NCBI GenBank assembly: GCA_030148805.1
Contig: JASBSS010000035.1
Coordinates: forward strand, 372,001-436,000
DNA: 64,000 nucleotides
Direction of reading: 5' to 3'
Origin: Thiogranum sp.
GTDB taxonomy: Bacteria > Pseudomonadota > Gammaproteobacteria > DSM-19610
The notes beneath the pieces were generated by a model. The model did not search any database and had not been told where the DNA came from. It saw only the letters and a list, made by a program, of their open reading frames with translations. Shown piece by piece: positions 1 to 64,000 of this stretch; the first letter of the stretch is position 1; each line of letters begins with the position of its first letter. Made by a program: the position numbers and the translations under genes.

Positions 1-1479
1 ATACCACCACTCCGACTGCACGCGTTCCCGGCGCACGTCGAGCAGCAGGTAGCCGTGGGTCTTGAGCTCGACATATTTCATGTGCGGATTCATGGTCGGG
101 ATCAGCTGCGCCAGCGGGTCGGCGGCCGGCTCCGGGAAACCCGGCGACGTGACCGACGGGGTGACGAATTCCACCGCCAGCGGGCCCAGCCCCAGAGGCG
201 GCTGCGGCAGGGCGTTGAGCGGTTGACCCGAGTCGAGGTAGATCTCCATCGCCCAGGAACTGTGGATATCGCCGGTGAGGATCACCACATTGTCGATGGC
301 CCGGGCGCGGATGTGTTCCAGTATCCGTAAACGCGCCTCCGGATAACCGTCCCACTGGTCCATGTTGAGGCTGACCATGTCCTCGGTCACCGGAATGCCC
401 GCGGCCTGCAGGTCGGGTACGTTCAGGCCCTTGAGCTGACCGAACATCACCTGCTGGCCGACCAGGCGCCAGTCGGCCTGCGAGCGGTTCAACCGCTCCA
501 GGAACCAGTCCTCCTGGGGCGCGCCCAGCAGGGTGCGCTGCGGGTCGTTGCGCGCCGGATCGGCAGGCTGGGAGACCTGCTGATCGCGCCCCTCGAGACG
601 GGTGTCGAGCAGAATCAGGTCGGCCAGCGTTCCCCAGCTGAGGGTACGATACATGCGCCCTTCACGGATTGGCATCCATTCGTAATAGGCCTGGATGGCG
701 GCCGCCTTGCGTACGAACCAGTCGCCCTCGCCGGGATTGTGGTTCTCCGCGCCCCCGGTCCAGGCGTCATTGGCGACTTCGTGATCGTCCCAGACGGTGA
801 TGAACGGTTGCAACCGATGCAGCAGCGCCAGATCGGGATCGAGCTTGTACTGCCCGTGGCGATTGCGATAATCCTCGAGCGTCAGGGTCTCGTGGGGAGG
901 TGTCGGAATCCGCCCCAGCGCCGTGCCGTCGCCATAATCGCCGTTGGCGTATTCATAGAGATAATCGCCCAGATGCAGGACGGCGTCGATGTCGCCGCGC
1001 AAGGCCAGGGCGCGATAGACATTGAAGTAGCCTTGTGGGTAGTTGGCGCAGGACACCACGCCCAGGCGCAGATTTTCCGCTGCTCCGACCGGGGCGGTAC
1101 GCGTGCGCCCGATGGGCGAGGTATAGCCGAAGGCACGAAAACGGTAATAATAGGTGCGACCGGGGTGCAGTCCGTCGACGTCCACCTTGACGGTGTAATC
1201 GCGACCCGCGTGGGTTGTCAACTGGCCGTAGCGCGCCGTGTCGCGCATTTCCCGATCGGTGGCCACTTCCCATTGTACCGCCACACTGTCGTCGGAGGTC
1301 CCGCTGATCCGCGACCAGATGACGACGCGCTCGGGCAGCGGATCGCCGCTGGCCACGCCGTGCACGAAGGGGGTCGTGAAGCCCTGGGCCTCGCGGCCGC
1401 TGTCGGCGCGAAGCGCAAAAGGCCAAAGTGCGGCCGCACCGGCGCTGCGTAGAATGAACTCACGTCGATTGATGGGCAT
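1..1479 (-). CDS. phoD: PhoD-family alkaline phosphatase, C-terminus cut by window edge
   Basis: This reads as a secreted PhoD-like phosphatase/phosphodiesterase that releases phosphate from phosphate esters in the periplasm. The ATG at 1479 opens a protein beginning MPINRREFILRSAG, a twin-arginine (Tat) signal typical of PhoD enzymes, which fold with metals before export. The mature part begins with the PhoD pattern FVHGVASGDPLPERVVIWSR. Further in are VSCANYPQG, LHLGDYLYEYANGDYG, WDDHEVANDAW and ILTGDIHSSWAME, which carry the metal ligands of the metallophosphatase fold. About 493 codons are visible and the frame is open at base 1, so the C-terminal end lies outside. It sits 33 bp downstream of the second phosphatase gene on the same strand, so the two are probably co-transcribed. 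I saw no convincing Pho box. Confidence 0.9.
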   Translation of the reverse strand, partial: MPINRREFILRSAGAAALWPFALRADSGREAQGFTTPFVHGVASGDPLPERVVIWSRISGTSDDSVAVQWEVATDREMRDTARYGQLTTHAGRDYTVKVDVDGLHPGRTYYYRFRAFGYTSPIGRTRTAPVGAAENLRLGVVSCANYPQGYFNVYRALALRGDIDAVLHLGDYLYEYANGDYGDGTALGRIPTPPHETLTLEDYRNRHGQYKLDPDLALLHRLQPFITVWDDHEVANDAWTGGAENHNPGEGDWFVRKAAAIQAYYEWMPIREGRMYRTLSWGTLADLILLDTRLEGRDQQVSQPADPARNDPQRTLLGAPQEDWFLERLNRSQADWRLVGQQVMFGQLKGLNVPDLQAAGIPVTEDMVSLNMDQWDGYPEARLRILEHIRARAIDNVVILTGDIHSSWAMEIYLDSGQPLNALPQPPLGLGPLAVEFVTPSVTSPGFPEPAADPLAQLIPTMNPHMKYVELKTHGYLLLDVRRERVQSEWWY

Positions 1480-1512
1480 TGGCGCCTCCGGATAGCGTGG
1501 TCAGGAAGGAAC

Positions 1513-2571
1513 TCAGGGTGTTCGTGGCAGGCTCTTCTCGAACGCCTGGGTGGGAATCCCGCTCAGCGGGTCGACCGTATACGCGGTGGCGGTGAACCGG
1601 TCGCCGTCCAGTTCGATCCAGAAAAAGCCCAGGGTGCCGTCGGCCTGCCAGTAGCTCGGGTTGCGCGCCGCATCGCCGAAGCTGCGGGTTTTGGCGCCTG
1701 CCCCGGAGATGATGAAGAAGGTCTTGCCACAATCGCTCACCGGCTTGAGCCACTCCAGGTCGTGATCGTGGCCGCTGAACAGCACATCCACTTTGCCGCA
1801 CACCGATTGTTCGAGAAAAGCTTTGTAATAGCGACCGCTGGCCTGTTCGGACAGGACGCCGGCGCCGCTGTCGTAATGGCCGGCGTCGCCGTGCTGGCCA
1901 TTGGAAATATAGGGGTGGTGCGCAAAGGCGATCTTCCAGCGGCCGGTGGACGCGTGCAGCGCCTCCTGCACCCACTGGAATTGCTCACGGCCATAGATGG
2001 TGTAGCTGAAATGGGGATTGGGATCGGGGTTGATCGCGGTCAGCGGGTTGGAATCCAGCGCGAAGAAGTCCGCCAGCGGCCGTCCGTCGCTCTGCTGGCC
2101 GGCACTGAAGTGATATTGGCGCGCAGGCATACGCCATTTGTCCGACGGGCGGGCGGTGCGGTAACTATAGGCGACCTGGTAGTCGCCATCGCTGTTGTCG
2201 CCACCGTCGCCGGCCGCCAGCCGGGTATTGTCGTGATTGCCCAGCGCCATGTAGAAAGGGAAGTCGAGAGCGGCATAAGGGCGCTCGAACTTGTCCTCGA
2301 ACTGGGCGTCGTAGGCGCTGCCGACGCCTTCCTCATAGATGTTGTCGCCCAGGCCGAGGGCGAAATCGCAGCCGCGCGCGGCGCAGACCTGGGCGATGGC
2401 CGCCGCCACCTGGTATTGTCCCTGTCCGCCGGTGCCGAAGTCGCCGATGGCGACGAAGCGCAGTGCCGATCCGGCTGCCGCGACCGGGCTGCAGCCCGCC
2501 AGCGACAGCATGACCACGGAAAGTCCCCGGGCGACGGACGCGCCATAGCGGCGCAGCGGTTCGCGCATCAC
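1513..2571 (-). CDS. Purple/tartrate-resistant acid phosphatase-like lipoprotein
   Basis: This is a 352-residue calcineurin-like metallophosphoesterase related to type 5 acid phosphatases, expected to hydrolyse phosphomonoesters outside the cytoplasm. The N-terminus has a hydrophobic signal ending in the lipobox LAGC (about residue 27), so it should be a lipid-anchored envelope protein. The metal-binding motifs occur in order: VAIGDFG (near residue 40), LGLGDNIYEEG (near 74), MALGNHDN (near 110), AFAHHPYISNG (near 218) and SGHDHD (near 268). Length and motif spacing match bacterial TRAP-like enzymes. It is the upstream gene of a two-gene minus-strand unit with the PhoD gene, which suggests a joint role in phosphorus scavenging. 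The substrate is not readable from the sequence. Confidence 0.85.
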   Translation of the reverse strand: MMREPLRRYGASVARGLSVVMLSLAGCSPVAAAGSALRFVAIGDFGTGGQGQYQVAAAIAQVCAARGCDFALGLGDNIYEEGVGSAYDAQFEDKFERPYAALDFPFYMALGNHDNTRLAAGDGGDNSDGDYQVAYSYRTARPSDKWRMPARQYHFSAGQQSDGRPLADFFALDSNPLTAINPDPNPHFSYTIYGREQFQWVQEALHASTGRWKIAFAHHPYISNGQHGDAGHYDSGAGVLSEQASGRYYKAFLEQSVCGKVDVLFSGHDHDLEWLKPVSDCGKTFFIISGAGAKTRSFGDAARNPSYWQADGTLGFFWIELDGDRFTATAYTVDPLSGIPTQAFEKSLPRTP

Positions 2572-2771
2572 AGCTTGGTTCCCCTTGCTGGGGCCGGCAA
2601 AACGGTGGCCGGCGAAAAGTTCAGCGTATTTTTAGGCCGCTACTCTAGCGCGGGATTGTTAAGCGGGTATTACGGGCAGTCCCCGGAGCGCTTAAAATGA
2701 TTGACTTCGGCGTTTGCGGCGTCTTCCATACATGGCCACACCGCCGGAAAACCCGGAAAGGGGTTGCCGGC

Positions 2772-3881
2772 ATGCCGTCGTTGAGGGGTCTTATGCGTGA
2801 TTGTCTCGCTGTTGTGTTGGGGCTGATGCTCGGCCTGGCTCACCTGCCGCCGGCCGCCGCCGAGGGCGCGCCGCAGGCGCCCACGCCGGTGATCGTGGCA
2901 CCCGCGCGTCTGGCCGATTTCGCCGACCGCATCGAGGCGTTAGGCAGCTTGCGCGCGAACGAATCGGTGGCCCTCACCGCCACGGTCACCGAAACCGTCA
3001 GCGCCGTGCATTTCGACGATGGCGAGCGCGTCAAGGCCGGTCAGGTGCTGGTGGAGATGAGCAGCGGCGAGGAGCGCGCCCAGCTGGCCGAGGCCCGCGC
3101 CACGGCCGACGAGGCCCAGCGTCAATACCAACGGGTCCTGTCGCTGGAAACCCAGGGCAGCGCGGCGAAGTCCCTGCTCGATGAGCGCCGGCGGGAGTGG
3201 GAGGCGGCGCAGGCGCGGCGCGCGGCGATCGAGTCGCGCCTGGCCGATCGCACCATCAAAGCGCCGTTTGCCGGGGTGCTGGGCCTGCGTGACCTCAGCC
3301 CGGGCGCGCTGGTGCGGCCGGGCGACTTGATCGCCGTGCTCGACGACGACACGGTGATGAAGCTCGAATTCCAGGTTCCGTCCACGTATCTCGAGGTGTT
3401 GGCGCCGGGGCTCGAAATCGTCGCCACGGCGCCGGCGTTTGCGCAGCGTCAATTTCGCGGTCAGGTGAAATCGATCGACAGCCGCATCGACCCCAGCACG
3501 CGCGCGATCCGGGTGCGGGCGCTACTGCCCAATCCCGACCATCTGCTCAAACCCGGTCTGCTGATGCAGGTGGAGCTGCTCAAGCGGCCGCGCCGTTCCA
3601 TCGTGATCCCGGAAGAGGCGCTCCTGGCCCTGGGGGCGAAGCAATTCGTGCTGGTGGTCGATGCGGCCGACGGCAACAAGGTGGTCCGCCAACCGGTGGA
3701 AATCGGCGGTCGCCGTGCCGGGGAGGTCGAGATCGTCACCGGTCTGAGCGCCGGGCAACAGGTCATCACTCACGGCAGTCTGAAGCTGCGGCCGGGCGAC
3801 AAGGTGGAGATTGCGGTCATCGACGATGGCAGCCAACCCTTGTCCGAGCTGTTGCGACGGTTGCCGGGCGGCGACACGTGA
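2772..3881 (+). CDS. RND efflux periplasmic adaptor (membrane fusion protein)
   Basis: This 369-residue adaptor should link an inner-membrane RND pump to an outer-membrane channel. A signal sequence (MRDCLAVVLGLMLGLAHL, then a cleavage region near AAAEGA) is followed by the barrel-sandwich half VSAVHFDDGERVKAGQVLVEM, a coiled-coil hairpin around residues 80-130, the returning lipoyl half TIKAPFAGVLGLR, and beta-barrel and membrane-proximal domains. The ATG at 2772 is chosen for the AAAGGGG 8 bases upstream. The ATG at 2793 also has a GAGGGG and is a fair alternative, while the in-frame codons back to 2697 do not look like signal sequence. It overlaps the pump gene by 4 bp (GTGA), so the two are translationally coupled. 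No outer-membrane factor gene lies nearby, so a TolC-like partner must be encoded elsewhere. Confidence 0.9.
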   Translation: MPSLRGLMRDCLAVVLGLMLGLAHLPPAAAEGAPQAPTPVIVAPARLADFADRIEALGSLRANESVALTATVTETVSAVHFDDGERVKAGQVLVEMSSGEERAQLAEARATADEAQRQYQRVLSLETQGSAAKSLLDERRREWEAAQARRAAIESRLADRTIKAPFAGVLGLRDLSPGALVRPGDLIAVLDDDTVMKLEFQVPSTYLEVLAPGLEIVATAPAFAQRQFRGQVKSIDSRIDPSTRAIRVRALLPNPDHLLKPGLLMQVELLKRPRRSIVIPEEALLALGAKQFVLVVDAADGNKVVRQPVEIGGRRAGEVEIVTGLSAGQQVITHGSLKLRPGDKVEIAVIDDGSQPLSELLRRLPGGDT

Positions 3882-6800
3882 TTCTGTCGGACGTCTCGAT
3901 CACGCGGCCGGTCTTCGCCTCGGTGCTGTCGCTGCTGCTGGTGGTGTTCGGGCTGCTGGCTTTCGAGCGGCTGCCGCTGCGCGAATACCCCGACATCGAT
4001 CCGCCGGTGGTGTCGGTGGAGACCACCTATCCCGGGGCGGCGGCCAATGTGGTGGAGAACCGCATCACCGAGCTGATCGAAAACCGTATCGCCGGCGTGG
4101 AGGGTATTCGGTTCATCGAATCGAGCAGCGAGGACGGCCGTTCGGTGATCAACATCGAGTTTTCGGTCGGCCGGAACATCGACGCGGCGGCCAACGACGT
4201 GCGCGACCGGGTCTCCACCGTGCTCGACGACCTTCCCGACGAAGCCGACCCGCCCGAGATCCAGAAAGTCGACAGCAACGAAGACGTCATCATGTGGCTC
4301 AACCTGGTGAGCGATCGCATGAGCGTGCCGGAGCTGACCGACTATGCCGAGCGTTACCTGGTGGACCGGTTTTCGGTGTTGAACGGGGTGGCGCGGGTGC
4401 GGGTCGGCGGCGGGCAAGTCTACGCCATGCGCATCTGGCTGGATCGGCGGCAGCTGGCGGCGCGCAATCTGACGGTTGCCGATGTCGAAAGGGCGCTGCG
4501 CGCGGAGAACCTCGAATTGCCCGCCGGCAGCCTGGATTCCGCCGCGCGCCAGTTTACCGTGCGCACCGAGCGCAACTTCCGCAGCGCCGCGGACTTCGCC
4601 CGCCTGGTACTGGCCCGTGGCGACGACGGCTACCTGGTGCGCCTGGGCGATGTGGCGCGGGTCGAGCACGGCACGGCCGAGGACCGGTTGTTTTTCCGGG
4701 GCAACGGCGTACCCACCGTGGGCATCGGGATCATCAAACAGTCCACCGCCAACACCCTGGCCGTGGCCGACGCCGCCAAGGCTCTGATGACGCGCGTCAA
4801 CGCGGGCCTGCCGCCGGGCATGGCGCTGAAACAGAGTTACGACAGCTCGGTGTTCGTCAAGGGCGCCATTCGCGAGGTCTACAAGACGCTGTTCATCGCC
4901 ATCCTGATGGTCGTCGGGGTGATCTATCTGTTTCTCGGCAGTGCCCGGGCCACCCTGGTGCCGGCGGTGACGGTGCCGGTGTCGCTGGTGGCGAGCTTTC
5001 TGGTGCTCCAGGCGCTGGGTTTCTCGATCAATATTCTCACCTTGCTGGCGCTGGTGCTGGCCATCGGCCTGGTGGTGGACGACGCCATCGTGGTGATCGA
5101 GAATATCCATCGACGCATGGAGACCCTGGGTGAATCGCGTCTGGTGGCCGCCTACCGGGGTACGCGTCAGGTGGGTTTTGCCGTCGTCGCCACGACCGTG
5201 GTGCTGGTGTCGGTGTTCGTGCCCATCGCTTTTTTGCAGGGCGATATCGGCCGGCTGTTTTCCGAATTCGCCCTGACCATGGCCGCGGCGGTGGCCTTTT
5301 CGAGCTTTGTCGCCCTGTCCTTGTCGTCCATGCTCGCCTCGAAGGTGCTGCCGCCGATCGGTAGCAGGCCCGCCTTGTCGCGCGCCGTCGACGGACTGTT
5401 CGAAAAGGTGCGGCGCGCTTATCACCGGTCGCTCCAGTGGGCGTTGCGCCACGCCTGGGCGGTGGGGTTGGGCTTCGCCGGGATCGTCGGCGGTTCCTTG
5501 TGGCTGTTCGAGCAGTTGCCCGACGAGTACGCGCCGAAGGAAGACCGCGGCGTGTTTTATCTGATGGTCACCGGCCCCGAGGGCTCGTCGTACCAATATA
5601 TCGCCACCTATATGACCGAGATCGAGCGGCGCATGCTGCCGCTGGTGGAAAACGGCGAAATCAGCCGCCTGCTGGTGCGCGCACCGCGCGCCTTCGGCAA
5701 TTTCGAGATCTTCAATACCGGCATCGTCATCAACGTGTTGAGCGACTGGTCGCAGCGACGCTCGGCCTGGGAGATCATGGACGACGTGCGTGACCGGCTT
5801 CAGGGATTGCCGGGCGTGCGCGTCTTCCCCGTCATGCGCCAGGGCTTCGGGGCCCGTATCCAGAAGCCGGTGCAGTTCGTCATCGGCGGCGGCACCTATC
5901 AGGAGCTGACCGAATGGCGCGATATTCTGGTGGAGAAGATCAACGCGAACAATCCCGGTCTGGTCGGTCTGGACTGGGACTACAAGGAGACCAAGCCCCA
6001 GTTGCGGGTACGCATCGATTACGACCGCGCCGCCGAACTCGGGGTGACGGTCGGCGACATCGGCCGCACCCTGGAGACCATGCTCGGGTCCAGGCGCGTG
6101 ACCACCTACATCGATGCCGGCAAGGAATACGACGTCATCGTGGAGGGGGAGCGCAGTACCCAACGCACGCCCACCAATCTGGAGAACATCTATGTCCGCT
6201 CGCAGCGTAGTGCTCAGCTGATACCGCTTTCCAATTTGGTGCGACTGGAGGAGTTCGCCGATTCTCTGAAGCTGAACCGTTACAATCGGGTAAGGGCGAT
6301 CACCCTGGAGGCCAATCTGGCCGACGGTGTCGCCCTCGGCAGTGTGCTGAACACGCTCGAGCGGCTGGTGCGCGAGCATCTCCCCGGCAGCGCGATTATC
6401 GACTATAAAGGGCAGTCACGGGATTACAAGTTCGCGGGCGGCTCGATCCTGTTCATCTTTGTGCTCGGCGTGGCGGTGGTGTTCCTGGTGCTGGCCGCGC
6501 AGTTCGAGAGCTGGGTGCATCCCCTGGTCATTATGCTGACGGTTCCCCTGGCCATGGCCGGTGCCCTGCTGGGGCTCTACCTGACCGGGCAGACGCTCAA
6601 CCTGTACAGCCAGATCGGTTTGATCATGCTGGTGGGGCTGGCGGCCAAGAACGGCATCCTGATCGTCGAGTTCGCCAATCAGTTGCGTGACGCCGGCCGC
6701 CCCTTCCGCGAGGCGCTGACCGAAGCCGCGGACGTGCGTCTGCGCCCCATTGTGATGACCGGCATCACCACAGCCGCCGGTTCCGCGCCGCTGTTGCTCT

Positions 6801-6973
6801 CCAGCGGGGCCGGCTCCGAGACCCGCACCGTGATCGGCACGGTGATCCTGGCCGGAATTCTGGCGGCCACCCTGTTTACGCTCTATGTCGTGCCGGTGGC
6901 CTATGATCTTCTGGCCCGGCGTACCGGTTCGCCGCTGCGGGTGCGACGGCAATTGGAGCGCGAACTGGGGTAA
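3878..6973 (+). CDS. HAE-1 type RND multidrug efflux permease
   Basis: This 1031-residue inner-membrane proton/drug antiporter is of normal length for the AcrB/MexB family. It opens with the usual LSDVSITRPVFASVLSLLLV segment (TM1) and shows the first porter loop. In TM4 it has GLVVDDAIVVIENIHRRME, whose adjacent aspartates are the proton-relay residues of RND pumps. The second half repeats this architecture with TM7-12 near the C-terminus (LGLYLTGQTLNLYSQIGLIM, KNGILIVEFANQLRDAG). The start codon is GTG at 3878, sharing its last bases with the stop codon of the adaptor gene. Substrates cannot be predicted. The heavy-metal CusA-type methionine features were not evident, so HAE-1 is preferred. 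Confidence 0.93.
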   Translation: MILSDVSITRPVFASVLSLLLVVFGLLAFERLPLREYPDIDPPVVSVETTYPGAAANVVENRITELIENRIAGVEGIRFIESSSEDGRSVINIEFSVGRNIDAAANDVRDRVSTVLDDLPDEADPPEIQKVDSNEDVIMWLNLVSDRMSVPELTDYAERYLVDRFSVLNGVARVRVGGGQVYAMRIWLDRRQLAARNLTVADVERALRAENLELPAGSLDSAARQFTVRTERNFRSAADFARLVLARGDDGYLVRLGDVARVEHGTAEDRLFFRGNGVPTVGIGIIKQSTANTLAVADAAKALMTRVNAGLPPGMALKQSYDSSVFVKGAIREVYKTLFIAILMVVGVIYLFLGSARATLVPAVTVPVSLVASFLVLQALGFSINILTLLALVLAIGLVVDDAIVVIENIHRRMETLGESRLVAAYRGTRQVGFAVVATTVVLVSVFVPIAFLQGDIGRLFSEFALTMAAAVAFSSFVALSLSSMLASKVLPPIGSRPALSRAVDGLFEKVRRAYHRSLQWALRHAWAVGLGFAGIVGGSLWLFEQLPDEYAPKEDRGVFYLMVTGPEGSSYQYIATYMTEIERRMLPLVENGEISRLLVRAPRAFGNFEIFNTGIVINVLSDWSQRRSAWEIMDDVRDRLQGLPGVRVFPVMRQGFGARIQKPVQFVIGGGTYQELTEWRDILVEKINANNPGLVGLDWDYKETKPQLRVRIDYDRAAELGVTVGDIGRTLETMLGSRRVTTYIDAGKEYDVIVEGERSTQRTPTNLENIYVRSQRSAQLIPLSNLVRLEEFADSLKLNRYNRVRAITLEANLADGVALGSVLNTLERLVREHLPGSAIIDYKGQSRDYKFAGGSILFIFVLGVAVVFLVLAAQFESWVHPLVIMLTVPLAMAGALLGLYLTGQTLNLYSQIGLIMLVGLAAKNGILIVEFANQLRDAGRPFREALTEAADVRLRPIVMTGITTAAGSAPLLLSSGAGSETRTVIGTVILAGILAATLFTLYVVPVAYDLLARRTGSPLRVRRQLERELG

Positions 6974-7124
6974 AAGAGTGATTATCCGCGCTTTTCCGTT
7001 CTGTAGGATAGCGCTGATACACGCCGGAGCCATTCGCTGACGTTGCCCAGTGCACGCAACCCCCATCATTCCCCCATAGCGAACGTGCGAGACCGGCGGG
7101 TCCGGCAGGGAGGGAGCGAGGCTT

Positions 7125-7817
7125 ATGGGCAATCAGGACGTTGTCAGCGCGGCGGCCGCGGGCGCCGCGTTCGTGGTTAGGGACTGCGCCCTGGTGGCGC
7201 TGGCGACCGGCCGCAAGGCCCGCCTGCTGCAGGAGTTTCGCAGTGAGCTGGCGGCGATCGACGCGGCCAGCATCTACCACCATTTCTGGGGCGGGCTGTT
7301 GCAGCCGCGCTTCGCCGAGCGCGAATACAACAACGACTTCGCGGCCTGGGTTCGCCACGGCATTCATGACGCGGTATTGGCCGAACGCCTGGCGGCGCTG
7401 CATCCGTCGCGCTTCGCCGACCTGGAAACGCTCCGCCAGGAGATCATCGAACTGGTGGATGCCCGCCTCGATGAGGTGGAACATCTGTTCTGGACCCGGG
7501 CCAGCCAGCAGTTCGAGTTCATCTGCTCGCAGATCGTGGTCTTCGACACCGCGCAGCAGCTACAGCAGCCCGCCGATCTCGCTGCGGCCATCGCCGGTCT
7601 TTCGCCCAGCAGCATCTTTTATCATTTCATCGACGCGCGCCGGCGCACGCCCGCCGGCGAGGACGATTTCAGTTTCTGGTTGGGCACCTTCGGCGCCGAG
7701 TATGCGCCGCTGTGCCAGCAATTGGCCGGCGTGGATCCCTATTTCGGCAGCCTGAAGGAGTTGCGCGACGAACTCGCCGGCCTCTTCGCGGCCTATTTCC
7801 AGGAGGCGCGGCAATGA
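7125..7817 (+). CDS. DUF5752-family protein of the trehalose operon
   Basis: This is a 230-residue soluble protein without signal peptide or membrane segment. It contains two similar halves. Each has a histidine-containing pattern, SIYHHFWGGLLQPRF near residue 47 and SSIFYHFIDARRR near 165, followed by an acidic-aromatic stretch (NNDFAAWV and EDDFSFWLG). This is the pattern of the DUF5752 family, which in my recollection is found beside trehalose or GT4 glycosyltransferase genes. Its function is unknown. It begins the TreT-TreZ-TreY operon and overlaps treT by ATGA, so an accessory or regulatory role in trehalose synthesis is a reasonable inference. A GGAGGGAGCGAGG ribosome-binding region precedes the ATG. 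Confidence 0.75.
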   Translation: MGNQDVVSAAAAGAAFVVRDCALVALATGRKARLLQEFRSELAAIDAASIYHHFWGGLLQPRFAEREYNNDFAAWVRHGIHDAVLAERLAALHPSRFADLETLRQEIIELVDARLDEVEHLFWTRASQQFEFICSQIVVFDTAQQLQQPADLAAAIAGLSPSSIFYHFIDARRRTPAGEDDFSFWLGTFGAEYAPLCQQLAGVDPYFGSLKELRDELAGLFAAYFQEARQ

Positions 7818-9058
7818 GTCTATTGGAAGCCTACGCGCAAGTGGCCGGCGAGGATGTCATCGCCCAGTTGCAACAGCTTGCCGCCCCGCTGGCAGGGGCC
7901 AGGGCGGTGCATGTCAACTCCACGCGCAGCGGCGGCGGCGTGGCCGAGATCCTCACCAAGCTGGTGCCGCTGATGCAGGAGCTGGGGATCGAGACCGAAT
8001 GGGAAGTCATCCACGGCGAAGGCGATTTCTTCGAGTGCACCAAGGGCATGCACAATACCCTGCAAGGCAATCGCACCCCGCTCGGCGATCATCTGCTCAG
8101 AGCCTATGAGCAGACCAACGAGGAAAACGCGCAGCGCCTGCGGCCGACGCTGGAAGCGGCGGACTTCGTCTTCATCCACGATCCGCAGCCGGCGCCCTTG
8201 CTCAAGCTGTGTCCCCGGCGCAAGGGGAAGTGGATCTGGCGTTGTCATATCGATGCCAGTCACCCTTTCAGACCGGTATGGAAATACCTGCGGCAATTCG
8301 TCGTGCCCTATGACGCGAGCATTTTTTCCCTGGCCGCGTTCGCCCAGGAGCTGCCGCATCCCCAGTACCTCATCCCGCCCAGCATCGATCCGCTGAGCGA
8401 CAAGAACAAGACCCTCTCGGACGCTGAGGTGGAAAGCGTCCGCGCACGCCATGGCCTCGATGCCGAGCGTCCGCTGCTGGTACAGGTCTCGCGCTTTGAC
8501 CGCTTCAAGGATCCCATCGGTGTCATCGAGGCCTATCAGCTGGCCAAGCAGTTCATACCCGGGTTGCAGCTGGTGTTGGCCGGCGGCGGCGCCGCCGACG
8601 ACCCCGAGGGCGAAGTGGTGCTGCGCGAAGTCGAGGCGGCGGGGCGCGATGACGAGGATATCCACATACTGATGTTGCCCTCGGATGCCCATGTGGAGAT
8701 CAACGCGCTGCAACGGGCGGCGGACATCGTCTTGCAGAAGTCGGTCCGCGAGGGCTTCGGACTGACCGTCACCGAGGCGCTATGGAAGGGCAAGCCGGTC
8801 ATCGGCGGTGACGTCGGCGGTATCCGCCTGCAGGTCATCGATCACCATACCGGCTTTCTGGTGAACACGCCGGAAGGTGCTGCCCTGCGCATCCGCTATT
8901 TGTTGCATCAACCCGAAAGCATGCGTGCGATGGGCGAAAAGGCGCGCGAGTTTGTCCGCGAGAACTTTCTCATCACGCGCCATCTGCGGGAATACCTGAC
9001 CTTGATGGTCGCCCTGCGCCATGGCGCGCAAGAGCGCATCGAACTCGGCCAGGGCTGA
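7814..9058 (+). CDS. treT: Trehalose synthase TreT (GT4 glycosyltransferase)
   Basis: This 414-residue GT-B glycosyltransferase is most like TreT, which joins NDP-glucose and glucose to form trehalose (reversible in archaeal enzymes). The N-terminal segment VHVNSTRSGGGVAEIL is the TreT-type sugar/nucleotide loop. The C-terminal half carries LLVQVSRFDRFKDP, LVLAGGGAADDPEG and the nucleotide-sugar E-x7-E region EGFGLTVTEALWKGKPVIGG. The ATG at 7814 is chosen for the AGGAGG at 7801-7806 and its ATGA overlap with the DUF5752 gene; in-frame codons upstream overlap that gene and lack family similarity. It overlaps treZ by one base. TreT is uncommon in gammaproteobacteria as far as I know. A generic GT4 role is the alternative, but the operon partners favour trehalose. 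Confidence 0.85.
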   Translation: MSLLEAYAQVAGEDVIAQLQQLAAPLAGARAVHVNSTRSGGGVAEILTKLVPLMQELGIETEWEVIHGEGDFFECTKGMHNTLQGNRTPLGDHLLRAYEQTNEENAQRLRPTLEAADFVFIHDPQPAPLLKLCPRRKGKWIWRCHIDASHPFRPVWKYLRQFVVPYDASIFSLAAFAQELPHPQYLIPPSIDPLSDKNKTLSDAEVESVRARHGLDAERPLLVQVSRFDRFKDPIGVIEAYQLAKQFIPGLQLVLAGGGAADDPEGEVVLREVEAAGRDDEDIHILMLPSDAHVEINALQRAADIVLQKSVREGFGLTVTEALWKGKPVIGGDVGGIRLQVIDHHTGFLVNTPEGAALRIRYLLHQPESMRAMGEKAREFVRENFLITRHLREYLTLMVALRHGAQERIELGQG

Positions 9059-10899
9059 TGAGCGCTTGCCGGCGCCGCCACCGCATGCCCTTTGGCGCCG
9101 AGGTGATCGAGGACGGGGGCGTGCGTTTTCGTCTCTGGGCGCCCGGCGCGCAGCGACTGGAGCTGTGTCTGGTCGGGGACGGGGCGACGACCGAAATGTT
9201 GCCCATGGAGGTCGAGGAAGACGGCTGGTATGGCCTGACCACCGACCGGGCCGGCGCCGGCACGCTTTATCGTTTTCGCGTCGACGGCGCCATGCAGGTG
9301 CCCGATCCCGCTTCGCGCTTTCAACCGCAGGACGTGCATGGGCCGAGCGAGGTGGTGGATCCGCTGGGGTGGGAGTGGAGCGACTGTGCCTGGCGCGGAC
9401 GCCCCTGGGAGGAGGCGGTGATCTACGAACTGCACGTGGGCAGCTTCACCCCCGCGGGTGACTTCGCCGGCGTGGAGCGTAAGCTCGATTATCTGTGCGA
9501 GTTGGGCGTGACGGCGCTCGAGTTGATGCCGGTGGCGGATTTTCCAGGTGCCCGTAACTGGGGCTACGACGGCGTCGGCCTCTACGCGCCCGACAGTGTC
9601 TACGGCCGGCCGGAGAGCCTCAAGGCGTTGGTGGCGGCGGCGCACGCGCGCGAGATGATGGTGTTGCTCGACGTGGTTTACAATCATTTCGGACCCGAAG
9701 GCAACTACCTCTCGATCTACGCGCCGCCGTTCTTCGACCCGCGGCGGCAGACGCCGTGGGGCGCGGCGATCAACTTTGACGGCGAGGCCAGCCGCTGGGT
9801 GCGCCAGTTCTTTATCGAGAACGCCCTGTACTGGTTGCGCGAATTCAATTTCGACGGCTTGCGCTTTGACGCGGTGCACGCCATCAGCGACGACTCCGCC
9901 CGGCACATTCTTTTTGAGCTGGCAGACCGGGTCAGGGATCAGACCGAGGCGTCGCGTCATGTGCACCTGGTCCTGGAGAACGACGACAATGCCGCCCGCT
10001 ATCTGCGCCGCGATCCCGAGCAGCGGCAGCGATGGTATGCCGCGCAATGGAACGACGACATCCACCACGCCTTTCATGTGGCGCTAACCGGTGAAGACAG
10101 CGGCTATTACCGGGATTACACCGATCCGGCGCGACATCTGGCGCGCTGTCTGACCCAGGGTTTCGCCTACCAGGGCGAGCCGTCGCCGTATCGCAACGAC
10201 CAGCCGCGCGGCGAGGCCAGCGCGGACCTGCCGGCCAGCGCCTTTGTGGCGTTCACCCAGAACCACGACCAGATCGGTAATCGCGCCTTCGGCGAACGGC
10301 TGGAAGCGCTGGCGCCGACAGCGGCGGTGCGCGCGGCCCAGGCCTTGTTGCTGCTGGCGCCCTCGCCGCCTTTGCTGTTCATGGGACAGGAGTGGTGCAG
10401 TCGCAAACCGTTTCTGTTCTTCTGCGATTTTGGCGCCGAGCTGGCCGAGAGCGTGGTGTCGGGGCGGCGCGCGGAGTTCGCCGGTTTTCCGCAGTTCAGC
10501 GATCCGGCGGCGCGGGAGAAGATTCCCGACCCGATGGCCGAAGCGACCTTTCGCCAGGTTGTGCTCGACTGGGAGTCCGTCGATGATCCGCCGCACGCGG
10601 ACTGTCTGGCGTTGACCAGGGAGCTGCTGGCGCTGCGTAAGCGCGAACTGCTGCCGCGTATGTCGGCGGCAGGGGTGTTCGGCGAGGGTTACCATCTGCT
10701 TGGCGAGCGCGCGTTCGCGGCCGATTGGCGCTTGCCGACCGGTGAGCGCCTGCGCGTGATGGCCAACCTCGGCGAAACGCCGTTCGCAGATGTCTCTCCT
10801 GCGTCGGGGCGCTGTTTCTACGCCAGCCACGCGCTGCAGGAGAAGACACTGCCTCCGTGGTCGGTGTTCTGGTACCTTGATGAGGGGCCGCCGCGATGA
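9058..10899 (+). CDS. treZ: Malto-oligosyltrehalose trehalohydrolase
   Basis: This 613-residue GH13 enzyme releases trehalose from malto-oligosyltrehalose, the second step of the TreY-TreZ route. An N-terminal CBM48-like beta domain (VRFRLWAPGAQRLELCLVG) precedes the catalytic barrel. Visible landmarks are NWGYDGVGLYAPDSVYGRPE, VLLDVVYNHFGPEGN, the nucleophile aspartate in GLRFDAVHAI (about D271), the acid glutamate in HLVLENDDN (about E307) and FTQNHDQIGNRAFGERL. Length is normal for the family. Its ATG shares the A of the treT stop codon (TGATG), and its own end overlaps treY by ATGA, so these genes are coupled in translation. Confidence 0.95.
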   Translation: MSACRRRHRMPFGAEVIEDGGVRFRLWAPGAQRLELCLVGDGATTEMLPMEVEEDGWYGLTTDRAGAGTLYRFRVDGAMQVPDPASRFQPQDVHGPSEVVDPLGWEWSDCAWRGRPWEEAVIYELHVGSFTPAGDFAGVERKLDYLCELGVTALELMPVADFPGARNWGYDGVGLYAPDSVYGRPESLKALVAAAHAREMMVLLDVVYNHFGPEGNYLSIYAPPFFDPRRQTPWGAAINFDGEASRWVRQFFIENALYWLREFNFDGLRFDAVHAISDDSARHILFELADRVRDQTEASRHVHLVLENDDNAARYLRRDPEQRQRWYAAQWNDDIHHAFHVALTGEDSGYYRDYTDPARHLARCLTQGFAYQGEPSPYRNDQPRGEASADLPASAFVAFTQNHDQIGNRAFGERLEALAPTAAVRAAQALLLLAPSPPLLFMGQEWCSRKPFLFFCDFGAELAESVVSGRRAEFAGFPQFSDPAAREKIPDPMAEATFRQVVLDWESVDDPPHADCLALTRELLALRKRELLPRMSAAGVFGEGYHLLGERAFAADWRLPTGERLRVMANLGETPFADVSPASGRCFYASHALQEKTLPPWSVFWYLDEGPPR

Positions 10900-13781
10900 G
10901 CCGGCCGGCCGTTCCCAGTGCCACCTATCGGCTTCAGTTCAACCGGGAGTTCACTTTCGCTGACGCCACCCGGCTCATTCCGTATCTCAGCAGCCTCGGC
11001 ATCAGCCATGTGTATGCCTCGCCTTTTTTGAAAGCCCGTGCTGGCAGTCCACATGGCTACGACATCGTGGATCACAATGCGCTCAATCCCGAGATTGGCG
11101 ACGCCGCGAGCTTTACGGAGTATACCGCAGCGCTGAAGCACCACGGCATGGGGCAGGTTCTGGATATCGTTCCCAATCACATGGGAGTGGGCGGTGACGA
11201 CAACCGCTGGTGGCTGGATGTATTGGAGCACGGGCAAGCCTCGGAGTATGCCACTTATTTCGATATCGACTGGCAGCCGGTCAACGCTTACCTGCACAAC
11301 AAGTTGTTGCTGCCGGTATTGGGCGATCATTATGGCAGCGTGCTGGAGAGAGGGGAGCTGAAACTGGTCTTCGAGCCCGCCGAAGGCGCCTTTTGCATGC
11401 ATTACTATGAGCATCTGCTGCCACTCGACCCGCGAAGCTATGCGCTGATCCTGCTCCAGCGCAGTGAGGTCCTGGCGCAAAGGCTGGGGGAAAAGAGTCA
11501 GCTCCTGGCGCAGTACTTTGCCCTGGCCCGGGAATTCCGAGCCTTGACGCGACACAGCGACCGCTCCATCGCCGCGCGGCGCCTTCGCCGCGAAAACGCC
11601 GAGCGCTGCAAACAGCGGCTCGCGCAGCTGTGTCGACAGCAGGCTGTCATCGTCGACTGGGTACGGGAGAACGTTGATAGCTACAACGGCGATAGCGCCC
11701 AGCCCAAGAGTTTTGACCTGTTGCATCGGCTGTTGCAGGCCCAGGCCTACCGCCTGACGTACTGGCAGGTGGCCGCGGACGAAATCAACTACCGGCGATT
11801 TTTCGACGTCAACGATCTGGCCGGCATTCGCATGGACAAGCCTGAGGTGTTCCGCGACACCCACCGCTTGGTGGGTGAGTTGATCGCCGCAGGCCATATC
11901 CAGGGCTTGCGCATCGATCACCCCGACGGCCTGACTGATCCCCGTGCCTACTATTGTCAGCTGCAACAACTTGCCGAAGCCGAGTCGCCCGCTCCGGCGG
12001 CGGCGGGGGAAAACGGTTTTTACCTCCTGGTGGAAAAGATTCTGGCGGGCTACGAACGCCTGCCGTCGGACTGGCCGGTGGCCGGGACCAGCGGCTATGA
12101 GGCCGCGCACCTGCTCAATGGGCTGTTCGTGTATCCGGGTTCGGAAAAGGCCATGAGCCGTTTGTACGCGAGAATCCTCGACCGGCCCCCCGACTTCGAC
12201 CGCCTGCTCTATGAGAGCAAACGCCTGATCATGCGCAGTGTGCTGTCGAGCGAGTTGACGGTGTTGGCCAATCTGCTGAGTCACATCGCGCAGTCGGATC
12301 GGCGCACGCGGGATTTCACCTACCTCGGGCTGCGCGCCGCGCTAGGGGAAGTCGTCGCCTGTTTTCCCATCTACCGGACCTATGTCACGGCCGAGCGCAT
12401 CAGCGACGATGACCGCCGCTATATCCAATGGGCGCTCGCCCAGGCGAGAAAACGCAGTCAGGCCGCGGATATCCAGATTTTCGATTTCATCGGCAGTGTT
12501 CTGATGCGCGAGGGCTGGGACCAGCAAAAGCCAAAGTCGCGACAAAAACTGATCCGGTTCGTGCGCCGCTTTCAGCAGTACACCGCGCCGGTGATGGCAA
12601 AAGGGATGGAAGATACCGCGTTCTACATCTACAACCGGCTGGTATCGCTCAACGACGTGGGTTCCGACCCGCGCGTGTACGGGGTGTCGATGAAGGCATT
12701 CCATCAGGAAAACGAGCGCCGGCAGTGCGACTGGCCTGGTTCCCTGGTCACTACCTCCACCCACGACAGCAAGCGCGGCGAGGACACGCGCGCGCGTATC
12801 AACGTATTGTCGGAGATCGCCGATCAATGGCGCCACCATTTGTGGCGCTGGATGCGCCTCAACCGCCATAAAAAAAGCATCGTCCAGGACGCGCAGGCAC
12901 CGTCCGCCAACGACGAATACCTGCTTTATCAGACGCTGATAGGGACCTGGCCCATAGGGCTGAGCGCCGCCGAGGCGAGCGGCGCCTACGCGCGGCGGAT
13001 CGCCGAATACATGCTCAAGGCGATCAAGGAAGCCAAGCGGCATACCTCCTGGATCAACCCCAACGGGGAGTATGAAACGGCGATGGGTGATTTCATTCAG
13101 GCGTTGCTGGACCCATCGCAGAGCAACGCCTTTCTCAGCGACTTGGTCGACTTCCAGCGGGAGATTCTGCGCTTCGGCTTGTACAACAGCTTGTCGCAGA
13201 CGCTGTTGAAACTCACCATCCCGGGAGTACCCGACATCTACCAGGGCAACGAGCTGTGGGCCTTCAGCCTGGTGGACCCCGACAACCGCGCGCCGGTGGA
13301 TTATGATCTACGGCGCCAGTGCCTGGAAGCGCTGCAGGCGCGCGAGGAGATTCAGCCGCTGTTGGCGGAAATGCTGGCCGATATCGCCGACGGGCGATTG
13401 AAGCTGTATCTCACCTGGCGCCTGCTGCAGTTGCGCCGCCGGCTACCTGATGTGTTCGCGCAGGGCGGGTATCTCCCGCTGGCGACGCGCGGCCGCGCGG
13501 CTGACCATCTATGCGCCTTCGCCCGATGCCTGGGGGAGCGCTGTGTCATTGTCGTCACTGGACGTTGGTATGCGCGCCTGGGTTTTGGTGGCGATACCTT
13601 TCCTCTCGGCGAAGCGGTGTGGGGCGATAGCGGGATCGAAATCCGCGCGGAGCTGGCCGGCACCTACCGCGATACGCTGAGCGGGCAACGGTTGCAGTTC
13701 GACAGTGCAGCCGGGCCGGTCGAGTGCGCTGTGGCCGGGCTGTTCGCCCACCTTCCTTTTGTGGTGTTGGTCAAGGACTAG
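10896..13781 (+). CDS. treY: Malto-oligosyltrehalose synthase
   Basis: This 961-residue GH13 enzyme converts the reducing-end alpha-1,4 linkage of maltodextrin to the alpha,alpha-1,1 linkage of trehalose by intramolecular transglycosylation. The N-terminus PSATYRLQFNREFTFADA and GYDIVDHNALNPEIG are characteristic. The catalytic residues fall in GLRIDHPDGL (about D341) and FYLLVEKIL (about E380), with a histidine-aspartate motif in TTSTHDSKRGEDTRARI. The long helical insert around residues 200-300 and a C-terminal beta domain are as expected for TreY. It is the last gene of the trehalose operon and ends only 17 bp before the convergent debranching gene, leaving no room for a private terminator. 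Confidence 0.96.
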   Translation: MSRPAVPSATYRLQFNREFTFADATRLIPYLSSLGISHVYASPFLKARAGSPHGYDIVDHNALNPEIGDAASFTEYTAALKHHGMGQVLDIVPNHMGVGGDDNRWWLDVLEHGQASEYATYFDIDWQPVNAYLHNKLLLPVLGDHYGSVLERGELKLVFEPAEGAFCMHYYEHLLPLDPRSYALILLQRSEVLAQRLGEKSQLLAQYFALAREFRALTRHSDRSIAARRLRRENAERCKQRLAQLCRQQAVIVDWVRENVDSYNGDSAQPKSFDLLHRLLQAQAYRLTYWQVAADEINYRRFFDVNDLAGIRMDKPEVFRDTHRLVGELIAAGHIQGLRIDHPDGLTDPRAYYCQLQQLAEAESPAPAAAGENGFYLLVEKILAGYERLPSDWPVAGTSGYEAAHLLNGLFVYPGSEKAMSRLYARILDRPPDFDRLLYESKRLIMRSVLSSELTVLANLLSHIAQSDRRTRDFTYLGLRAALGEVVACFPIYRTYVTAERISDDDRRYIQWALAQARKRSQAADIQIFDFIGSVLMREGWDQQKPKSRQKLIRFVRRFQQYTAPVMAKGMEDTAFYIYNRLVSLNDVGSDPRVYGVSMKAFHQENERRQCDWPGSLVTTSTHDSKRGEDTRARINVLSEIADQWRHHLWRWMRLNRHKKSIVQDAQAPSANDEYLLYQTLIGTWPIGLSAAEASGAYARRIAEYMLKAIKEAKRHTSWINPNGEYETAMGDFIQALLDPSQSNAFLSDLVDFQREILRFGLYNSLSQTLLKLTIPGVPDIYQGNELWAFSLVDPDNRAPVDYDLRRQCLEALQAREEIQPLLAEMLADIADGRLKLYLTWRLLQLRRRLPDVFAQGGYLPLATRGRAADHLCAFARCLGERCVIVVTGRWYARLGFGGDTFPLGEAVWGDSGIEIRAELAGTYRDTLSGQRLQFDSAAGPVECAVAGLFAHLPFVVLVKD

Positions 13782-13798
13782 GCGGGATTGGCGCGCGT

Positions 13799-15931
<2,133 letters not shown>

Positions 15932-16204
15932 GTAACCTCTCATCCTGATGAAGTCAGCGCGCAATTCAGTTGCAGGAATCCGACGCCGTGGTCAATACCG
16001 TCGCGCGAGCCTAATGAAACGGGTGGGCAATCAAGGCAGCACCGGACTGATGGAGATGGAGGTGGTTGCCATTGACGCTTTGATGGGAACGCGCTGGAGA
16101 AAAATAATGCATAAAGGCGTCGCCGGCAACAAAATTCAAAGCTGTCGGTCGAGACCTACGTTGGGTCGCGGTAGAGACTTACGTCGCGGGAAAATCCCCC
16201 ACGT
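15932..16204. other. Intergenic leader upstream of glgX with a short direct repeat
   Basis: No gene or RNA was found in these 273 bases. They contain two imperfect 11-bp copies, GAGACCTACGT at 16151-16161 and GAGACTTACGT at 16174-16184, 23 bp apart, roughly two helical turns. They could form a regulator site for the glgX leader or lie just behind the upstream gene's stop. Function is unproven. Confidence 0.4.
16101..16129 (-). promoter_or_regulatory. Possible sigma-70 promoter for glgX
   Basis: Reading the minus strand, TTGCCG (16129-16124) and TATTTT (16106-16101) are separated by 17 bp. This would give a leader of roughly 165 nt before the glgX start. The match is moderate and rests only on inspection. 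Confidence 0.3.
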
Positions 16205-16984
16205 TCAGCGTTGATCCCGGCGCATGCTGCGGTAGGCCGAGGGCGTGGTTCCCATGTGGCGGCGGAACAACCGGGAAAATTGGGAGGGGTCGTTGACGCC
16301 GACCGAGCAGGCGATTTCCAGCACCGAGCGGCTGGTGGTGTGCAATATGTCCGCGGCGGCATCGACGCGCAGTCGCACCAGATAGTCGCGAAAGGTCATT
16401 CCCTGTTCGCGTTTGAAGGTGCGGCTGAATTCGCACACGCTCATGCAGCACAAGTGGGCCACGTCGGACAACGTAATCTTTTCATGCAGGTGATCCCTGA
16501 GATAGGGAATGATCTTGCAGGTCTTTTCCTTCGGCCGGTTGTCGATGTAGATGTTGCGTTCGCTGGTGCCCCGATCCGGCATCAGCATGCGTCGCGGACG
16601 CTGGCCGTGGTTGTGCTTCAGCAGCGGTTCCATGGCGTTGATACGCCGCGCAATGAGACTCCCGCTTGTCGGCTTGATGAAGTAATCCCACACTCGCGAG
16701 CGCAACGCCCAAATGGCGAGTTCGGCCGACGGATTGTCGGTGAGCATGAGGATGGGCACCGAGGGGTGCGACAATTTGGTCTTTTGCAGCAACGCCAGTT
16801 CACTCGGGCCAGGATAAGTGAAGTCGAAGCAAAGCACGTCCGGCGTCTCCGTCGCCAGGAGTTGGGGCAGTGCCTGCATGTCGTTGCAGTACTTCACCTT
16901 GTAGGGATGGCGGGGCCCGAGCGGGTTGTCGCGTGGCTTACGCTCAGGTGCAAAGTCCAGCCAAAGTACCAATGGGGGTGACAT
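16205..16984 (-). CDS. Orphan response regulator with AraC-type DNA-binding domain
   Basis: This 259-residue cytoplasmic regulator has an N-terminal receiver-like domain (about residues 1-120) and a C-terminal AraC/XylS double helix-turn-helix (about 155-255). In the receiver part, DVLCFDFTYPG holds the probable phospho-acceptor aspartate, LMLTDNPS the conserved threonine and YFIKPTSG the conserved lysine. The usual N-terminal acidic pair is reduced (VLWLDFAPER), so phosphorylation is uncertain. The AraC part shows KITLSDVAHLCCMSVCEFSRTFKRE and the second-helix signature VLEIACSVGVNDPSQFSRLFRRHMGTTPSAYR. No histidine kinase is nearby. It lies upstream of glgX on the same strand and divergent from the SoxB-like gene; either could be its target. 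Confidence 0.85.
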   Translation of the reverse strand: MSPPLVLWLDFAPERKPRDNPLGPRHPYKVKYCNDMQALPQLLATETPDVLCFDFTYPGPSELALLQKTKLSHPSVPILMLTDNPSAELAIWALRSRVWDYFIKPTSGSLIARRINAMEPLLKHNHGQRPRRMLMPDRGTSERNIYIDNRPKEKTCKIIPYLRDHLHEKITLSDVAHLCCMSVCEFSRTFKREQGMTFRDYLVRLRVDAAADILHTTSRSVLEIACSVGVNDPSQFSRLFRRHMGTTPSAYRSMRRDQR

Positions 16985-17318
16985 ATGGGGCTTCTCTACT
17001 GATGGTGTGCACCGAGTAAATCCCTGTAAAACAGTCGGTCAGAAGGCGTTTGGGCCGACCGTGACCCTTAGCAGATGAGGTGGGTGCCCGGAATATTCCC
17101 AAAAAATTCACATGTCGCAAAAAAACGCAAGCTCCGCAAACAATGCCTAGACCAGCCCGGCGTTGTCCCGTATCAATCGTCAGGCGCCAGGCCGAGAGGT
17201 CTGGTGAATCTCCCGTCGTTCAGTGTCCAGCGATACCCGCACACTGTCGTTCGGTATCACAATAATGAGCTGGCCTCGGTCCAGCCGAGGCCAGCAGGCA
17301 GGAACGGAGAAGACTACC
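16985..17318. other. Divergent promoter region between the AraC-type regulator and the metallophosphoesterase
   Basis: This 334-bp stretch has no supported gene. It must hold the promoters of both divergent genes, but I could not assign confident -35/-10 pairs. It includes an A-rich patch near 17096-17130 and ends with the leader hairpin annotated at 17269-17295. Confidence 0.5.
17269..17295 (+). promoter_or_regulatory. Perfect stem-loop in the 5' leader of the metallophosphoesterase gene
   Basis: GCTGGCCTCGG (17269-17279) and CCGAGGCCAGC (17285-17295) form a perfect 11-bp stem with the 5-nt loop TCCAG. It ends 23 bases before the ATG, just upstream of the GGAACGGAG ribosome-binding region. 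No U-tract follows, so it is not a classical terminator. It may stabilise the mRNA, tune translation or bind a protein as cruciform DNA. Confidence 0.55.
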
Positions 17319-19448
17319 ATGAGAAGAAAACCTATGACGTTGGTCACCCTGGTGACGACGAGCCTCGCGGTGTTGTCGCTGCTCAGTCCCGCAGCGATGG
17401 CGGGGAAGGGCGGCAAGAACAAGACCATCACCCTGATGCAGTTGCAGGACGTTCACGGTCACATTGCGCCGCACTCCTCGATCTTGAAAAACGACGTGAT
17501 GGACCCCAATGCCGGCGGGGTCGCCAAGCTGGCGACATTGATCAAGCAGGTGCGCGCGGACAATCCCGACAGTCTGCTGTTGGCGGTCGGCGACACAACG
17601 CACGGCAGCGCGGAGATGTTGTTCACGCTCGGTGATGCCATCATGCCGATGCTCAATGCGCTGGACATCGACGCCTTTTTGCCTGGCAACTGGGATTTCG
17701 GCTGGGGGCCGCGCGTTTATCGCCAGCGGTTCACCCCCAACACCAGCATTACGTTGGCGCCGAACAATCGCACTACCATCGCCTGGCGTTATCCGGCCGG
17801 TACCGGCTGTAACGTGCCCGGTGGTTTGAACGCCACGACCTATGCCGACTGCCATGTGACCAAGGCCAACTTCCCGACGGTGGCCATCAATCTGTACAAC
17901 TACAATGAGGCGGCCGCCGCCACCACTCCCGGCGTTCCCTTGGGGCCGCGGGTGCACGCGCCCTATGTCATCAAAGAGGTGGCGGGCAAGAAAGTCGCCG
18001 TGCTCGGCATCACCAGTGATGTCGTCCCGCAGCAGGCGCAAGCCTTCAATACCGGCTTCCGTTTCACCATGGGCTATAAGGAGCTGCCTCAGGACATCGC
18101 CGCGGCGAAGGCCGAAGGCGCCGATCTCATCGTCGTGCTCTCGGAACTCGGGTTGGCCAAGAATGTGCAGCTGGTCAGGGAGTTTCCGCAGATCAACGTG
18201 ATGTTCAGCGGCCACACGCACGAGCGCACGCCGCAGGCGATCGTGATACCCCGTGGTGAGGATGGCAAGAATATCGGTATCGTGACCGAGGCGGGCGAGG
18301 ACGACTTTCTCGGTCGTCTCGACGTGAAAGTCTCCGATGGGCAGATCACCGACTGGAGCTGGGATCTCATGGAAGCCAGCAGCGCGGTGGCGGAAGACCC
18401 CGCGATCAAGGCGATGGTCGATGAGCAGCGCAAGACCTTTGTCTCGGGTCCCGACTTCCAGTGTCATACCTTCGGCGTCAACGCCTTTCCCTTCGGCAAG
18501 GGGCATACGCTGTGTGAGCCGCTGGATGCGATTGTCGGTTATACCGATCCGACCATCGAGCGCTTCCACGTACTGGAGGAGATCGCCAACAACGTGATGG
18601 TCGATGCCTTCGTCGATCTGGCCAGATACGTCGATCCGAATCTGAACGCCGACAATTCACTCTCGACCACCAATGGTTTCCGCTTCGACGTGACGGTTTT
18701 CGGTCGCGACGATGGATTCTCGGGTGCCATCACGGTGGGCGATCTCTACGACTACTATCCCATCGGCGCGGCGGTGGCGCTGGCGGAATTCACCGGTGGC
18801 CGGCTGCTCGATCACTGGGAAGGGATTCTCAACAATGTTTTCGATCCCAATCCCTATCGTCAGCGCGGTGGCTGGTTCCTGGGTTTTACCGCCAACATGC
18901 ATTTCGACATCGAGCTCAATGACGATTTTCCGCGCACCATCAGCGAGGGGCGGCGTATCGACCTGGCCACCATCAACGGCAAACGCGTGGATCGCAGCAA
19001 GCTCTACACCTTGGCGTCGTGTTATCCGCACGGTAACCCGGTCGACGAGGTTTGCCGCACATCGGGCGCGACCAACGTCCGGTTCCTCAACGGCAGCCGC
19101 GAAACCACCGGACCGACCGATGTCTTCGGCAACCGTCAGTTGGATGTCAATGGCGCGTTCACCATCGTGGCGCCGGTCAACAGCGAGAATATTTTCGACC
19201 CGGTGCGTTTCGCCAACGGCGGTCCGCTGTTTCTCAAGGTGGCGCCGGACAACTTCGTCCACCCGGTGGACGCGTTGCGGCGTTATCTGGCCAACAACGA
19301 TGTCACCACTGCGCAGCACGGTCTGGGTCGCGTGAACGCGGTGACCGGCGTGCCGGTGTCCGAAGTCGGCGGCGCTGGAATCGTGCAGCCTACCCAGGGA
19401 GCCGGGCCGGCGTGGATGAAGCGTGAGCTGATCCTGGAAGACGACTGA
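17319..19448 (+). CDS. SoxB-like / 5'-nucleotidase family metallophosphoesterase, exported
   Basis: This 709-residue periplasmic protein belongs to the 5'-nucleotidase/SoxB superfamily. A Sec signal (MTLVTLVTTSLAVLSLLSPAAMA) is followed by the metallophosphoesterase domain: LMQLQDVHGHI (metal Asp/His), LAVGDTTHG, LPGNWDFGWGPRVY, IVVLSELG and MFSGHTHERTP. The C-terminal substrate-binding domain contains STTNGFRFDVTVF and GILNNVFDPNPYRQRGG. The GNWDFGWG, NGFRF and NVFDPNPYRQRGG stretches resemble my recollection of SoxB (sulfane hydrolase) more than classical UshA, but the protein is longer than SoxB (about 570 residues) and no sox genes adjoin. Nucleotidase, sulfur-ester hydrolase or another activity are all possible. 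The ATG at 17319 is supported by GGAG and by the signal peptide. A strong terminator follows. Confidence 0.8.
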   Translation: MRRKPMTLVTLVTTSLAVLSLLSPAAMAGKGGKNKTITLMQLQDVHGHIAPHSSILKNDVMDPNAGGVAKLATLIKQVRADNPDSLLLAVGDTTHGSAEMLFTLGDAIMPMLNALDIDAFLPGNWDFGWGPRVYRQRFTPNTSITLAPNNRTTIAWRYPAGTGCNVPGGLNATTYADCHVTKANFPTVAINLYNYNEAAAATTPGVPLGPRVHAPYVIKEVAGKKVAVLGITSDVVPQQAQAFNTGFRFTMGYKELPQDIAAAKAEGADLIVVLSELGLAKNVQLVREFPQINVMFSGHTHERTPQAIVIPRGEDGKNIGIVTEAGEDDFLGRLDVKVSDGQITDWSWDLMEASSAVAEDPAIKAMVDEQRKTFVSGPDFQCHTFGVNAFPFGKGHTLCEPLDAIVGYTDPTIERFHVLEEIANNVMVDAFVDLARYVDPNLNADNSLSTTNGFRFDVTVFGRDDGFSGAITVGDLYDYYPIGAAVALAEFTGGRLLDHWEGILNNVFDPNPYRQRGGWFLGFTANMHFDIELNDDFPRTISEGRRIDLATINGKRVDRSKLYTLASCYPHGNPVDEVCRTSGATNVRFLNGSRETTGPTDVFGNRQLDVNGAFTIVAPVNSENIFDPVRFANGGPLFLKVAPDNFVHPVDALRRYLANNDVTTAQHGLGRVNAVTGVPVSEVGGAGIVQPTQGAGPAWMKRELILEDD

Positions 19449-19513
19449 CGATTTGAGACAGTTGCAGAAGCAATCCGAATCGGCCTGATCGGAGTCGAGG
19501 GGGGTTGATTGGA

Positions 19514-19552
19514 AGCCTGGCAGGCGGTCCCCGCCTGCCAGGCTTTTTTTTT
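19514..19552 (+). terminator. Strong rho-independent terminator
   Basis: AGCCTGGCAGGCGG (19514-19527) pairs perfectly with CCGCCTGCCAGGCT (19531-19544) over a TCC loop, followed by a run of T to 19552. It lies 65 bp after the SoxB-like gene and just before the end of the convergent rhlE. This is the clearest intrinsic terminator in the window. Confidence 0.93.
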
Positions 19553-19573
19553 GCCGTTGCTAACGCTATCGCT

Positions 19574-20971
19574 TCAAGAACCCGGACGCGCCGCCTTCGG
19601 GCGGCGGGACGCGCGCGCTTGCTGGGGCCGTTTGTGTTGGCCGGTGGTTTGCGTCGAGTTGCCGGTGGCTCCTGCGGACTTGCGCCGACTGTGTTTTGAG
19701 CCGCGGGTTTCTTGTTGCCCGCTCGTATGCCCTCCCGGTCGGGACGCGGCGTCGCCGCCGCGCTTGGCGCGCGCGGGACGCGCCGCTCGCGGTTTGAACA
19801 CCGGCTCGGCGCGGATTGAAGGGTCGGGGGCGAATCCCTCGATCACCTCCTTGGGAATTTCCTGCTGGATGAGCTTTTCGATGCCCCGCAAGAACGCATG
19901 CTCGTCGATACAGACCAGGGAGATCGCTTCACCGGCGTTTCCGGCGCGACCGGTACGTCCGATCCGATGCACATAGTCTTCGGCGATGTTGGGCAATTCG
20001 AAATTGACCACGTGCGGCAGTTGGTCGATGTCCAGACCGCGCGCGGCGATATCGGTGGCCACCAGCACCCGCACCGCGCCGCGTTTGAAATCGGCCAGGG
20101 CGCGGGTGCGCGCGCCCTGGCTCTTGTTGCCGTGGATCGCCGCGGCGCTGATGCCGTCTTTTTCGAGCTGGGCGGCGAGGCGATTGGCGCCGTGCTTGGT
20201 GCGGGTGAACACCAGCACCTGATGCCAGTTCCTCGAACCGATCAAATAGGCCAACAACTGCGCCTTGCGTACCCGGTCCACCGGGTGCACCCGTTGTGCC
20301 ACCGTCTCCACCGCGGTGTTGCGGCGGGCGACTTCGATCGGGACGGGGTCGTGCAGCAGGCCGTTGGCCAGGGCGCGGATTTCATCCGAGAAAGTCGCCG
20401 AAAACAGCAGATTCTGCCGTCCCCCGCGGCCGTTGGGCGGGAGCAGGGCGAGAATCTTGCGAATGTCACGAATGAAGCCCATGTCGAGCATGCGGTCGGC
20501 TTCGTCCAGCACCAGGATTTCGAGCCGCGACAAGTCGATGGTTTTCTGGCCGATGTGGTCGAGCAGGCGGCCCGGGGTGGCGGTGAGGATATCCACGCCG
20601 CGGCGCAGTTGCGCAATCTGCGGGTTGATACTCACGCCGCCGAAAATGACCGCCGAGCGCAGCGGCAGATATTTGCCATAGGTGCTGACACTTTCCCCCA
20701 CCTGGGCGGCGAGCTCACGTGTCGGCGTGAGGATAAGCGCGCGCAACGATGCTTTACCGCCACTCGGGCGCGGCTGCTGTTGTAACCGATGCAGCAGCGG
20801 CAGGGTGAACCCCGCCGTCTTGCCGGTGCCGGTCTGCGCGCCGGCCAGCACATCATTGCCTTCGAGGATCACCGGGATCGCCTGGCGCTGTACCGGCGTC
20901 GGTTCGCGATAGCCTTCCTCGGACACAGCACGAACCAGTTCGGCCGTTAGGCCGAGTTGGGAAAACGACAT
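19574..20971 (-). CDS. rhlE: DEAD-box ATP-dependent RNA helicase RhlE
   Basis: This 465-residue RNA helicase is likely involved in ribosome assembly and RNA turnover. All family motifs are present: the Q motif [13 protein letters not shown], Walker A AQTGTGKT (about residues 44-51), [30 protein letters not shown] in [39 protein letters not shown] and [11 protein letters not shown]. The core ends near residue 370 and is followed by a roughly 90-residue basic, low-complexity tail rich in Arg, Lys, Gly and Ser, common in RhlE proteins and used for RNA binding. The start at 20971 has AGGAG upstream. An inverted repeat in the leader (21126-21161) might fold in its 5' UTR. Confidence 0.93.
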
Positions 20972-21433
20972 CTTGGATATTGCTCCTGGAATGGCCTGTC
21001 CGGCTGAGGCCGGGTCGGTCTAGGCGGGATTCACATTGGGTAAATGGGATCGGGGCGGGCCGAGGGGCGTCGCCGCGATGTCACGACGCTGACCGAAGGG
21101 CGCCGGAAGTCGCGCATTGTAGCAGGCCGGAACTTTCGTCGCCGGCTTTTTTTGTTCCGGCGTTAAAGTCCGACGCAATCTCTGCCGAGAAGGGCGGGGC
21201 TGAAAAAAGCTTTTGTAATCAAAGATATTTAAACGATAACTTAACACTTGAAAGGAACTTGATATGAAATTGCAAAATTGTTCAAGCAAGGGGCATGGCG
21301 AGACGGGATCGGCGGTTTACCCGCCTCCGGCCGCACTAATCTGGGGCAAATTCCATTCTAATGGTTTCATGGCGACGCGGCGAAAAGCGCGGCCTGCGCA
21401 AGCGATCGCCGCCGCGGGGAAAGGAGGTGGGTC
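20972..21433. other. Intergenic region between rhlE and the chemoreceptor gene
   Basis: These 462 bases hold no convincing gene. They contain the inverted repeat at 21126-21161, an AT-rich patch at 21206-21265 that is a candidate promoter area for the downstream chemoreceptor gene, and a perfect AAAGGAGGT ribosome-binding site just before 21434. A sigma-28 flagellar promoter pattern was looked for and not found. Confidence 0.5.
21126..21161 (-). promoter_or_regulatory. Inverted repeat in the rhlE upstream region
   Basis: GCCGGAAC (21126-21133) and GTTCCGGC (21154-21161) are exact complements, separated by 20 nt that include GCCGGC and a T7 run. If transcription of rhlE starts beyond it, the element would fold in a long 5' leader. 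As plus-strand DNA it also resembles a weak terminator (CCGG stem then T7), but no plus-strand gene precedes it. Confidence 0.35.
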
Positions 21434-23080
21434 ATGGCTTGGCTGAATCACCTTTCTCTGCGCACCAAACTGCTGATACCCATCGCCATCGTGGCCCTGG
21501 CGTTATTGAGTTTGATGCTGGTGTCGTTGCGCGAGACTGGCAGCATCAATCTCAAGTCGCGTGAAATCGCCCGGATTCACCTGCCCAATGTCGACGCGCT
21601 GATGCACGCCGATCGCGATCTTTACCATGCGCTGGCCGCAGAACGCAGCCTGATGTTCGCCGACGCGCAGTCGGCCGAATTCGCGGGGCTGAAAGCGGAA
21701 TACGAAGAAAGCGTGCAACGGGCGGGCGCCCGCCTGGAGGAGTATTCCCAGCGTTCGACGGACCCGAACACGCGCGCCACCGTGGCGCAGTTCCGCCAAC
21801 TCCACGCCGCCTGGGCAAAAGCGAGCCACCAGGTCGTGGCGGACCTGGCCCGCGGTGACACCGCGGGACACGACCAGGCGGTGGCGCTGAGTTTTGGTGA
21901 TGCCAGCCGCCTGTTCGCTGACATGCACGGGGTTCTCAAGGGATTGATCCAGGACGAACTCAGGCTTACGGATGCCGCCCGCCAGCGAAGCGACGAGGTG
22001 GTGGACGAGGGGCGGCGGGTGATTCTGGTGGCAGGCGTCGGTGGGTTGATGATCTGCGTTGCGTTGCTGTGGATTTTCCCCTCGTTGATCCTGGGGCCGA
22101 TCCGCAGACTGATCGGTCATACGCAGGACATCGCCGAAGGTGACGGCGATCTCAGCGTGCGCCTGGAGCACGACTCGGGCGACGAGTTGGGGATGCTGGC
22201 CGCGGCGTTCAACCGCTTCCTTGAGAAACTCCACGGCACGGTCAGTCAGGTGGTCACGGCGGCCAACGAGTTGGACGTCGCCGCGGTGAGGCTCGCCGGG
22301 GTGGCCGAGGAAAGCAACCGCGCCGTGGGCTCGCAGCTGGGCGAGATCGATCAGGTGGCCACGGCGATGAACCAAATGACCGCCACCATCCACGAGGTGG
22401 CGGCCAATGCCGCCAACGCCGCCGAGGGGGCCGGCGAAGCCGACAGCCAGGCCCGCCTGGGTCAGAGCGTGGTGAGCGAAGCGTTGCAGGTGATCCAGGA
22501 ACTGGCCGCCGAGGTGCAGGACAGCGCGGGCGTGATCCAGCAGCTCGAAAGCGAAAGCGCGGACATCGGCGCGGTGTTGGATGTTATTCGCGGCATCGCC
22601 GAGCAGACCAACCTGTTGGCCCTGAACGCCGCCATCGAGGCGGCGCGCGCCGGCGATCAGGGCCGGGGCTTTGCGGTGGTCGCCGACGAGGTGCGTACGC
22701 TGGCCTCGAGAACCCAGGATTCGACCGGGGAGATCCAGACGATCATCCAATCGCTGCAGAATCGTGCCGCCGCCGCCGCCCAGGCGATGGCCGCCGGCTG
22801 CGCCAAAGCCGAAATCAGCGTCGCCAAGGCGGGCGCCGCTGGTGAGTCGTTGGCCGGCATTGCCCGTGCGGTCGCCAAAATCAACGACATGAATACTCAG
22901 ATCGCCAGCGCCGCGGAGGAGCAAAGCGCCGTCAGCGAGGAGATCAATCGCAACACGGTGAGTATCCATGATCTGGCCGAGCGTTCCGCGGTGGCGGGTA
23001 AACAGACCGCTGAGGAAGCCGTGCAGCTGGAAAAACTGGCCGGAGAGGTGAAACAACGGATGCAACAGTTCAAGCTGTAA
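21434..23080 (+). CDS. Methyl-accepting chemotaxis protein with four-helix-bundle sensor
   Basis: This 548-residue transmembrane chemoreceptor should signal through CheA/CheW. TM1 spans about residues 13-33 ([20 protein letters not shown]), a helical 4HB-type sensor region follows to about 195, and TM2 lies near 198-218 ([20 protein letters not shown]). A HAMP domain follows ([23 protein letters not shown]), then the long coiled-coil signalling domain with the conserved hairpin tip [20 protein letters not shown] and [15 protein letters not shown]. The start at 21434 is fixed by a perfect AAAGGAGGT. The C-terminus lacks an obvious CheR-binding pentapeptide. No che or flagellar genes are near, and the ligand is unknown. 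Confidence 0.93.
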
Positions 23081-23128
23081 GCGGGAGCGGGGTCTTTGGG
23101 GCCGCCAGTGGTCGGCCCAAAAGACCTC

Positions 23129-24607
23129 TCAATAGGGACCGGCGCGCGCATGATCCAGCCGGCGGACGAAGTCCCCCATGATGATGCGGTACAGTTCGTC
23201 GTCCAGATAAGCGTCTTCCACGCCGCTGTCGATCGAGGGGTTGTCGTTGATCTCGATGACCACCGAGCGCTGACCGCTGGTTTTGATGTCGACACCGAAC
23301 AGGCCGTCGCCGATCAGGCGCGCGGCGCGGGTGGCGATTTTGCATACCTCGCGCGGCACATGCTGAATACCGACGGTCTCGGAGTTGCCGCTGCGGTATT
23401 TGTTGGCCGCATGGTTGTAGATCTGCCAATGGCCGCGCGCCATGTGGTACTTGCAGGCGTAGATGGGCCGGTGGTTGAGAATCCCGATCCGCCAGTCGTA
23501 ATCGGTGGGCATGAATTCCTGCAACAGAACGATGGCCGAGCGCTTGAACATGTTCTCCACGCCCTGCTGCAGCTCCTCGGCGCTGTCGGCCTTCTCCACG
23601 CCGATGGAAAACGACCCGTCGGGGATCTTCATGATCAGCGGAAAGCCCATTTCCGCTTCGATCTGGGCGTAGTCCACCGGTTGTTCGCGTAACAGCAACT
23701 GGGTCACCGGCTGCGCAATGTTGTGGGTATCGAGCAATTCGTTGAGAAAGACCTTGTTCGAGCAGCGCAGAATGGCATCCGGCGCGTCGATGACGGTCAG
23801 GCCTTCGTGTTCGGCGTGTTTGGCGAAGCGATAGGTGTGGTGATTAACCGCCGTGGTCTCGCGGATGAACAAGGCGTCGTATTCCGCCAGGCGGCCGAAA
23901 TCATCGGGGGTGATCAGCTCCACGTCCAGGCCGAGCTTGTTGCCGGCGCGAATGAACTTGTTCAGCGCCGTGCGGTTGCTTGGCGGCAGCGCCTCGTCGG
24001 GATTGTGCAGAATGGCCAGGTCGTAGCGGTTGCGACGGCGCAGGCGGGGGCGGCGCCAGACGCGTTTGCAGAAGGCGTCCAGGCTGTCGCCAAACAGCGT
24101 CTGCTCGGCATTGTCGAGTTCCTGCAGATCGCCAAAGCGTACCGCGACCACTTTCCACTCGGGCGTGCCGGACAGCTGAACCCGCAGAATCGGGGCGCTG
24201 TAGCGCTCGAACAGCGAACGGGCGAAGGCCGCCAGTTCGGGGACGTCGCACTTGCCGAAAACGATCAGCAGCTCCAGGCTGTCGACGTCGGTCATGCCGA
24301 GTTTGCGCAGATAGGCCTCGATGGCGCGCTCGAGCTCGTTGTCGAACAGACGATAGTGGGCGAAGTTGTGCAGGTCGTTGATGGTGCTGACCGAGGGGAT
24401 GACCTTCTCGCCCCTGGCTTCGCCCAGCAACGAGCAATAGTAGCCGGTGCCCAGATATTCAAGGCCGCTGCAGAGGTTGATTATGTAGCCGGGTTTTTGC
24501 TCCGTTTGCGTCTGTTGCAGGTAGTCCTGCGCCGTAATGACGTTTTCGCTGGGGTAGTAGGGTGACCACGCCGCGGCATCATCGACGATGATGCGGAATT
24601 GTTTCAT
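23129..24607 (-). CDS. RimK-like ATP-grasp ligase with N-terminal RLAN domain
   Basis: This 492-residue cytoplasmic enzyme has an N-terminal RLAN-type domain (about residues 1-200; start QFRIIVDDAAAWSPYYPSEN) and a C-terminal RimK-like ATP-grasp domain (about 205-480). ATP-grasp landmarks include FIRETTAVNHHTYRFAKHAE, the lysine of PLIMKIPDGSFSIG, LLQEFMPTDYDWRIGIL and the Mg-binding VVIEINDNPSIDSG. Such enzymes form an amide bond between a carboxylate activated by ATP and an amine, for example adding amino acids to a peptide or protein tail. Its substrate is unknown. It is divergent from the GNAT-peptidase fusion at 24829, a pairing I recall from comparative genomics of ATP-grasp systems, so the two probably act on a common substrate. 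Confidence 0.88.
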   Translation of the reverse strand: MKQFRIIVDDAAAWSPYYPSENVITAQDYLQQTQTEQKPGYIINLCSGLEYLGTGYYCSLLGEARGEKVIPSVSTINDLHNFAHYRLFDNELERAIEAYLRKLGMTDVDSLELLIVFGKCDVPELAAFARSLFERYSAPILRVQLSGTPEWKVVAVRFGDLQELDNAEQTLFGDSLDAFCKRVWRRPRLRRRNRYDLAILHNPDEALPPSNRTALNKFIRAGNKLGLDVELITPDDFGRLAEYDALFIRETTAVNHHTYRFAKHAEHEGLTVIDAPDAILRCSNKVFLNELLDTHNIAQPVTQLLLREQPVDYAQIEAEMGFPLIMKIPDGSFSIGVEKADSAEELQQGVENMFKRSAIVLLQEFMPTDYDWRIGILNHRPIYACKYHMARGHWQIYNHAANKYRSGNSETVGIQHVPREVCKIATRAARLIGDGLFGVDIKTSGQRSVVIEINDNPSIDSGVEDAYLDDELYRIIMGDFVRRLDHARAGPY

Positions 24608-24828
24608 CGAATTCGGAGCGCCTCGTGAGGGTTGTCGACGGCGGCAAATGTCGCACCAAAGCAGGCTGTAGGCAAGCGCTTTTGCCTCTGGCCGGGGTAC
24701 TCGCCGCCGCCGGCCGCAGCGAGGTCCACGCCCGCCGGGCCGGCGGTGGTCTTCACGGCGCGAAAAATCACTTCCATAGGGCCCGGTTCAGGCGGCATTA
24801 TGCGCTATCGGACCCAAGTTCTTTACCC

Positions 24829-25971
24829 ATGATTCGTACAGCGACCCTGGATGATCTCGACGCATTGCTGTCGCTCGAGGAACAATGCTTCGAGGAAGAC
24901 CGCATCAGCCGCCGTCAGTTCCGCCATCTGCTCACGCGCGCCAACGCCACTGTGCTGGTCGAGACCGGCGAGGCCGGGACGCTGTTGGGCGATGCCGTCG
25001 TGTTGTTCTCGCGCGCCACCTCGGTGGCGCGGCTTTATTCGCTGGCGGTGGCGCCGCAGGCGCGCGGCCAGGGGGTGGCCACCGCCCTGGTGCACGCCGC
25101 CGAACAGGCGGCCTGGGCCAAGCACCGCGCCTATATCCGGCTGGAAGTGCGCAAGGACAACCAACGGGCGATGGCGCTCTACGAGCGCCTCGGTTACCGC
25201 CGCTTCGGCGAATGGGCCGACTATTACGATGATCACGCCGACGCCTGGCGCTACGAGAAATCCTTGTCGCCGGAACTGCGGCCTTCACTGCGCGAGGTCG
25301 TGTGGTACGAGCAGAGCCTGGAGTTCACCTGCGGTCCGGCGGCCCTGATGATGGCCATGGCCACGCTCGACCCGGCGCTCAAGCCCAGCCGCAAACTGGA
25401 ACTGCGCCTGTGGCGGGAGGCGACCACGGTGTTCATGACGGCCGGGCACGGCGGCTGCGGTCCCTACGGCCTGGCGCTGGCGGCGGCCCAACGCGGCTTC
25501 GATGTGCGGGTGTATGTCAGCGGCAAGGGCGTGCATCTGGTGGACTCGGTGCGCGGCGAGGACAAAAAGGAAGTGATGCGCCTGGTCCAGGAAGACATGC
25601 GCGACCAGCTGCGCGCCCTGCAGGTGCCGGTGATCCATGCCGCCGTGTCGCTGAAGAAAATGGAGGCGGAATTTACCGCCGGCGCCATCCCCCTGGTATT
25701 GATCTCCTCGTGGCAGATCTACGGCGAACGCTTTCCCCACTGGGTGGTGGTCAGCGGCTTCGACGCCAGCTTCGTCTACGTGAATGATCCCTACGTGGAT
25801 TATGACGCCGGCGAAACCGCGCTGGATTCCATTTCCATGCCCATCGCCCGCGAGCGTTTTGCCGCCATGGCGCGCTATGGGCGGGTGAAACTACAGGCCG
25901 TGGTGATGTTGGCCGCCCGCAGCGACAGTCTGTCGCAGGCCAATGCCCCGGCCAAGTCCATGGCGGAATAG
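24829..25971 (+). CDS. Fusion of GNAT acetyltransferase and C39-like cysteine peptidase
   Basis: This 380-residue cytoplasmic protein has a RimI-like GNAT domain (about residues 1-145) and a peptidase C39-like papain-fold domain (about 150-365). The acetyl-CoA loop is VAPQARGQGVATALV, and the GNAT tail NQRAMALYERLGYRRFGE is present. In the second domain a complete Cys-His-Asp triad is visible: C168 in SLEFTCGPAALMMA, H304 in FPHWVVVSGFD and D320 in YVNDPYVD. The start at 24829 fits the GNAT N-terminus (MIRTATLDDLDALLSLEE), although no good ribosome-binding site precedes it and the frame stays open back to 24625. It is divergent from the RLAN/ATP-grasp gene, suggesting a two-component modification and cleavage system. 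Confidence 0.88.
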   Translation: MIRTATLDDLDALLSLEEQCFEEDRISRRQFRHLLTRANATVLVETGEAGTLLGDAVVLFSRATSVARLYSLAVAPQARGQGVATALVHAAEQAAWAKHRAYIRLEVRKDNQRAMALYERLGYRRFGEWADYYDDHADAWRYEKSLSPELRPSLREVVWYEQSLEFTCGPAALMMAMATLDPALKPSRKLELRLWREATTVFMTAGHGGCGPYGLALAAAQRGFDVRVYVSGKGVHLVDSVRGEDKKEVMRLVQEDMRDQLRALQVPVIHAAVSLKKMEAEFTAGAIPLVLISSWQIYGERFPHWVVVSGFDASFVYVNDPYVDYDAGETALDSISMPIARERFAAMARYGRVKLQAVVMLAARSDSLSQANAPAKSMAE

Positions 25972-25980
25972 CACTAATTT

Positions 25981-26021
25981 AATATCGTTATTCTCGATAC
26001 TATCCTGCAATAAATATCGTT
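25981..26021. repeat. 9-bp direct repeat AATATCGTT in an AT-rich upstream region
   Basis: AATATCGTT occurs exactly at 25981-25989 and 26013-26021, 32 bp apart (about three helical turns), with a related CGATAC between them. The second copy abuts the putative -35 of the DsrC-like gene, which fits an operator. No known regulator consensus was recognised. Confidence 0.5.
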
Positions 26022-26048
26022 TGTTAAGTATTATATTTCTCTTATACC
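26021..26048 (+). promoter_or_regulatory. Possible promoter of the DsrC-like gene
   Basis: TTGTTA (26021-26026) and TATACC (26043-26048) are spaced 16 bp apart in one of the few AT-rich stretches of the window. Transcription would start about 25 bases before the ATG, giving a short leader with AGGAGA as ribosome-binding site. Confidence 0.4.
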
Positions 26049-26078
26049 CTGTGGGCAAATGCCATTCAGGAGATAGTC

Positions 26079-26444
26079 ATGCCCACTGCTGAGATTTGCC
26101 GAGCCCCTGAGGACACCGCTTTGGAAGAACTCGAGCGCGACGAGGAAGGCTTTCTGCTCGACGCCCAGGATTGGCATTCCGGACTGATCGCGCCGCTGGC
26201 GGCGGAAAGCGGCCTGCCGCTGACGCCCGAGCGCCTGGCGGTCATCCAGTATATCCGCGATTACTTCGAGACCAACATGAGCGTCCCCGAGGCGCGGGTC
26301 CTGTTGAAACATCTGCGCACCACCCTGGGTGAGGAGAAGGCGACGCGACGTTATCTCTATCAGCTTTTTCCGCGCGGTTACGGCCAACAGGCCTGCAAGA
26401 TCGCCGGCATGCGCAAGCCGCGGAAACTGATGCTGGACGTCTGA
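26079..26444 (+). CDS. DsrC/TusE-family protein retaining only the inner cysteine
   Basis: This 121-residue protein shares the DsrC/TusE/RspA fold. Recognisable blocks are DEEGFLLDAQDWHSGLIAPLA, LTPERLAVIQYIRDYFE and the C-terminal arm QLFPRGYGQQACKIAGMRKP. In true DsrC the arm ends KPTGCV, carrying the penultimate cysteine (CysA) that accepts sulfur, plus CysB eleven residues earlier. Here CysB is kept as C106 but the CysA position is L117, and the tail is RKLMLDV. TusE proteins keep CysA, and the regulatory RspA class lacks both, so this is an atypical paralogue. It probably cannot act as a standard two-cysteine sulfur carrier. A redox or regulatory role is inferred. It is convergent with the ferritin-like gene 25 bp away. 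Confidence 0.85.
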   Translation: MPTAEICRAPEDTALEELERDEEGFLLDAQDWHSGLIAPLAAESGLPLTPERLAVIQYIRDYFETNMSVPEARVLLKHLRTTLGEEKATRRYLYQLFPRGYGQQACKIAGMRKPRKLMLDV

Positions 26445-26469
26445 GCCGCGTCCCGGCGTCCGGTGCGGC

Positions 26470-26766
26470 TTATTCGGCCTCCTGGTGGGCGATCGGCGCC
26501 TCGGTGAACAGATAGTCGCGCAGTTCCTTGTCGAGCCGGGAATCGCGCCGGCGCAGCCATTCGAGCACCATCGCCGCGTGTTCCTTTTCCTCGTCGCGGT
26601 TATGCGCCAGAATGGCCTTGAGCTCCGGGTCCTTGCAGGCGTCGACGCGCTGGTTGTACCAGTCGACGGCTTCCAGTTCCTCCATCAAAGAGACAATGGC
26701 GCGGTGGAAATCGCGCGTCTCGTCGCTCAATTCCTCAATCGGTTCGTGATAGCCTTCGTTACTCAT
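26470..26766 (-). CDS. Encapsulated-ferritin-like (EncFtn) protein without cargo tail
   Basis: This 98-residue helical protein closely resembles the encapsulated ferritin described from Rhodospirillum rubrum. The iron-site helix reads SLMEELEAVDWYNQRVDA and the second helix HNRDEEKEHAAMVLEWLRR. The ferroxidase ligands correspond to E30, E60 and H63, with W36 and Y37 also conserved. EncFtn proteins work as annular decamers whose iron centres form between subunits, and are normally packed into an encapsulin shell through a C-terminal targeting peptide. Here the protein ends directly after YLFTEAPIAHQEAE, with no such peptide, and no encapsulin gene is in the window. It may be a free ferroxidase or work with a shell encoded elsewhere. 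Confidence 0.88.
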   Translation of the reverse strand: MSNEGYHEPIEELSDETRDFHRAIVSLMEELEAVDWYNQRVDACKDPELKAILAHNRDEEKEHAAMVLEWLRRRDSRLDKELRDYLFTEAPIAHQEAE

Positions 26767-26854
26767 TACCTAAATCCCTTGTTGGTCGCGAGGTGCGGGA
26801 ACTGTCGACGAAGAATTATACCGCAGACCTCGCGGGCGAGGTACGCTCGGGGTT

Positions 26855-29506
26855 TCAACGTCTGCGGAAAAAGATATACCGGTAGCCGCCGGCGATCAAC
26901 GCGGCGATATCCATCAGCAGCGGTGGCAACGGCGTCAGTACCGGATAGGCGAGATAGCTGCCGCGCCACAGCGGGTTGAACTTTTCCTTGAAGCTGCGCA
27001 GCCCCTTGTAGTTGTAGAAACGATTGCCATATTCGAAGGCCAGGCGGGCGACTTTCTCGCCAGCACGGGCATAGCGGCTGTCGCCGACGCCACTCAAGGG
27101 GGCCAGTCCGAGATTGAAATAGCGGTAACCGGCCTCGCGCGCATAGTCGATCAGATTGGCGAACAGGAACTCCATGGTGCCCGGGGGCGCGCGGTCGTTC
27201 TGGCGCATCAGATCGACGCTCAGTTCGCGTCGGCGGGCGTAGTCGGGCATGAGGCTGGCGAAAGCCACAATGCGCTCCTCCAGCATGACCGCGGCGATGT
27301 CCCCAAGGGAGAGATACTCGCGGGAGAAGGTGCCCAGCGAGAAGCCTTTCTCCGCGCCATGGCGCGTGCGCAGCCAATGATCCGAGACCGCTTCGAGCTG
27401 ATCCCAGGTCGCCGCGTCCAGCGGCTGGCGCAACCAGCGAAAAGTCGCGCCGCCGCGCCTGGCCCGGTTGACGGCGTGACGGACCGCCTCGCCGCGTTTG
27501 CCGCTCAGACTGAAGCTCTCGAGATCCACCAGGGCCGCCTCGCCCAGCTTGAGAAAGGCGAAGCCGGCGTCGTGATAGCGATGCAACCCGGATTCCTCGA
27601 CTTCGTAGAAGCCGGCGGTGAGGTTCAGGCGATCGGCGTATTCGCGGAATTCGATCACCAGCGCGTCGAAGACTTGCGGGTTGCCGCAGGGATCGCCCAG
27701 GGCCAGCAAGCGGTCACGCACGACTCCGTACTGGATGAATGCGTCGCGCGCCGTCGACCAGAACAGGCGCTTGTCGCCGAGGAACAGGAGGTGGGCGAAG
27801 CTGCTGCCGCCGTGGCGTTCCAGCAGCGCCCGCGCCTCGGCCAGCTCCCCGGCGTCGGCGTGCGCCGCCATCAGCGGCGTGCGCCGATACAGCGCCCAGG
27901 AGAGCACCATCAATACCACCAGCGCTGCGACCAGCAACGAGCGGGCAAAGCGCGGGGCCTCGTCGGCGGCGGAAAACTGCGACAGGCGCTCCCAGCCGAG
28001 CGGGATCGCCCCGTGCACCCAGTCGCCCAACCAGGCAAAGGCGAGCACGGCGAACACCAGGCCGATCAGCCAGCGCAGGTTTCGCGGGTCGAACAGGACA
28101 AAGTCGAGACGATAAAAACGCTTGCGCTCCAGGCGCAGCAGCGCGGCGATGCCGGCCAGCAGGGCCGCCGCTTCGTAATAGATGCCCTTCAACAGGCTGA
28201 ACGCGATGCCGGCGCCAAGCAGGGCCAGTGTCAGCCGATAGGCACTCCGGTACTGCTCGGCGATGCCGCGGGACACGGCGATCAGCAGGACACCGGTGGC
28301 TACCGACAGCAGGTGGGAGATTTCAATAATCCCCAAGGGCACCAGTTTGTGCAGGAGCGTGAACCGGGGTAGCAGCGCGGGGAAGGCCGCCGAGGCCAGC
28401 AGGATCGCGCCGGCGAGGAATGTCAGGTAGGCCAGGACCCGCACGCCGAGCGAGGCGAGCAGATTGAGCGGTGGGCGCAGCAGACCCAGCCAGCGGTTGC
28501 CGCGCCAGAATTTCTCCAGCGCGACGCGCTGCAGTTGGCGCGTGGCCATCAGCCGGCCGGCGCCAAGGTACAGGCCGATACACCAGGGCACGAAGTAATA
28601 ACAGAAGCGGTAGACCAGCAGGCCTGAGATCACGCCCGTCGGCTGCGCGGCGAAGGGGGCGAGCAGCAGCAACAAGGCGGTGTCGAACACGCCCAGTCCT
28701 CCGGGTATCAGGCTGAGCATTCCCAGCGTGCTGGCGAGGATGAAAGCGGCTAGAAACAACGCCCAGTCCACTCCGGCGCCGCTGATCTCCAGCGCAACCC
28801 ACGCCGTCACCCCTGCCAGCAGCCAGTCAAAGGTGGAGATGGCGCTCAGAGAAAGCAGCGGGGTGCCAGGAATCGGGCCGAGGGCGCGGACAAAACGCTG
28901 CAGCAGAGCGCGGCGCAGCACCAACACATAGAGTGGCAGATACAGCGCGAAGGCGCCGAGCGCCAGGCGCACGACCCAGCCGGGGAGCGCCAGGGCAGCG
29001 CTATCAGGGGCGGCCAAGAGCAGCGGCCAGCTCAAGACCGAGAGCCCCACGGGTAGCGACAACAAGATCAGCGCCGCGAACGCCGCGGCTTTCTGCGTAC
29101 CCAGTTTCTCGCCGCTGAGCAGCAACAGGCGAATGGCACTGCCAGCCAGCCCGGACAACCCGATCAGGTTATTGAAGCTGTTGGCGATCCAGGCATTGCG
29201 CAACAGCTTGGCGGCCGGCAGCGGCAGCTGGAGTATCCGTGCCGCCAGCCAGTCGTGCAGGCCCATGGCGAAGATACCGCCGAGTGCGAGCAACTGCACG
29301 CCGGCCAGGCGGGCCGGATCGAGCGAGCGCAAGGTATGGGCGACCGCGTGCAGGTCGAAGTGCTGCACCGCGCGCCCGGCGGCGGTCGCGGCGAACGCCA
29401 GAAACAGCAGCGGCACGCCGCGACGCAGCCACACCAGCGCCACGGGCGGAGCGGAGACATCGTTGTCGGAACAGGTTCTGTCCTCTGCGGTATGCGGCTC
29501 GGCCAT
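26855..29506 (-). CDS. mprF: MprF-type lipid flippase and aminoacyl-phosphatidylglycerol synthase
   Basis: This 883-residue inner-membrane protein should transfer an amino acid from tRNA to phosphatidylglycerol and flip the product to the outer leaflet, lowering surface charge and sensitivity to cationic peptides. The N-terminal flippase region (about residues 25-330) has many membrane segments, including NSFNNLIGLSGLAGSAIRLL. A second block of membrane helices runs to about 540. The C-terminal GNAT-fold synthase (about 560-860) shows SSFAHLLFLGDKRLFW, GDPCG, and EFLFANLIDYAREAGYRYFNLG near the end. Full family length is kept. Lysine versus alanine specificity cannot be told. It stands alone, divergent from zwf. 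Confidence 0.93.
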   Translation of the reverse strand: MAEPHTAEDRTCSDNDVSAPPVALVWLRRGVPLLFLAFAATAAGRAVQHFDLHAVAHTLRSLDPARLAGVQLLALGGIFAMGLHDWLAARILQLPLPAAKLLRNAWIANSFNNLIGLSGLAGSAIRLLLLSGEKLGTQKAAAFAALILLSLPVGLSVLSWPLLLAAPDSAALALPGWVVRLALGAFALYLPLYVLVLRRALLQRFVRALGPIPGTPLLSLSAISTFDWLLAGVTAWVALEISGAGVDWALFLAAFILASTLGMLSLIPGGLGVFDTALLLLLAPFAAQPTGVISGLLVYRFCYYFVPWCIGLYLGAGRLMATRQLQRVALEKFWRGNRWLGLLRPPLNLLASLGVRVLAYLTFLAGAILLASAAFPALLPRFTLLHKLVPLGIIEISHLLSVATGVLLIAVSRGIAEQYRSAYRLTLALLGAGIAFSLLKGIYYEAAALLAGIAALLRLERKRFYRLDFVLFDPRNLRWLIGLVFAVLAFAWLGDWVHGAIPLGWERLSQFSAADEAPRFARSLLVAALVVLMVLSWALYRRTPLMAAHADAGELAEARALLERHGGSSFAHLLFLGDKRLFWSTARDAFIQYGVVRDRLLALGDPCGNPQVFDALVIEFREYADRLNLTAGFYEVEESGLHRYHDAGFAFLKLGEAALVDLESFSLSGKRGEAVRHAVNRARRGGATFRWLRQPLDAATWDQLEAVSDHWLRTRHGAEKGFSLGTFSREYLSLGDIAAVMLEERIVAFASLMPDYARRRELSVDLMRQNDRAPPGTMEFLFANLIDYAREAGYRYFNLGLAPLSGVGDSRYARAGEKVARLAFEYGNRFYNYKGLRSFKEKFNPLWRGSYLAYPVLTPLPPLLMDIAALIAGGYRYIFFRRR

Positions 29507-29692
29507 AACGCTTTGCTAACGATCGGTCATCGCGTGGGGGGTGTGGCTCATAACCAAGAGAATATCAGAACCTTTGACCGCTACCGCCATCTAAGTTAGG
29601 GCGCCGGGGGCTGATTGATCCGGCGGCGTTCAGCCACGCAGCGGCCGAACCCCGGCTGTTATGGTGCCCGGTATGAATAAAAAGGGTTGAGC

Positions 29693-31225
29693 ATGCACAA
29701 ATCATCGGCGGGGAACACGCCGCAGCGCGCGCAGTTTGTCCTCTTCGGCGCCATGGGCGATCTGGCCTGGCGACTGATCGGGCCGGCGCTGTACAACCTG
29801 CACCTGGACGGACACCTGCCGCCTGAGTTCACGCTCATCGGTGTCGATCGCGACATCAGCGCCGAGGCGTTGCGCCAGCGCTGGCGTGACGGCGTGGATC
29901 GATTTTCCCGTCGCGGCGCCGCCGCGCAGGCGGATTGGGATGCCTTCGCCGGCGCCTTGCAGGTCCATGCCATGGATCTTGGCGACCGTGGCCAATACGA
30001 GGCGCTGAAGCTCCGCCTCGACGTGGCCGCGGAGAATACCGGGGCGCAGGTGTTCTACCTCGCCATTCCGCCGCGTCTGTTCGCCGCAGTGGCCGACGGG
30101 CTGGCCGCCGCCGGTCTGCACCGGGCGCGGGGGCGCGCGCGCGTGGTGGTCGAGAAGCCGCTAGGCGACAGTCTGCAGAGTTTCCGTGCCATAGACCAAA
30201 GTCTGCGACGACATTTCGAGGAGTCGCAGATCTATCGCATGGACCATTTCCTGGGCAAGGAGACGGTACAGAACATCCTCGCGATGCGTTTCGCCAACCC
30301 GATATTCGAACCTATTTGGAATCGCCGCTATATCGATCACATCGCCATCACGGTCGCCGAGAGCATCGGGGTGGGCCACCGTGCCGGCTATTATGAGCAC
30401 GCCGGCGCGCTGCGCGACATGGTGCAGAATCATCTGTTGCAGATCATGTGCCTGGTGGCGATGGAGCCTCCGGTGGCTTATGATGCTGACGATATCCGCA
30501 ACAAGAAGCTCGAAGTCCTGCGCGCCTGCCGGCGTATCCCGGCAGACAATGTGCGCGCGTTCGCGGTGCGCGGGCAATACGCCGGCGGCTGGATCGAGGG
30601 GCAGGCGGTGCCCGGCTACTGCCACGAACCGGACATCGCGCCAGGGTCGAACACCGAGACCTATGCCGCGATCAAGCTCCTGGTCGACAATTGGCGCTGG
30701 CAGGACGTGCCCTTCTATCTGCGCACCGGGAAACGGCTGGCGGCCACGGTTTCGGAAATTTCGATCCGCTTTCGGGACATTCCGCACAATGCGTTTCCCG
30801 CGGACACGGGCCTGAATTCGCAACCGGTGCGGCTGGTGATTCAGATCCAGCCGCAGGAGGGGATTATCCTGAAATTCATGGCCAAGCAACCCGGCAGTCC
30901 GCTGCGCTTGCGACCGGTGGATATGCGTTTCAGTTATTGCGAGGCCTTCAAGACGGCGAGTCCCGGCGCGTATGAAACCCTGCTGCGCGACCTGCTGGCC
31001 GGCGATGCCACGCTGTTCATGCGCGGCGATCAGGTCGAGGCGGCTTGGTCGCTGCTGATGCCGGTGCTGGAGGCCTGGGCGGCCAATCCGGCGCCGGATT
31101 TTCCCAACTACCCGGCCGGCACCTGGGGCCCCGAGGCCGCCGAACGCCTGGTGGCGCGCGACGGTCGCGCCTGGCTTGCGCCCAGTGCGCCGCGGGCCCG
31201 GGAAACCACCGATCCCTGTGGCTGA
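29693..31225 (+). CDS. zwf: Glucose-6-phosphate dehydrogenase
   Basis: This 510-residue enzyme oxidises glucose-6-phosphate to 6-phosphogluconolactone, the NADPH-forming entry to the pentose phosphate pathway. The nucleotide loop is FVLFGAMGDLAWRL (a variant of the usual GASGDL), VVVEKPLGDSL follows, and the substrate signature IYRMDHFLGKETVQN is present (RIDHYLGKE in most members). The ATG at 29693 has AAAGGG six bases upstream; an in-frame TTG two codons earlier is less likely. It overlaps the GH15 gene by 8 bp, so glucan breakdown and glucose-6-phosphate oxidation are coupled at the operon level. Gnd (46819) supplies a later step, but pgl and edd/eda are not in the window. Confidence 0.95.
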   Translation: MHKSSAGNTPQRAQFVLFGAMGDLAWRLIGPALYNLHLDGHLPPEFTLIGVDRDISAEALRQRWRDGVDRFSRRGAAAQADWDAFAGALQVHAMDLGDRGQYEALKLRLDVAAENTGAQVFYLAIPPRLFAAVADGLAAAGLHRARGRARVVVEKPLGDSLQSFRAIDQSLRRHFEESQIYRMDHFLGKETVQNILAMRFANPIFEPIWNRRYIDHIAITVAESIGVGHRAGYYEHAGALRDMVQNHLLQIMCLVAMEPPVAYDADDIRNKKLEVLRACRRIPADNVRAFAVRGQYAGGWIEGQAVPGYCHEPDIAPGSNTETYAAIKLLVDNWRWQDVPFYLRTGKRLAATVSEISIRFRDIPHNAFPADTGLNSQPVRLVIQIQPQEGIILKFMAKQPGSPLRLRPVDMRFSYCEAFKTASPGAYETLLRDLLAGDATLFMRGDQVEAAWSLLMPVLEAWAANPAPDFPNYPAGTWGPEAAERLVARDGRAWLAPSAPRARETTDPCG

Positions 31226-33581
31226 CGCCGGCGCATTCGACGCCGAGCAGGCCCCGGGCGCGCCGGGCATGTTGCCCAACTGGTGCGATGGCGCCAAGCA
31301 GATGGTCGGTACCAGCCTGGGGCCGGCCCGGGTCTGGTTCACTGTGGGCCAGGGTATCCTCAACGAGATCTATTATCCACGCGTCGATATTCCCCAGGTG
31401 CGCGATCTCGGCATCATCGTCGCCGACGGCAAAGGCTTCTGGCAGGAGGTCAAACGTCTGCCGGAGTGTCGGCTAAGCTGCGCCGCCCCCGGGATTCCCG
31501 CGGTGACGATAGTCCATCGCCATGAGCGTTTCACCCTCACCCAGCGGCTGGTTCCGGAGCCCAACCGCGACGTGATGCTGTTGGAAATCAACTTGCAGGG
31601 CGACCCGGCACTGCGTCCCTATGTCTTGCTGGCGCCCCACCTGGGAGGCACGGGTCGACAGAACATGGCCGAGGCCGGTCAATTCCGTACCCGCCGCGTC
31701 CTCTGGGCGGAACAAGGGCCTTTCGGCCTCGCGCTGGCGGCGGTCGACGCCCGCCAGGACGACGCCCTGGGCGCGTGCAGCGCCGGCTATTCGGGCGAGT
31801 CCGACGGCTGGCAGGATTTCAATCGCCACGGCAGATTGCACCAGCGCTACCGGCGCGCCGGTCCCGGCAACGTCGCTTTGATCGGTGAGTTGCCGCAAAA
31901 AGCGGTGGTCGCATTGGGTTTCGCCAGCAGCCGGGAAGCCGCGGCGACGCTGGCGATTTCGGCGCTGTTGCACCCGTTCGAATTGATCTGGCAACAACAG
32001 ATCGCGCACTGGCGGGAGTGGCAGGCGCGGCGTTGTGTGCGGCAGACGTCCGTGCGCGAGAAAATTCCCGCGGTCCTGGACGAGCAGGTGCGTACCAGCG
32101 CCATGGTCCTGCGCGTGCACCACGACCAGACGTTTCGCGGCGCATTGATCGCCAGCCTCAGCGTACCCTGGGGCGAGCATTCCGAGGAACGTCCCGGTTA
32201 CCATCTGGTGTGGCCGCGCGACCTGGTCGAGTGCGCCGGCGCGCTACTGGCCTTGGGCGCCGATATCGAGGCACGCGAAGTGCTGCGCTATCTGATGGCC
32301 ACGCAACGCGAGGACGGCAGCTGGTATCAGAACCAATGGCTGGGTGGTAAGCCCTACTGGACCGGGGTGCAGCTCGATCAGGTGGCCTTTCCGGTGTTGC
32401 TGGCCGGTACCCTGGCCGAGCGCGATTCCCTCGACGGCATCGAAGTCGGCGCCATGGTGCAGCGGGCCCTGGGGTTTATCGCCGCCAACGGTCCGGTCAG
32501 TCCGCAGGACCGCTGGGAGGAGAATAGCGGTGTCAGCACCTTCACCCTGGCGGTGTGCATCGCCGCGCTGGTCTCGGGGGCGCAGTTTCTGCCAACCGCC
32601 GAAGAGGCCTTTGTGCTCGAACTGGCCGATTACTGGAACCTGCGCCTCGACGCCTGGACCGCGGTGCGCGACACCCCGTTCGCGCGCCGCCACGGGGTCG
32701 AGAGCTATTATCTGCGGATCATGCCGAGCGCGGCATTGCTCGACGAGTCGGTGTTGACCCAGGTGCTGCCGATCAAGAACCGGCAGTTCGATCCCGGGCT
32801 ATTGCCGAGCGAACAGATCGGCGTGGACTTTCTCCAGCTGGTGCGCTACGGGCTGCGCGAAGCCGGAGACCCGCTGGTGCGCGACACGCTGGCGCTGGTC
32901 GACCGTCTGCTGCGGGTCGAATTGCCGCAGGGGCCGGGCTGGTACCGGTATACCGGCGACGGTTATGGCGAGCACCCCGACGGGCGCGCCTACAATGGCA
33001 CCGGACAGGGCCGAGTCTGGCCGTTGCTGACCGGTGAGCGGGGGCACTACGAGCTGGCCCGCGGCGGCGATGCCCTGCGGTATCTGCGCACCCTGGCGGC
33101 GCTGGCCGGAGACGGCGGCATGCTGCCCGAGCAGGTCTGGGACAGCGAGGATATCGCGGCGCGGGGATTGTTCCGCGGACGCGCCACCGGCTCGGCCATG
33201 CCGCTGGCGTGGGCGCACGCCGAATACATCAAACTGGCCTGCTCGATCGCCCAGGGCTATCCGGTGGACCGACCGCAAGCCCTCTGGGCGCGCTATCGCG
33301 GTCGCCGGCCCCAGGCGTTGCTCTGGTACTGGTCGCCGCAGGCGCCGCTGCGCAGCATGCCGGCGAATGCGCGCCTGGCGTTCTGTCTGCCGCGGCCGGC
33401 GACCATCGTCTGGGCGTGCGACGACGCCGCGGAGCAGTCCATCGCCACCCGCGCTCTCGCCATGGGCGTGCACCTGGCGCGCCTGCCGGCGTTCCGGCGC
33501 GGTCAGCGGCGAGTGACATTTCGTTTTCAGGGTTACGCTACGCCGGATACGCGTTATGCTGTAGCGCTTGTGGATGAATGA
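31218..33581 (+). CDS. GH15 glucoamylase-type glucan hydrolase
   Basis: This 787-residue protein has the two-domain layout of prokaryotic glucoamylases: an N-terminal beta supersandwich (from [15 protein letters not shown] and [17 protein letters not shown]) and a C-terminal (alpha/alpha)6 barrel. Barrel landmarks are [16 protein letters not shown], the substrate segment [19 protein letters not shown], the probable acid glutamate in [13 protein letters not shown], and the probable base in [11 protein letters not shown]. It should release glucose from alpha-glucan non-reducing ends. No signal peptide is visible, so it is probably cytoplasmic and acts on stored glycogen or maltodextrin. The start is taken as GTG at 31218, overlapping zwf by 8 bp; an ATG at 31269 is the alternative. 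Dextran- or trehalose-active GH15 members exist, so the exact linkage is open. Confidence 0.88.
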
Positions 33582-33627
33582 ACGGGTCGCCCCGGCCAAT
33601 ACCAGTTTGATGGATAAGGACCAAGGC

Positions 33628-34077
33628 ATGCACCGGCGGGCGTCGCTGCCGGTGATCGGATGGCGCGAATGGGTCAGTCTGCCGGCGCTTGGCATCGCCC
33701 AGATCAAGGCCAAGACCGACACCGGCGCGCGCACCTCGGCCCTGCACGCGTTTTATGTCGAGCCCTTCACCCAGGGCGGTGTCGAGTGGGTGCGCTTCGG
33801 CATCCATCCGCTACAGCGGCGCAGCGATCGGGTGATCGAGTGCGCGGCGCCGGTGCACGACCAGCGCGTGGTCACCGATTCGGGTGGGCACGCCGAGCGG
33901 CGTTACGTGATCTCCACGCCGGTGCGCCTGGGCGAACGCGAATGGACCATTGAACTCACCCTCACCAATCGCGACACCATGCGCTTTCGCATGCTCATGG
34001 GGCGGATCGCGCTCGACGGGCGCTTTCTGGTCGATCCGGCGGCTTCCTATCTGCTCAGCCACAAGCCTCCTGCGTAA
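33628..34077 (+). CDS. RimB-type putative retropepsin-like / zinc protease
   Basis: This 149-residue protein belongs to the family annotated as ATP-dependent zinc protease or RimB. The key segment is [16 protein letters not shown], where DTGA resembles the catalytic D-T/S-G of retropepsin-like aspartic proteases. [19 protein letters not shown] near the C-terminus is also typical. Members are often encoded next to RimK, the ATP-grasp ligase that adds glutamates to ribosomal protein S6. Here no RimK adjoins, but an RLAN/ATP-grasp gene lies about 9 kb away. The ATG at 33628 is chosen for the AAGGA upstream; an ATG at 33610 lacks a good site. It follows the GH15 gene by 46 bp. Confidence 0.85.
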
Positions 34078-34402
34078 CTCCGGCGCGTACTTTCCCCGGC
34101 GCCCGCCGCGCCCCGGGGAACTTTAATCATCGAGGGGAATCTATTGGCTCGTTCTCACCGGTACCAGCAACCAAGAGCAGCCAATGCGTATGAGAATAGC
34201 GGCTCGCGGCGGGACGCAAATGCTGTCGCCCCGGCGCGCGTTCCATGTCTACTTTTTCGATATCGGTTTTCCCTGAGTCTCTCTCCTGCACGCGTCGCTT
34301 GACGCGGTTTTCACATCCGTCAGAAATCGGTTTCGACGGTGATCCGGTGGAGATCCGGCGGATCTTCAGCTACAGACAAGCAACAGTATTCAGGGGGCGT
34401 AA
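34078..34402. other. Intergenic region before the Gld/Bat operon
   Basis: These 325 bases contain no supported gene. An inverted repeat at 34092-34120 may end the preceding transcript. The rest should carry the promoter of the 12-kb operon that starts at 34403, but no -35/-10 pair stood out. CAGGGGG just before the ATG serves as ribosome-binding site. Confidence 0.5.
34092..34120 (+). terminator. Weak terminator-like inverted repeat
   Basis: TTCCCCGG (34092-34099) and CCGGGGAA (34113-34120) form a perfect 8-bp stem with a 13-nt GC-rich loop, 14 bp after the RimB-type gene, followed only by CTTT. The short U-tract makes intrinsic termination uncertain. Confidence 0.4.
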
Positions 34403-35332
34403 ATGATTACGGTCGAGCATTTGACCCGCAGCTACGGCGATTTTCTTGCCGTGGACGATGTCACGTTTGGGGTCGAGCGCGGAGAAATCGTCGGGCTGCT
34501 GGGTCACAACGGCGCTGGCAAGACCAGCATCATGAAAATGTTGACCGGCTACCTCGAGCCGACCTCCGGCACGGTGCGGGTCGACGGACTGGAAATCGGA
34601 TCCGATACCCGCGCCATTCAAAAGCGCGTCGGTTATCTGCCGGAGAACTGTCCGGTCTATCCGGAGATGAGCGTGATCGACTATCTGGATTTTCAGGCCA
34701 GTCTGCACGGGGTCGAGGAAGCGCAGCGACCGCGGGCCGTCGCCCGCGCCATCCGGCGTACCGCATTGCGGGAAAAGGCTTTGCAGCCCATCGATACGCT
34801 CTCGCGCGGTTACCGCCAGCGCGTTGGGGTGGCTCAGGCGATCCTGCATGCACCGGACATCGTCATTCTCGACGAACCGACCAACGGTCTCGATCCCACC
34901 CAGATCGTGGCGATGCGGGAACTGATTCGCGAACTGGCGCAAAGCGCCACCGTGATCGTCTCCACCCACATCCTGCAGGAAGTGCAGGCGGTGTGCGACC
35001 GGGTGCTGATCCTGCGCAGTGGTCGACTGGTGGTCGACGCGCGCCTGGATGCGCTGCAGCAGGAAACCCGTTTACTGGTATCGGTGGACGGCGAGTCGCG
35101 CGCACCGCTCGCCGGCGTCGCGGGCGTCGCCGCCGTGGAGGCGCGCGGACAGGTCGACGGCCTGTGGCAGTACGCCCTGGAGGCCGCCCCGGAGGCGGCC
35201 CCGGAGGTGGTCAGCGCGCTGAGCGCCGCCGGCCGGCGGCTCTATGCGCTGCAGCCGCAACACCGCGATCTGGAAACGCTGTTTGCCGAGGTCAACCGCC
35301 TGGCCGACGAAAAGGAGGTGGCCCATGGCTGA
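34403..35332 (+). CDS. ABC transporter ATPase, GldA-like
   Basis: This 309-residue ATPase should energise the fused permease encoded next. Walker A is LGHNGAGKTS (about residues 33-42), Q-loop YLPENCPVYPEMSV, signature LSRGYRQRVGVAQA (a variant of LSGGQ common in GldA/ABC-2 exporters), Walker B DIVILDEPTNGLDP and H-loop IVSTHILQEVQ. A C-terminal extension of about 90 residues follows the core. It is the first gene of the operon running to 46535 and overlaps the permease by 8 bp. In Bacteroidetes the related GldA-GldFG transporter is needed for gliding; outside them its cargo is unknown, and a role in envelope or surface-protein export is inferred. Confidence 0.92.
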   Translation: MITVEHLTRSYGDFLAVDDVTFGVERGEIVGLLGHNGAGKTSIMKMLTGYLEPTSGTVRVDGLEIGSDTRAIQKRVGYLPENCPVYPEMSVIDYLDFQASLHGVEEAQRPRAVARAIRRTALREKALQPIDTLSRGYRQRVGVAQAILHAPDIVILDEPTNGLDPTQIVAMRELIRELAQSATVIVSTHILQEVQAVCDRVLILRSGRLVVDARLDALQQETRLLVSVDGESRAPLAGVAGVAAVEARGQVDGLWQYALEAAPEAAPEVVSALSAAGRRLYALQPQHRDLETLFAEVNRLADEKEVAHG

Positions 35333-38192
35333 AATCTGGCGCATCGCGCGCAAGGAGTTCAACGGCTTTTTCGCCTCACCCGCGGCGTACCTGTTTCTGG
35401 GAGCCTTCCTGGCGGTGACCCTGTTCGTGTTTTTCTGGGTGGAGACCTTTTTCGCCCGCAACCTGGCCGATGTGCGGCCGCTGTTTCATTGGATGCCCGT
35501 GTTGCTGATCTTCCTGGTGGCGGCACTCACCATGCGCGCCTGGTCAGAGGAACGCCGCTCGGGCACGCTGGAGACGCTGCTGACCAGCCCGATTCGGCCC
35601 TTGCATCTGGTGCTGGGCAAGTTTCTGGCCGGACTGGCGCTGGTGGCGCTGGCGCTGTTGTTGACCTTGCCGCTGCCGCTGACCGTCTCCCAGCTGGGCC
35701 CGCTCGACTGGGGGCCGGTCATCGGCGGCTACGTCGCCACGCTATTTCTGGCGGCCGCTTATGTCGCCATCGGGCAATACATGAGCGCGCGCACCGACAA
35801 TCCGATCGTGGCCTTGATCCTGACGGGGGTGGTCTGCGGCCTGTTCTATCTCCTGGGTTCACCCACCATAACCACCTTGTTTGGCCAATCGGTCGGCAAT
35901 CTGCTGGCGGCACTTGGCAGCGGATCGCGTTTTGAATCCATCACCCGCGGCGTGCTCGACGCCCGCGACCTTTATTACTATCTGTCGATCGTCGGCGTCT
36001 TTCTGGCGTTGAATCTGTTTTCGCTCGAGCACCTGCGCTGGGCGGGCAACCCCAGCAGTCCGCGTCACCGCCAGTGGTCCTGGCTGGTGGCGCTGACGGC
36101 GGCCAACTTCATCGTCGGTAATCTCTGGCTGGCGCCGATCGGCTGGGCGCGCGCCGATATCACGCGCGAGCATCTCTATTCGCTCTCGCCCGCGACCCGC
36201 CAGTATCTGGCTCAATTGCACGAACCGCTGTTGATCCGCGGCTATTTCTCCGCCAAGACCCATCCGTTGCTGGCGCCGCTGGTGCCGCAGTTGAAGGATC
36301 TGCTGGAAGAATACGCCGTGGCCGGCAAGGGTCATGTCCGGGTGCAGTTCGTCGATCCGCACGACGACCCGGGGCAGGAGCAGGAGGCAGCCAGCAAGTA
36401 TGGCATCAAGCCCGTGCCCTTCCAGGTGGCGAGCAAATACCAGGCGTCCGTGGTCAGTTCCTACTTCGACATTCTGGTGGCCTACGGGGATCAGTATCAG
36501 GTTCTCAATTACCGCGATCTGATCGAGGTGAAGGCGCGCGGCGAGGGCGATATCGAAGTGGGGCTGAAAAATCCGGAATACGCCATTACACGTTCCATCC
36601 GCAAGGTCCTCAATAGCTATCAGGCGGGCGGCAACCCCTTCGAAACCCTGACCAAGCCGGTGAAGTTCACCGGTTACCTCTCCCCGGACGCGCGGCTGCC
36701 GCAGCAGCTGGTCGCGCTGCGCAAGGATCTCGACGCGGTTCTTGCCGATGTCAAAAAGGAGGCGGGCGGCAAGTTCAGCGCCAGCTTCCAGGATCCGGAC
36801 GCCGAGGGCGGCGCGCTCGGGCGGAGCCTGAAGCAGAAATATGGCTTCTCCCCGCAAGTGGCGAGCCTGCTCGATCCGCAGCCGTTCTGGTTCTACATGC
36901 TGCTGGAAAGCGACGGGCAGACCGCGCAGGTCCCGTTGCCGGCCGACCTCAGCCAGGCGGCGCTCAAACGATCGCTCGAGTCGGCGTTGCAGCGCCTGGC
37001 GCCGGGCTTTCTCAAGACCGTAGCCGTGGTCAAGCCCGCCGCCTTCGGCGCCGACGCCAAACGCTATACCCGTCTAACCGAAACGCTTTCGGCCACTATG
37101 CGGCTGGAGGACACCGACCTGAAAAACGGCCGGGTGCCCGCCGACGCCGATCTGCTGCTGGTGCTGGCGCCCGATTCGCTCGACGACAAGCAGGTCTTTG
37201 CCATCGACCAGTTTCTGATGCAGGGCGGCAGCGTGGTGGTGGCGACCTCGCCGTTCGACGTCAGTGTGAGCGACAGTCTGCAGGCAAGGATGCACACCTC
37301 GGGGCTGGAGAAGTGGCTCAAGTATCAGGGCCTGAGCATCGGCAAGACGATGGTCCTCGATCCCCAGAACGCGGCGCTGCCGGTGCCGGTGCAGCGAAAC
37401 CTCGGGGGAATCAGCGTGCGCGAGATTCGCATGCTCCCCTATCCTCATTTTCCCGACATTCGCGGCGCGGGCCTGAACGACAGCAGTCCGATCACCGCCT
37501 CCCTGGGCCAGTTGACCCTAGATTGGGCCTCGCCGGCGGCGGTCGACGCCAAGGCCAACGCCGCGCGCAAGGTCACGCCGCTGTTGCGCTCCTCGGCCCG
37601 CAGCTGGGTGTCGGACGATCTCGATATCGTGCCCGATTACCGCGCCTGGCCGCAAAGCGGGTTCAAGCCCGCCAAGGCGCGCGGCGCGCAGCTGCTCGCG
37701 GTGGCGCTCGAGGGGCGTTTCGACTCCTTTTTCAAAGGAAAGGACTCGCCACTGGCGACACCGCCGGCCGCGGACAAGGCCGATGCCAAGGCAGACGCCA
37801 AAGCCGCGGATACCAAGACGCCCGAGCCGATCAGTGGTGTCATCGAGCGTTCGCCCGAGTCGGCGCGCATCATCCTGGTGGCCGCCAACACCTTTGCCGA
37901 CGACGCGGTGTTGAACCTGGCCTCCGAAGGGCTCGGCTCCCTCTACACCCAGCCGTTGGCGTTTCTGCAAAATGCCATCGACTGGTCGCTGGAGGATCGC
38001 GGCCTGTTGACGATACGCAGCCGCGCGCAATTCGCGCGCACCCTGGTGCCGATGACGCGCTCCGACCAGGTGTTCTGGGAGTACCTCAACTACACCCTCG
38101 CGTTGCTCGGTCTGCTGGCGGTGTGGGTGCTGCGGCGGTGGGGGCGCGCCAACGCGCGCGGGCGTTATCGCTCGATTCTGGCGGAGGTCTGA
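35325..38192 (+). CDS. Fused ABC-2 permease (GldF-like) and GldG-like auxiliary subunit
   Basis: This 955-residue membrane protein combines two subunits that are separate in gliding bacteria. Residues about 1-245 form an ABC-2 permease with six hydrophobic segments (AAYLFLGAFLAVTLFVFFWV at the start and PVLLIFLVAALTMRAW next). From about 260, a membrane segment and LYSLSPATRQYLAQL open the GldG-type ABC auxiliary domain, which extends through the periplasm and ends in a C-terminal membrane helix (YTLALLGLLAVWVLRRWG). A low-complexity Ala/Lys/Asp stretch (DKADAKADAKAADTK) lies near residue 815. The ATG at 35325 has GGAGG upstream and overlaps the ATPase gene by 8 bp. It should form the translocation channel with the GldA-like ATPase. 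Confidence 0.9.
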   Translation: MAEIWRIARKEFNGFFASPAAYLFLGAFLAVTLFVFFWVETFFARNLADVRPLFHWMPVLLIFLVAALTMRAWSEERRSGTLETLLTSPIRPLHLVLGKFLAGLALVALALLLTLPLPLTVSQLGPLDWGPVIGGYVATLFLAAAYVAIGQYMSARTDNPIVALILTGVVCGLFYLLGSPTITTLFGQSVGNLLAALGSGSRFESITRGVLDARDLYYYLSIVGVFLALNLFSLEHLRWAGNPSSPRHRQWSWLVALTAANFIVGNLWLAPIGWARADITREHLYSLSPATRQYLAQLHEPLLIRGYFSAKTHPLLAPLVPQLKDLLEEYAVAGKGHVRVQFVDPHDDPGQEQEAASKYGIKPVPFQVASKYQASVVSSYFDILVAYGDQYQVLNYRDLIEVKARGEGDIEVGLKNPEYAITRSIRKVLNSYQAGGNPFETLTKPVKFTGYLSPDARLPQQLVALRKDLDAVLADVKKEAGGKFSASFQDPDAEGGALGRSLKQKYGFSPQVASLLDPQPFWFYMLLESDGQTAQVPLPADLSQAALKRSLESALQRLAPGFLKTVAVVKPAAFGADAKRYTRLTETLSATMRLEDTDLKNGRVPADADLLLVLAPDSLDDKQVFAIDQFLMQGGSVVVATSPFDVSVSDSLQARMHTSGLEKWLKYQGLSIGKTMVLDPQNAALPVPVQRNLGGISVREIRMLPYPHFPDIRGAGLNDSSPITASLGQLTLDWASPAAVDAKANAARKVTPLLRSSARSWVSDDLDIVPDYRAWPQSGFKPAKARGAQLLAVALEGRFDSFFKGKDSPLATPPAADKADAKADAKAADTKTPEPISGVIERSPESARIILVAANTFADDAVLNLASEGLGSLYTQPLAFLQNAIDWSLEDRGLLTIRSRAQFARTLVPMTRSDQVFWEYLNYTLALLGLLAVWVLRRWGRANARGRYRSILAEV

Positions 38193-38195
38193 AGC

Positions 38196-39316
38196 ATGCA
38201 AAAGAAACTGGGAATGCTCACCGCGCTGCTGGCGGCGCAACTGGTTCTGGCCGCGGTGTTGGGTTACAGCCGTCCGGCCGCGGATGGCGCGCAACTGAAC
38301 GCCCCGCTGCTCGCTCTTGGGGGGCAGCGTGTCGACCGGCTGGAGATCCACGGACCCGGCCAACAGACGTTGCAGCTAGCTGAAAAAGACCACCGTTGGG
38401 TGTTGCCGGGCAGCGCCGATTTTCCCGCCGACAAGGCCAAGGTCGAGCGGCTGCTCGGCGAGCTGAAGGGGCTGAAGCGCGGTTTCGCGGTGGCGACTTC
38501 CGCCGGGGCGCAACAGCGTTTCAAAGTGAGCGCCGAGAACTTCGAGCGCAAGCTGGTGCTGGCCCACGGTGACCAGACCCTGGCCACGGTCTACTTCGGC
38601 ACCTCGCCGGGTCTGCGCCAGGTGCACGCGCGCACGGCGCGCGACAGCGCCGTCTACACCACGGGCTTCGGGCTGTACGACGCGCCCTTGAACGCCGCGG
38701 ACTGGGAAGACAAGACGCTGTTGGCGGTCCCGGCAGGCGACATCCAGCGGATCGAGGTGGCCGGGCTGACGCTCTCGCCACTCAAGTCCCCGCCGCCGGC
38801 CACGGCGCAGAAAACCGCTCAGGGCGTGGCCGGCCCACCGCCCTGGACCGCCAGCGGCCTGCGCGCCGGCGAGGTCGTCGATCAGACGCATGCGGCGGAT
38901 CTGGTGCAGCAACTGGCGCAACTGACTTTCGCCTCGATGCTCGGGCGGCAGGCGGATCCGGCTTACGGCCTCGAACAACCCGCGCTGACCTTGGAGCTGG
39001 CGCTCAAGGACGGGACCCGCGAACGCTATCGCCTGGGTCGCCGCGAGAAACAAAACGACTACGTCTTGCAGGTGTCGACCCGGCCGGAGTATTTCCGCCT
39101 GACGTCGGCCGCCGGCGCCGCTTTGGTCAAGTCGGCGCAGCGCGCCGAGCTGGTGGCTGGCGCGGCGCCGTCTGCGGCCGGGACGAGCGCTGCCGACCCC
39201 ACGCGCGCCAATGCGGCGACCGCGCGGCCGCCCCATCCGGCCTCGCCGGCGCCCGGTGCGTCGACGCCGGCGACGGCCGCGGCCCACCCGGTCAAGCCAT
39301 CGGCGGGAGGGCCTTC

Positions 39317-39320
<4 letters not shown>
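38196..39320 (+). CDS. DUF4340 envelope protein
   Basis: This 374-residue protein starts with a single membrane anchor or signal (MLTALLAAQLVLAAVLGYSR), followed by DUF4340-type repeats of beta structure (LALGGQRVDRLEIHGPGQ; KDHRWVLPGSADFPADKAKVERLLGEL). The last 60 residues or so are an Ala/Pro/Thr-rich disordered tail. DUF4340 proteins commonly follow GldG-like subunits, and here the gene is 3 bp after the fused permease and overlaps moxR by ATGA, so it probably works as a periplasmic partner of the transporter. No catalytic residues are evident and its function is unknown. Confidence 0.85.
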
Positions 39321-40304
<984 letters not shown>

Positions 40305-40321
<17 letters not shown>

Positions 40322-41669
40322 GTCCGCCGAGGTTTTCCCGTCGCTCGCCGAGCTGGTGGCCCTGCGCGGCGCGGCGCGGCGGATCGAACTGGACGCGCAG
40401 CGCCTGGCGCTGGCGACCAGTTCTGGGGCCTACCGCTCGGTGTTTCGCGGCCGCGGACTGGAGTTCGACGAAGTACGGGTGTACCAGCCGGGCGACGAGG
40501 TGCGCGCTATCGACTGGCGGGTGAGCGCGCGTCGCGGCCGGGTCCATACCAAGCTCTACCGCGAAGAGCGCGAACGCCCCGTGTTGCTGCTGGTCGATCT
40601 GCATCCCGGGATGCTGTTCGGCAGCCGCTGGCTGAAATCGGCCCAGGCGTTGCACGCCGCGGCCTTGTTGGCCTGGGCGGCCGAGCGCGCCGGCGACCGG
40701 GTCGGCGGCGTGGTGGTCGCGCGCGCCGGCCATCGTGCCCACGCCGCCCGTTTGCGCCAGGAGGCCGTGCTGGGGCTGCTGCAGACGCTGGTGGAGCTGC
40801 AACCGCGGGCCATTCAGCCGCCGTGCGACGCGCTGTTGAACGAAGGTCTGCGCCGTCTGGCGGCTGGCGCGCATCCGGGCAGCCTGATTCCCGTATTGAG
40901 CGACTTCCAGGGTCTCGACGCGGCCGGCGAACGCCAGCTGCAGCGGCTGGCGTTGCACAATGATTTACTGCTGGTGTGGATCTTCGACCCGCTCGAGGCC
41001 GAGCCGCCGCCGCCGGGGCAGTATCGGCTGGGCGTCGCCGGGCGCATCCTCGCGCTCGACAGCAGTGCGCTGGCCGAGCGCTGGCGGCAACGCTTCGAGC
41101 AGCAGCGGGCGCGGCTGGAGCAGCTCGCCCGCCGTCTGCGCTGCCCAGTGTTGCCGTTGGCGAGCGACGCGCCGGCGGCGCAGGTGCTGGCGCGCGGCGG
41201 CATGAAGACGGCGACCGATCCGCTGGCGGCGTTGCGCCCGCTGCATGTGCCCGCGCCGGTGGAGTGGTGGCCACCGGCGCCCGGGTGGTGGGTGCTGGTC
41301 GGGCTAGGCGTGGCGTTGCTGACGCTGGTTTGGTGGTTGCGTCGCCGGCGCGCGTTGCGTCGGGCGGCGTTGCGGGAACTGCGTCGCTTGCAGGACGATG
41401 CCCGGGGCGACGGTGACTTCGCCGCCGGGGTCAACCAGTTGCTGCGTCGGTTCGCGCTGGTGTGTTATCCGCGTCGGGAGGTGGCGGCGTTGAGCGGCGA
41501 GGCCTGGTTGGCGTTTCTCGAAACCCATTCACCCGCGGGCGGCTTTGCCGCCGGGCCCGGCCGCGCGTTGCTGCGGGCGCCTTACGCGCCGCGCTGTGAA
41601 TTCGATCGCGATGCGCTGGCGGTGCTAGCCCGCGGCTGGATTCGCCGGCAGCGGGTAAGCCTGGAATGA
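40305..41669 (+). CDS. DUF58 protein fused to a DUF4381-like membrane domain
   Basis: This 454-residue protein has an N-terminal DUF58 domain (about residues 15-295), with SGAYRSVFRGRGLEFDEVR, the DUF58 hallmark VYQPGDEVRAIDWRVSARRG, and a degenerate VWA core (VLLLVDLHPGM). A membrane helix near 335-355 (WWVLVGLGVALLTLVWWLRR) is followed by a short cytoplasmic domain that resembles DUF4381 (LRRFALVCYPRREVAALSGEAWLAFLE). These two parts are usually separate genes in Bat operons. The start is GTG at 40305, inside the end of moxR; the nearby ATG at 40318 is in another frame. It probably links MoxR to the BatA/BatB VWA proteins. Confidence 0.88.
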
Positions 41670-42658
41670 TCCACCTGGCGTGGCCCTGGCTGGCGCTGTT
41701 GCTACCCCTGCCCTGGGCGCTGCGGCGGACGCTGCCACCTGCCTCGGCGCGTGTCGGTGCCGCGTTGTACGCACCCTTTGCGCTGGCGCTCGCCGACGCC
41801 GAGGGCAAGCCACGGGCGAAAAAGTCGCGATCGCTCCGCCTCGGGGCAGTGGCGGTGTGGGTTTGTCTGCTGGCGGCGGCGTGCCGGCCGCAGTGGCTGG
41901 GCGCGCCGATCAGCCTGCCCCAGAGCGGGCGCAATCTGATTCTGGCCATCGATGTTTCCGGCAGCATGCAGACCCCCGACCTCGATCTCAACGGCGCTCA
42001 GGCCACCCGCCTGGCGGTGGTCAAACAGGTGGCGGGTGATTTCATTCAGCGCCGCCGTGGGGACCGCGTCGGCCTGATTCTCTTCGGCACGCGTCCCTAT
42101 CTGCAGGCGCCGCTGACCTTCGATCACCAGACGGTACGGGAGTTTCTCGACCAGGCGGTGATCGGTGTCGCGGGCCGCGAGACGGCTATCGGCGATGCCA
42201 TCGGGCTGGCGTTGAAGCGGCTGCGGCAGGCACCGGGCCAAGAGGCGGTGCTGGTGCTGCTGACCGACGGCGCGAACACCGCCGGCGCGCTGCGCCCGCG
42301 CCAGGCCGCCCGGCTCGCCGCGCAAAGCGGCCTGCGCATCTACACCATCGGCGTGGGTGGCGCGCCGCTGCGGGTGCAGGGCCTGCTGGGACCCCAGGTG
42401 ATCAATCCCGCGGCCGATCTGGACGAGGGCACGCTCAAGGCGGTGGCCAGCATCACCGGCGGGCGCTATTTCCGCGCCCGCGACCGCCAGGACCTGGAGG
42501 CGGTCTACCGGCGGATCGACCAACTCGAGCCGGTGGTCGGAAAAGGCGCTCTCGTGCGGCCGGTGACCGCGCTCTATCCCTGGTCCCTGGGGGCGGCGTT
42601 GCTGCTGAGCCTGTTATTGGGCGCCCAGGCGGCGCGGCGCCGCGAGGCGCTGCAATGA
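41666..42658 (+). CDS. batA: BatA-like VWA-domain membrane protein
   Basis: This 330-residue inner-membrane protein has N-terminal hydrophobic segments (LAWPWLALLLPLPWAL; VAVWVCLLAAACRP), then a von Willebrand A domain (about residues 90-290) with an intact metal-ion site: DVSGSM, the threonine-containing loop APLTFDHQT, and LLTDGANTAG. A C-terminal membrane helix (YPWSLGAALLLSLLLGAQA) closes it. BatA proteins were first linked to aerotolerance in Bacteroides and later to envelope stress. Both ends overlap neighbours by ATGA, so it is translated in step with the DUF58 and BatB genes. Confidence 0.9.
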   Translation: MIHLAWPWLALLLPLPWALRRTLPPASARVGAALYAPFALALADAEGKPRAKKSRSLRLGAVAVWVCLLAAACRPQWLGAPISLPQSGRNLILAIDVSGSMQTPDLDLNGAQATRLAVVKQVAGDFIQRRRGDRVGLILFGTRPYLQAPLTFDHQTVREFLDQAVIGVAGRETAIGDAIGLALKRLRQAPGQEAVLVLLTDGANTAGALRPRQAARLAAQSGLRIYTIGVGGAPLRVQGLLGPQVINPAADLDEGTLKAVASITGGRYFRARDRQDLEAVYRRIDQLEPVVGKGALVRPVTALYPWSLGAALLLSLLLGAQAARRREALQ

Positions 42659-44754
42659 GCGCGTTTCACTTCCTGCGACCCGCCTGGTTGCTCGCCACGT
42701 TGCCGCTCCTGTTGTTGCTGTGGTTGCTGTGGCGGCGGCAGACCCGCCACCACGGCTGGAAGACAGTGGTTTCGCCGGCGTTGTTGCCGCATTTGCTAGT
42801 GGAAACCGTCGGCGCCGGCGGCCGTCTGCCATGGATGCTGCTGGGCCTGGGTTGGCTGCTCGCCGTCATCGCGCTGGCCGGTCCTACCTGGGAGCGCCTA
42901 CCGCAGGTCTTGTACCGCGCGCCTTTCGACCGCGTGCTGGTGCTGGATGTGTCGCCGTCGATGGCGGCGGCGGACGTGCAGCCGAGCCGTCTGGCGCGCG
43001 CCCGGCTGGCGATCCGACGGTTGTTGGCCGAAAGTGGCGAAGGTCGCAATGCGCTGGTGGTGTTCGCCGGCGAGCCGCATCTGGTGGTGCCGCTGACCGA
43101 GGATGTGGCCACCATCGAGGCGCTGTTGCCGGCGCTCTCGCCCAAGATCATGCCGGTGGCCGGCGATCGCGCCGCGCCAGCCCTGCGCCAGGCGGGCGAA
43201 CTGTTGCGGCGCGTCGGCAGTGCGCGCGGCCAGGTGCTGTTGCTGAGCGACGGCGTGGCCGATCCGACCGACAGTCTCAACGCCGTGCGGGCGCTGCGCG
43301 CCGCCGGGGTGACCACCTCCGTGCTGGGCGTGGGTACCCGCCAGGGCGCGCCCGTGGCGCAGGCCGATGGCGGTTTTGCCGCCGACGCCCAGGGTGCCGT
43401 GTCCCTGGCGCGTTTCGAACCTTCCGGCCTGAAGGCGCTGGCCGCCGCCGGCGGCGGGCACTATCTGCACCTGGGAAACGGGCAGTTGGCGGCGCTGTTC
43501 CCCGCGGCGGTGGATCGCAATCCCGAACACGCCAAGGCCGCTCGTGGGGGCGCGCGGCGCTGGGCAGAGGAGGGGCCCTGGCTGTTGTTGCCGTTGCTGT
43601 TGCTCGCGGCCGCGGCGTTTCGTCGCGGCTGGTTGGGGGTGTTGTTGCTACTGGTGTTGACGCCGCCGCAACCGGCCGCGGCCTTTTCCTGGCGGGACCT
43701 GTGGTTGCGTCCCGACCAGCAGGCCAGCGAGCTGTTGCGCCAAGGCAATGCCGCGGCGGCGGCCAAGCGGTTTCGGGATCCCAGATGGCGCGCCACCGCT
43801 CACTATCAGGCGGGGGACTACGCCGCAGCCGCAAAAGAATTCGCCGCTCAGGATGTCGACAGTCTCTACAACAAAGGCAACGCCCTGGCGCGCGCCGGAC
43901 AGTTGCAGGCAGCCAAGCAGGCGTATGACAAAGCGCTGGCGCGAGGTGGCGAGCACCCCGACGTGCGGTTCAATCGCGACCTGGTCGCCAAGCTGCTGCG
44001 CCAGCGGCAGACGCCAGCCGAAGGCGGGCAGCCGGCCGCGCCGGGATCGGAGACGGGCACGCCGGCGCGCCAGACGGGCGCGACGCCGCCCGAGGCTGGC
44101 GCCGCCGGCGACCAGGCGCAGACCGGGAAGGGCGCGCAGCAATCGGCGCCAGCGCCCGCGACCGGCTCACCAGCGGGAAACGCGGAGCGAAGATCCTCGG
44201 GGGGCTCTGACGAAAGTGACGAGAACGCCGACCGCAAATCGCAGGTGGGAACGGGCGCAAGCGACGCACGAGCCAGCGCCGGTTCGTCCGGTGGCGGCGG
44301 CCAGCCGGCCTCCCACCCGGACGCCGCCTTGCCCGCGGGTCGCGGGTCGCAACCCCAGCCGCCTGCCACCACCACGAATGCGGGCAGGAAGCCGGAACCC
44401 TCGCCTGCCGTTACCGCGAACGCGGGCCGGAAGCCGGAACCGCCACCTGCCGCCGCTGGAAACGCCGGGGCTTCGGCGAACGAGGCGCGCACGGCGAACG
44501 CGGACAGCGCCGAGCGCGCCCGTGCCGATCTGGGCGCCACGCAGCCGGTAGGCGGCGACGCCCGTGCCCACGGGCAGACGGCCGGAGGTGGTTCCATGCT
44601 GAGGGCAACCGCGCCCGCGCGCGGCCCGCGTAGCGAGCAGGATCTGGCGCTGCAACAGTGGCTACAGCAGGTGCCCGACGACCCCGCGGGCCTGCTGCGG
44701 AGAAAATTCATGCTCGACCATCTGCGCCGGCAACGAGGAGGCCAAACGCCATGA
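42655..44754 (+). CDS. BatB-BatC fusion: VWA domain plus TPR with disordered repeat tail
   Basis: This 699-residue membrane protein joins two Bat components. The first 315 residues or so are BatB-like: two N-terminal membrane segments (LLATLPLLLLLWLLWRR), a VWA domain with DVSPSM and LLLSDGVADPTDS, then a membrane segment near 305-325. Residues about 345-440 form a BatC-like TPR unit (NKGNALARAGQLQAAKQAYDKAL). The following 200 residues are low-complexity Ala/Pro/Gly/Gln with a 14-residue tandem repeat (NAGRKPEP core, DNA at 44361-44460). A short conserved C-terminal segment (QWLQQVPDDPAGLLRRKFM) is typical of Bat TPR proteins. It overlaps both neighbours by ATGA. Confidence 0.9.
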   Translation: MSAFHFLRPAWLLATLPLLLLLWLLWRRQTRHHGWKTVVSPALLPHLLVETVGAGGRLPWMLLGLGWLLAVIALAGPTWERLPQVLYRAPFDRVLVLDVSPSMAAADVQPSRLARARLAIRRLLAESGEGRNALVVFAGEPHLVVPLTEDVATIEALLPALSPKIMPVAGDRAAPALRQAGELLRRVGSARGQVLLLSDGVADPTDSLNAVRALRAAGVTTSVLGVGTRQGAPVAQADGGFAADAQGAVSLARFEPSGLKALAAAGGGHYLHLGNGQLAALFPAAVDRNPEHAKAARGGARRWAEEGPWLLLPLLLLAAAAFRRGWLGVLLLLVLTPPQPAAAFSWRDLWLRPDQQASELLRQGNAAAAAKRFRDPRWRATAHYQAGDYAAAAKEFAAQDVDSLYNKGNALARAGQLQAAKQAYDKALARGGEHPDVRFNRDLVAKLLRQRQTPAEGGQPAAPGSETGTPARQTGATPPEAGAAGDQAQTGKGAQQSAPAPATGSPAGNAERRSSGGSDESDENADRKSQVGTGASDARASAGSSGGGGQPASHPDAALPAGRGSQPQPPATTTNAGRKPEPSPAVTANAGRKPEPPPAAAGNAGASANEARTANADSAERARADLGATQPVGGDARAHGQTAGGGSMLRATAPARGPRSEQDLALQQWLQQVPDDPAGLLRRKFMLDHLRRQRGGQTP
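44361..44460 (+). repeat. 42-bp in-frame tandem repeat within the BatB-BatC gene
   Basis: Two full units (44361-44402 and 44403-44444) and part of a third encode the 14-residue motifs PATTTNAGRKPEPS, PAVTANAGRKPEPP and PAAAGNAG. The unit is a multiple of three, so copy-number change would lengthen or shorten the linker without breaking the frame. Confidence 0.8.
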
Positions 44755-46535
44755 AGGTGACGATCTTTTTGCTGCTTTTGTTCTCCCTGTTGCTCGGCGC
44801 GGCGCGCATATCCCAGGCCACCGCCCTCGATGCCTGGTTGGATCGCTCACGGGTCGGCGAGGGCGACAGTGTGCAGCTGACGCTGGAGGCACAGGGTCAG
44901 GTCGCCGGTGAACCGGATACGGCGCCGCTGCAGCGGGATTTCGATCTCCTGGGGATGTCCACGGGCAGCAGCCTGAGTATCGTCAACGGCCACAGCGATG
45001 CGCGCACCCGTTGGGTGCTGACCCTGAGCCCCAAGCACACCGGCGAGATCGAGATTCCGGCGCTGCGCGTGGGCGCGGCCGAGAGTGCGCCGTTACAGCT
45101 TCAGGTGAGTCGCGCGCCGCTGCCCAGCGCCGCCGGAGGGGCGGATGTCTTCATCGAGACGACGCTGAAGCCGGATCAGCCCTATGTCCAGCAACAGGTG
45201 ATCTACAGCGTGCGCCTGCTGCATGCGGTGCCGATCGACAGCGGCCAATTGAGCGAACCGAAGCCGGACAACGTGCTGGTACGCCGCCTGGGCGAGGACC
45301 GCGAATACGCCACTACCCGCAACGGTAGGCACTACCAGGTACTGGAGCGGCGCTACGCGTTGTTCGCGCAGGCCAGCGGCAGCCTGAAGCTGCCCGCGCC
45401 GGTATTCAGCGGCGAAATCGCCGCCAGCCAGGCCACTGGCGGCGCCGATCCCTGGCAACGTTTGTTCGGCAAGGGTTCGTGGTTCGGGCGCAACCCCTTG
45501 GGCGGAATGCTCACGCCCACCAAGCGGGTGCGCATCCGCGGACAGTCCTCCCAGTTGCAGGTGCGCGCGCGTCCTGACCAGGCCGACGCGGCCCAGTGGC
45601 TGCCGGCGCAAAATCTGACGCTGCAGGCACACTGGCAACCGCAAAACGCGCAGGTCGCGGCCGGCGAACCGTTGACATTGGTGCTGGACGTAACGGCGCA
45701 GGGCCTGACCGGCGGGCAACTGCCCGATCTGGCGCCGGCGTCCGCCGAGGGTTTCAAGGTCTATCCCGACCAGGCGCAACGCACGACCGAGGGCGGAACG
45801 GAGGGGGTGAGCGGAAAACTGGAGCAGAAAATCGCCTTCATTCCGCAACGGGCCGGCGATCTCAGGCTGCCGGAAGTGCGCGTGAACTGGTGGGATACGC
45901 AAGCGGACGCGCCACGGGTGGCGCGGGTGCCCGCGCGTCGGGTGCACGTGAGCGCGGCGGCGAAACCGGCCTTGCCCGCGGGCGCTACGGCCGAGGCAGC
46001 GCCGGGCGCCGCGAGGCCCGCGCCAAAGCCGCTACCGATGCCGGTGGCGGCGTCCGGCCGACCCTCATGGGGCGCCGCCGGACTCTGGCCCTGGGTCAGC
46101 GCCCTGCTGGCCGTCAGTTGGGTGGGAACGTTGCTGTCTCTCTGGTCTCGCCGTCGGCAGGGGCCACGGCGCTCGCCAACCCCCGCGGCGAACGCGCCGC
46201 GGCAGGATACCGCAGCGGCCGCGCGCAAACGGTTCCTCGTGGCCTGCCAGGCGAACGATGCCGGGGGCGCGCGCCGTGCCCTGTTGCAGTGGGCCGCCGC
46301 GCACTGGCCGCAGGATCCGCCCGCCGGGCTGGAGGCACTGGCGCGCCGCCTGCCGGAGCCGACCCTACAGGCGTTGCTGAGACAACTCGACAGCGCGCTG
46401 TATAAAGACGCTTCCCATTGGGATGGGCAGACCCTCGCTCGGTGTCTGTCGCGTTTGCCGCCGCCGGCGCAAGCGACCCCCTACGCGGGCGGATTGGCGC
46501 CCCTCTATCCCGACGCGGCGCCGCCCACGGCCTGA
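44751..46535 (+). CDS. batD: BatD-like envelope protein
   Basis: This 594-residue protein starts with a signal peptide (FLLLLFSLLLGAARISQATA) and has a large periplasmic part made of Ig-like BatD repeats (LDAWLDRSRVGEGDSVQLTLEAQG; FDLLGMSTGSSLSIVNG; PYVQQQVIYSVRLL). A membrane helix lies near residues 447-465 (LWPWVSALLAVSWVGTLLSLW), followed by a cytoplasmic tail of about 125 residues. The ATG at 44751 overlaps the previous gene by ATGA; in-frame codons back to 44658 would add a non-signal extension and are rejected. It is the last gene of the operon, and a terminator-like hairpin follows at 46698. Confidence 0.9.
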   Translation: MKVTIFLLLLFSLLLGAARISQATALDAWLDRSRVGEGDSVQLTLEAQGQVAGEPDTAPLQRDFDLLGMSTGSSLSIVNGHSDARTRWVLTLSPKHTGEIEIPALRVGAAESAPLQLQVSRAPLPSAAGGADVFIETTLKPDQPYVQQQVIYSVRLLHAVPIDSGQLSEPKPDNVLVRRLGEDREYATTRNGRHYQVLERRYALFAQASGSLKLPAPVFSGEIAASQATGGADPWQRLFGKGSWFGRNPLGGMLTPTKRVRIRGQSSQLQVRARPDQADAAQWLPAQNLTLQAHWQPQNAQVAAGEPLTLVLDVTAQGLTGGQLPDLAPASAEGFKVYPDQAQRTTEGGTEGVSGKLEQKIAFIPQRAGDLRLPEVRVNWWDTQADAPRVARVPARRVHVSAAAKPALPAGATAEAAPGAARPAPKPLPMPVAASGRPSWGAAGLWPWVSALLAVSWVGTLLSLWSRRRQGPRRSPTPAANAPRQDTAAAARKRFLVACQANDAGGARRALLQWAAAHWPQDPPAGLEALARRLPEPTLQALLRQLDSALYKDASHWDGQTLARCLSRLPPPAQATPYAGGLAPLYPDAAPPTA

Positions 46536-46697
46536 GCCAGGCCCGTAGCCGCGCGCGAGCGGCAGTTCAGAGGGTCACGTAAACGGCGGTTCGGAAAGAT
46601 CCCCAGCGTGCGGGCGGCCGTTCGGGAAGAAACAGCCCGTTTTCGATCGCACGCCCCATACCCGAACGCGCGCTGGTGGCAGTCGCCGGCGTCGCGC

Positions 46698-46724
46698 CCG
46701 TGCGCGCAGGCGCGCGGCTTTTTT
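46698..46724 (+). terminator. Terminator downstream of the Gld/Bat operon
   Basis: CCGTGCGC (46698-46705) pairs with GCGCGCGG (46710-46717) with one G-T pair and a GCAG loop, followed by C and six T. It lies about 160 bp after batD in a 283-bp gap that otherwise holds no recognised gene, and before gnd. Confidence 0.65.
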
Positions 46725-46818
46725 GCTATCGTGACCCGCAGGGTTCGTCCAGCGCTGCACTATCGTGCGTCGATGGCGTCGTTGCGGCGGACCGATCCAT
46801 TCTTTTCGAGGGACGACT

Positions 46819-48267
46819 ATGCCGCAGGCGGATATCGGATTGATCGGGCTCGCCGTCATGGGCCAGAACTTGGCGCTGAACATCGACGATCATGGCTACA
46901 AAGTGGTGGTGCACAACCGCACGGCGGCGAAGACCGCCGCCTTTCTCGCCGGTCCCGCGCGCGACACGGACATCGTCGGCGCCGACAGTGTCGAGGCATT
47001 CTGCCAGGCGCTGAGTCGCCCGCGCAAAGTCATCCTGATGGTGCGCGCCGGCGTGGCGGTGGACGATTTCATCGCCAAGCTGCTGCCTTGCCTCGAAGCC
47101 GGGGACATCATCATCGATGGGGGCAACTCGCGCTTTACCGACACCAACCGCCGCTACGCCGAGCTGCTGGCGCGCGGCATCCGTTTCGTCGGCAGCGGCA
47201 TTTCCGGTGGCGAGGAAGGCGCCCGCCACGGGCCGTCGATCATGCCCGGCGGCGATCCGCAGGCGTGGCCGGCGATCAAGCCCATCCTGCAGGCCATCGC
47301 CGCCAAGGTCGATGGCGTTCCCTGCTGTCAGTGGGTGGGAGAGGCCGGTTCGGGCCATTATGTGAAAATGGTCCACAACGGCATCGAATACGGTGACATG
47401 CAGCTGATCAGCGAAGCCTACCAATTGATGCGTGAAGGCCTGCGCCTGTCGGTGGCCGAGGTGCAGGAGGTGTTCGCGGCGTGGAACCGGGGGGTGTTGG
47501 ACTCCTATCTGATCGAGATCACCGCCGAGATCCTAGGCGTCAAGGACAGCGACGGTGCGCCCCTGGTGGACAAGATCCTCGATACCGCCAGCCAGAAGGG
47601 CACCGGCAAATGGACCGGCATCAGCGCGCTTGAACTCGGTGTGCCGCTGACGCTGATCGGCGAGGCGGTGTTCGCCCGCTGTCTGTCGGCGCTGAAGTCC
47701 GAGCGCCTTGAAGCCGAAAGGCTCTATCCGGCGCCGGAGGCGGACTTCCAGGGTGATCGCGACGCCACGCTGGGGGCGATCCACGACGCCCTGTACGCTT
47801 CGAAAATCATCTCCTACGCCCAGGGTTATATGCTGATGCGCGAGGCGGCCGCGGAATATGGCTGGACGCTGAACTACGGCGATATCGCCCTGATGTGGCG
47901 CGGCGGCTGTATTATCCGCAGCCGCTTTCTCGGCAATATCAAAGATGCTTTCACCCACAACCCGCAGCTGAGCAATCTGCTGCTGGACGAGTTCTTCGTC
48001 ACCGCCCTGACCCAGGCCGAGGCCGGTTGGCGCCGGGCCGCGGCGCTCGGCATCGAGCTGGGTATCCCGCTGCCGGCGTTCAGCTCGGCGCTGGCGTTTT
48101 TCGACGGTTATCGCAGCGGCCGTCTGCCGGCCAATCTGCTGCAGGCGCAGCGCGATTATTTCGGCGCCCATACCTATGAGCGGGTCGATCGGCCGCGCGG
48201 CGAATATTTCCATACCGACTGGAGCGGCGCCGGCGGCGCGGCGGCTTCGTCGACTTACGAGGTATAG
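46819..48267 (+). CDS. gnd: 6-phosphogluconate dehydrogenase, decarboxylating
   Basis: This 482-residue enzyme converts 6-phosphogluconate to ribulose-5-phosphate with NADP reduction and CO2 release. The nucleotide-binding site is [21 protein letters not shown], followed by [22 protein letters not shown], the signature [21 protein letters not shown], the catalytic lysine region [20 protein letters not shown], and [20 protein letters not shown]. Length matches the long dimeric form. The ATG at 46819 has GAGGGA upstream; the in-frame extension to 46765 is not conserved. It completes the oxidative pentose phosphate route with zwf, though the two genes are 15 kb apart. Confidence 0.96.
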
Positions 48268-48271
48268 CGAA

Positions 48272-48303
48272 CGCCCGCGCGCCGTTACGGGTGGGCGCGG
48301 GCG
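48272..48303. terminator. Inverted repeat between convergent gnd and mtnD
   Basis: CGCCCGCGC (48272-48280) and GCGCGGGCG (48295-48303) form a perfect 9-bp stem with a 14-nt loop, just after gnd and before the end of the mtn operon. No T-run follows on either side, so termination, if any, would be weak or factor-assisted. Confidence 0.35.
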
Positions 48304-48391
48304 GGCCATTCCGGTTGGCTGCGGCCTGGCGTGGCGCCGATGGCGCGCGTTCGGCCGTGGGCCCCGTCGGTAGCGGCAAGCAATCCGCGCG

Positions 48392-48937
48392 TCAGGACTC
48401 CAGCCTTGGGAAACGGCTGGCGATGTCGTCGCCGGTGAAATTGGCCACCCAGCCCTGCGGATTGTTGAACAGGCGGATCGCGGTGAACGCCGGTCGCGGG
48501 CCCATGTCGAACCAATGCCGGGTGTTGGCGGGAACGGAAATCAGATCATCCTTTTCGCACCGCAGGGCGTAAACCCTGTCGTCCAGATGTAGTACGAACA
48601 GGCCGCAGCCCCGCACGAAAAAACGCACTTCATCCTCGCTGTGGCGGTGTTCGGCGAGAAACTTCTGCCGCAGCTCGTCTTTTTGCGGGTGCTCGGGGTT
48701 CATGCTGATGACGTCGAAGGTCTGATAGCCCTGTTGTGCCATCAGGCGGTCGATTTCCGCTCGATAGGCGGCGACGATGCTGTCGTTATCGGCGTCGGCC
48801 GGCAGCTCGCGCTCGGTGCGCCAGCGCTCAAAGCGGATGCCTTTGGCGCCCAGGGTCTCCTGGATGGTGGCGAAGTCCTCGGTTTGCAGTTGCGGCTGCT
48901 CGGGCTGGTCCTGCGGATAAACGGTCAATTGGCTCAT
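48392..48937 (-). CDS. mtnD: Acireductone dioxygenase
   Basis: This 181-residue cupin enzyme oxidises acireductone to the keto-acid precursor of methionine and formate in the methionine-salvage pathway (or, with nickel, by an off-pathway route). The metal ligands are seen in FLAEHRHSEDEVRFFV (two His and a Glu), with the fourth in VPANTRHWFDMG. The C-terminal FNNPQGWVANFTGDDIASRFP is typical. It is the last gene of the mtnB-mtnC-mtnD operon, 12 bp after mtnC. Confidence 0.95.
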   Translation of the reverse strand: MSQLTVYPQDQPEQPQLQTEDFATIQETLGAKGIRFERWRTERELPADADNDSIVAAYRAEIDRLMAQQGYQTFDVISMNPEHPQKDELRQKFLAEHRHSEDEVRFFVRGCGLFVLHLDDRVYALRCEKDDLISVPANTRHWFDMGPRPAFTAIRLFNNPQGWVANFTGDDIASRFPRLES

Positions 48938-48949
48938 ACGATCACCGGG

Positions 48950-49627
48950 TCATAAGGTTATCTGGTCAAAATCGCGCACGCTCGGGTGCGCGCCGGTTGC
49001 CGGCGGCGGGTCGCGCAGCAATTGCAGGGTCTGCATGCCGGCCTCGCGGGCGGCGTCGAGTTCCTCGACGACATCCGAAAGAAACAGGATCTCGCCGGCC
49101 GGCAAGCCCAGTTGGGCGACAATGTTACGATAGGACGCCGGGTCGCGCTTGGGTCCGATCCCGGTATCGAAGTAACCGCTGAACAGCTCCAGCAGGTTGC
49201 CGGCGTCGCTGTGGCCGAACAGCAGCTGTTGCGCGGCCACCGAACCACTGGAATAAACATATAGCGCAATGCCGGCACGATGCCAGCGCCGGAGATTGCG
49301 CGCCGCGTCGGCGTAGACGTGGCCGCTGAAGTCGCCGCGCTCGTAGCCCCGGCGCCAGATCCGCCCCTGCAGGGATTTCAGCGGCGTCGCCTTGCGGTCC
49401 TGTGAAATCCACTGTTGCAGGATCTCGATCAGGCGTTCGATATCCGCCGCGGGTTCTCCCGCCTCGGCGCGCACGGCCTCGAGCAGCGCGCTCACCTCGG
49501 GCTCGTCGCCGTGCGCGCGCAGATAGTCCGCCAGCCTGGCGGCGGCGTAGGGAAACAACACCTGGTGCACGAAGGCGATGGAACTGGTGGTGCCCTCGAT
49601 GTCAGTGACCACGGCGCGCACGTTCAT
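48950..49627 (-). CDS. mtnC: Enolase-phosphatase E1 (MtnC)
   Basis: This 225-residue HAD-superfamily enzyme enolises and dephosphorylates 2,3-diketo-5-methylthiopentyl-1-phosphate to acireductone. The HAD nucleophile motif is VVTDIEGTTSSIAFV, motif II YVYSSGS, the lysine occurs in GIGPKRDPASY, and the acidic motif is ILFLSDVVEELDAA. The ATG at 49627 overlaps the mtnB stop codon (ATGA on the minus strand). A much longer in-frame reading exists upstream but runs antisense to nothing conserved and through mtnB in the wrong frame. Confidence 0.95.
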   Translation of the reverse strand: MNVRAVVTDIEGTTSSIAFVHQVLFPYAAARLADYLRAHGDEPEVSALLEAVRAEAGEPAADIERLIEILQQWISQDRKATPLKSLQGRIWRRGYERGDFSGHVYADAARNLRRWHRAGIALYVYSSGSVAAQQLLFGHSDAGNLLELFSGYFDTGIGPKRDPASYRNIVAQLGLPAGEILFLSDVVEELDAAREAGMQTLQLLRDPPPATGAHPSVRDFDQITL

Positions 49628-50229
49628 GGCAGGGCCAGCAGGCGTTCGTGCAACAGGCAGGCGAGGAGGAACTCGAAGCCTTCGCTGTGGCGCCGCGCCG
49701 TCGCCACGTCCCGGCCCCAAGCGTACAGGCCGTGGCCGCGCACCAGAAAGCCGGGTTGGGTGATCTCGCCGCGCCGCCAGCTCTGTTCGAGCTGCGCGGC
49801 AAGCGCGGTGATATCCTGATCGTTGTCGAACACCCGGATCTCGATGCTCTCGGCGTGGCTGTGGTTGCCGAGCGCTTTTTGCATCTCGAAGCCGTGCACC
49901 AGCAAACGCTGGCCGGCGCGGCGCGACAGCACCGTCGCGGCCACGGAATGGGTATGGAGCACGGCGCCGATGTCGGCGTCGAGGCGATAAAGACAGGTGT
50001 GCAATCCGGTTTCCGCCGATGGCCGGTGCGGGCCTGGCTGAATTTCCCCTTGCAGGTCGCAGGTCAGCAGGTCGTCGCGCTCCAGGCGCGCCTTGTCGCA
50101 GCCCGAGCGCGTGATCAGGCAGTGCGCGGCGTCCACCCGGGCGGAAAAGTTCCCCCCCGTGGCCGGGCACCACTGGCGCTCGCCGAACAGTCTGGCGGTT
50201 TCCACGAGGGCCTGGGCGGGATCGGTCAT
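49624..50229 (-). CDS. mtnB: Methylthioribulose-1-phosphate dehydratase
   Basis: This 201-residue class II aldolase-type zinc enzyme dehydrates 5-methylthioribulose-1-phosphate. CPATGGNFSARVD begins the substrate loop, zinc histidines lie in AVLHTHSVAATVLS, and LVRGHGLYAWG holds the later histidine. It is the first gene of mtnB-mtnC-mtnD. The isomerase mtnA and phosphorylase mtnP are not in the window. I looked for a SAM riboswitch in the 157-bp upstream gap and did not see one. Confidence 0.95.
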   Translation of the reverse strand: MTDPAQALVETARLFGERQWCPATGGNFSARVDAAHCLITRSGCDKARLERDDLLTCDLQGEIQPGPHRPSAETGLHTCLYRLDADIGAVLHTHSVAATVLSRRAGQRLLVHGFEMQKALGNHSHAESIEIRVFDNDQDITALAAQLEQSWRRGEITQPGFLVRGHGLYAWGRDVATARRHSEGFEFLLACLLHERLLALP

Positions 50230-50386
50230 GGGTGCGGGTTCCTGTCAAAGCTGCTAACTGTACACGCAAAGCGGGGGTGGTCGGAAGCGATGAATGCGCG
50301 CCGGCGGCGAAGCGGCGGCCGCCGCGGGATGATTCAGGGGGGCATTTGTACCAGAATAGGCGCCGGGCAATCAGTGGGTAGCGGGC

Positions 50387-51145
50387 ATGCGTGATGATCC
50401 TGCCATGGGCGCGGTGGTTATTGGTGACGAGATACTCACTGGACGGCGCCGCGATCGCCACATGCCACATCTAGTCGAGCGCTTGGCCGCGCGCGGCCTG
50501 CGCCTGGCGTGGTGTCGCTATGAGGGCGATGAATGCGCCACTCTGGCCGCGGCGTTGCGCCAGACTCGCGCCGCCGAGTTGCCGGTGCTGTGCTTTGGCG
50601 GTATCGGGGCGACCCCCGATGACTGCACCCGCCAGGCCGCCGCGCTGGCGTTCGACTGCCCGCTGCACCCGCACGCCGAAGCCTTGGCGCTGATCGAGGC
50701 GCAATTCGGCGAGCAGGCCTACCCCACCCGGGTGCGCATGGCCGAACTGCCGCGCGGCAGTGAGCTGATTCCCAACCCCTACAATCGCATCCCGGGCTTC
50801 ACCCTGGGGCGGCACCATTTTTTTCCCGGCTTCCCGGAAATGGCCTGGCCGATGCTGGATTGGGTATTCGCCCACCACTATCCGCTCAGCCACGCGCTAC
50901 AAGCGGAATGTTCCGTGTGCCTGCCGCAGGCGCAGGAGTCGGAGTTGTGCGGCCTGATGGAAAAGCTGATCGAACGGCATCCGCAAGCGCGGCTGTTCAG
51001 CCTGCCGCATCTGGGCGCGGAGAATCACGTGGAGCTGGGGTTTCGCGGTCCCGCGGCAGTGATCGAACCGGCGTTTGCCGATTTGCTGCGGGAGCTGGAG
51101 CGCCGCCGCGTGGTCTACCGGAATATCCGGCGCCACGACGCCTGA
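50387..51145 (+). CDS. MoCF/CinA-like molybdopterin-binding-fold protein
   Basis: This 252-residue cytoplasmic protein has the N-terminal fold shared by MoaB/MogA and the first half of CinA. GAVVIGDEILTGRRRDRHMP and LCFGGIGATPDDCTRQAAA correspond to the nucleotide/pterin site (GGxGxTxDD-like). The CinA C-terminal amidase domain is absent, so a nicotinamide-nucleotide amidase role is not supported; pyrophosphatase activity or an unknown role is possible. The start at 50387 is preferred on spacing from GGGTAG; an ATG at 50405 also precedes the conserved region. It is divergent from mtnB and convergent with tamB. Confidence 0.85.
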   Translation: MRDDPAMGAVVIGDEILTGRRRDRHMPHLVERLAARGLRLAWCRYEGDECATLAAALRQTRAAELPVLCFGGIGATPDDCTRQAAALAFDCPLHPHAEALALIEAQFGEQAYPTRVRMAELPRGSELIPNPYNRIPGFTLGRHHFFPGFPEMAWPMLDWVFAHHYPLSHALQAECSVCLPQAQESELCGLMEKLIERHPQARLFSLPHLGAENHVELGFRGPAAVIEPAFADLLRELERRRVVYRNIRRHDA

Positions 51146-51175
51146 GCTGGCGCGGCGGGTTTCTGCGCCCGCGGT

Positions 51176-54100
51176 TCATGGCCGGTTGATGGTGTATTCG
51201 AGATCGATCGACTGCACGGCGCCCGACTGGCCGGTGAGATTCAGGTGTTCGGTCAGCTTGTAGATGAACTGGATGGCCGCGCTTTCGTTGAACATGCCAT
51301 AGACATAGTCGATCGACAGCCGTGAGGACAACTGTTTGCTGACCACCAGCGCGGTTTCCTCCTCGGTGACCCCGGACTGGACGCCGACTTCGATGCCGAG
51401 CAGTTGCGAAAGCTCTTGCCCGAGCGGGCTGTTGGCGCCGAGCGAGGCGGCCGCCGCGGCCAGTGCCTGGGTGTCGCTGTTGCTGCGCGAGGCACCCAGG
51501 GGCTTGCCGGTGACCAGGTAGGCCATGATCTCCGCGTCCGACATGGCTGGATCCGAGAACAAACGCGTTTGCGGCGCCTCGGCCGTGCCGTACAGCTCGA
51601 TGCCGGCCACCACGCTGTTGACTTTGCGCACGGCGCGCACATCGAGCGCGGGGTTGTCCAGCGGCCCGGCGAACAACAGCCGGCCGCGCTCGATGGACAG
51701 CTTCTGGCCATAACCTTCATACCGTCCGTGGCGCAGTTCCAGCACGCCGTTGCCGATCAGGGTGTCGCTCTTGAGACTGCGTACGTTCAGCGAACCGGCC
51801 AGCTCGGTGCTCAGACCCAGGCCCTCGAAGTGGACGTCGTCGCCCAGAATCGCGACCACGTTGACACTCACGGGATAGCCGTTCGCCGCCAGACCCTCTT
51901 GCCGGGCCGCGGGCCCGACCAGTATCTGGTCGGAGGATACCTTGACAACGTTCGGCGGCAGCTCCTTGAGCCGGATACGCGCGTGCGGGATCACTACGCG
52001 GCCGTCGATCTGCGCGCCGCGGGCGGAACCTCTCAGCCGCAGCTGCGGATTGGCGTCGATTTCCATGTCCGGCAGCCGGCTGAGGGCGAAATTCTCCCCT
52101 TGCAGGCGCAGCGCGAAGGGCCAGTCGCGCGCCGCGTCCAGGTCGAGTTCGCCGTCGAGCTTGACGCTGCCCTTGCCCGAGCGCACCGCCCCGGTGAGCG
52201 TCACCCGCGTGGCCTGCATGCGCGCGTGCAGCGCCACCGGGGAGAGCGCCAGGCCGAGTTCGGCAATCGCCGCCTGGCCGTCGACCAGCTCGGCCTCGCC
52301 GTCGATCAGCGGCTGCTGCACGCTGCCGGCCAGTCTCACCCGGGCGCTCACCCGGCCGCCCTGGATACGGGCACCGGTCAATAGTGCGTTGAGAAAGCGG
52401 ATATCCGGGATGTTGGCTTGCAGGTTTCCCTCGAGGCGCGAGTCGCTGCCGCCGAGGTCGTGGACCTTGAGTACGCCACTGGCGTAACCCTGCGCCGCGT
52501 TTCCCTTGAGTTGCAGTTGGGCGACGCTGTCATGCCAGCGCCCCTGCAGGCAGATCCGGCGGTCGGCGGAAATCCAGCACCCGGCGAAGGGGGCGATCTC
52601 GCCGGGGGCCAGTCGCAGCGAGACGGGTTCGCTCAGCTGCCAGCGACCGAGTTCGGAGTGTTCAAGGTTGGCCGTTGAGAGCCGTCCCTGCCAGGCGTTG
52701 TGACCGTAGCTTCCCTGCGCGTCGAGCTGGAGTTCGACATTCTGACCCGCCAGATGCAATTGCGCGCGCTGGTCCGCGCGCGAACCATCCAGGCGCAACG
52801 ACAGGCGCTCGAAGGCGCGGCCGTCGAGTTCGATTTCCTCGGCGTTGAGATCGAGCTGTCCGACCGGCTCGGTCGCTGGCGGCAGCGCCGCCTCGAGCCG
52901 CAGGCGACCGACGCGGTACGGCCCATAGGCCAGCGCGCTGGCGCTCGCCGAGAGCTGGGCGCCCACCTGGGACAGCGGCCCGGTAAGCTTGCCGCGCGCC
53001 TGGATCTTCCCCGTGAGCCCGGGCAGGACGACGCCCGGGTCGGGAGCGCTGAGGTCGAAATCCAGGCCGGCGCGGTTGAGTGCGCCGGCCAGGGCGAGCC
53101 GGTTTTCTCCGGCGGTCACGGTCAGTCCGCGTGTCATCGGCACGCCGTCGACGAGGCCTAAGCTGCCTTTGGCGCTGAGCGGTTGCGAGCGCAGCTGGCC
53201 GCGCAGGTTCAGACGACTCAATTGGACGCGCAAGCTCTCGCGCTCGGCATCCAATACGAGGCGGGTGTCGAGATCCACCCGTCCGTCGCCCAGCGGCCAC
53301 TGCCTGCCCGGCTCGATCTGCCGGGCGCGCAGATTCAAGTCCAGATGCAGTCGGGGTGCCCACGCCAGCTGGCCGTCGGCGTCGATGCGACCGCCCAGCG
53401 TGGCCAGCCGCAGGCTTTCCACCTGCAGCGCCTCGCCGGTGCCGCGCGCACTGGCCTGGAGTCGCGCCGCGGGGATCTGGTCGCCTTCGAGCAGGCCGTC
53501 GAGCGCCAGGCGGTAGGCGCCCGGGGTACCGTCAACGCGGTATTCGCCAGCGCTGCTGCGATAGGTGGCCTCGCCGTCCAGCGGCCATTGCAGGTCCTGC
53601 CAGCTGCCGTGCAACGCCAGGCGGGGTTCGCCATCGGCGAGCACAACGTCGCCTGCGGTGCGCAGTTGTGCCGGCGCGCTCAGGGTGTGATCCAGGTGGA
53701 TGCGAGTAGCGTCACCGCTGAGCCGCCCATGACCATTGAGAGGGGTGGCATCGAGCCGTGACTGCCAGGCGATCTCGGCGTTAAAGGGGTAGGGTTGTGA
53801 CAGCGCGGCCTGTCCGCTCAGCCGCACCCGGGTCTGTTGTTGCGCGAGACTGAACCGGCTGAGCGTCAACCCGCGCGGCGTGACGCGCGCTGACAGCGCG
53901 AGGGTATCGACGTGGGTCGGGTTTTCGCCGTCGCGCTGCCATTGCAGCCCGTCGATCCGCAGGTCCTCGAGCACCAGGGTCAGCGGCACGGGTATTCGCT
54001 GCGGCAGGCTGAAGGGGGCCTGCGGGTCCTGTGCCGCGGCGCTGTCGATGCGCAGACCGGTCACCTCCAGCTGCATGATCCGCAGTCGTCCCCGCGCCAG

Positions 54101-54364
54101 CGCCGCCGGTCGCCAGTGCAGTTGGACTTCGGCGGCGCGCACCCGGGTGTGATCCTGTCGGTAGTCGACAGCGCGCAATTGCAGCCGGTCGCTCAGGCGT
54201 CCCTGGATCTGCGCGACGCTGACCTCGGCGGGCGCCAACGTCAGCGCCTGGCGTAGCAGCCAGGCGCTACCGGTCTCGCTGGTGACGAGCGCACCCAGTA
54301 TCGCCACCGCCAGCAGGGGCAGCAGGAGGACAATCAGCAGGCTTCGGCGTAACCAGCGTGACAC
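51176..54364 (-). CDS. tamB: Translocation and assembly module protein TamB
   Basis: This 1062-residue envelope protein is anchored by an N-terminal helix (LLIVLLLPLLAVAILGALV) and spans the periplasm as a long beta-helix. TamB-type proteins partner TamA in outer-membrane protein assembly and are also implicated in phospholipid transport to the outer membrane. The C-terminal DUF490/TamB domain is recognisable in VNVVAILGDDVHFEGLGLSTELAGSLNV, LELRHGRYEGYGQKLSIERG and the end LTGQSGAVQSIDLEYTI. The middle is repetitive amphipathic beta structure rich in Leu, Asp and Arg. It starts 8 bp after tamA. Confidence 0.93.
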   Translation of the reverse strand: MSRWLRRSLLIVLLLPLLAVAILGALVTSETGSAWLLRQALTLAPAEVSVAQIQGRLSDRLQLRAVDYRQDHTRVRAAEVQLHWRPAALARGRLRIMQLEVTGLRIDSAAAQDPQAPFSLPQRIPVPLTLVLEDLRIDGLQWQRDGENPTHVDTLALSARVTPRGLTLSRFSLAQQQTRVRLSGQAALSQPYPFNAEIAWQSRLDATPLNGHGRLSGDATRIHLDHTLSAPAQLRTAGDVVLADGEPRLALHGSWQDLQWPLDGEATYRSSAGEYRVDGTPGAYRLALDGLLEGDQIPAARLQASARGTGEALQVESLRLATLGGRIDADGQLAWAPRLHLDLNLRARQIEPGRQWPLGDGRVDLDTRLVLDAERESLRVQLSRLNLRGQLRSQPLSAKGSLGLVDGVPMTRGLTVTAGENRLALAGALNRAGLDFDLSAPDPGVVLPGLTGKIQARGKLTGPLSQVGAQLSASASALAYGPYRVGRLRLEAALPPATEPVGQLDLNAEEIELDGRAFERLSLRLDGSRADQRAQLHLAGQNVELQLDAQGSYGHNAWQGRLSTANLEHSELGRWQLSEPVSLRLAPGEIAPFAGCWISADRRICLQGRWHDSVAQLQLKGNAAQGYASGVLKVHDLGGSDSRLEGNLQANIPDIRFLNALLTGARIQGGRVSARVRLAGSVQQPLIDGEAELVDGQAAIAELGLALSPVALHARMQATRVTLTGAVRSGKGSVKLDGELDLDAARDWPFALRLQGENFALSRLPDMEIDANPQLRLRGSARGAQIDGRVVIPHARIRLKELPPNVVKVSSDQILVGPAARQEGLAANGYPVSVNVVAILGDDVHFEGLGLSTELAGSLNVRSLKSDTLIGNGVLELRHGRYEGYGQKLSIERGRLLFAGPLDNPALDVRAVRKVNSVVAGIELYGTAEAPQTRLFSDPAMSDAEIMAYLVTGKPLGASRSNSDTQALAAAAASLGANSPLGQELSQLLGIEVGVQSGVTEEETALVVSKQLSSRLSIDYVYGMFNESAAIQFIYKLTEHLNLTGQSGAVQSIDLEYTINRP

Positions 54365-54372
54365 GGCGATAC

Positions 54373-56121
54373 CTAGAGGTCGGGGCCCATGACGAAGTGC
54401 AGGCGCACCGGGTCACCGTCCTTGTCGAGCGGATGGGCGATATCCAGGCGGATGGGGCCGACCGGCGAGCGCCAGCGCACACCGATACCGATGCCGGTAT
54501 TGGGATTGATGTCGGTGCCATTGAAGGCGTTGCCCGAATCCACGAATACGGCGAGTGCCCATTTGGGCGCGAACAGATGCTCCAGCTCCAGGCTGCCAGT
54601 GAGCAGATTGCGGCCGCCCTCGACCGCGCCGTCGGCGTTTTTTGGTCCCAGGCTTTTGTAGCTGTAGCCACGCACGCTGGTATCGCCGCCGGCGAAAAAG
54701 CGCACCGATACCGGCAGTTCGTCGAAACGGTCCATCACCGAGACGCCGCCGTTGACACGGCCGATCAGGCGCGAACGCCAGGGCAGGCCGAGCACGCCCT
54801 TGGCTTCGGTCATGAGCTGCAGGAAGCTGACGTCGGAGAGCAGCTGCTGCGCACTGCCGCGACCGCTCACGCCCAGGCGCAGGCCGCGGCGCGGGTAGAG
54901 GCGCTCGTCGGCAATGGTGCGCGTCCAGCCGATGCCGGGCATCAGCAGCAGGGAGGCGGTGGGCGACTCGTCGCCGATTTTGTACTCTTCGCGGCTGGCC
55001 TGCAGGGAGCGCTCCTCCAGCCACTGGTTGGCGCGCATATGGGTCCAGGTGGCCGAGACCGCGCTGGTGTCGGCGCGATAACTGTCGGTGGCCTCGTGCT
55101 TGAAGCCGGCTTCGAACTTGAGCCGGTCGGTGAGCGGTTTTTCCAGGGGGATGCTGTAGCCGAGGGTGAGTTTGGAAATCACGCTGGAGAGCGACAGTTC
55201 GCTGGAAAACTGATGGCCCTGGGCGTTGATGCGTTGGTTGCGGTAACCCAGGCCGGTGCGCGGCCCGGTATCGGTGGTGTAACCGACCGAGGCCGAATAG
55301 CGGTGACGGTCGGCCGGGCTTGCGCTGAGACGGATGGGCACGCGCGCGGCTTGCGCGTCGTCGATCAGCGGCTCGACCAGCACCCGGGAAAAATAGCCGC
55401 TGCCGCTGAGGGCGCGCGAGGTGTCGGTCAGCGCCTTGCGGTTGTAGAGTTCGCCGGTGTGGAATTCGAGGTAACGTTCCAACAGATCGGCGTTCAGCGC
55501 GTCCTGCTCTATCTGGATGTCGCCGATGCGAAAGCGCGCTCCGGTGTCGAAGTGCAGATGCACGTCGGCGCTGGCCGCCTGTGGGTCGACGCGCAGCTCG
55601 CGCCGGGTGAAGCGGGCCTGGAAGTAGCCGCGTTCGGCGGCCAGATGACTGAGACTGTCGCGCACCCGGTCGTAGCGATCGTGGCGCAACGGATCGCCCT
55701 GATGCAGCGGCGCCTTGGCGATCAGTTGGCGGAACGCTTCGTCATCGCGACCCTCGCCTTCCAGCGCGATGTCGATGCTGCGCAGATGTACCCGGCGCCC
55801 TGGCCGGATAGTGAAGACCGCGCTCCAGCATTCGCCCTGAGTGGTGTCGTTGAGCTGCTGGGTGAGAGTGGGCGCGTAATAGCCGAATGCCTGCAGCGCA
55901 TGGCGGATTTCATCTTCCGCTTGCGCCAGGCGCGAGCGCAGGCGCCAGCGCGGCGCATCGCAGGGCTCGTCGTCCAGTGACAGCCAGGCTTCGATACTTT
56001 TGCGCACCTCGCCGTTGACGCCTTCCAGTTTCACCTTGCCGGTGGCTGCCAGCGACCACGAGGTGTAACTCCAGATGAGCAGTAACAGCAGCGAGCGGGC
56101 GGGGAATGACGGCGGTTTCAT
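54373..56121 (-). CDS. tamA: Outer-membrane assembly protein TamA (BamA/Omp85 family)
   Basis: This 582-residue outer-membrane protein has a signal peptide (SLLLLLIWSYTSWSLAATG), POTRA domains over about residues 28-265 and a 16-stranded Omp85 barrel behind. The barrel includes YSASVGYTTDTGPRTGLGYR and the Omp85 L6-type motif VRFFAGGDTSVRGYSYKSLGP (VRGY in the loop). The end of the barrel (GIGIGVRWRSPVGPIRLDIA, and RLHFVMGPDL) is typical of BamA/TamA. It is encoded just upstream of tamB in a two-gene unit. Confidence 0.94.
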   Translation of the reverse strand: MKPPSFPARSLLLLLIWSYTSWSLAATGKVKLEGVNGEVRKSIEAWLSLDDEPCDAPRWRLRSRLAQAEDEIRHALQAFGYYAPTLTQQLNDTTQGECWSAVFTIRPGRRVHLRSIDIALEGEGRDDEAFRQLIAKAPLHQGDPLRHDRYDRVRDSLSHLAAERGYFQARFTRRELRVDPQAASADVHLHFDTGARFRIGDIQIEQDALNADLLERYLEFHTGELYNRKALTDTSRALSGSGYFSRVLVEPLIDDAQAARVPIRLSASPADRHRYSASVGYTTDTGPRTGLGYRNQRINAQGHQFSSELSLSSVISKLTLGYSIPLEKPLTDRLKFEAGFKHEATDSYRADTSAVSATWTHMRANQWLEERSLQASREEYKIGDESPTASLLLMPGIGWTRTIADERLYPRRGLRLGVSGRGSAQQLLSDVSFLQLMTEAKGVLGLPWRSRLIGRVNGGVSVMDRFDELPVSVRFFAGGDTSVRGYSYKSLGPKNADGAVEGGRNLLTGSLELEHLFAPKWALAVFVDSGNAFNGTDINPNTGIGIGVRWRSPVGPIRLDIAHPLDKDGDPVRLHFVMGPDL

Positions 56122-56291
56122 GGTTCTGCATCTGAGCGGGTCGCCTATGGTAACCGCCCGCCGGGGGAAAGCGATAATCGCTCCGTGGCCGGGGCAGTCC
56201 TACAAGCGGGACGTGGCGCCGCCGCAGGGAACTTGCCGCGGTCGCCGCCGCGCGTCTATGCTGCCACCGTCGGACAGCGAGGGAATCAGTG

Positions 56292-57236
56292 ATGCGGTGG
56301 CAGCGTGGACGCAGGAGCAGCAATGTGGAGGATCGCCGGGGCTCTGGCCCGGCCGGGGGCGGCGCCGGACTGCTGGGGCTGGTGTTTTCCTTGTTGCGGG
56401 GCCGTCGCGGTGGCGGCAGCATCCTGGTCACTCTCTTGGTCGTGTTCGGGTTGTATCTGTTGGGCGTGGATCCCCGGTTGCTGCTAAACGGCGGTGCGCC
56501 GCCTGGCGGGGGCGGGCCGACGGCACCGGCGAGTTCGACGCAGCAGGCGCAGCTGGCCGATTTCGTCTCGGTGGTGCTGGCCGACACCGAGGATACCTGG
56601 CGTGAGTTGTTCCGCGCCCAGGGAAAAACCTATCGGGAGCCGGTACTGGTGCTGTTCAGCGACCGCGTGCAGTCGGCCTGCGGAATGGCGCAGGCGGCCA
56701 CCGGACCTTTTTATTGTCCGGCCGATCACAAGGTTTATATCGACCTGGATTTCTACCGCGACCTCAAGCACCGTTTAGGTGCGCCGGGCGATTTCGCCCA
56801 AGCTTATGTGATTGCCCACGAAGTCGGACACCACGTGCAAACCCTGCTCGGTATCAGTGCACGGGTGCAGGCACGCCGTCAGCGCGTCGATAGCGTCCAG
56901 GCCAACCGGCTGTCCGTGCGTCTCGAGCTGCAAGCCGATTGTTTTGCCGGCGTCTGGGGGTTTCACGCCGATCGTTCGCGTCAGCTGCTGGAAGCGGGAG
57001 ATATCGAGGAGGCCATGCGCGCGGCGGCCAGTATCGGGGATGACCGCTTGCAGCGGCAGGCGCGTGGCTCCGTGGCTCCGTGGCGCCAGAGAGCTTTACC
57101 CATGGAAGTTCGGCCCAGCGCGTACGTTGGTTCAGGCGCGGGATCGAGTCGGGCGACGTCGACGCCTGCGATACCTTCGCCACCGATACGCTTTAGGCGG
57201 GCGCCCCCTTCGTCCGGCGGCGAAAGCCCGCGCTGA
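56292..57236 (+). CDS. YpfJ-type zinc metallopeptidase with frameshifted C-terminus
   Basis: As read, 314 residues. It is a putative membrane-anchored neutral zinc peptidase: N-terminal Arg-rich segment, one membrane helix ([17 protein letters not shown]), [18 protein letters not shown], then the zinc site [15 protein letters not shown] (HExxH) and the glutamate in [13 protein letters not shown]. The normal family end is missing from this frame. It breaks after RQARGSVAP, and the expected sequence ([18 protein letters not shown], then a stop at 57196) is present one frame away. Removing one of three tandem 8-bp units at 57064-57087 restores that reading, about 298 residues. The catalytic core is intact. 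The ATG at 56292 has GAGGGA upstream; a GTG at 56289 is adjacent. Confidence 0.85.
57064..57087 (+). repeat. Triple 8-bp tandem repeat causing a frameshift
   Basis: GTGGCTCC (57064-57071), GTGGCTCC (57072-57079) and GTGGCGCC (57080-57087) lie end to end inside the metallopeptidase gene. Two units would keep the conserved reading frame; three units shift it. The array is a natural site for slipped-strand change, or a place where a base-calling or assembly error could arise. Confidence 0.9.
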
Positions 57237-57354
57237 TAATAGCCGCCATAGTCGTTATTTCGCCGCTGCGCTGGCGGCCACCGCAGGACGAGGGGCGGTG
57301 CGGGCTGGCAATAACCCCAGCGTTTCGGCGGACAAAAGGCCGCTTCGGTTTGCC

Positions 57355-57383
57355 GTTTTTCAGTCGCTATTCGGCGTTATAAT
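57355..57383 (+). promoter_or_regulatory. Likely promoter of the GGDEF-EAL gene
   Basis: A perfect TATAAT occurs at 57378-57383 with only a weak -35 (GTTTTT, 57355-57360) at 17 bp. Transcription would begin near 57390, giving a leader of about 35 nt. Confidence 0.4.
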
Positions 57384-57424
57384 GCCGCACGCTGTAGTAC
57401 AGGGATGATGACAGGGACGTTGAG

Positions 57425-60400
57425 ATGAGCGGGAAGGAAAAAGCCCCAGGCTCGACCGCCGAGGTGAGCCTGCATCAGGCTTATCTGGAGCTGGCGCAGG
57501 ACTGGTCGCTGTGGGAATCGCCGCTGGCGGGCGCCGTGTCCGCTATCGTCGAGTCGGTCAGCCATTCGCTCAACGTGCAGCGCGTCGGACTCTGGCTGCT
57601 CAGCGACGACGACACCTCCTTGGAGCTGCTCGATCTGTTCGAGCGCGATTCGGGCGCACACAACAGTGGCGTGCGTCTGGCGTGCACCAATTATCCGAGT
57701 TATTTCTCGGCCCTGCGCACCGGGCGGGTGATCGCCGCGCGGGATGCCCGCGGCGATCCGCGCACGCGGGAGTTCTCTGAGACCTATCTGGCGGCCAACG
57801 GCATCGATGCACTGCTCGACGCGACGCTGCGCAAGGCAGGAAAATTCGCCGGGGTCTTGTGTGTCGAGCATGTGGGCGGCCAGCGCTTATGGAACGAACA
57901 GGAGAAGCGCTACATCGTTTCCGTCGCCGACCTGCTCATGCAGCGCCTGATCTATGAGGATACGCGGCGCAGCGAAATCTACTATCGCGAACTGAGCCGT
58001 TTGCAGCAGGCTGTTTTTGACAGCGCCACGTACAGCATTATCACCACCGATGTCCAGGGAACTGTCGTTTCCCTGAATCGAGCGGCCGTACGCCTGCTCG
58101 GCTACGCGCCGCACGAGCTGGTTGGCCGCCACCGCCTGGATCGGTTGCATGAGCCGCAAGAGATTCGCCGCCGCGCCGCGGCCCTGGCCGAGCGGCACGG
58201 GCTGGCGTGCGAGACCGCGATGGAGGTTCTGACGGCCTGCGCGCGCCGCGGCATCGTCGAGGAGCACGAATGGACCTACGTTCGCAAGGACGGCGGACGA
58301 TTCCCCGTGTTGTTGTCGTTGACCGCCCTGCGCGGGGACGACGGGGCGATCAGCGGTTTTGTCGCCATCGCCTCCGACATCAGCGAGCAGCGCAAGGCGC
58401 GGCGCGCGCTGTTGGAAGAAGAGGCGCGCTACCGGGCCCTGTTCGAACGCTCGGGTGACGGCACGTTTTTGGTCAGACAGGATCGTTTCATCGATTGCAA
58501 CAAGGCCACGCTGCAGATGTTCGGGTGCACCCGCGAGCAGATCCTTCAACAGACCCCCTATCGTTATTCGCCGGCCCTGCAGCCCGACGGGCGTTGTTCG
58601 CGGGAAAAAGCCAAGGAAAAGATCAACGCGGCGCTGGGCGGAGAGACGCAGTTATTCGAATGGCGGCACCAGCGCCACGACGGCACCTTGTTCGATGCCG
58701 AAGTCATGCTCAGCCTGATCGAAATACAAAGCGAACCCCACTTGTTGGCGACGGTGCGCGATGTCAGCAACCGCAAGCAGGCGGAGCTCGAACTCGACCG
58801 CTCGCGCCAGGAGCTGATGGATCGCAACGAAAGCCTGCGCCTGATCAATGAGCTTTCCACACGTCTGCACGCCTGCACGGCACCGGCGGCCACCGTCGAA
58901 GAGACCATGAATACGCTGATGAACATGAGCCGCAAGCCGCAGGTTGCCATCTATCTGGTCGACGAGGAGAAAAAACAGCTGCGCCTCGCCGGTTGCCGCG
59001 GTTTCAGACCCGCGACGCGGATCGCCGGAGAAACCTTGTCGCTGACCGAGAGTCTCAATGGCAGGGCGCTGGCCAAGGGCTGCCTCGTCGTCAGTCCGGA
59101 TCTGGCCAACGACACGCGAGTCAGCGCGGGCCTGAAGACGCGCCTGATCGAGGAGGGGTTCCGCTCGGCCATCCTCCTGCCCCTGGTGTACAACGGCAAA
59201 GCGCTGGGCTGTGTCAATCTCGTATACCTGGAACGCTGCGCCTTCAGCGAAATGGAGGTCGAGACCCTCGAGGCTATCGGCAAGGCGGTCTCGGTGTCGC
59301 TCGCCAACACGCAGCACATGGCGGAGATGGAATACCTCGCCCACCACGACACGCTCACCGGCCTGCCCAATCGCGCCATTCTCCATCGCGAGTTCGCTCG
59401 CCGCGGTATCCAGGGTGGCGATGCCGTCGCCGCTCTGATGTTGCTCGACCTGGATCGCTTCAAGGAGGTCAATGACACCCTGGGGCACTATGTCGGCGAC
59501 ACGCTGTTGCGCAACATCGGTCCGCGACTCGCCCCGGTACTGGCGGTACACAACAGCTTGCTGTGTCGTCTGGGCGGAGACGAGTTTACCGTGCTGGTCG
59601 GGGGCGTGCTCAGCCGCGCGCAATTGGCGGGGCTGGCACAGGCGTTGCTCGATGCCTTGCGCGAGCCGTTTCCCATCGACAACATGATGCTGGAGCTGGA
59701 CGCCAGCATCGGCATCGCGATCTTTCCGGCGCACGGCGATGACAGTCACGCGTTGCTGCGTTCGGCCGATGTGGCCATGTACGAGGCCAAGCGCAAGGGC
59801 GGCGGCCTGGCTTTCTACGATCGCGAGCAGGACCAGCATTCGCCGCAGCGTCTTGCCATCATGTCCGAGTTGGGTACCGCGGTGCGCCAGCGACAACTGT
59901 GCCTGCACTATCAACCCAAGGTCGACCTCGCCAGTGGCCGCATCGCCGGTTTCGAGGCCCTGGTGCGCTGGCGCCATCCGCAGCAGGGGCTGCTCTATCC
60001 GGACGCCTTCATTCCCATCGCGGAACTCAGCGACGTGATCCACCAGGTCTCGCATCAGGTGCTCGACCTGGCGCTCGAGCAACAAAAGCAGTGGTGCGAT
60101 CAAGGGTGCGAGTTCAGCGTGGCGGTGAATCTCTCGGCGCGCAACCTGATCGATGACCGCTGTTACCATCTGGTCCTGGAGCTGTTGCAGGAACACCGCG
60201 TGGCCGCCGATATGCTGGAGCTGGAGATCACCGAGACCGCGCTGATGCTCGATCCGGAAGGGGCGGTGAAGCTGTTGCGTCGGATCGCCGATCTCGGGGT
60301 GAAAATCGCGATTGACGATTTCGGTACCGGTTACTCGTCCCTGGCCTATCTTCGGCGGCTGCCGATCGACGCGTTGAAGATCGACCGTGTGTTTGTCCGC

Positions 60401-60628
60401 GATATGCTGGCGAGCGGCCAGGATGCGATCATCGTGCGCTCGATCATCGCGCTGGCGCACAATCTGAACCTGCGGGTGGTGGCCGAAGGCGTGGAGGATG
60501 CCGCGGCCCTGCAGAGCCTGCGGGAGATGCACTGCGACCTGGCGCAGGGGTATTACATCGGTCGGCCCGCGCCCTGTGACGCGGTGACCCGCTGGCTGCA
60601 GGACCCGGATGGATGGGCCGCCTGCTAA
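57425..60628 (+). CDS. GAF-PAS-PAS-GAF-GGDEF-EAL cyclic-di-GMP protein
   Basis: This 1067-residue cytoplasmic signalling protein has no membrane segments. By position: GAF (about 20-180), PAS with PAC (190-325), PAS with PAC (335-455), GAF (485-630), GGDEF (640-800) and EAL (815-1055). The cyclase motif is intact (LGGDEF near residue 717), but the RxxD inhibitory site expected just upstream is replaced by VHNS, so product inhibition at that site is unlikely. The EAL part keeps FEALVRW, the ETA motif, IAIDDFGTGYSSLAYL, LKIDRVFV and VAEGVED, so phosphodiesterase activity is plausible. Net activity is not predictable. The signals for the two GAF and two PAS domains are unknown; no heme or flavin signature was recognised. 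Confidence 0.93.
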   Translation: MSGKEKAPGSTAEVSLHQAYLELAQDWSLWESPLAGAVSAIVESVSHSLNVQRVGLWLLSDDDTSLELLDLFERDSGAHNSGVRLACTNYPSYFSALRTGRVIAARDARGDPRTREFSETYLAANGIDALLDATLRKAGKFAGVLCVEHVGGQRLWNEQEKRYIVSVADLLMQRLIYEDTRRSEIYYRELSRLQQAVFDSATYSIITTDVQGTVVSLNRAAVRLLGYAPHELVGRHRLDRLHEPQEIRRRAAALAERHGLACETAMEVLTACARRGIVEEHEWTYVRKDGGRFPVLLSLTALRGDDGAISGFVAIASDISEQRKARRALLEEEARYRALFERSGDGTFLVRQDRFIDCNKATLQMFGCTREQILQQTPYRYSPALQPDGRCSREKAKEKINAALGGETQLFEWRHQRHDGTLFDAEVMLSLIEIQSEPHLLATVRDVSNRKQAELELDRSRQELMDRNESLRLINELSTRLHACTAPAATVEETMNTLMNMSRKPQVAIYLVDEEKKQLRLAGCRGFRPATRIAGETLSLTESLNGRALAKGCLVVSPDLANDTRVSAGLKTRLIEEGFRSAILLPLVYNGKALGCVNLVYLERCAFSEMEVETLEAIGKAVSVSLANTQHMAEMEYLAHHDTLTGLPNRAILHREFARRGIQGGDAVAALMLLDLDRFKEVNDTLGHYVGDTLLRNIGPRLAPVLAVHNSLLCRLGGDEFTVLVGGVLSRAQLAGLAQALLDALREPFPIDNMMLELDASIGIAIFPAHGDDSHALLRSADVAMYEAKRKGGGLAFYDREQDQHSPQRLAIMSELGTAVRQRQLCLHYQPKVDLASGRIAGFEALVRWRHPQQGLLYPDAFIPIAELSDVIHQVSHQVLDLALEQQKQWCDQGCEFSVAVNLSARNLIDDRCYHLVLELLQEHRVAADMLELEITETALMLDPEGAVKLLRRIADLGVKIAIDDFGTGYSSLAYLRRLPIDALKIDRVFVRDMLASGQDAIIVRSIIALAHNLNLRVVAEGVEDAAALQSLREMHCDLAQGYYIGRPAPCDAVTRWLQDPDGWAAC

Positions 60629-60653
60629 GGCCCCGGCGCTTGCCTCGAAACAG

Positions 60654-60694
60654 TTTTACAAATTTATACAAATATTATACAAAAATTGTATAAT
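60654..60694 (+). promoter_or_regulatory. CarH/LitR-type operator overlapping a sigma-70 promoter
   Basis: Three TnTACA direct repeats have TACA at 60657, 60667 and 60678, so they are spaced 10 and 11 bp. The last is part of a perfect 9-bp inverted repeat, ATTATACAA (60674-60682), AAA spacer, TTGTATAAT (60686-60694). The right arm contains a perfect -10, TATAAT (60689-60694), with TATACA (60665-60670) as a possible -35 at 18 bp. B12-dependent CarH/LitR regulators are known to bind about 11-bp direct repeats with a TnTACA core over the promoter and to release in light. A CarH-type gene is encoded 2.5 kb away. The downstream leader runs about 100 nt to the ATG at 60801. Confidence 0.75.
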
Positions 60695-60800
60695 AGGTCT
60701 GGAGACACTGGGGAGGTCGCCTGGGGAGTGCCTGCTCCAGCCGCTCCCCGATGAATCATATTAATTGATTTAATGGAGATTATTCCTTAGGAGGCACGAG

Positions 60801-61763
60801 ATGGAGGACTTGTCGGTGGAAACGGCTCCGCGGGTGGGTGTCAGCGCGTGTCTGCTGGGGGCGCCGGTACGCTTCGACGGCGGCCATAAGCGCAATCCCT
60901 TCATTGACGAACAACTGCGGCGGTATGTCGATTTTGTTCCTTTTTGTCCCGAAACCGAGATTGGCCTGAGCACGCCGCGCCAGCCGATCCGTCTGGTGAG
61001 TCGCGCCGGCGTGGTACGCGCCGTGGGCAGCCGCGATCCGGCGCTCGATGTCACCGCGGCGCTGCAGGCCTGCGCCCGCGAGGCCGCCGGCCGTCTCGAC
61101 GATCTGTGCGCGTTCATCTTCAAAAAAGGCTCGCCGAGTTGCGGCCTGCAGCGGGTGCGCGTCTATCCGGAGAACGGCATTGCGCGTACCGACGGCACCG
61201 GATTGTTCGCCGAGCAGATTATGCGCGCACAGCCGCTGCTGCCGGTCGAGGAGGAAGGGCGCCTCAACGATCCGGTGCTGAGGGAGAATTTCGTCGCCCG
61301 GATGTTCGTTTACGCACGCTGGCGCGCCACCCTCAAGGCGGGCCTGAGCAAGTCGGCCTTGCTGGCCTTCCACGCGCGGCACAAGTTGCAGATCCTGGCG
61401 CACGGCACGGTGGGTTATCGCCAGCTGGGGCGCCTGTTGGCCGATCTCAAGGCCGCGCCGCTGGAGGCGCTCGCCGCGCGCTACATTGAAACGCTCATGC
61501 GATTGTTGCAGCAGCCGGCCACGCGCCGGCAGCATACCAACGTGCTGCAGCACATCGCGGGTTATCTGCGCCGGGACGCGGACACGCATTATCGGAGTGA
61601 CCTGCAAAGCGCCATCGAAGGCTACCGCCAGCATCAGTTCCCGTTGATCGTGCCGGTGCGTCTGTTGCAGCACCAGTTTCAGCGTCACCCCCATCCCTAT
61701 ATCGAGCAGCAGGTCTACCTCAGGCCCTACCCGCAGGACCTGCGGTTGCGCAACGCGATCTAA
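60801..61763 (+). CDS. DUF523-DUF1722 protein of a light-response locus
   Basis: This 320-residue cytoplasmic protein has an N-terminal DUF523 domain (about residues 10-150) with conserved cysteines in GVSACLLGAPVRFDGGHKRN, VPFCPETEIGLSTPRQPIRLV and FIFKKGSPSCGLQRV, and a C-terminal DUF1722 domain (about 190-310; SALLAFHARHKLQILAHG). The biochemical role is unknown; the cysteines could bind a metal or an iron-sulfur cluster. This two-domain protein is often encoded beside photolyase and B12-binding MerR genes. It has a strong AGGAGG site, and the CarH-type operator lies upstream. Its stop codon interlocks with that of the convergent photolyase gene. Confidence 0.88.
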   Translation: MEDLSVETAPRVGVSACLLGAPVRFDGGHKRNPFIDEQLRRYVDFVPFCPETEIGLSTPRQPIRLVSRAGVVRAVGSRDPALDVTAALQACAREAAGRLDDLCAFIFKKGSPSCGLQRVRVYPENGIARTDGTGLFAEQIMRAQPLLPVEEEGRLNDPVLRENFVARMFVYARWRATLKAGLSKSALLAFHARHKLQILAHGTVGYRQLGRLLADLKAAPLEALAARYIETLMRLLQQPATRRQHTNVLQHIAGYLRRDADTHYRSDLQSAIEGYRQHQFPLIVPVRLLQHQFQRHPHPYIEQQVYLRPYPQDLRLRNAI

Positions 61764-63217
61764 TCCTCGCCCCGCCGGGCCTGTTGTTTCATCTGCTTCC
61801 AGGCCGACAGGGCCCGTTTACGGCTGCTGTCCAGGCTGACGATGGGTAGCGGATAGTTGGTGCCGAGGTAGATGCCGGCCCCACTCAACACCGGTGCCGG
61901 CGCCAGCCAGGGCTGGTGAATCCATTTGCCGGGCAGCTTGCGCAGCTGGGGAACCCAGCGGCGCACGTAACTGCCGTCGGCGTCGAAGCGTTTGCCCTGT
62001 GTGACCGGATTGAAGATGCGGAAAAAAGGCGCGGCGTCGGCTCCGCAGCCGGCGCTCCACTGCCAGCCGAAACTGTTGTTGGCGAGGTCGGCGTCGACCA
62101 GGGTGTCGAGGAACCACGCGGCGCCCTGCTGCCAGGGTATCAACAGGTTTTTGCTCAAGATCGAGGCAACCAGCATGCGCACCCGGTTGTGCATCCAGCC
62201 GCTGGTCCAGAGTTGGCGCATGCCGGCGTCGATGATCGGGATGCCGGTGTTTCCCTGCTGCCAGGCGCGCAAGTCCTCGGCATAGTCGTCGCGCCACGGA
62301 AACCCCACGTAGCGGGTGTCCATGGGCGCGTCGGCGGTCTGCGGAAAGTGGAACAGCAAATGGTGGGCGAACTCGCGCCAGGCGATTTCGCGCAGGAAGG
62401 CCTCGGCCGCGGCGACGACGCCGGGGGAGCGTTCCTGCTCCACCCAGGCCTGAACCCGTTGCCAGATCTGGATGGCGGAGATTTCGCCAAAGTGCAGATG
62501 CGGGGACAAACGCGAGGTACCGGTTGCCGCCGGGAGGTCACGCGCGGTGGCGTAATCGGCGAGCCGCTGATCCAGGAAGGTTTCCAGTTGCCGCCAGGCG
62601 GATTCTTCGCCGGGTTGCCAGTGCTGGTGGAATTCGCTGTCCCAGCCGACGCGCGGTAGCAGTCGCAGGCTCTGCAGCGGTTGTGCCGCCGGCAGATTGA
62701 CCTCCGGCGCCGGAAGTCGACCCGCCCCGGCAAACACCTCGCGCGCCGGCCCCAGTCTTTGGAGCGTTTTCCAGAAAGGTGTGAACACCCGATAGGGCGA
62801 TCCGTCCACTTTGCCCACCTGCGCCGGCTCGCGCAGCAGCGAGGCGCTGAAGCTTTCCGCGCGCAAGCCGGTATCAGCCAGTTCCCTGCGCAGCTGCCGC
62901 TCGCGCTCCTGGGCCCCTGGCGCGTACGAGCGGTTCCAATACAGGGCCTGAGCCCCGCTTTGTCGGGCCGCGCGCCGCAGGGCCGCGGCGCTGTTTCCAC
63001 TCAGGACGTACAGCTCGCTGCCCGAGGCGCGCAGCCGCTGTTGCAGGGCGCCCAGGCTGTGGTGCAGCCACCAGGCACTGGCTGCGCCCCGCGCGCCGGA
63101 TTGCGGATCGTGAACATAGACCGGTACCGGGATCTGACGGCGTTTCAGCGCAACCTGCAAGGCTGGATTGTCGGCCAGCCTTAGATCGTTCTGGAACCAG
63201 ATAAGCGCGCGGCTCAA
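61760..63217 (-). CDS. phrB: Deoxyribodipyrimidine (CPD) photolyase
   Basis: This 485-residue flavoprotein repairs UV-induced cyclobutane pyrimidine dimers with blue light. The N-terminal antenna domain begins ALIWFQNDLRLADNPAL. The FAD-binding part has TGTSRLSPHLHFGEIS, EIAWREFAHHLLFHFP, GIPIIDAGMRQLWTSGWMHN, and LANNSFGWQWSAGCGADAAP with the photolyase tryptophan. The start codon is TTG at 63217 with AAGGAG 8 bases upstream; no in-frame ATG fits. It lies 50 bp downstream of the CarH-like gene on the same strand, so the two are probably co-transcribed. It overlaps the DUF523-DUF1722 gene tail to tail. Confidence 0.95.
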   Translation of the reverse strand: MSRALIWFQNDLRLADNPALQVALKRRQIPVPVYVHDPQSGARGAASAWWLHHSLGALQQRLRASGSELYVLSGNSAAALRRAARQSGAQALYWNRSYAPGAQERERQLRRELADTGLRAESFSASLLREPAQVGKVDGSPYRVFTPFWKTLQRLGPAREVFAGAGRLPAPEVNLPAAQPLQSLRLLPRVGWDSEFHQHWQPGEESAWRQLETFLDQRLADYATARDLPAATGTSRLSPHLHFGEISAIQIWQRVQAWVEQERSPGVVAAAEAFLREIAWREFAHHLLFHFPQTADAPMDTRYVGFPWRDDYAEDLRAWQQGNTGIPIIDAGMRQLWTSGWMHNRVRMLVASILSKNLLIPWQQGAAWFLDTLVDADLANNSFGWQWSAGCGADAAPFFRIFNPVTQGKRFDADGSYVRRWVPQLRKLPGKWIHQPWLAPAPVLSGAGIYLGTNYPLPIVSLDSSRKRALSAWKQMKQQARRGED

Positions 63218-63267
63218 TATGGGCTCTCCTTGCGGCCGATGCTCGGCGATGTGGGCAGGGCGATGGC

Positions 63268-64000
63268 TCAGGTGTGCTTGAGGACCGCGGATATCTGTCG
63301 CAGGGCCTCGGACAAATCGTCTCCAGCGACGATCGCGCCAGCGTTCGCTATTGCCTCGCCGTGACGTGCCGCCAGTTCGCCACCGATGAATACGGGGATA
63401 GCGACGCTCTGCACCAGTTCCGGTAACTGCTTTTCAAGCAGTGTTCCCCCGGATTGCGCCGAACCCGACAACACTACCGCTTCGCACTGGCGGCGCGCGA
63501 GCACTGCCGGCACCTGTGTCACCGGTAGATTGGCGCCCAACAGCAGCACCCGATAGCCGTGGCTGACCGCGTTCAAGGCGAACAACAGTAGACCGAGGTC
63601 GTGATATTCGCCGGGTACGCAGGCCAGCAGCAGGCGCGGGCCATTGCCCCGCGCGTTGCTGTGGTGCACATGGCTGCCGATGCGATTGCGCAGATAGACG
63701 CTGAAGAAATGCTCCTCGGCGACCCCGGTGGCGTGGGCTTCCCAGCGCTCGCCCAGGTGACGCAGCACCGGTACCGCCAGGTTGCGGATGACGAGATCGA
63801 CGGGGTAGAGCGAAAGGGCGTCGTTGTAGGCCGAATCCAGGGCGGCCTCGTCGAAAAGTTCGATCGCGCGCAGCATGCGCGCGCGGTACTCGGGCCAGAC
63901 CCCTGCGCTCGGCGCGGCCGGAGGGCGGCGCAGCGTGCTCGTGGCGGTCTCCAGCAGGGGTTTGACCTGACCGATGGAGATTCCCTGCTCCAGCAAGGCG
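63268..64000 (-). CDS. B12-binding MerR-family regulator (CarH/LitR), N-terminus beyond window
   Basis: About 243 C-terminal residues are visible; the frame is open at base 64000. The start LEQGISIGQVKPLLE is the end of a MerR helix-turn-helix domain. A helical cobalamin-capping domain follows with the W-x9-EH motif (GERWEAHATGVAEEHFFSVYL), and then a Rossmann B12 domain with ExHxxG (VPGEYHDLGLLLF). These are the marks of CarH/LitR photoreceptors, repressors that use adenosylcobalamin and release DNA when light breaks the cobalt-carbon bond. The residue after the motif Trp is Glu, where I recall the Thermus CarH has the histidine that ligates cobalt after light exposure. It probably regulates its own operon with phrB and the operator at 60654. 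Confidence 0.88.
   Translation of the reverse strand, partial: ALLEQGISIGQVKPLLETATSTLRRPPAAPSAGVWPEYRARMLRAIELFDEAALDSAYNDALSLYPVDLVIRNLAVPVLRHLGERWEAHATGVAEEHFFSVYLRNRIGSHVHHSNARGNGPRLLLACVPGEYHDLGLLLFALNAVSHGYRVLLLGANLPVTQVPAVLARRQCEAVVLSGSAQSGGTLLEKQLPELVQSVAIPVFIGGELAARHGEAIANAGAIVAGDDLSEALRQISAVLKHT

Follow-up and report, generated by a model that had tools for sequence, protein, structure and literature searches.

The described proteins closest to the one studied here are small members of the encapsulated ferritin (EncFtn) family, which occur with and without a C-terminal targeting peptide. Among solved structures, the best sequence match is NE0167 of Nitrosomonas europaea (PDB 3k6c, 95 aa; phmmer, 1.3e-46), a protein without apparent targeting peptide that belongs to the short forms named 's-FLP' in a 2024 review (PMC11202242, in the text accessible), according to which 3k6c forms decamers (unpublished). 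The second-closest, R. rubrum EncFtn (Rru_A0973, PDB 5da5, FLP-TP class; 5.5e-39), bears a SLGIGSLK-type C-terminal tag (accessible text of PMC11202242). A tree from 2016 (PMC5012862) contains a 'Non-EncFtn' group of EncFtn-related proteins that, like the protein studied here, are without an encapsulin sequence; the available sections of that paper contain no survey of shell co-occurrence for this group, unlike the present analysis. In its accessible portion, the 2024 review leaves a possible undefined binding sequence in the s-FLP tail as an open question, and its Table 2 includes LFTD(E/N)KPIAHE among the targeting peptides, marked 'putative' and uncharacterised. EncFtn/Flp cargo without its shell was reported to be unable to keep mineral soluble (PMC7762939 and PMC8346489, accessible parts). 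A literature search with most subscription papers outside its scope returned no title that points to functional work on a short form, and the available portions of the literature examined report no activity measurements for such proteins; PMC11518796, considered as a candidate short-EncFtn paper, was rejected, since its accessible text deals with an encapsulin-like prophage protein.

Short forms are already known from NE0167/3k6c, the 'Non-EncFtn' group (2016) and the 's-FLP' class (2024), and the protein described here is an ordinary member of the s-FLP class, which is widespread but has been little studied. Newly added are a test of shell co-occurrence, a set of diagnostic positions, and a genome that contains both a short form and a tagged paralogue. 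The short EncFtn studied here probably works outside any encapsulin shell, as an Fe(II)-oxidising ring.

A short EncFtn gene in Thiogranum

The gene lies in a 64,000-nt stretch of Thiogranum sp. DNA (the window), on contig C30 of a 3.78 Mb genome in 38 contigs (95.9% complete; G000), and was found at the position, strand and length given for it in a preliminary description (Table 1). Its product matches the Pfam EncFtn-like family (PF22277) with E = 3.9e-45 (152 bits, cut-off 27), so that chance is no explanation for the match, and the TIGR04535 model 'encapsulin-associated ferritin-like protein' with 142.1 bits (cut-off 125) over model positions 1-92 of 114, which is everything except the tail. 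On this sequence evidence, the protein belongs to the EncFtn family.

Table 1. Location of the features discussed (window positions unless a genome or locus is given)
Feature	Location	Strand	Basis or detail
Short EncFtn-family CDS (P0002)	26470..26766	minus	98 aa, ATG to TAA
Leader, mprF to EncFtn gene	26767..26854	minus	88 nt; sequence
mprF	upstream of EncFtn gene	same as EncFtn gene	NF033480, 785.9 bits
DsrC/TusE-family gene	26079-26444	convergent with EncFtn gene	PF04358, 5e-31
RimK-like ATP-grasp gene; GNAT + DUF3335/peptidase C39-like fusion gene	23129-25971	minus; plus	RLAN domain in the RimK-like protein
Tagged EncFtn of the same organism	G000:C10, L004 5552-5959		GSLGIGSLR tail, directly upstream of encapsulin
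Family-1 encapsulin	G000:C10:12806-13558		PF04454, 3.9e-86; NF041155, 311.3 bits
DsrC/TusE-family genes at shell loci	L004 5997-6401 (G000:C10); L256, L257, L258; L240; L248		PF04358
EncFtn gene fragments	G008:C1:890300-890386; L222 (G021); L223 (G046); G370:C1:314086-314265		short open frames, ~32-70 aa
EncFtn-encapsulin fusion (L156/L254)	G196:C227, ~5480-6226	minus	encapsulin model positions 116-252

The ferroxidase residues E30, Y37, E60 and H63 align with E32, Y39, E62 and H65 of R. rubrum EncFtn (numbered as in the available text of PMC5012862), with which the protein shares the core fold as well as the entry-site (E29, E32) and exit-site (H55, E59, E62) equivalents; these four residues and W36 all stand where the preliminary description had placed them. 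It is of the same length class as NE0167, aligns with it over residues 1-95 (~80% identical in the structure match) and has the same ferroxidase residues, but differs in W36, where NE0167 has L, and in three additional C-terminal residues; the window's genome also has an encapsulin. The protein ends right after the conserved core, as had been noted previously, and its C-terminus (TEAPIAHQEAE) was searched for a targeting motif such as GSLxIGSL, which is absent. Relative to the LFTD(E/N)KPIAHE-type C-terminus, the end of the window protein (LFTEAPIAHQEAE) retains PIAH, has A in place of K at position 90 and is longer by three residues. The AlphaFold model (mean pLDDT 72.8, a moderate confidence, and below 50 for residues 93-98) predicts helices at 15-43, 47-74 and 78-87, in agreement with the two long antiparallel helices and short third helix of the EncFtn family; C44 falls in the turn joining the two long helices, and the best structure match to the model is 3k6c. 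By analogy with 3k6c and 5da5, the protein would be expected to adopt their fold in detail and to form a D5 decamer.

Codon positions 1/2/3 account for 4/1/20 of the nucleotide differences between the gene and its sister copy in locus L030; these change 3/95 residues, two of them in the tail, a pattern indicative of purifying selection. A sequence error or lost C-terminus, raised in the preliminary description as a possible cause of the short length, was rejected: the L030 sister shares the stop codon (98 aa) and the substitutions are biased toward third positions, and all of the 80 named loci described below are likewise short, though that set favours short forms.

The leader carries an AAGGGA-like ribosome site right ahead of the ATG and a TATAAT (26820-26815) spotted by eye, while a promoter scan reported no sigma-70 pair in it. 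Regulation of the short form by Fur was rejected, with no clear excess of Fur boxes over shuffles in 81 upstream regions (mean best 15-mer score of 8.07, compared with 7.81 in base shuffles). The mprF and DsrC-like neighbours are only local to this type of locus, as they are absent at the EncFtn gene of genome G003 (L032/L265), which lies between a glucose-6-phosphate dehydrogenase gene and a GNAT/C39 gene. No conserved operon partner was found in the window and the 80 named loci (flanks up to 8 kb): the largest neighbour clusters are frames overlapping the EncFtn gene itself, and the next are big superfamilies at scattered distances, including ABC-ATPase-like proteins (11/81, by eye), pyridine nucleotide-disulphide oxidoreductases (8/81) and histidine-kinase/response-regulator proteins (7/81), with one member of each of the latter two checked against Pfam. 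In this genome a DsrC-like neighbour occurs at the short-form locus and at the tagged one alike. A DsrC-like partner of the short form was nevertheless rejected, being missing from the syntenic G003 locus and present at 1/80 named loci. The genome has ten PF04358 matches; the one in the window, a DsrC/TusE-family protein, contains a cysteine in QACKIAG and no penultimate cysteine. Further along, the RimK-like and GNAT/C39-like genes, which adjoin each other in L030 and L032 as well, look like a peptide-modifying pair.

Short forms as a stable group

A search of the genome_contigs collection gave at least 572 relatives among 588 candidate stretches, of which the best 80 were kept as named loci; these are the closest to the query and hence biased toward short forms. 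Lengths in these best 80 of 572 are 94-99 aa (exactly 95 aa in 71/80), IAH is present in the tail at 68/80, and a targeting motif at 0/80. Among the matches listed, the closest named record is a metagenome-assembled genome of Thiogranum, a genus of the Gammaproteobacteria (99% identity over residues 1-93); by their titles, the records come from Gamma-, Zeta- and Alphaproteobacteria among others, with Thiobacillus denitrificans and Marinobacterium litorale as culturable examples. A fairer test of length is the profile survey with PF22277, covering 370 genomes of the class that are at least 90% complete. The cut-off was exceeded in 110 of these, comprising 91 with a solo short form, which span 60 families, 15 with shell-adjacent EncFtn only, and four (G021, G046, G370, G097) with fragments or a marginal match. 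The solo short forms are exactly 95 aa long in 48 cases and 94-103 aa in 89, the other two having 118 and 122 aa, and none of the 91 carries a targeting motif by a pattern that was composed after the tails had been inspected. Dropped before these counts were L183 and L193 (which coincide with the shell-adjacent L143 and L144), L222 and L223 (fragments of ~40 aa), L224 and L225 (no blast match), rows under the PF22277 cut-off, and contig-end loci with a second piece of encapsulin (L154, L155, L157). The short EncFtn proteins form a stable group, which answers a question raised in the preliminary description. The two longest, L172 (G359) and L200 (G086), have a Lys/Ala/Pro-rich tail that could bind nucleic acid or something else; both genomes belong to one genus and also carry a SrpI-like family-2 shell gene.

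Residue conservation was compared between 172 short rows (91 from the survey, 80 from the named loci and NE0167 itself, with some genomes represented twice) and 23 tagged rows (R. rubrum EncFtn and 22 shell-adjacent loci, among them the L156 fusion). Residues 29, 30, 32, 37, 59, 60, 62 and 63 are invariant in 172/172 short rows and H55 is present in 171/172. Short forms can be told from tagged ones such as R. rubrum EncFtn at positions 38, 44 and 94: N38 is found in 91% of short and 0% of tagged rows, C44 in 97% and 26%, respectively, and H94 in 79% of short rows, with E commonest at this position in tagged rows. Position 71 is I in 94% of short rows, compared with L in 95% of tagged rows; the window protein has L. 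These differences, together with the missing strong bacterioferritin (Bfr) match in 49/91 short-form genomes and the lack of a clear Fur-box excess, would be in line with another di-iron function than cellular ferroxidase, such as removal of peroxide or O2 or an electron or metal relay, with C44 and the tail histidine serving a different partner. This reading is unlikely, given that the ferroxidase, entry and exit residues are kept across the short rows as iron oxidation predicts.

Within the window's own branch the tail has drifted, from PIAHQEAE (G000) to PIADLEEK (G014) and PITQLEES (G003), with the protein core little changed between G000 and G014; PIAHx is retained by the other four of seven same-genus short forms examined (G001, G002, G004, G009). 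As a minor argument beside the survey, this drift would speak against a required docking peptide. In a tree of EncFtn rows (94 columns, 115 rows; L158 left out as a same-genome duplicate), the label short or tagged changes 4 times, compared with 21.1 in shuffles; 69/112 inner branches are open, and the direction of tail gain or loss is undecided. Two tagged, shell-adjacent EncFtn proteins, L143 (G078) and L144 (G284), have cores 79-80% identical to the window short form, and a PF22277 profile search found no second EncFtn in either genome; from their sequences, they may represent a switch by tail gain. The EncFtn gene fragments listed in Table 1 appear to be decayed copies, one being from the genus of the window.

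Encapsulin shells and the tagged paralogue

Shell genes were searched for as family-1 encapsulin and SrpI-like family-2 encapsulin. Family-1 encapsulin is present in 22/370 genomes, and in all 22 an EncFtn gene adjoins the shell gene (23 loci), with a C-terminal targeting motif at 22/23 loci; the exception (L156) is a fusion, and L161 has only a short FTVGKP ending. By contrast, 84/91 short-form genomes are without family-1 encapsulin. SrpI-like family-2 shells gave strong matches in 7/370 genomes, three of them short-form genomes, so that 81/91 short-form genomes are without either type of shell; no control genome matched in this family-2 search. Short form and encapsulin occur together in 7 genomes, as against 5.4 expected from the margins, and no association was detected (Fisher odds ratio 1.47, p = 0.45, on the simplifying assumption of fully independent genomes). 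The proposal of a soluble, shell-free form made in the preliminary description is thereby favoured by the distribution, but not by the organism itself, which has a shell. In the L156/L254 fusion, the EncFtn domain is continued in frame by the C-terminal half of an encapsulin whose N-terminal half is missing, reflecting either a deletion fusion or an assembly artefact.

The sole family-1 encapsulin match in the window's genome is on contig C10, separate from the contig of the short form, and no SrpI-like family-2 match was found in this genome, or in the control genomes. The preliminary description was correct about the neighbourhood, where DsrC-like and MprF proteins and no encapsulin are encoded, but its absence of a shell does not extend to the genome. 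The C10 encapsulin comes close to the case that was named there as evidence against a shell-free form, an encapsulin elsewhere with this protein among its cargo, but falls short of it because this shell has its own adjacent cargo and the window protein is without a tag. That cargo is a second EncFtn that matches the same family models, is 72% identical to the window protein over the core, and ends in GSLGIGSLRGENDQNG; the window protein has neither such a tail nor an adjoining encapsulin. Since the shell has its own adjacent tagged EncFtn, the window protein is a paralogue of the cargo, separate from the encapsulin-EncFtn pair. Contamination is an unlikely source of these shell genes, as the sister genome G014 holds the same pair of systems, with an encapsulin 88% identical to that of G000.

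The presence of a shell in 7/91 short-form genomes and the 72% core identity of the two paralogues would allow for mixed rings, in which short and tagged subunits share a ring and enter the shell together where both systems coexist. This is improbable, as it gives no account of the 84 genomes without family-1 shell, and the paralogues differ at group-diagnostic positions (e.g. N38/E, C44/T) and are encoded at separate loci with no common operon. Least probable of all is that the short form is cargo of encapsulin by virtue of a tag not yet described, with LFTD(E/N)KPIAHE at its C-terminus docking the ring inside a shell: the peptide is listed as putative in Table 2 of the review (PMC11202242, accessible text), the tail is conserved (IAH in 68 of the best 80 of 572 loci, H94 in 79% of the 172 short rows) and the window's genome has a shell, but most short-form genomes have neither shell type (84/91 without family 1, 81/91 without both; p = 0.45), the motif is lost in the close relatives G014 and G003, with four other same-genus short forms retaining it, and the G000 shell already has its own tagged cargo.

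The shell loci have a further feature in this genus. DsrC/TusE-family genes (PF04358) sit immediately upstream of the pair formed by tagged EncFtn and encapsulin in G000, G014, G007 and G002, which are all four shell-bearing genomes found among 17 same-genus genomes; this neighbour is shared even though encapsulin identity to G000 is only 27% in G007 and G002. Outside the genus, a DsrC-like gene is within 6 kb at 2/21 shell loci (G293, G238), some loci being cut by contig ends, and among the 13 best matches to one DsrC-like type in the 370 genomes, two are beside a shell, both in G238. The DsrC-like proteins of the shell loci have no cysteine in the last ~30 residues, whereas DsrC proper has a cysteine in that C-terminal stretch. 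A literature search of the same scope as above found no paper in which DsrC and encapsulin appear together.

Proposed iron oxidation outside a shell

For the short form, working outside a shell as proposed above, the interface of two subunits would contain a di-iron ferroxidase centre, and five such dimers would make an unpackaged decameric ring that uses O2 or peroxide to oxidise cytosolic Fe(II). As there is no shell to retain mineral, the resulting Fe(III) would be passed to another sink, for which bacterioferritin is one candidate; alternatively, the protein may act mainly in iron or oxidant detoxification. In the window's genome, one bacterioferritin scores 253.8 bits, and a second, Bfr-like protein falls under the cut-off with 74.9 bits. 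Strong Bfr matches (E <= 1e-40, a line set by the authors) are present in 42/91 short-form genomes and any Bfr match in 57/91, so Bfr is no general answer for the sink. As an obligatory partner it was rejected, the association being weak or absent (strong, p = 0.14; any, p = 0.04; uncorrected for kinship) in a tally table of 197 of 198 genomes, where the strong line gives 146 matches and the tool cut-off 148.

Several points weigh against the shell-free reading. It invokes a role without a proven sink, in the face of the reports on cargo lacking its shell (PMC7762939 and PMC8346489, accessible parts); bacterioferritin as candidate sink is missing from part of the short-form genomes; a shell is present in 7/91 of them, this one included, where mixed rings are conceivable; and it leaves the conserved tail (IAH in 68 of the best 80 of 572 loci) unexplained. 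A more speculative extension, put forward only tentatively, is that short EncFtn rings, present in 91/370 sampled genomes, might serve the class as a major system for handling iron or oxidants without a shell, distinct from encapsulin cargo, with the PIAHx tail and C44 docking a cytosolic partner that takes the oxidised iron, and that the tagged cargo might be the same ring with its tail added or exchanged.

A shell has been described as necessary for mineral handling by EncFtn, and the 2024 review, in its accessible text, left open a hidden tag in the short forms. The occurrence of short forms mostly in genomes where no family-1 shell was found, with no association to shells, together with N38, C44 and H94, argues that a decameric ferroxidase works unencapsulated in many bacteria. 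The fate of Fe(III) at such an open ring is now directly testable, and organisms with tagged and untagged paralogues, such as the one described here, are good test cases.

Follow-up and report, generated by a model that had tools for sequence, protein, structure and literature searches.

Positions 60655-60694 of the window, the whole 64,000-nucleotide stretch of DNA analysed here, are predicted to hold a four-box operator of the CarH type, which lies over the sigma-70 promoter of a rudS gene and through which a neighbouring regulator would repress transcription in the dark and allow it in the light. We give this reading, which draws on the sequence and its comparison with relatives, a probability of about 0.82. 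That a CarH-type operator covers the promoter of the gene downstream had been the core of the original prediction, which finds support in the conservation of the boxes among relatives, in an 11-bp phase that goes with the class of regulator encoded next to the boxes and in the intact photosensor motifs of the protein encoded nearby. Through a B12 light sensor, rudS is probably silent in the dark and expressed in the light.

Proposed operator boxes and the rudS promoter

The array sits between a GGDEF/EAL gene, which ends at 60628, and an open reading frame starting at 60801, in an AT-rich island with 23% GC across 60640-60699 against about 65% in its flanks. It is made up of the following features:

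60655-60660, + strand: operator box 1, TTTACA, read as AGTTTTACA, which fits the 11-bp CarH repeat nAnnTnnACAn (consensus in PMC8156234)
60665-60670, + strand: operator box 2, TATACA, doubling as candidate -35 hexamer
60674-60694, no strand: perfect 9-3-9 inverted repeat, ATTATACAA-AAA-TTGTATAAT, ending in TATAAT
60676-60681, + strand: operator box 3, TATACA, the left part of the inverted repeat
60687-60692, + strand: operator box 4, TGTATA, in 11-bp phase and overlapping the -10; counterpart of TGTACAAT/TGTATAAT in relatives
60689-60694, + strand: -10 hexamer TATAAT, overlapping box 4, 18 bp past the candidate -35

The AT-rich island, the three TnTACA words in steps of 10 and 11 bp (at 60655, 60665 and 60676) and the perfect inverted repeat with TATAAT in its right arm had all been noticed before, and were found as described. 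Absent from that earlier list was box 4, a fourth in-phase TnTAYA, which brings the steps between the boxes to 10, 11 and 11 bp and matches TGTA(C/T)A, one half of the LitR consensus in the literature (PMC9758184). The inverted repeat exists largely because TATACA is followed by TGTATA 11 bp later, and, rather than an element in its own right, is better taken as boxes 3 and 4 of the array of four. CarH operators consist of three or four 11-bp direct repeats that may overlap the -35, the -10 or both, and the array has this layout, with four direct repeats over both hexamers (PMC8156234). Boxes 1 and 2 fit the repeat consensus in full, box 3 lacks its first A, and box 4 ends in ATA rather than ACA.

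The sole sigma-70-like promoter in the region is formed by TATACA (from 60665), an 18-bp spacer and TATAAT (up to 60694), so that box 2 would be the -35 hexamer and box 4 overlaps the -10. In relatives, TGTACA is followed after 15-16 bp by TGTACAAT or TGTATAAT, an arrangement that yields spacers of 17 or 18 bp and puts the two hexamers at the outer boxes; often both hexamers lie inside boxes. With adenosylcobalamin bound in the dark, the MerR-type regulator encoded nearby would occupy the four boxes as a tetramer and exclude RNA polymerase by covering the -35 (box 2) as well as the -10 (box 4). Light would then break the Co-C bond, the tetramer would disassemble and rudS would be transcribed, and its product would strip from tRNA the 4-thiouridine that is cross-linked by near-UV and would otherwise stall growth.

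The same protein could in principle bind here as an activator, or respond to a cue other than light such as B12 level or redox. Relatives in the MerR family activate promoters whose spacers exceed 17 bp, and the 18-bp spacer, together with MerR ancestry, would permit activation; nevertheless, the boxes span the whole promoter with its -10 included, 17- and 18-bp spacers occur alike in relatives, and the characterised CarH/LitR proteins are mainly repressors, all of which makes this alternative unlikely.

RudS and the neighbouring regulator

Three genes form the locus downstream of the operator, as follows:

60801-61763, + strand: rudS, a TudS (2-thiouracil desulfurase) and DUF1722 fusion, predicted tRNA 4-thiouridine desulfidase (Pfam, residues, PDB match)
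61760-63217, - strand: DNA photolyase gene, downstream of the carH-like gene and convergent with rudS
63268-64000, - strand: C-terminal part of a class I CarH/LitR-like AdoB12 regulator; whole gene 63268-64200 (L002:5269-6201)

The removal of 4-thiouridine from tRNA by RudS was demonstrated in 2024, together with the residues essential for it (C17, C49, C114, E51, R60, S111 and S113 in RudS_KT numbering) and a proposal that bacteria erase this modification in response to light (PMC11417400). The target had first been regarded as a gene of unknown function, a description that can now be replaced: its product matches PF04463 (131.8 bits) and PF08349 (128.3 bits) of Pfam, carries all seven residues at the RudS_KT positions, both the [4Fe-4S] cysteines and the catalytic E51, R60, S111 and S113, and has TudS 6z92 (PDB) as a solved-structure relative, which identifies it as a RudS whose substrate would be tRNA. 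A Shine-Dalgarno-like AGGAGG is found shortly upstream of its start at 60801. The same genome encodes a second, more distant DUF1722 protein (L044; G000 contig 5:63554) without operator boxes, and weak-scoring DUF1722 matches similar to it also occur in G001, G003 and G014.

On the far side of the photolyase gene, where a CarH/LitR homologue had been proposed, there is indeed one with intact photosensor motifs, encoded upstream of the photolyase gene and in the same orientation. Its start and DNA-binding domain lie just beyond the end of the window, and the domain was read from the genome. Almost the entire protein can be aligned with CarH 5c8d (residues 18-272), its best solved relative. It begins with a MerR-type HTH (LRAWERRYG...RTPKGHRLY) that has MerR-family NCBIfam matches, followed by a four-helix B12-binding_2 domain (Pfam PF02607) with the W-x9-EH motif present as WEAHATGVAEEH, and by a Rossmann B12-binding domain in which E-x-H-x-x-G appears as EYHDLG in the alignment; PF02310 scores 31.0 against a cut-off of 32.1 with the window part of the regulator only. 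Against the NCBI CarH equivalog model the regulator scores 136.6 bits, below a 400-bit cut-off that is a naming threshold and not a biological feature, and for this reason we call it a class I CarH/LitR-type protein rather than a CarH equivalog.

Besides this regulator, no full-length homologue was found in the genome, and the one strict target found there is rudS. The region upstream of the CarH-like gene had been named as a further place where TnTACA arrays might lie; in this genome, no operator boxes were found upstream of either the carH-like or the photolyase gene, and several relatives do have an array before the regulator. A PduO-type cobalamin adenosyltransferase, which could make AdoCbl, is present in the genome, and the search there for one of the CobA/BtuR type found none.

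Box spacing in relatives and in the genome

We compared 136 regions with rudS, carH or photolyase genes, drawn from family, class and GTDB genomes, in which pairs of boxes (TRTACA/TGTATA) were located blind to the genes and only afterwards related to gene starts. Relatives carry TGTACA/TGTAYA boxes in steps of 11 or 20-22 bp before rudS or carH. In the 42 regions whose regulator has W-x9-EH, 34 pairs were separated by 11 bp and 20 by 20-22 bp, with only 2 at 19 bp, whereas the 25 regions with a regulator devoid of both motifs had 34 pairs at 18-19 bp and 9 at 11 bp. The same division holds for the arrays near rudS, carH or phr: among intact-motif loci, 18 had 11/22 spacing and 2 had 17-19, against 4 and 17, respectively, among motif-less class II loci (Fisher p about 6e-6, uncorrected for relatedness), the six exceptions being L061, L196, L105, L199, L202 and L208. 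In the intact-motif CarH regions, pairs at 10-12 or 20-23 bp also cluster before these genes: the 300 bp upstream of rudS, carH or phr hold 1.30 of them per kb, about 30 times the density of 0.043 per kb in the rest. The array in the window is of the 11-bp type, as the class of its regulator would predict.

Among individual relatives, TGTACA followed after 15-16 bp by TGTACAAT precedes rudS in G018, G019 and G001, and a related array does so in G002; several other rudS-bearing relatives (G004, G007 and G005) have no array before rudS at this stringency. In G316, the intergenic region between divergent carH and rudS genes (L195, 7859-7988) contains two separate arrays with 11/20-22-bp spacing, one near each gene. 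Arrays of 11/20-22 bp also lie about 700 bp upstream of rudS in L063, L173, L174 and L175, which suggests a light-controlled operon there with rudS in second place. The regulator of the near relative G014 (L049:7497-8420) is 79% identical to that of the window and has lost W-x9-EH, with both W and EH replaced; no array was found within the 15-kb region, nor a close rudS in the G014 genome (86% complete), consistent with a loss of the whole circuit.

These spacings bear directly on whether the site could belong to a class II LitR/short-LOV circuit of the Pseudomonas kind, where a MerR-type repressor without B12 leaves the sensing of light to a LOV protein. The best-studied light-controlled rudS and phr operons are of that kind, and they have similar boxes, with T(G/A)TACA-N12-TGTA(C/T)A as the published class II operator (PMC9758184). 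Class II sites, however, are 18-19 bp apart, and no pair at that distance occurs within 60655-60694, with its steps of 10, 11 and 11 bp; the local regulator, for its part, retains the two B12 domains as well as the two motifs, and no other full-length homologue was found in the genome. We therefore consider a class II circuit at this site very improbable.

The role of chance was assessed with 5000 dinucleotide-preserving shuffles of the island itself (17.6% GC). Three TnTACA words in a 10-12-bp phase appeared in none of them, and neither did four TnTAYA words at 10/11-bp steps; the 9-3-9 inverted repeat alone was seen in 11 of the 5000. Across the 3.78-Mb genome, a triple TnTACA pattern with 11-bp steps and two mismatches allowed matched solely the array at 60655-60694, and the reversed pattern, used as a control over the same genome, gave 0 matches. 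A mere AT-rich promoter with an upstream element, driving rudS constitutively and resembling a CarH operator by coincidence, has scarcely any likelihood in our view: such promoters do favour TATACA-like words, and three TnTACA in any phase turned up in 11 of the 5000 shuffles, but the phase itself never did, and the boxes are conserved before rudS and carH in relatives, with the pair enrichment given above.

An exact two-box search of the genome pointed to one further place, at contig 17:164032, where the palindrome TGTACAGACATGTACA (L211:2033-2048) lies between a redoxin-like and a TetR-like gene. We rejected this pair as a CarH operator: it forms a symmetric palindrome within the divergent region at the TetR-like gene and is probably a TetR-type operator instead.

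tRNA thiolation and known light-controlled systems

The thiolated tRNA that RudS needs is usually made by ThiI, an enzyme that could be detected neither in this genome nor in its relatives. The main weak ThiI match, considered as MnmA, was rejected under that name and corresponds to a protein that combines a ThiI-like PP-loop with an NFACT-R_2 domain (L215:1438-2529; G000 contig 30, about 144012-145103); the relatives carry such a protein as well. Out of 33 genomes tested for both, ThiI scored above the cut-off in three (G022, G027 and G180), the NFACT-R_2 domain was present in 28 others and never together with ThiI, and two genomes had neither. In ten aligned PP-loop/NFACT-R members, the motifs SGGLDS, C-x-x-C and GGCC are retained, which recall, by inference from sequence, the iron-sulfur-dependent tRNA thiolases. 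Burroughs and Aravind (2014) reportedly predicted RNA-thiolation roles for NFACT-R/ThiI fusions. RudS-bearing groups without ThiI have been noted, and a differently built ThiI was suggested for them (PMC11417400); the PP-loop/NFACT-R protein is a candidate for such an alternative 4-thiouridine synthase.

A broader and more tentative picture, to which we would give somewhat less than even odds, is that of a ThiI-less, Gammaproteobacteria-like lineage in which a B12 light sensor directly controls the de-thiolation of tRNA through rudS, perhaps its only strict target, and in which the thiolation itself is carried out by a PP-loop/NFACT-R synthase, probably iron-sulfur-dependent. If true, this would amount to a light-gated write/erase cycle for 4-thiouridine, and would explain why some species have RudS but no ThiI. 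The way in which ThiI and the PP-loop/NFACT-R protein complement each other across genomes offers a testable candidate for the missing synthase in these species. For its part, the operator would link a true B12 photosensor to rudS, beyond the class II LitR/LOV circuits, in support of the proposed light-responsive erasure of 4-thiouridine (PMC11417400). The spacing rule, with 11/22 bp for sensor-competent CarH and 18/19 bp for class II LitR, would make the kind of light sensor acting on a promoter predictable from its sequence.

With the CarH systems of Thermus thermophilus, Bacillus megaterium and Myxococcus xanthus, the locus has in common the MerR-type HTH, the B12-binding_2 domain with W-x9-EH and the Rossmann B12 domain with E-x-H-x-x-G, as well as 11-bp direct repeats over the promoter, four of them here as in the Bacillus operator. 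The best-known targets of those systems are carotenoid genes, whereas here rudS is the predicted target and no boxes precede the gene of the regulator itself. The control of rudS by LitR in the light operons of Pseudomonas has already been published, and the locus would add a B12-sensor variant of this control. In the Pseudomonas class II circuit (PplR1, PmlR2; phrB-litR-rudS operon), a light-linked repressor of the same family likewise controls rudS and a photolyase gene, and the box words T(G/A)TACA and TGTA(C/T)A are shared. Those boxes, unlike the ones in the window, are 18 bp apart, one of the two B12-binding domains is missing from the regulator, with a LOV protein sensing light, and the genes form a single operon, whereas rudS is here convergent with carH-phr. 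Finally, the RudS of P. putida (PP_0741) is the same TudS-DUF1722 fusion, with C17, C49, C114, E51, R60, S111 and S113 at the same positions, while the host lineage of the window differs in having no detected ThiI and, in its place, the ThiI-like PP-loop/NFACT-R protein.
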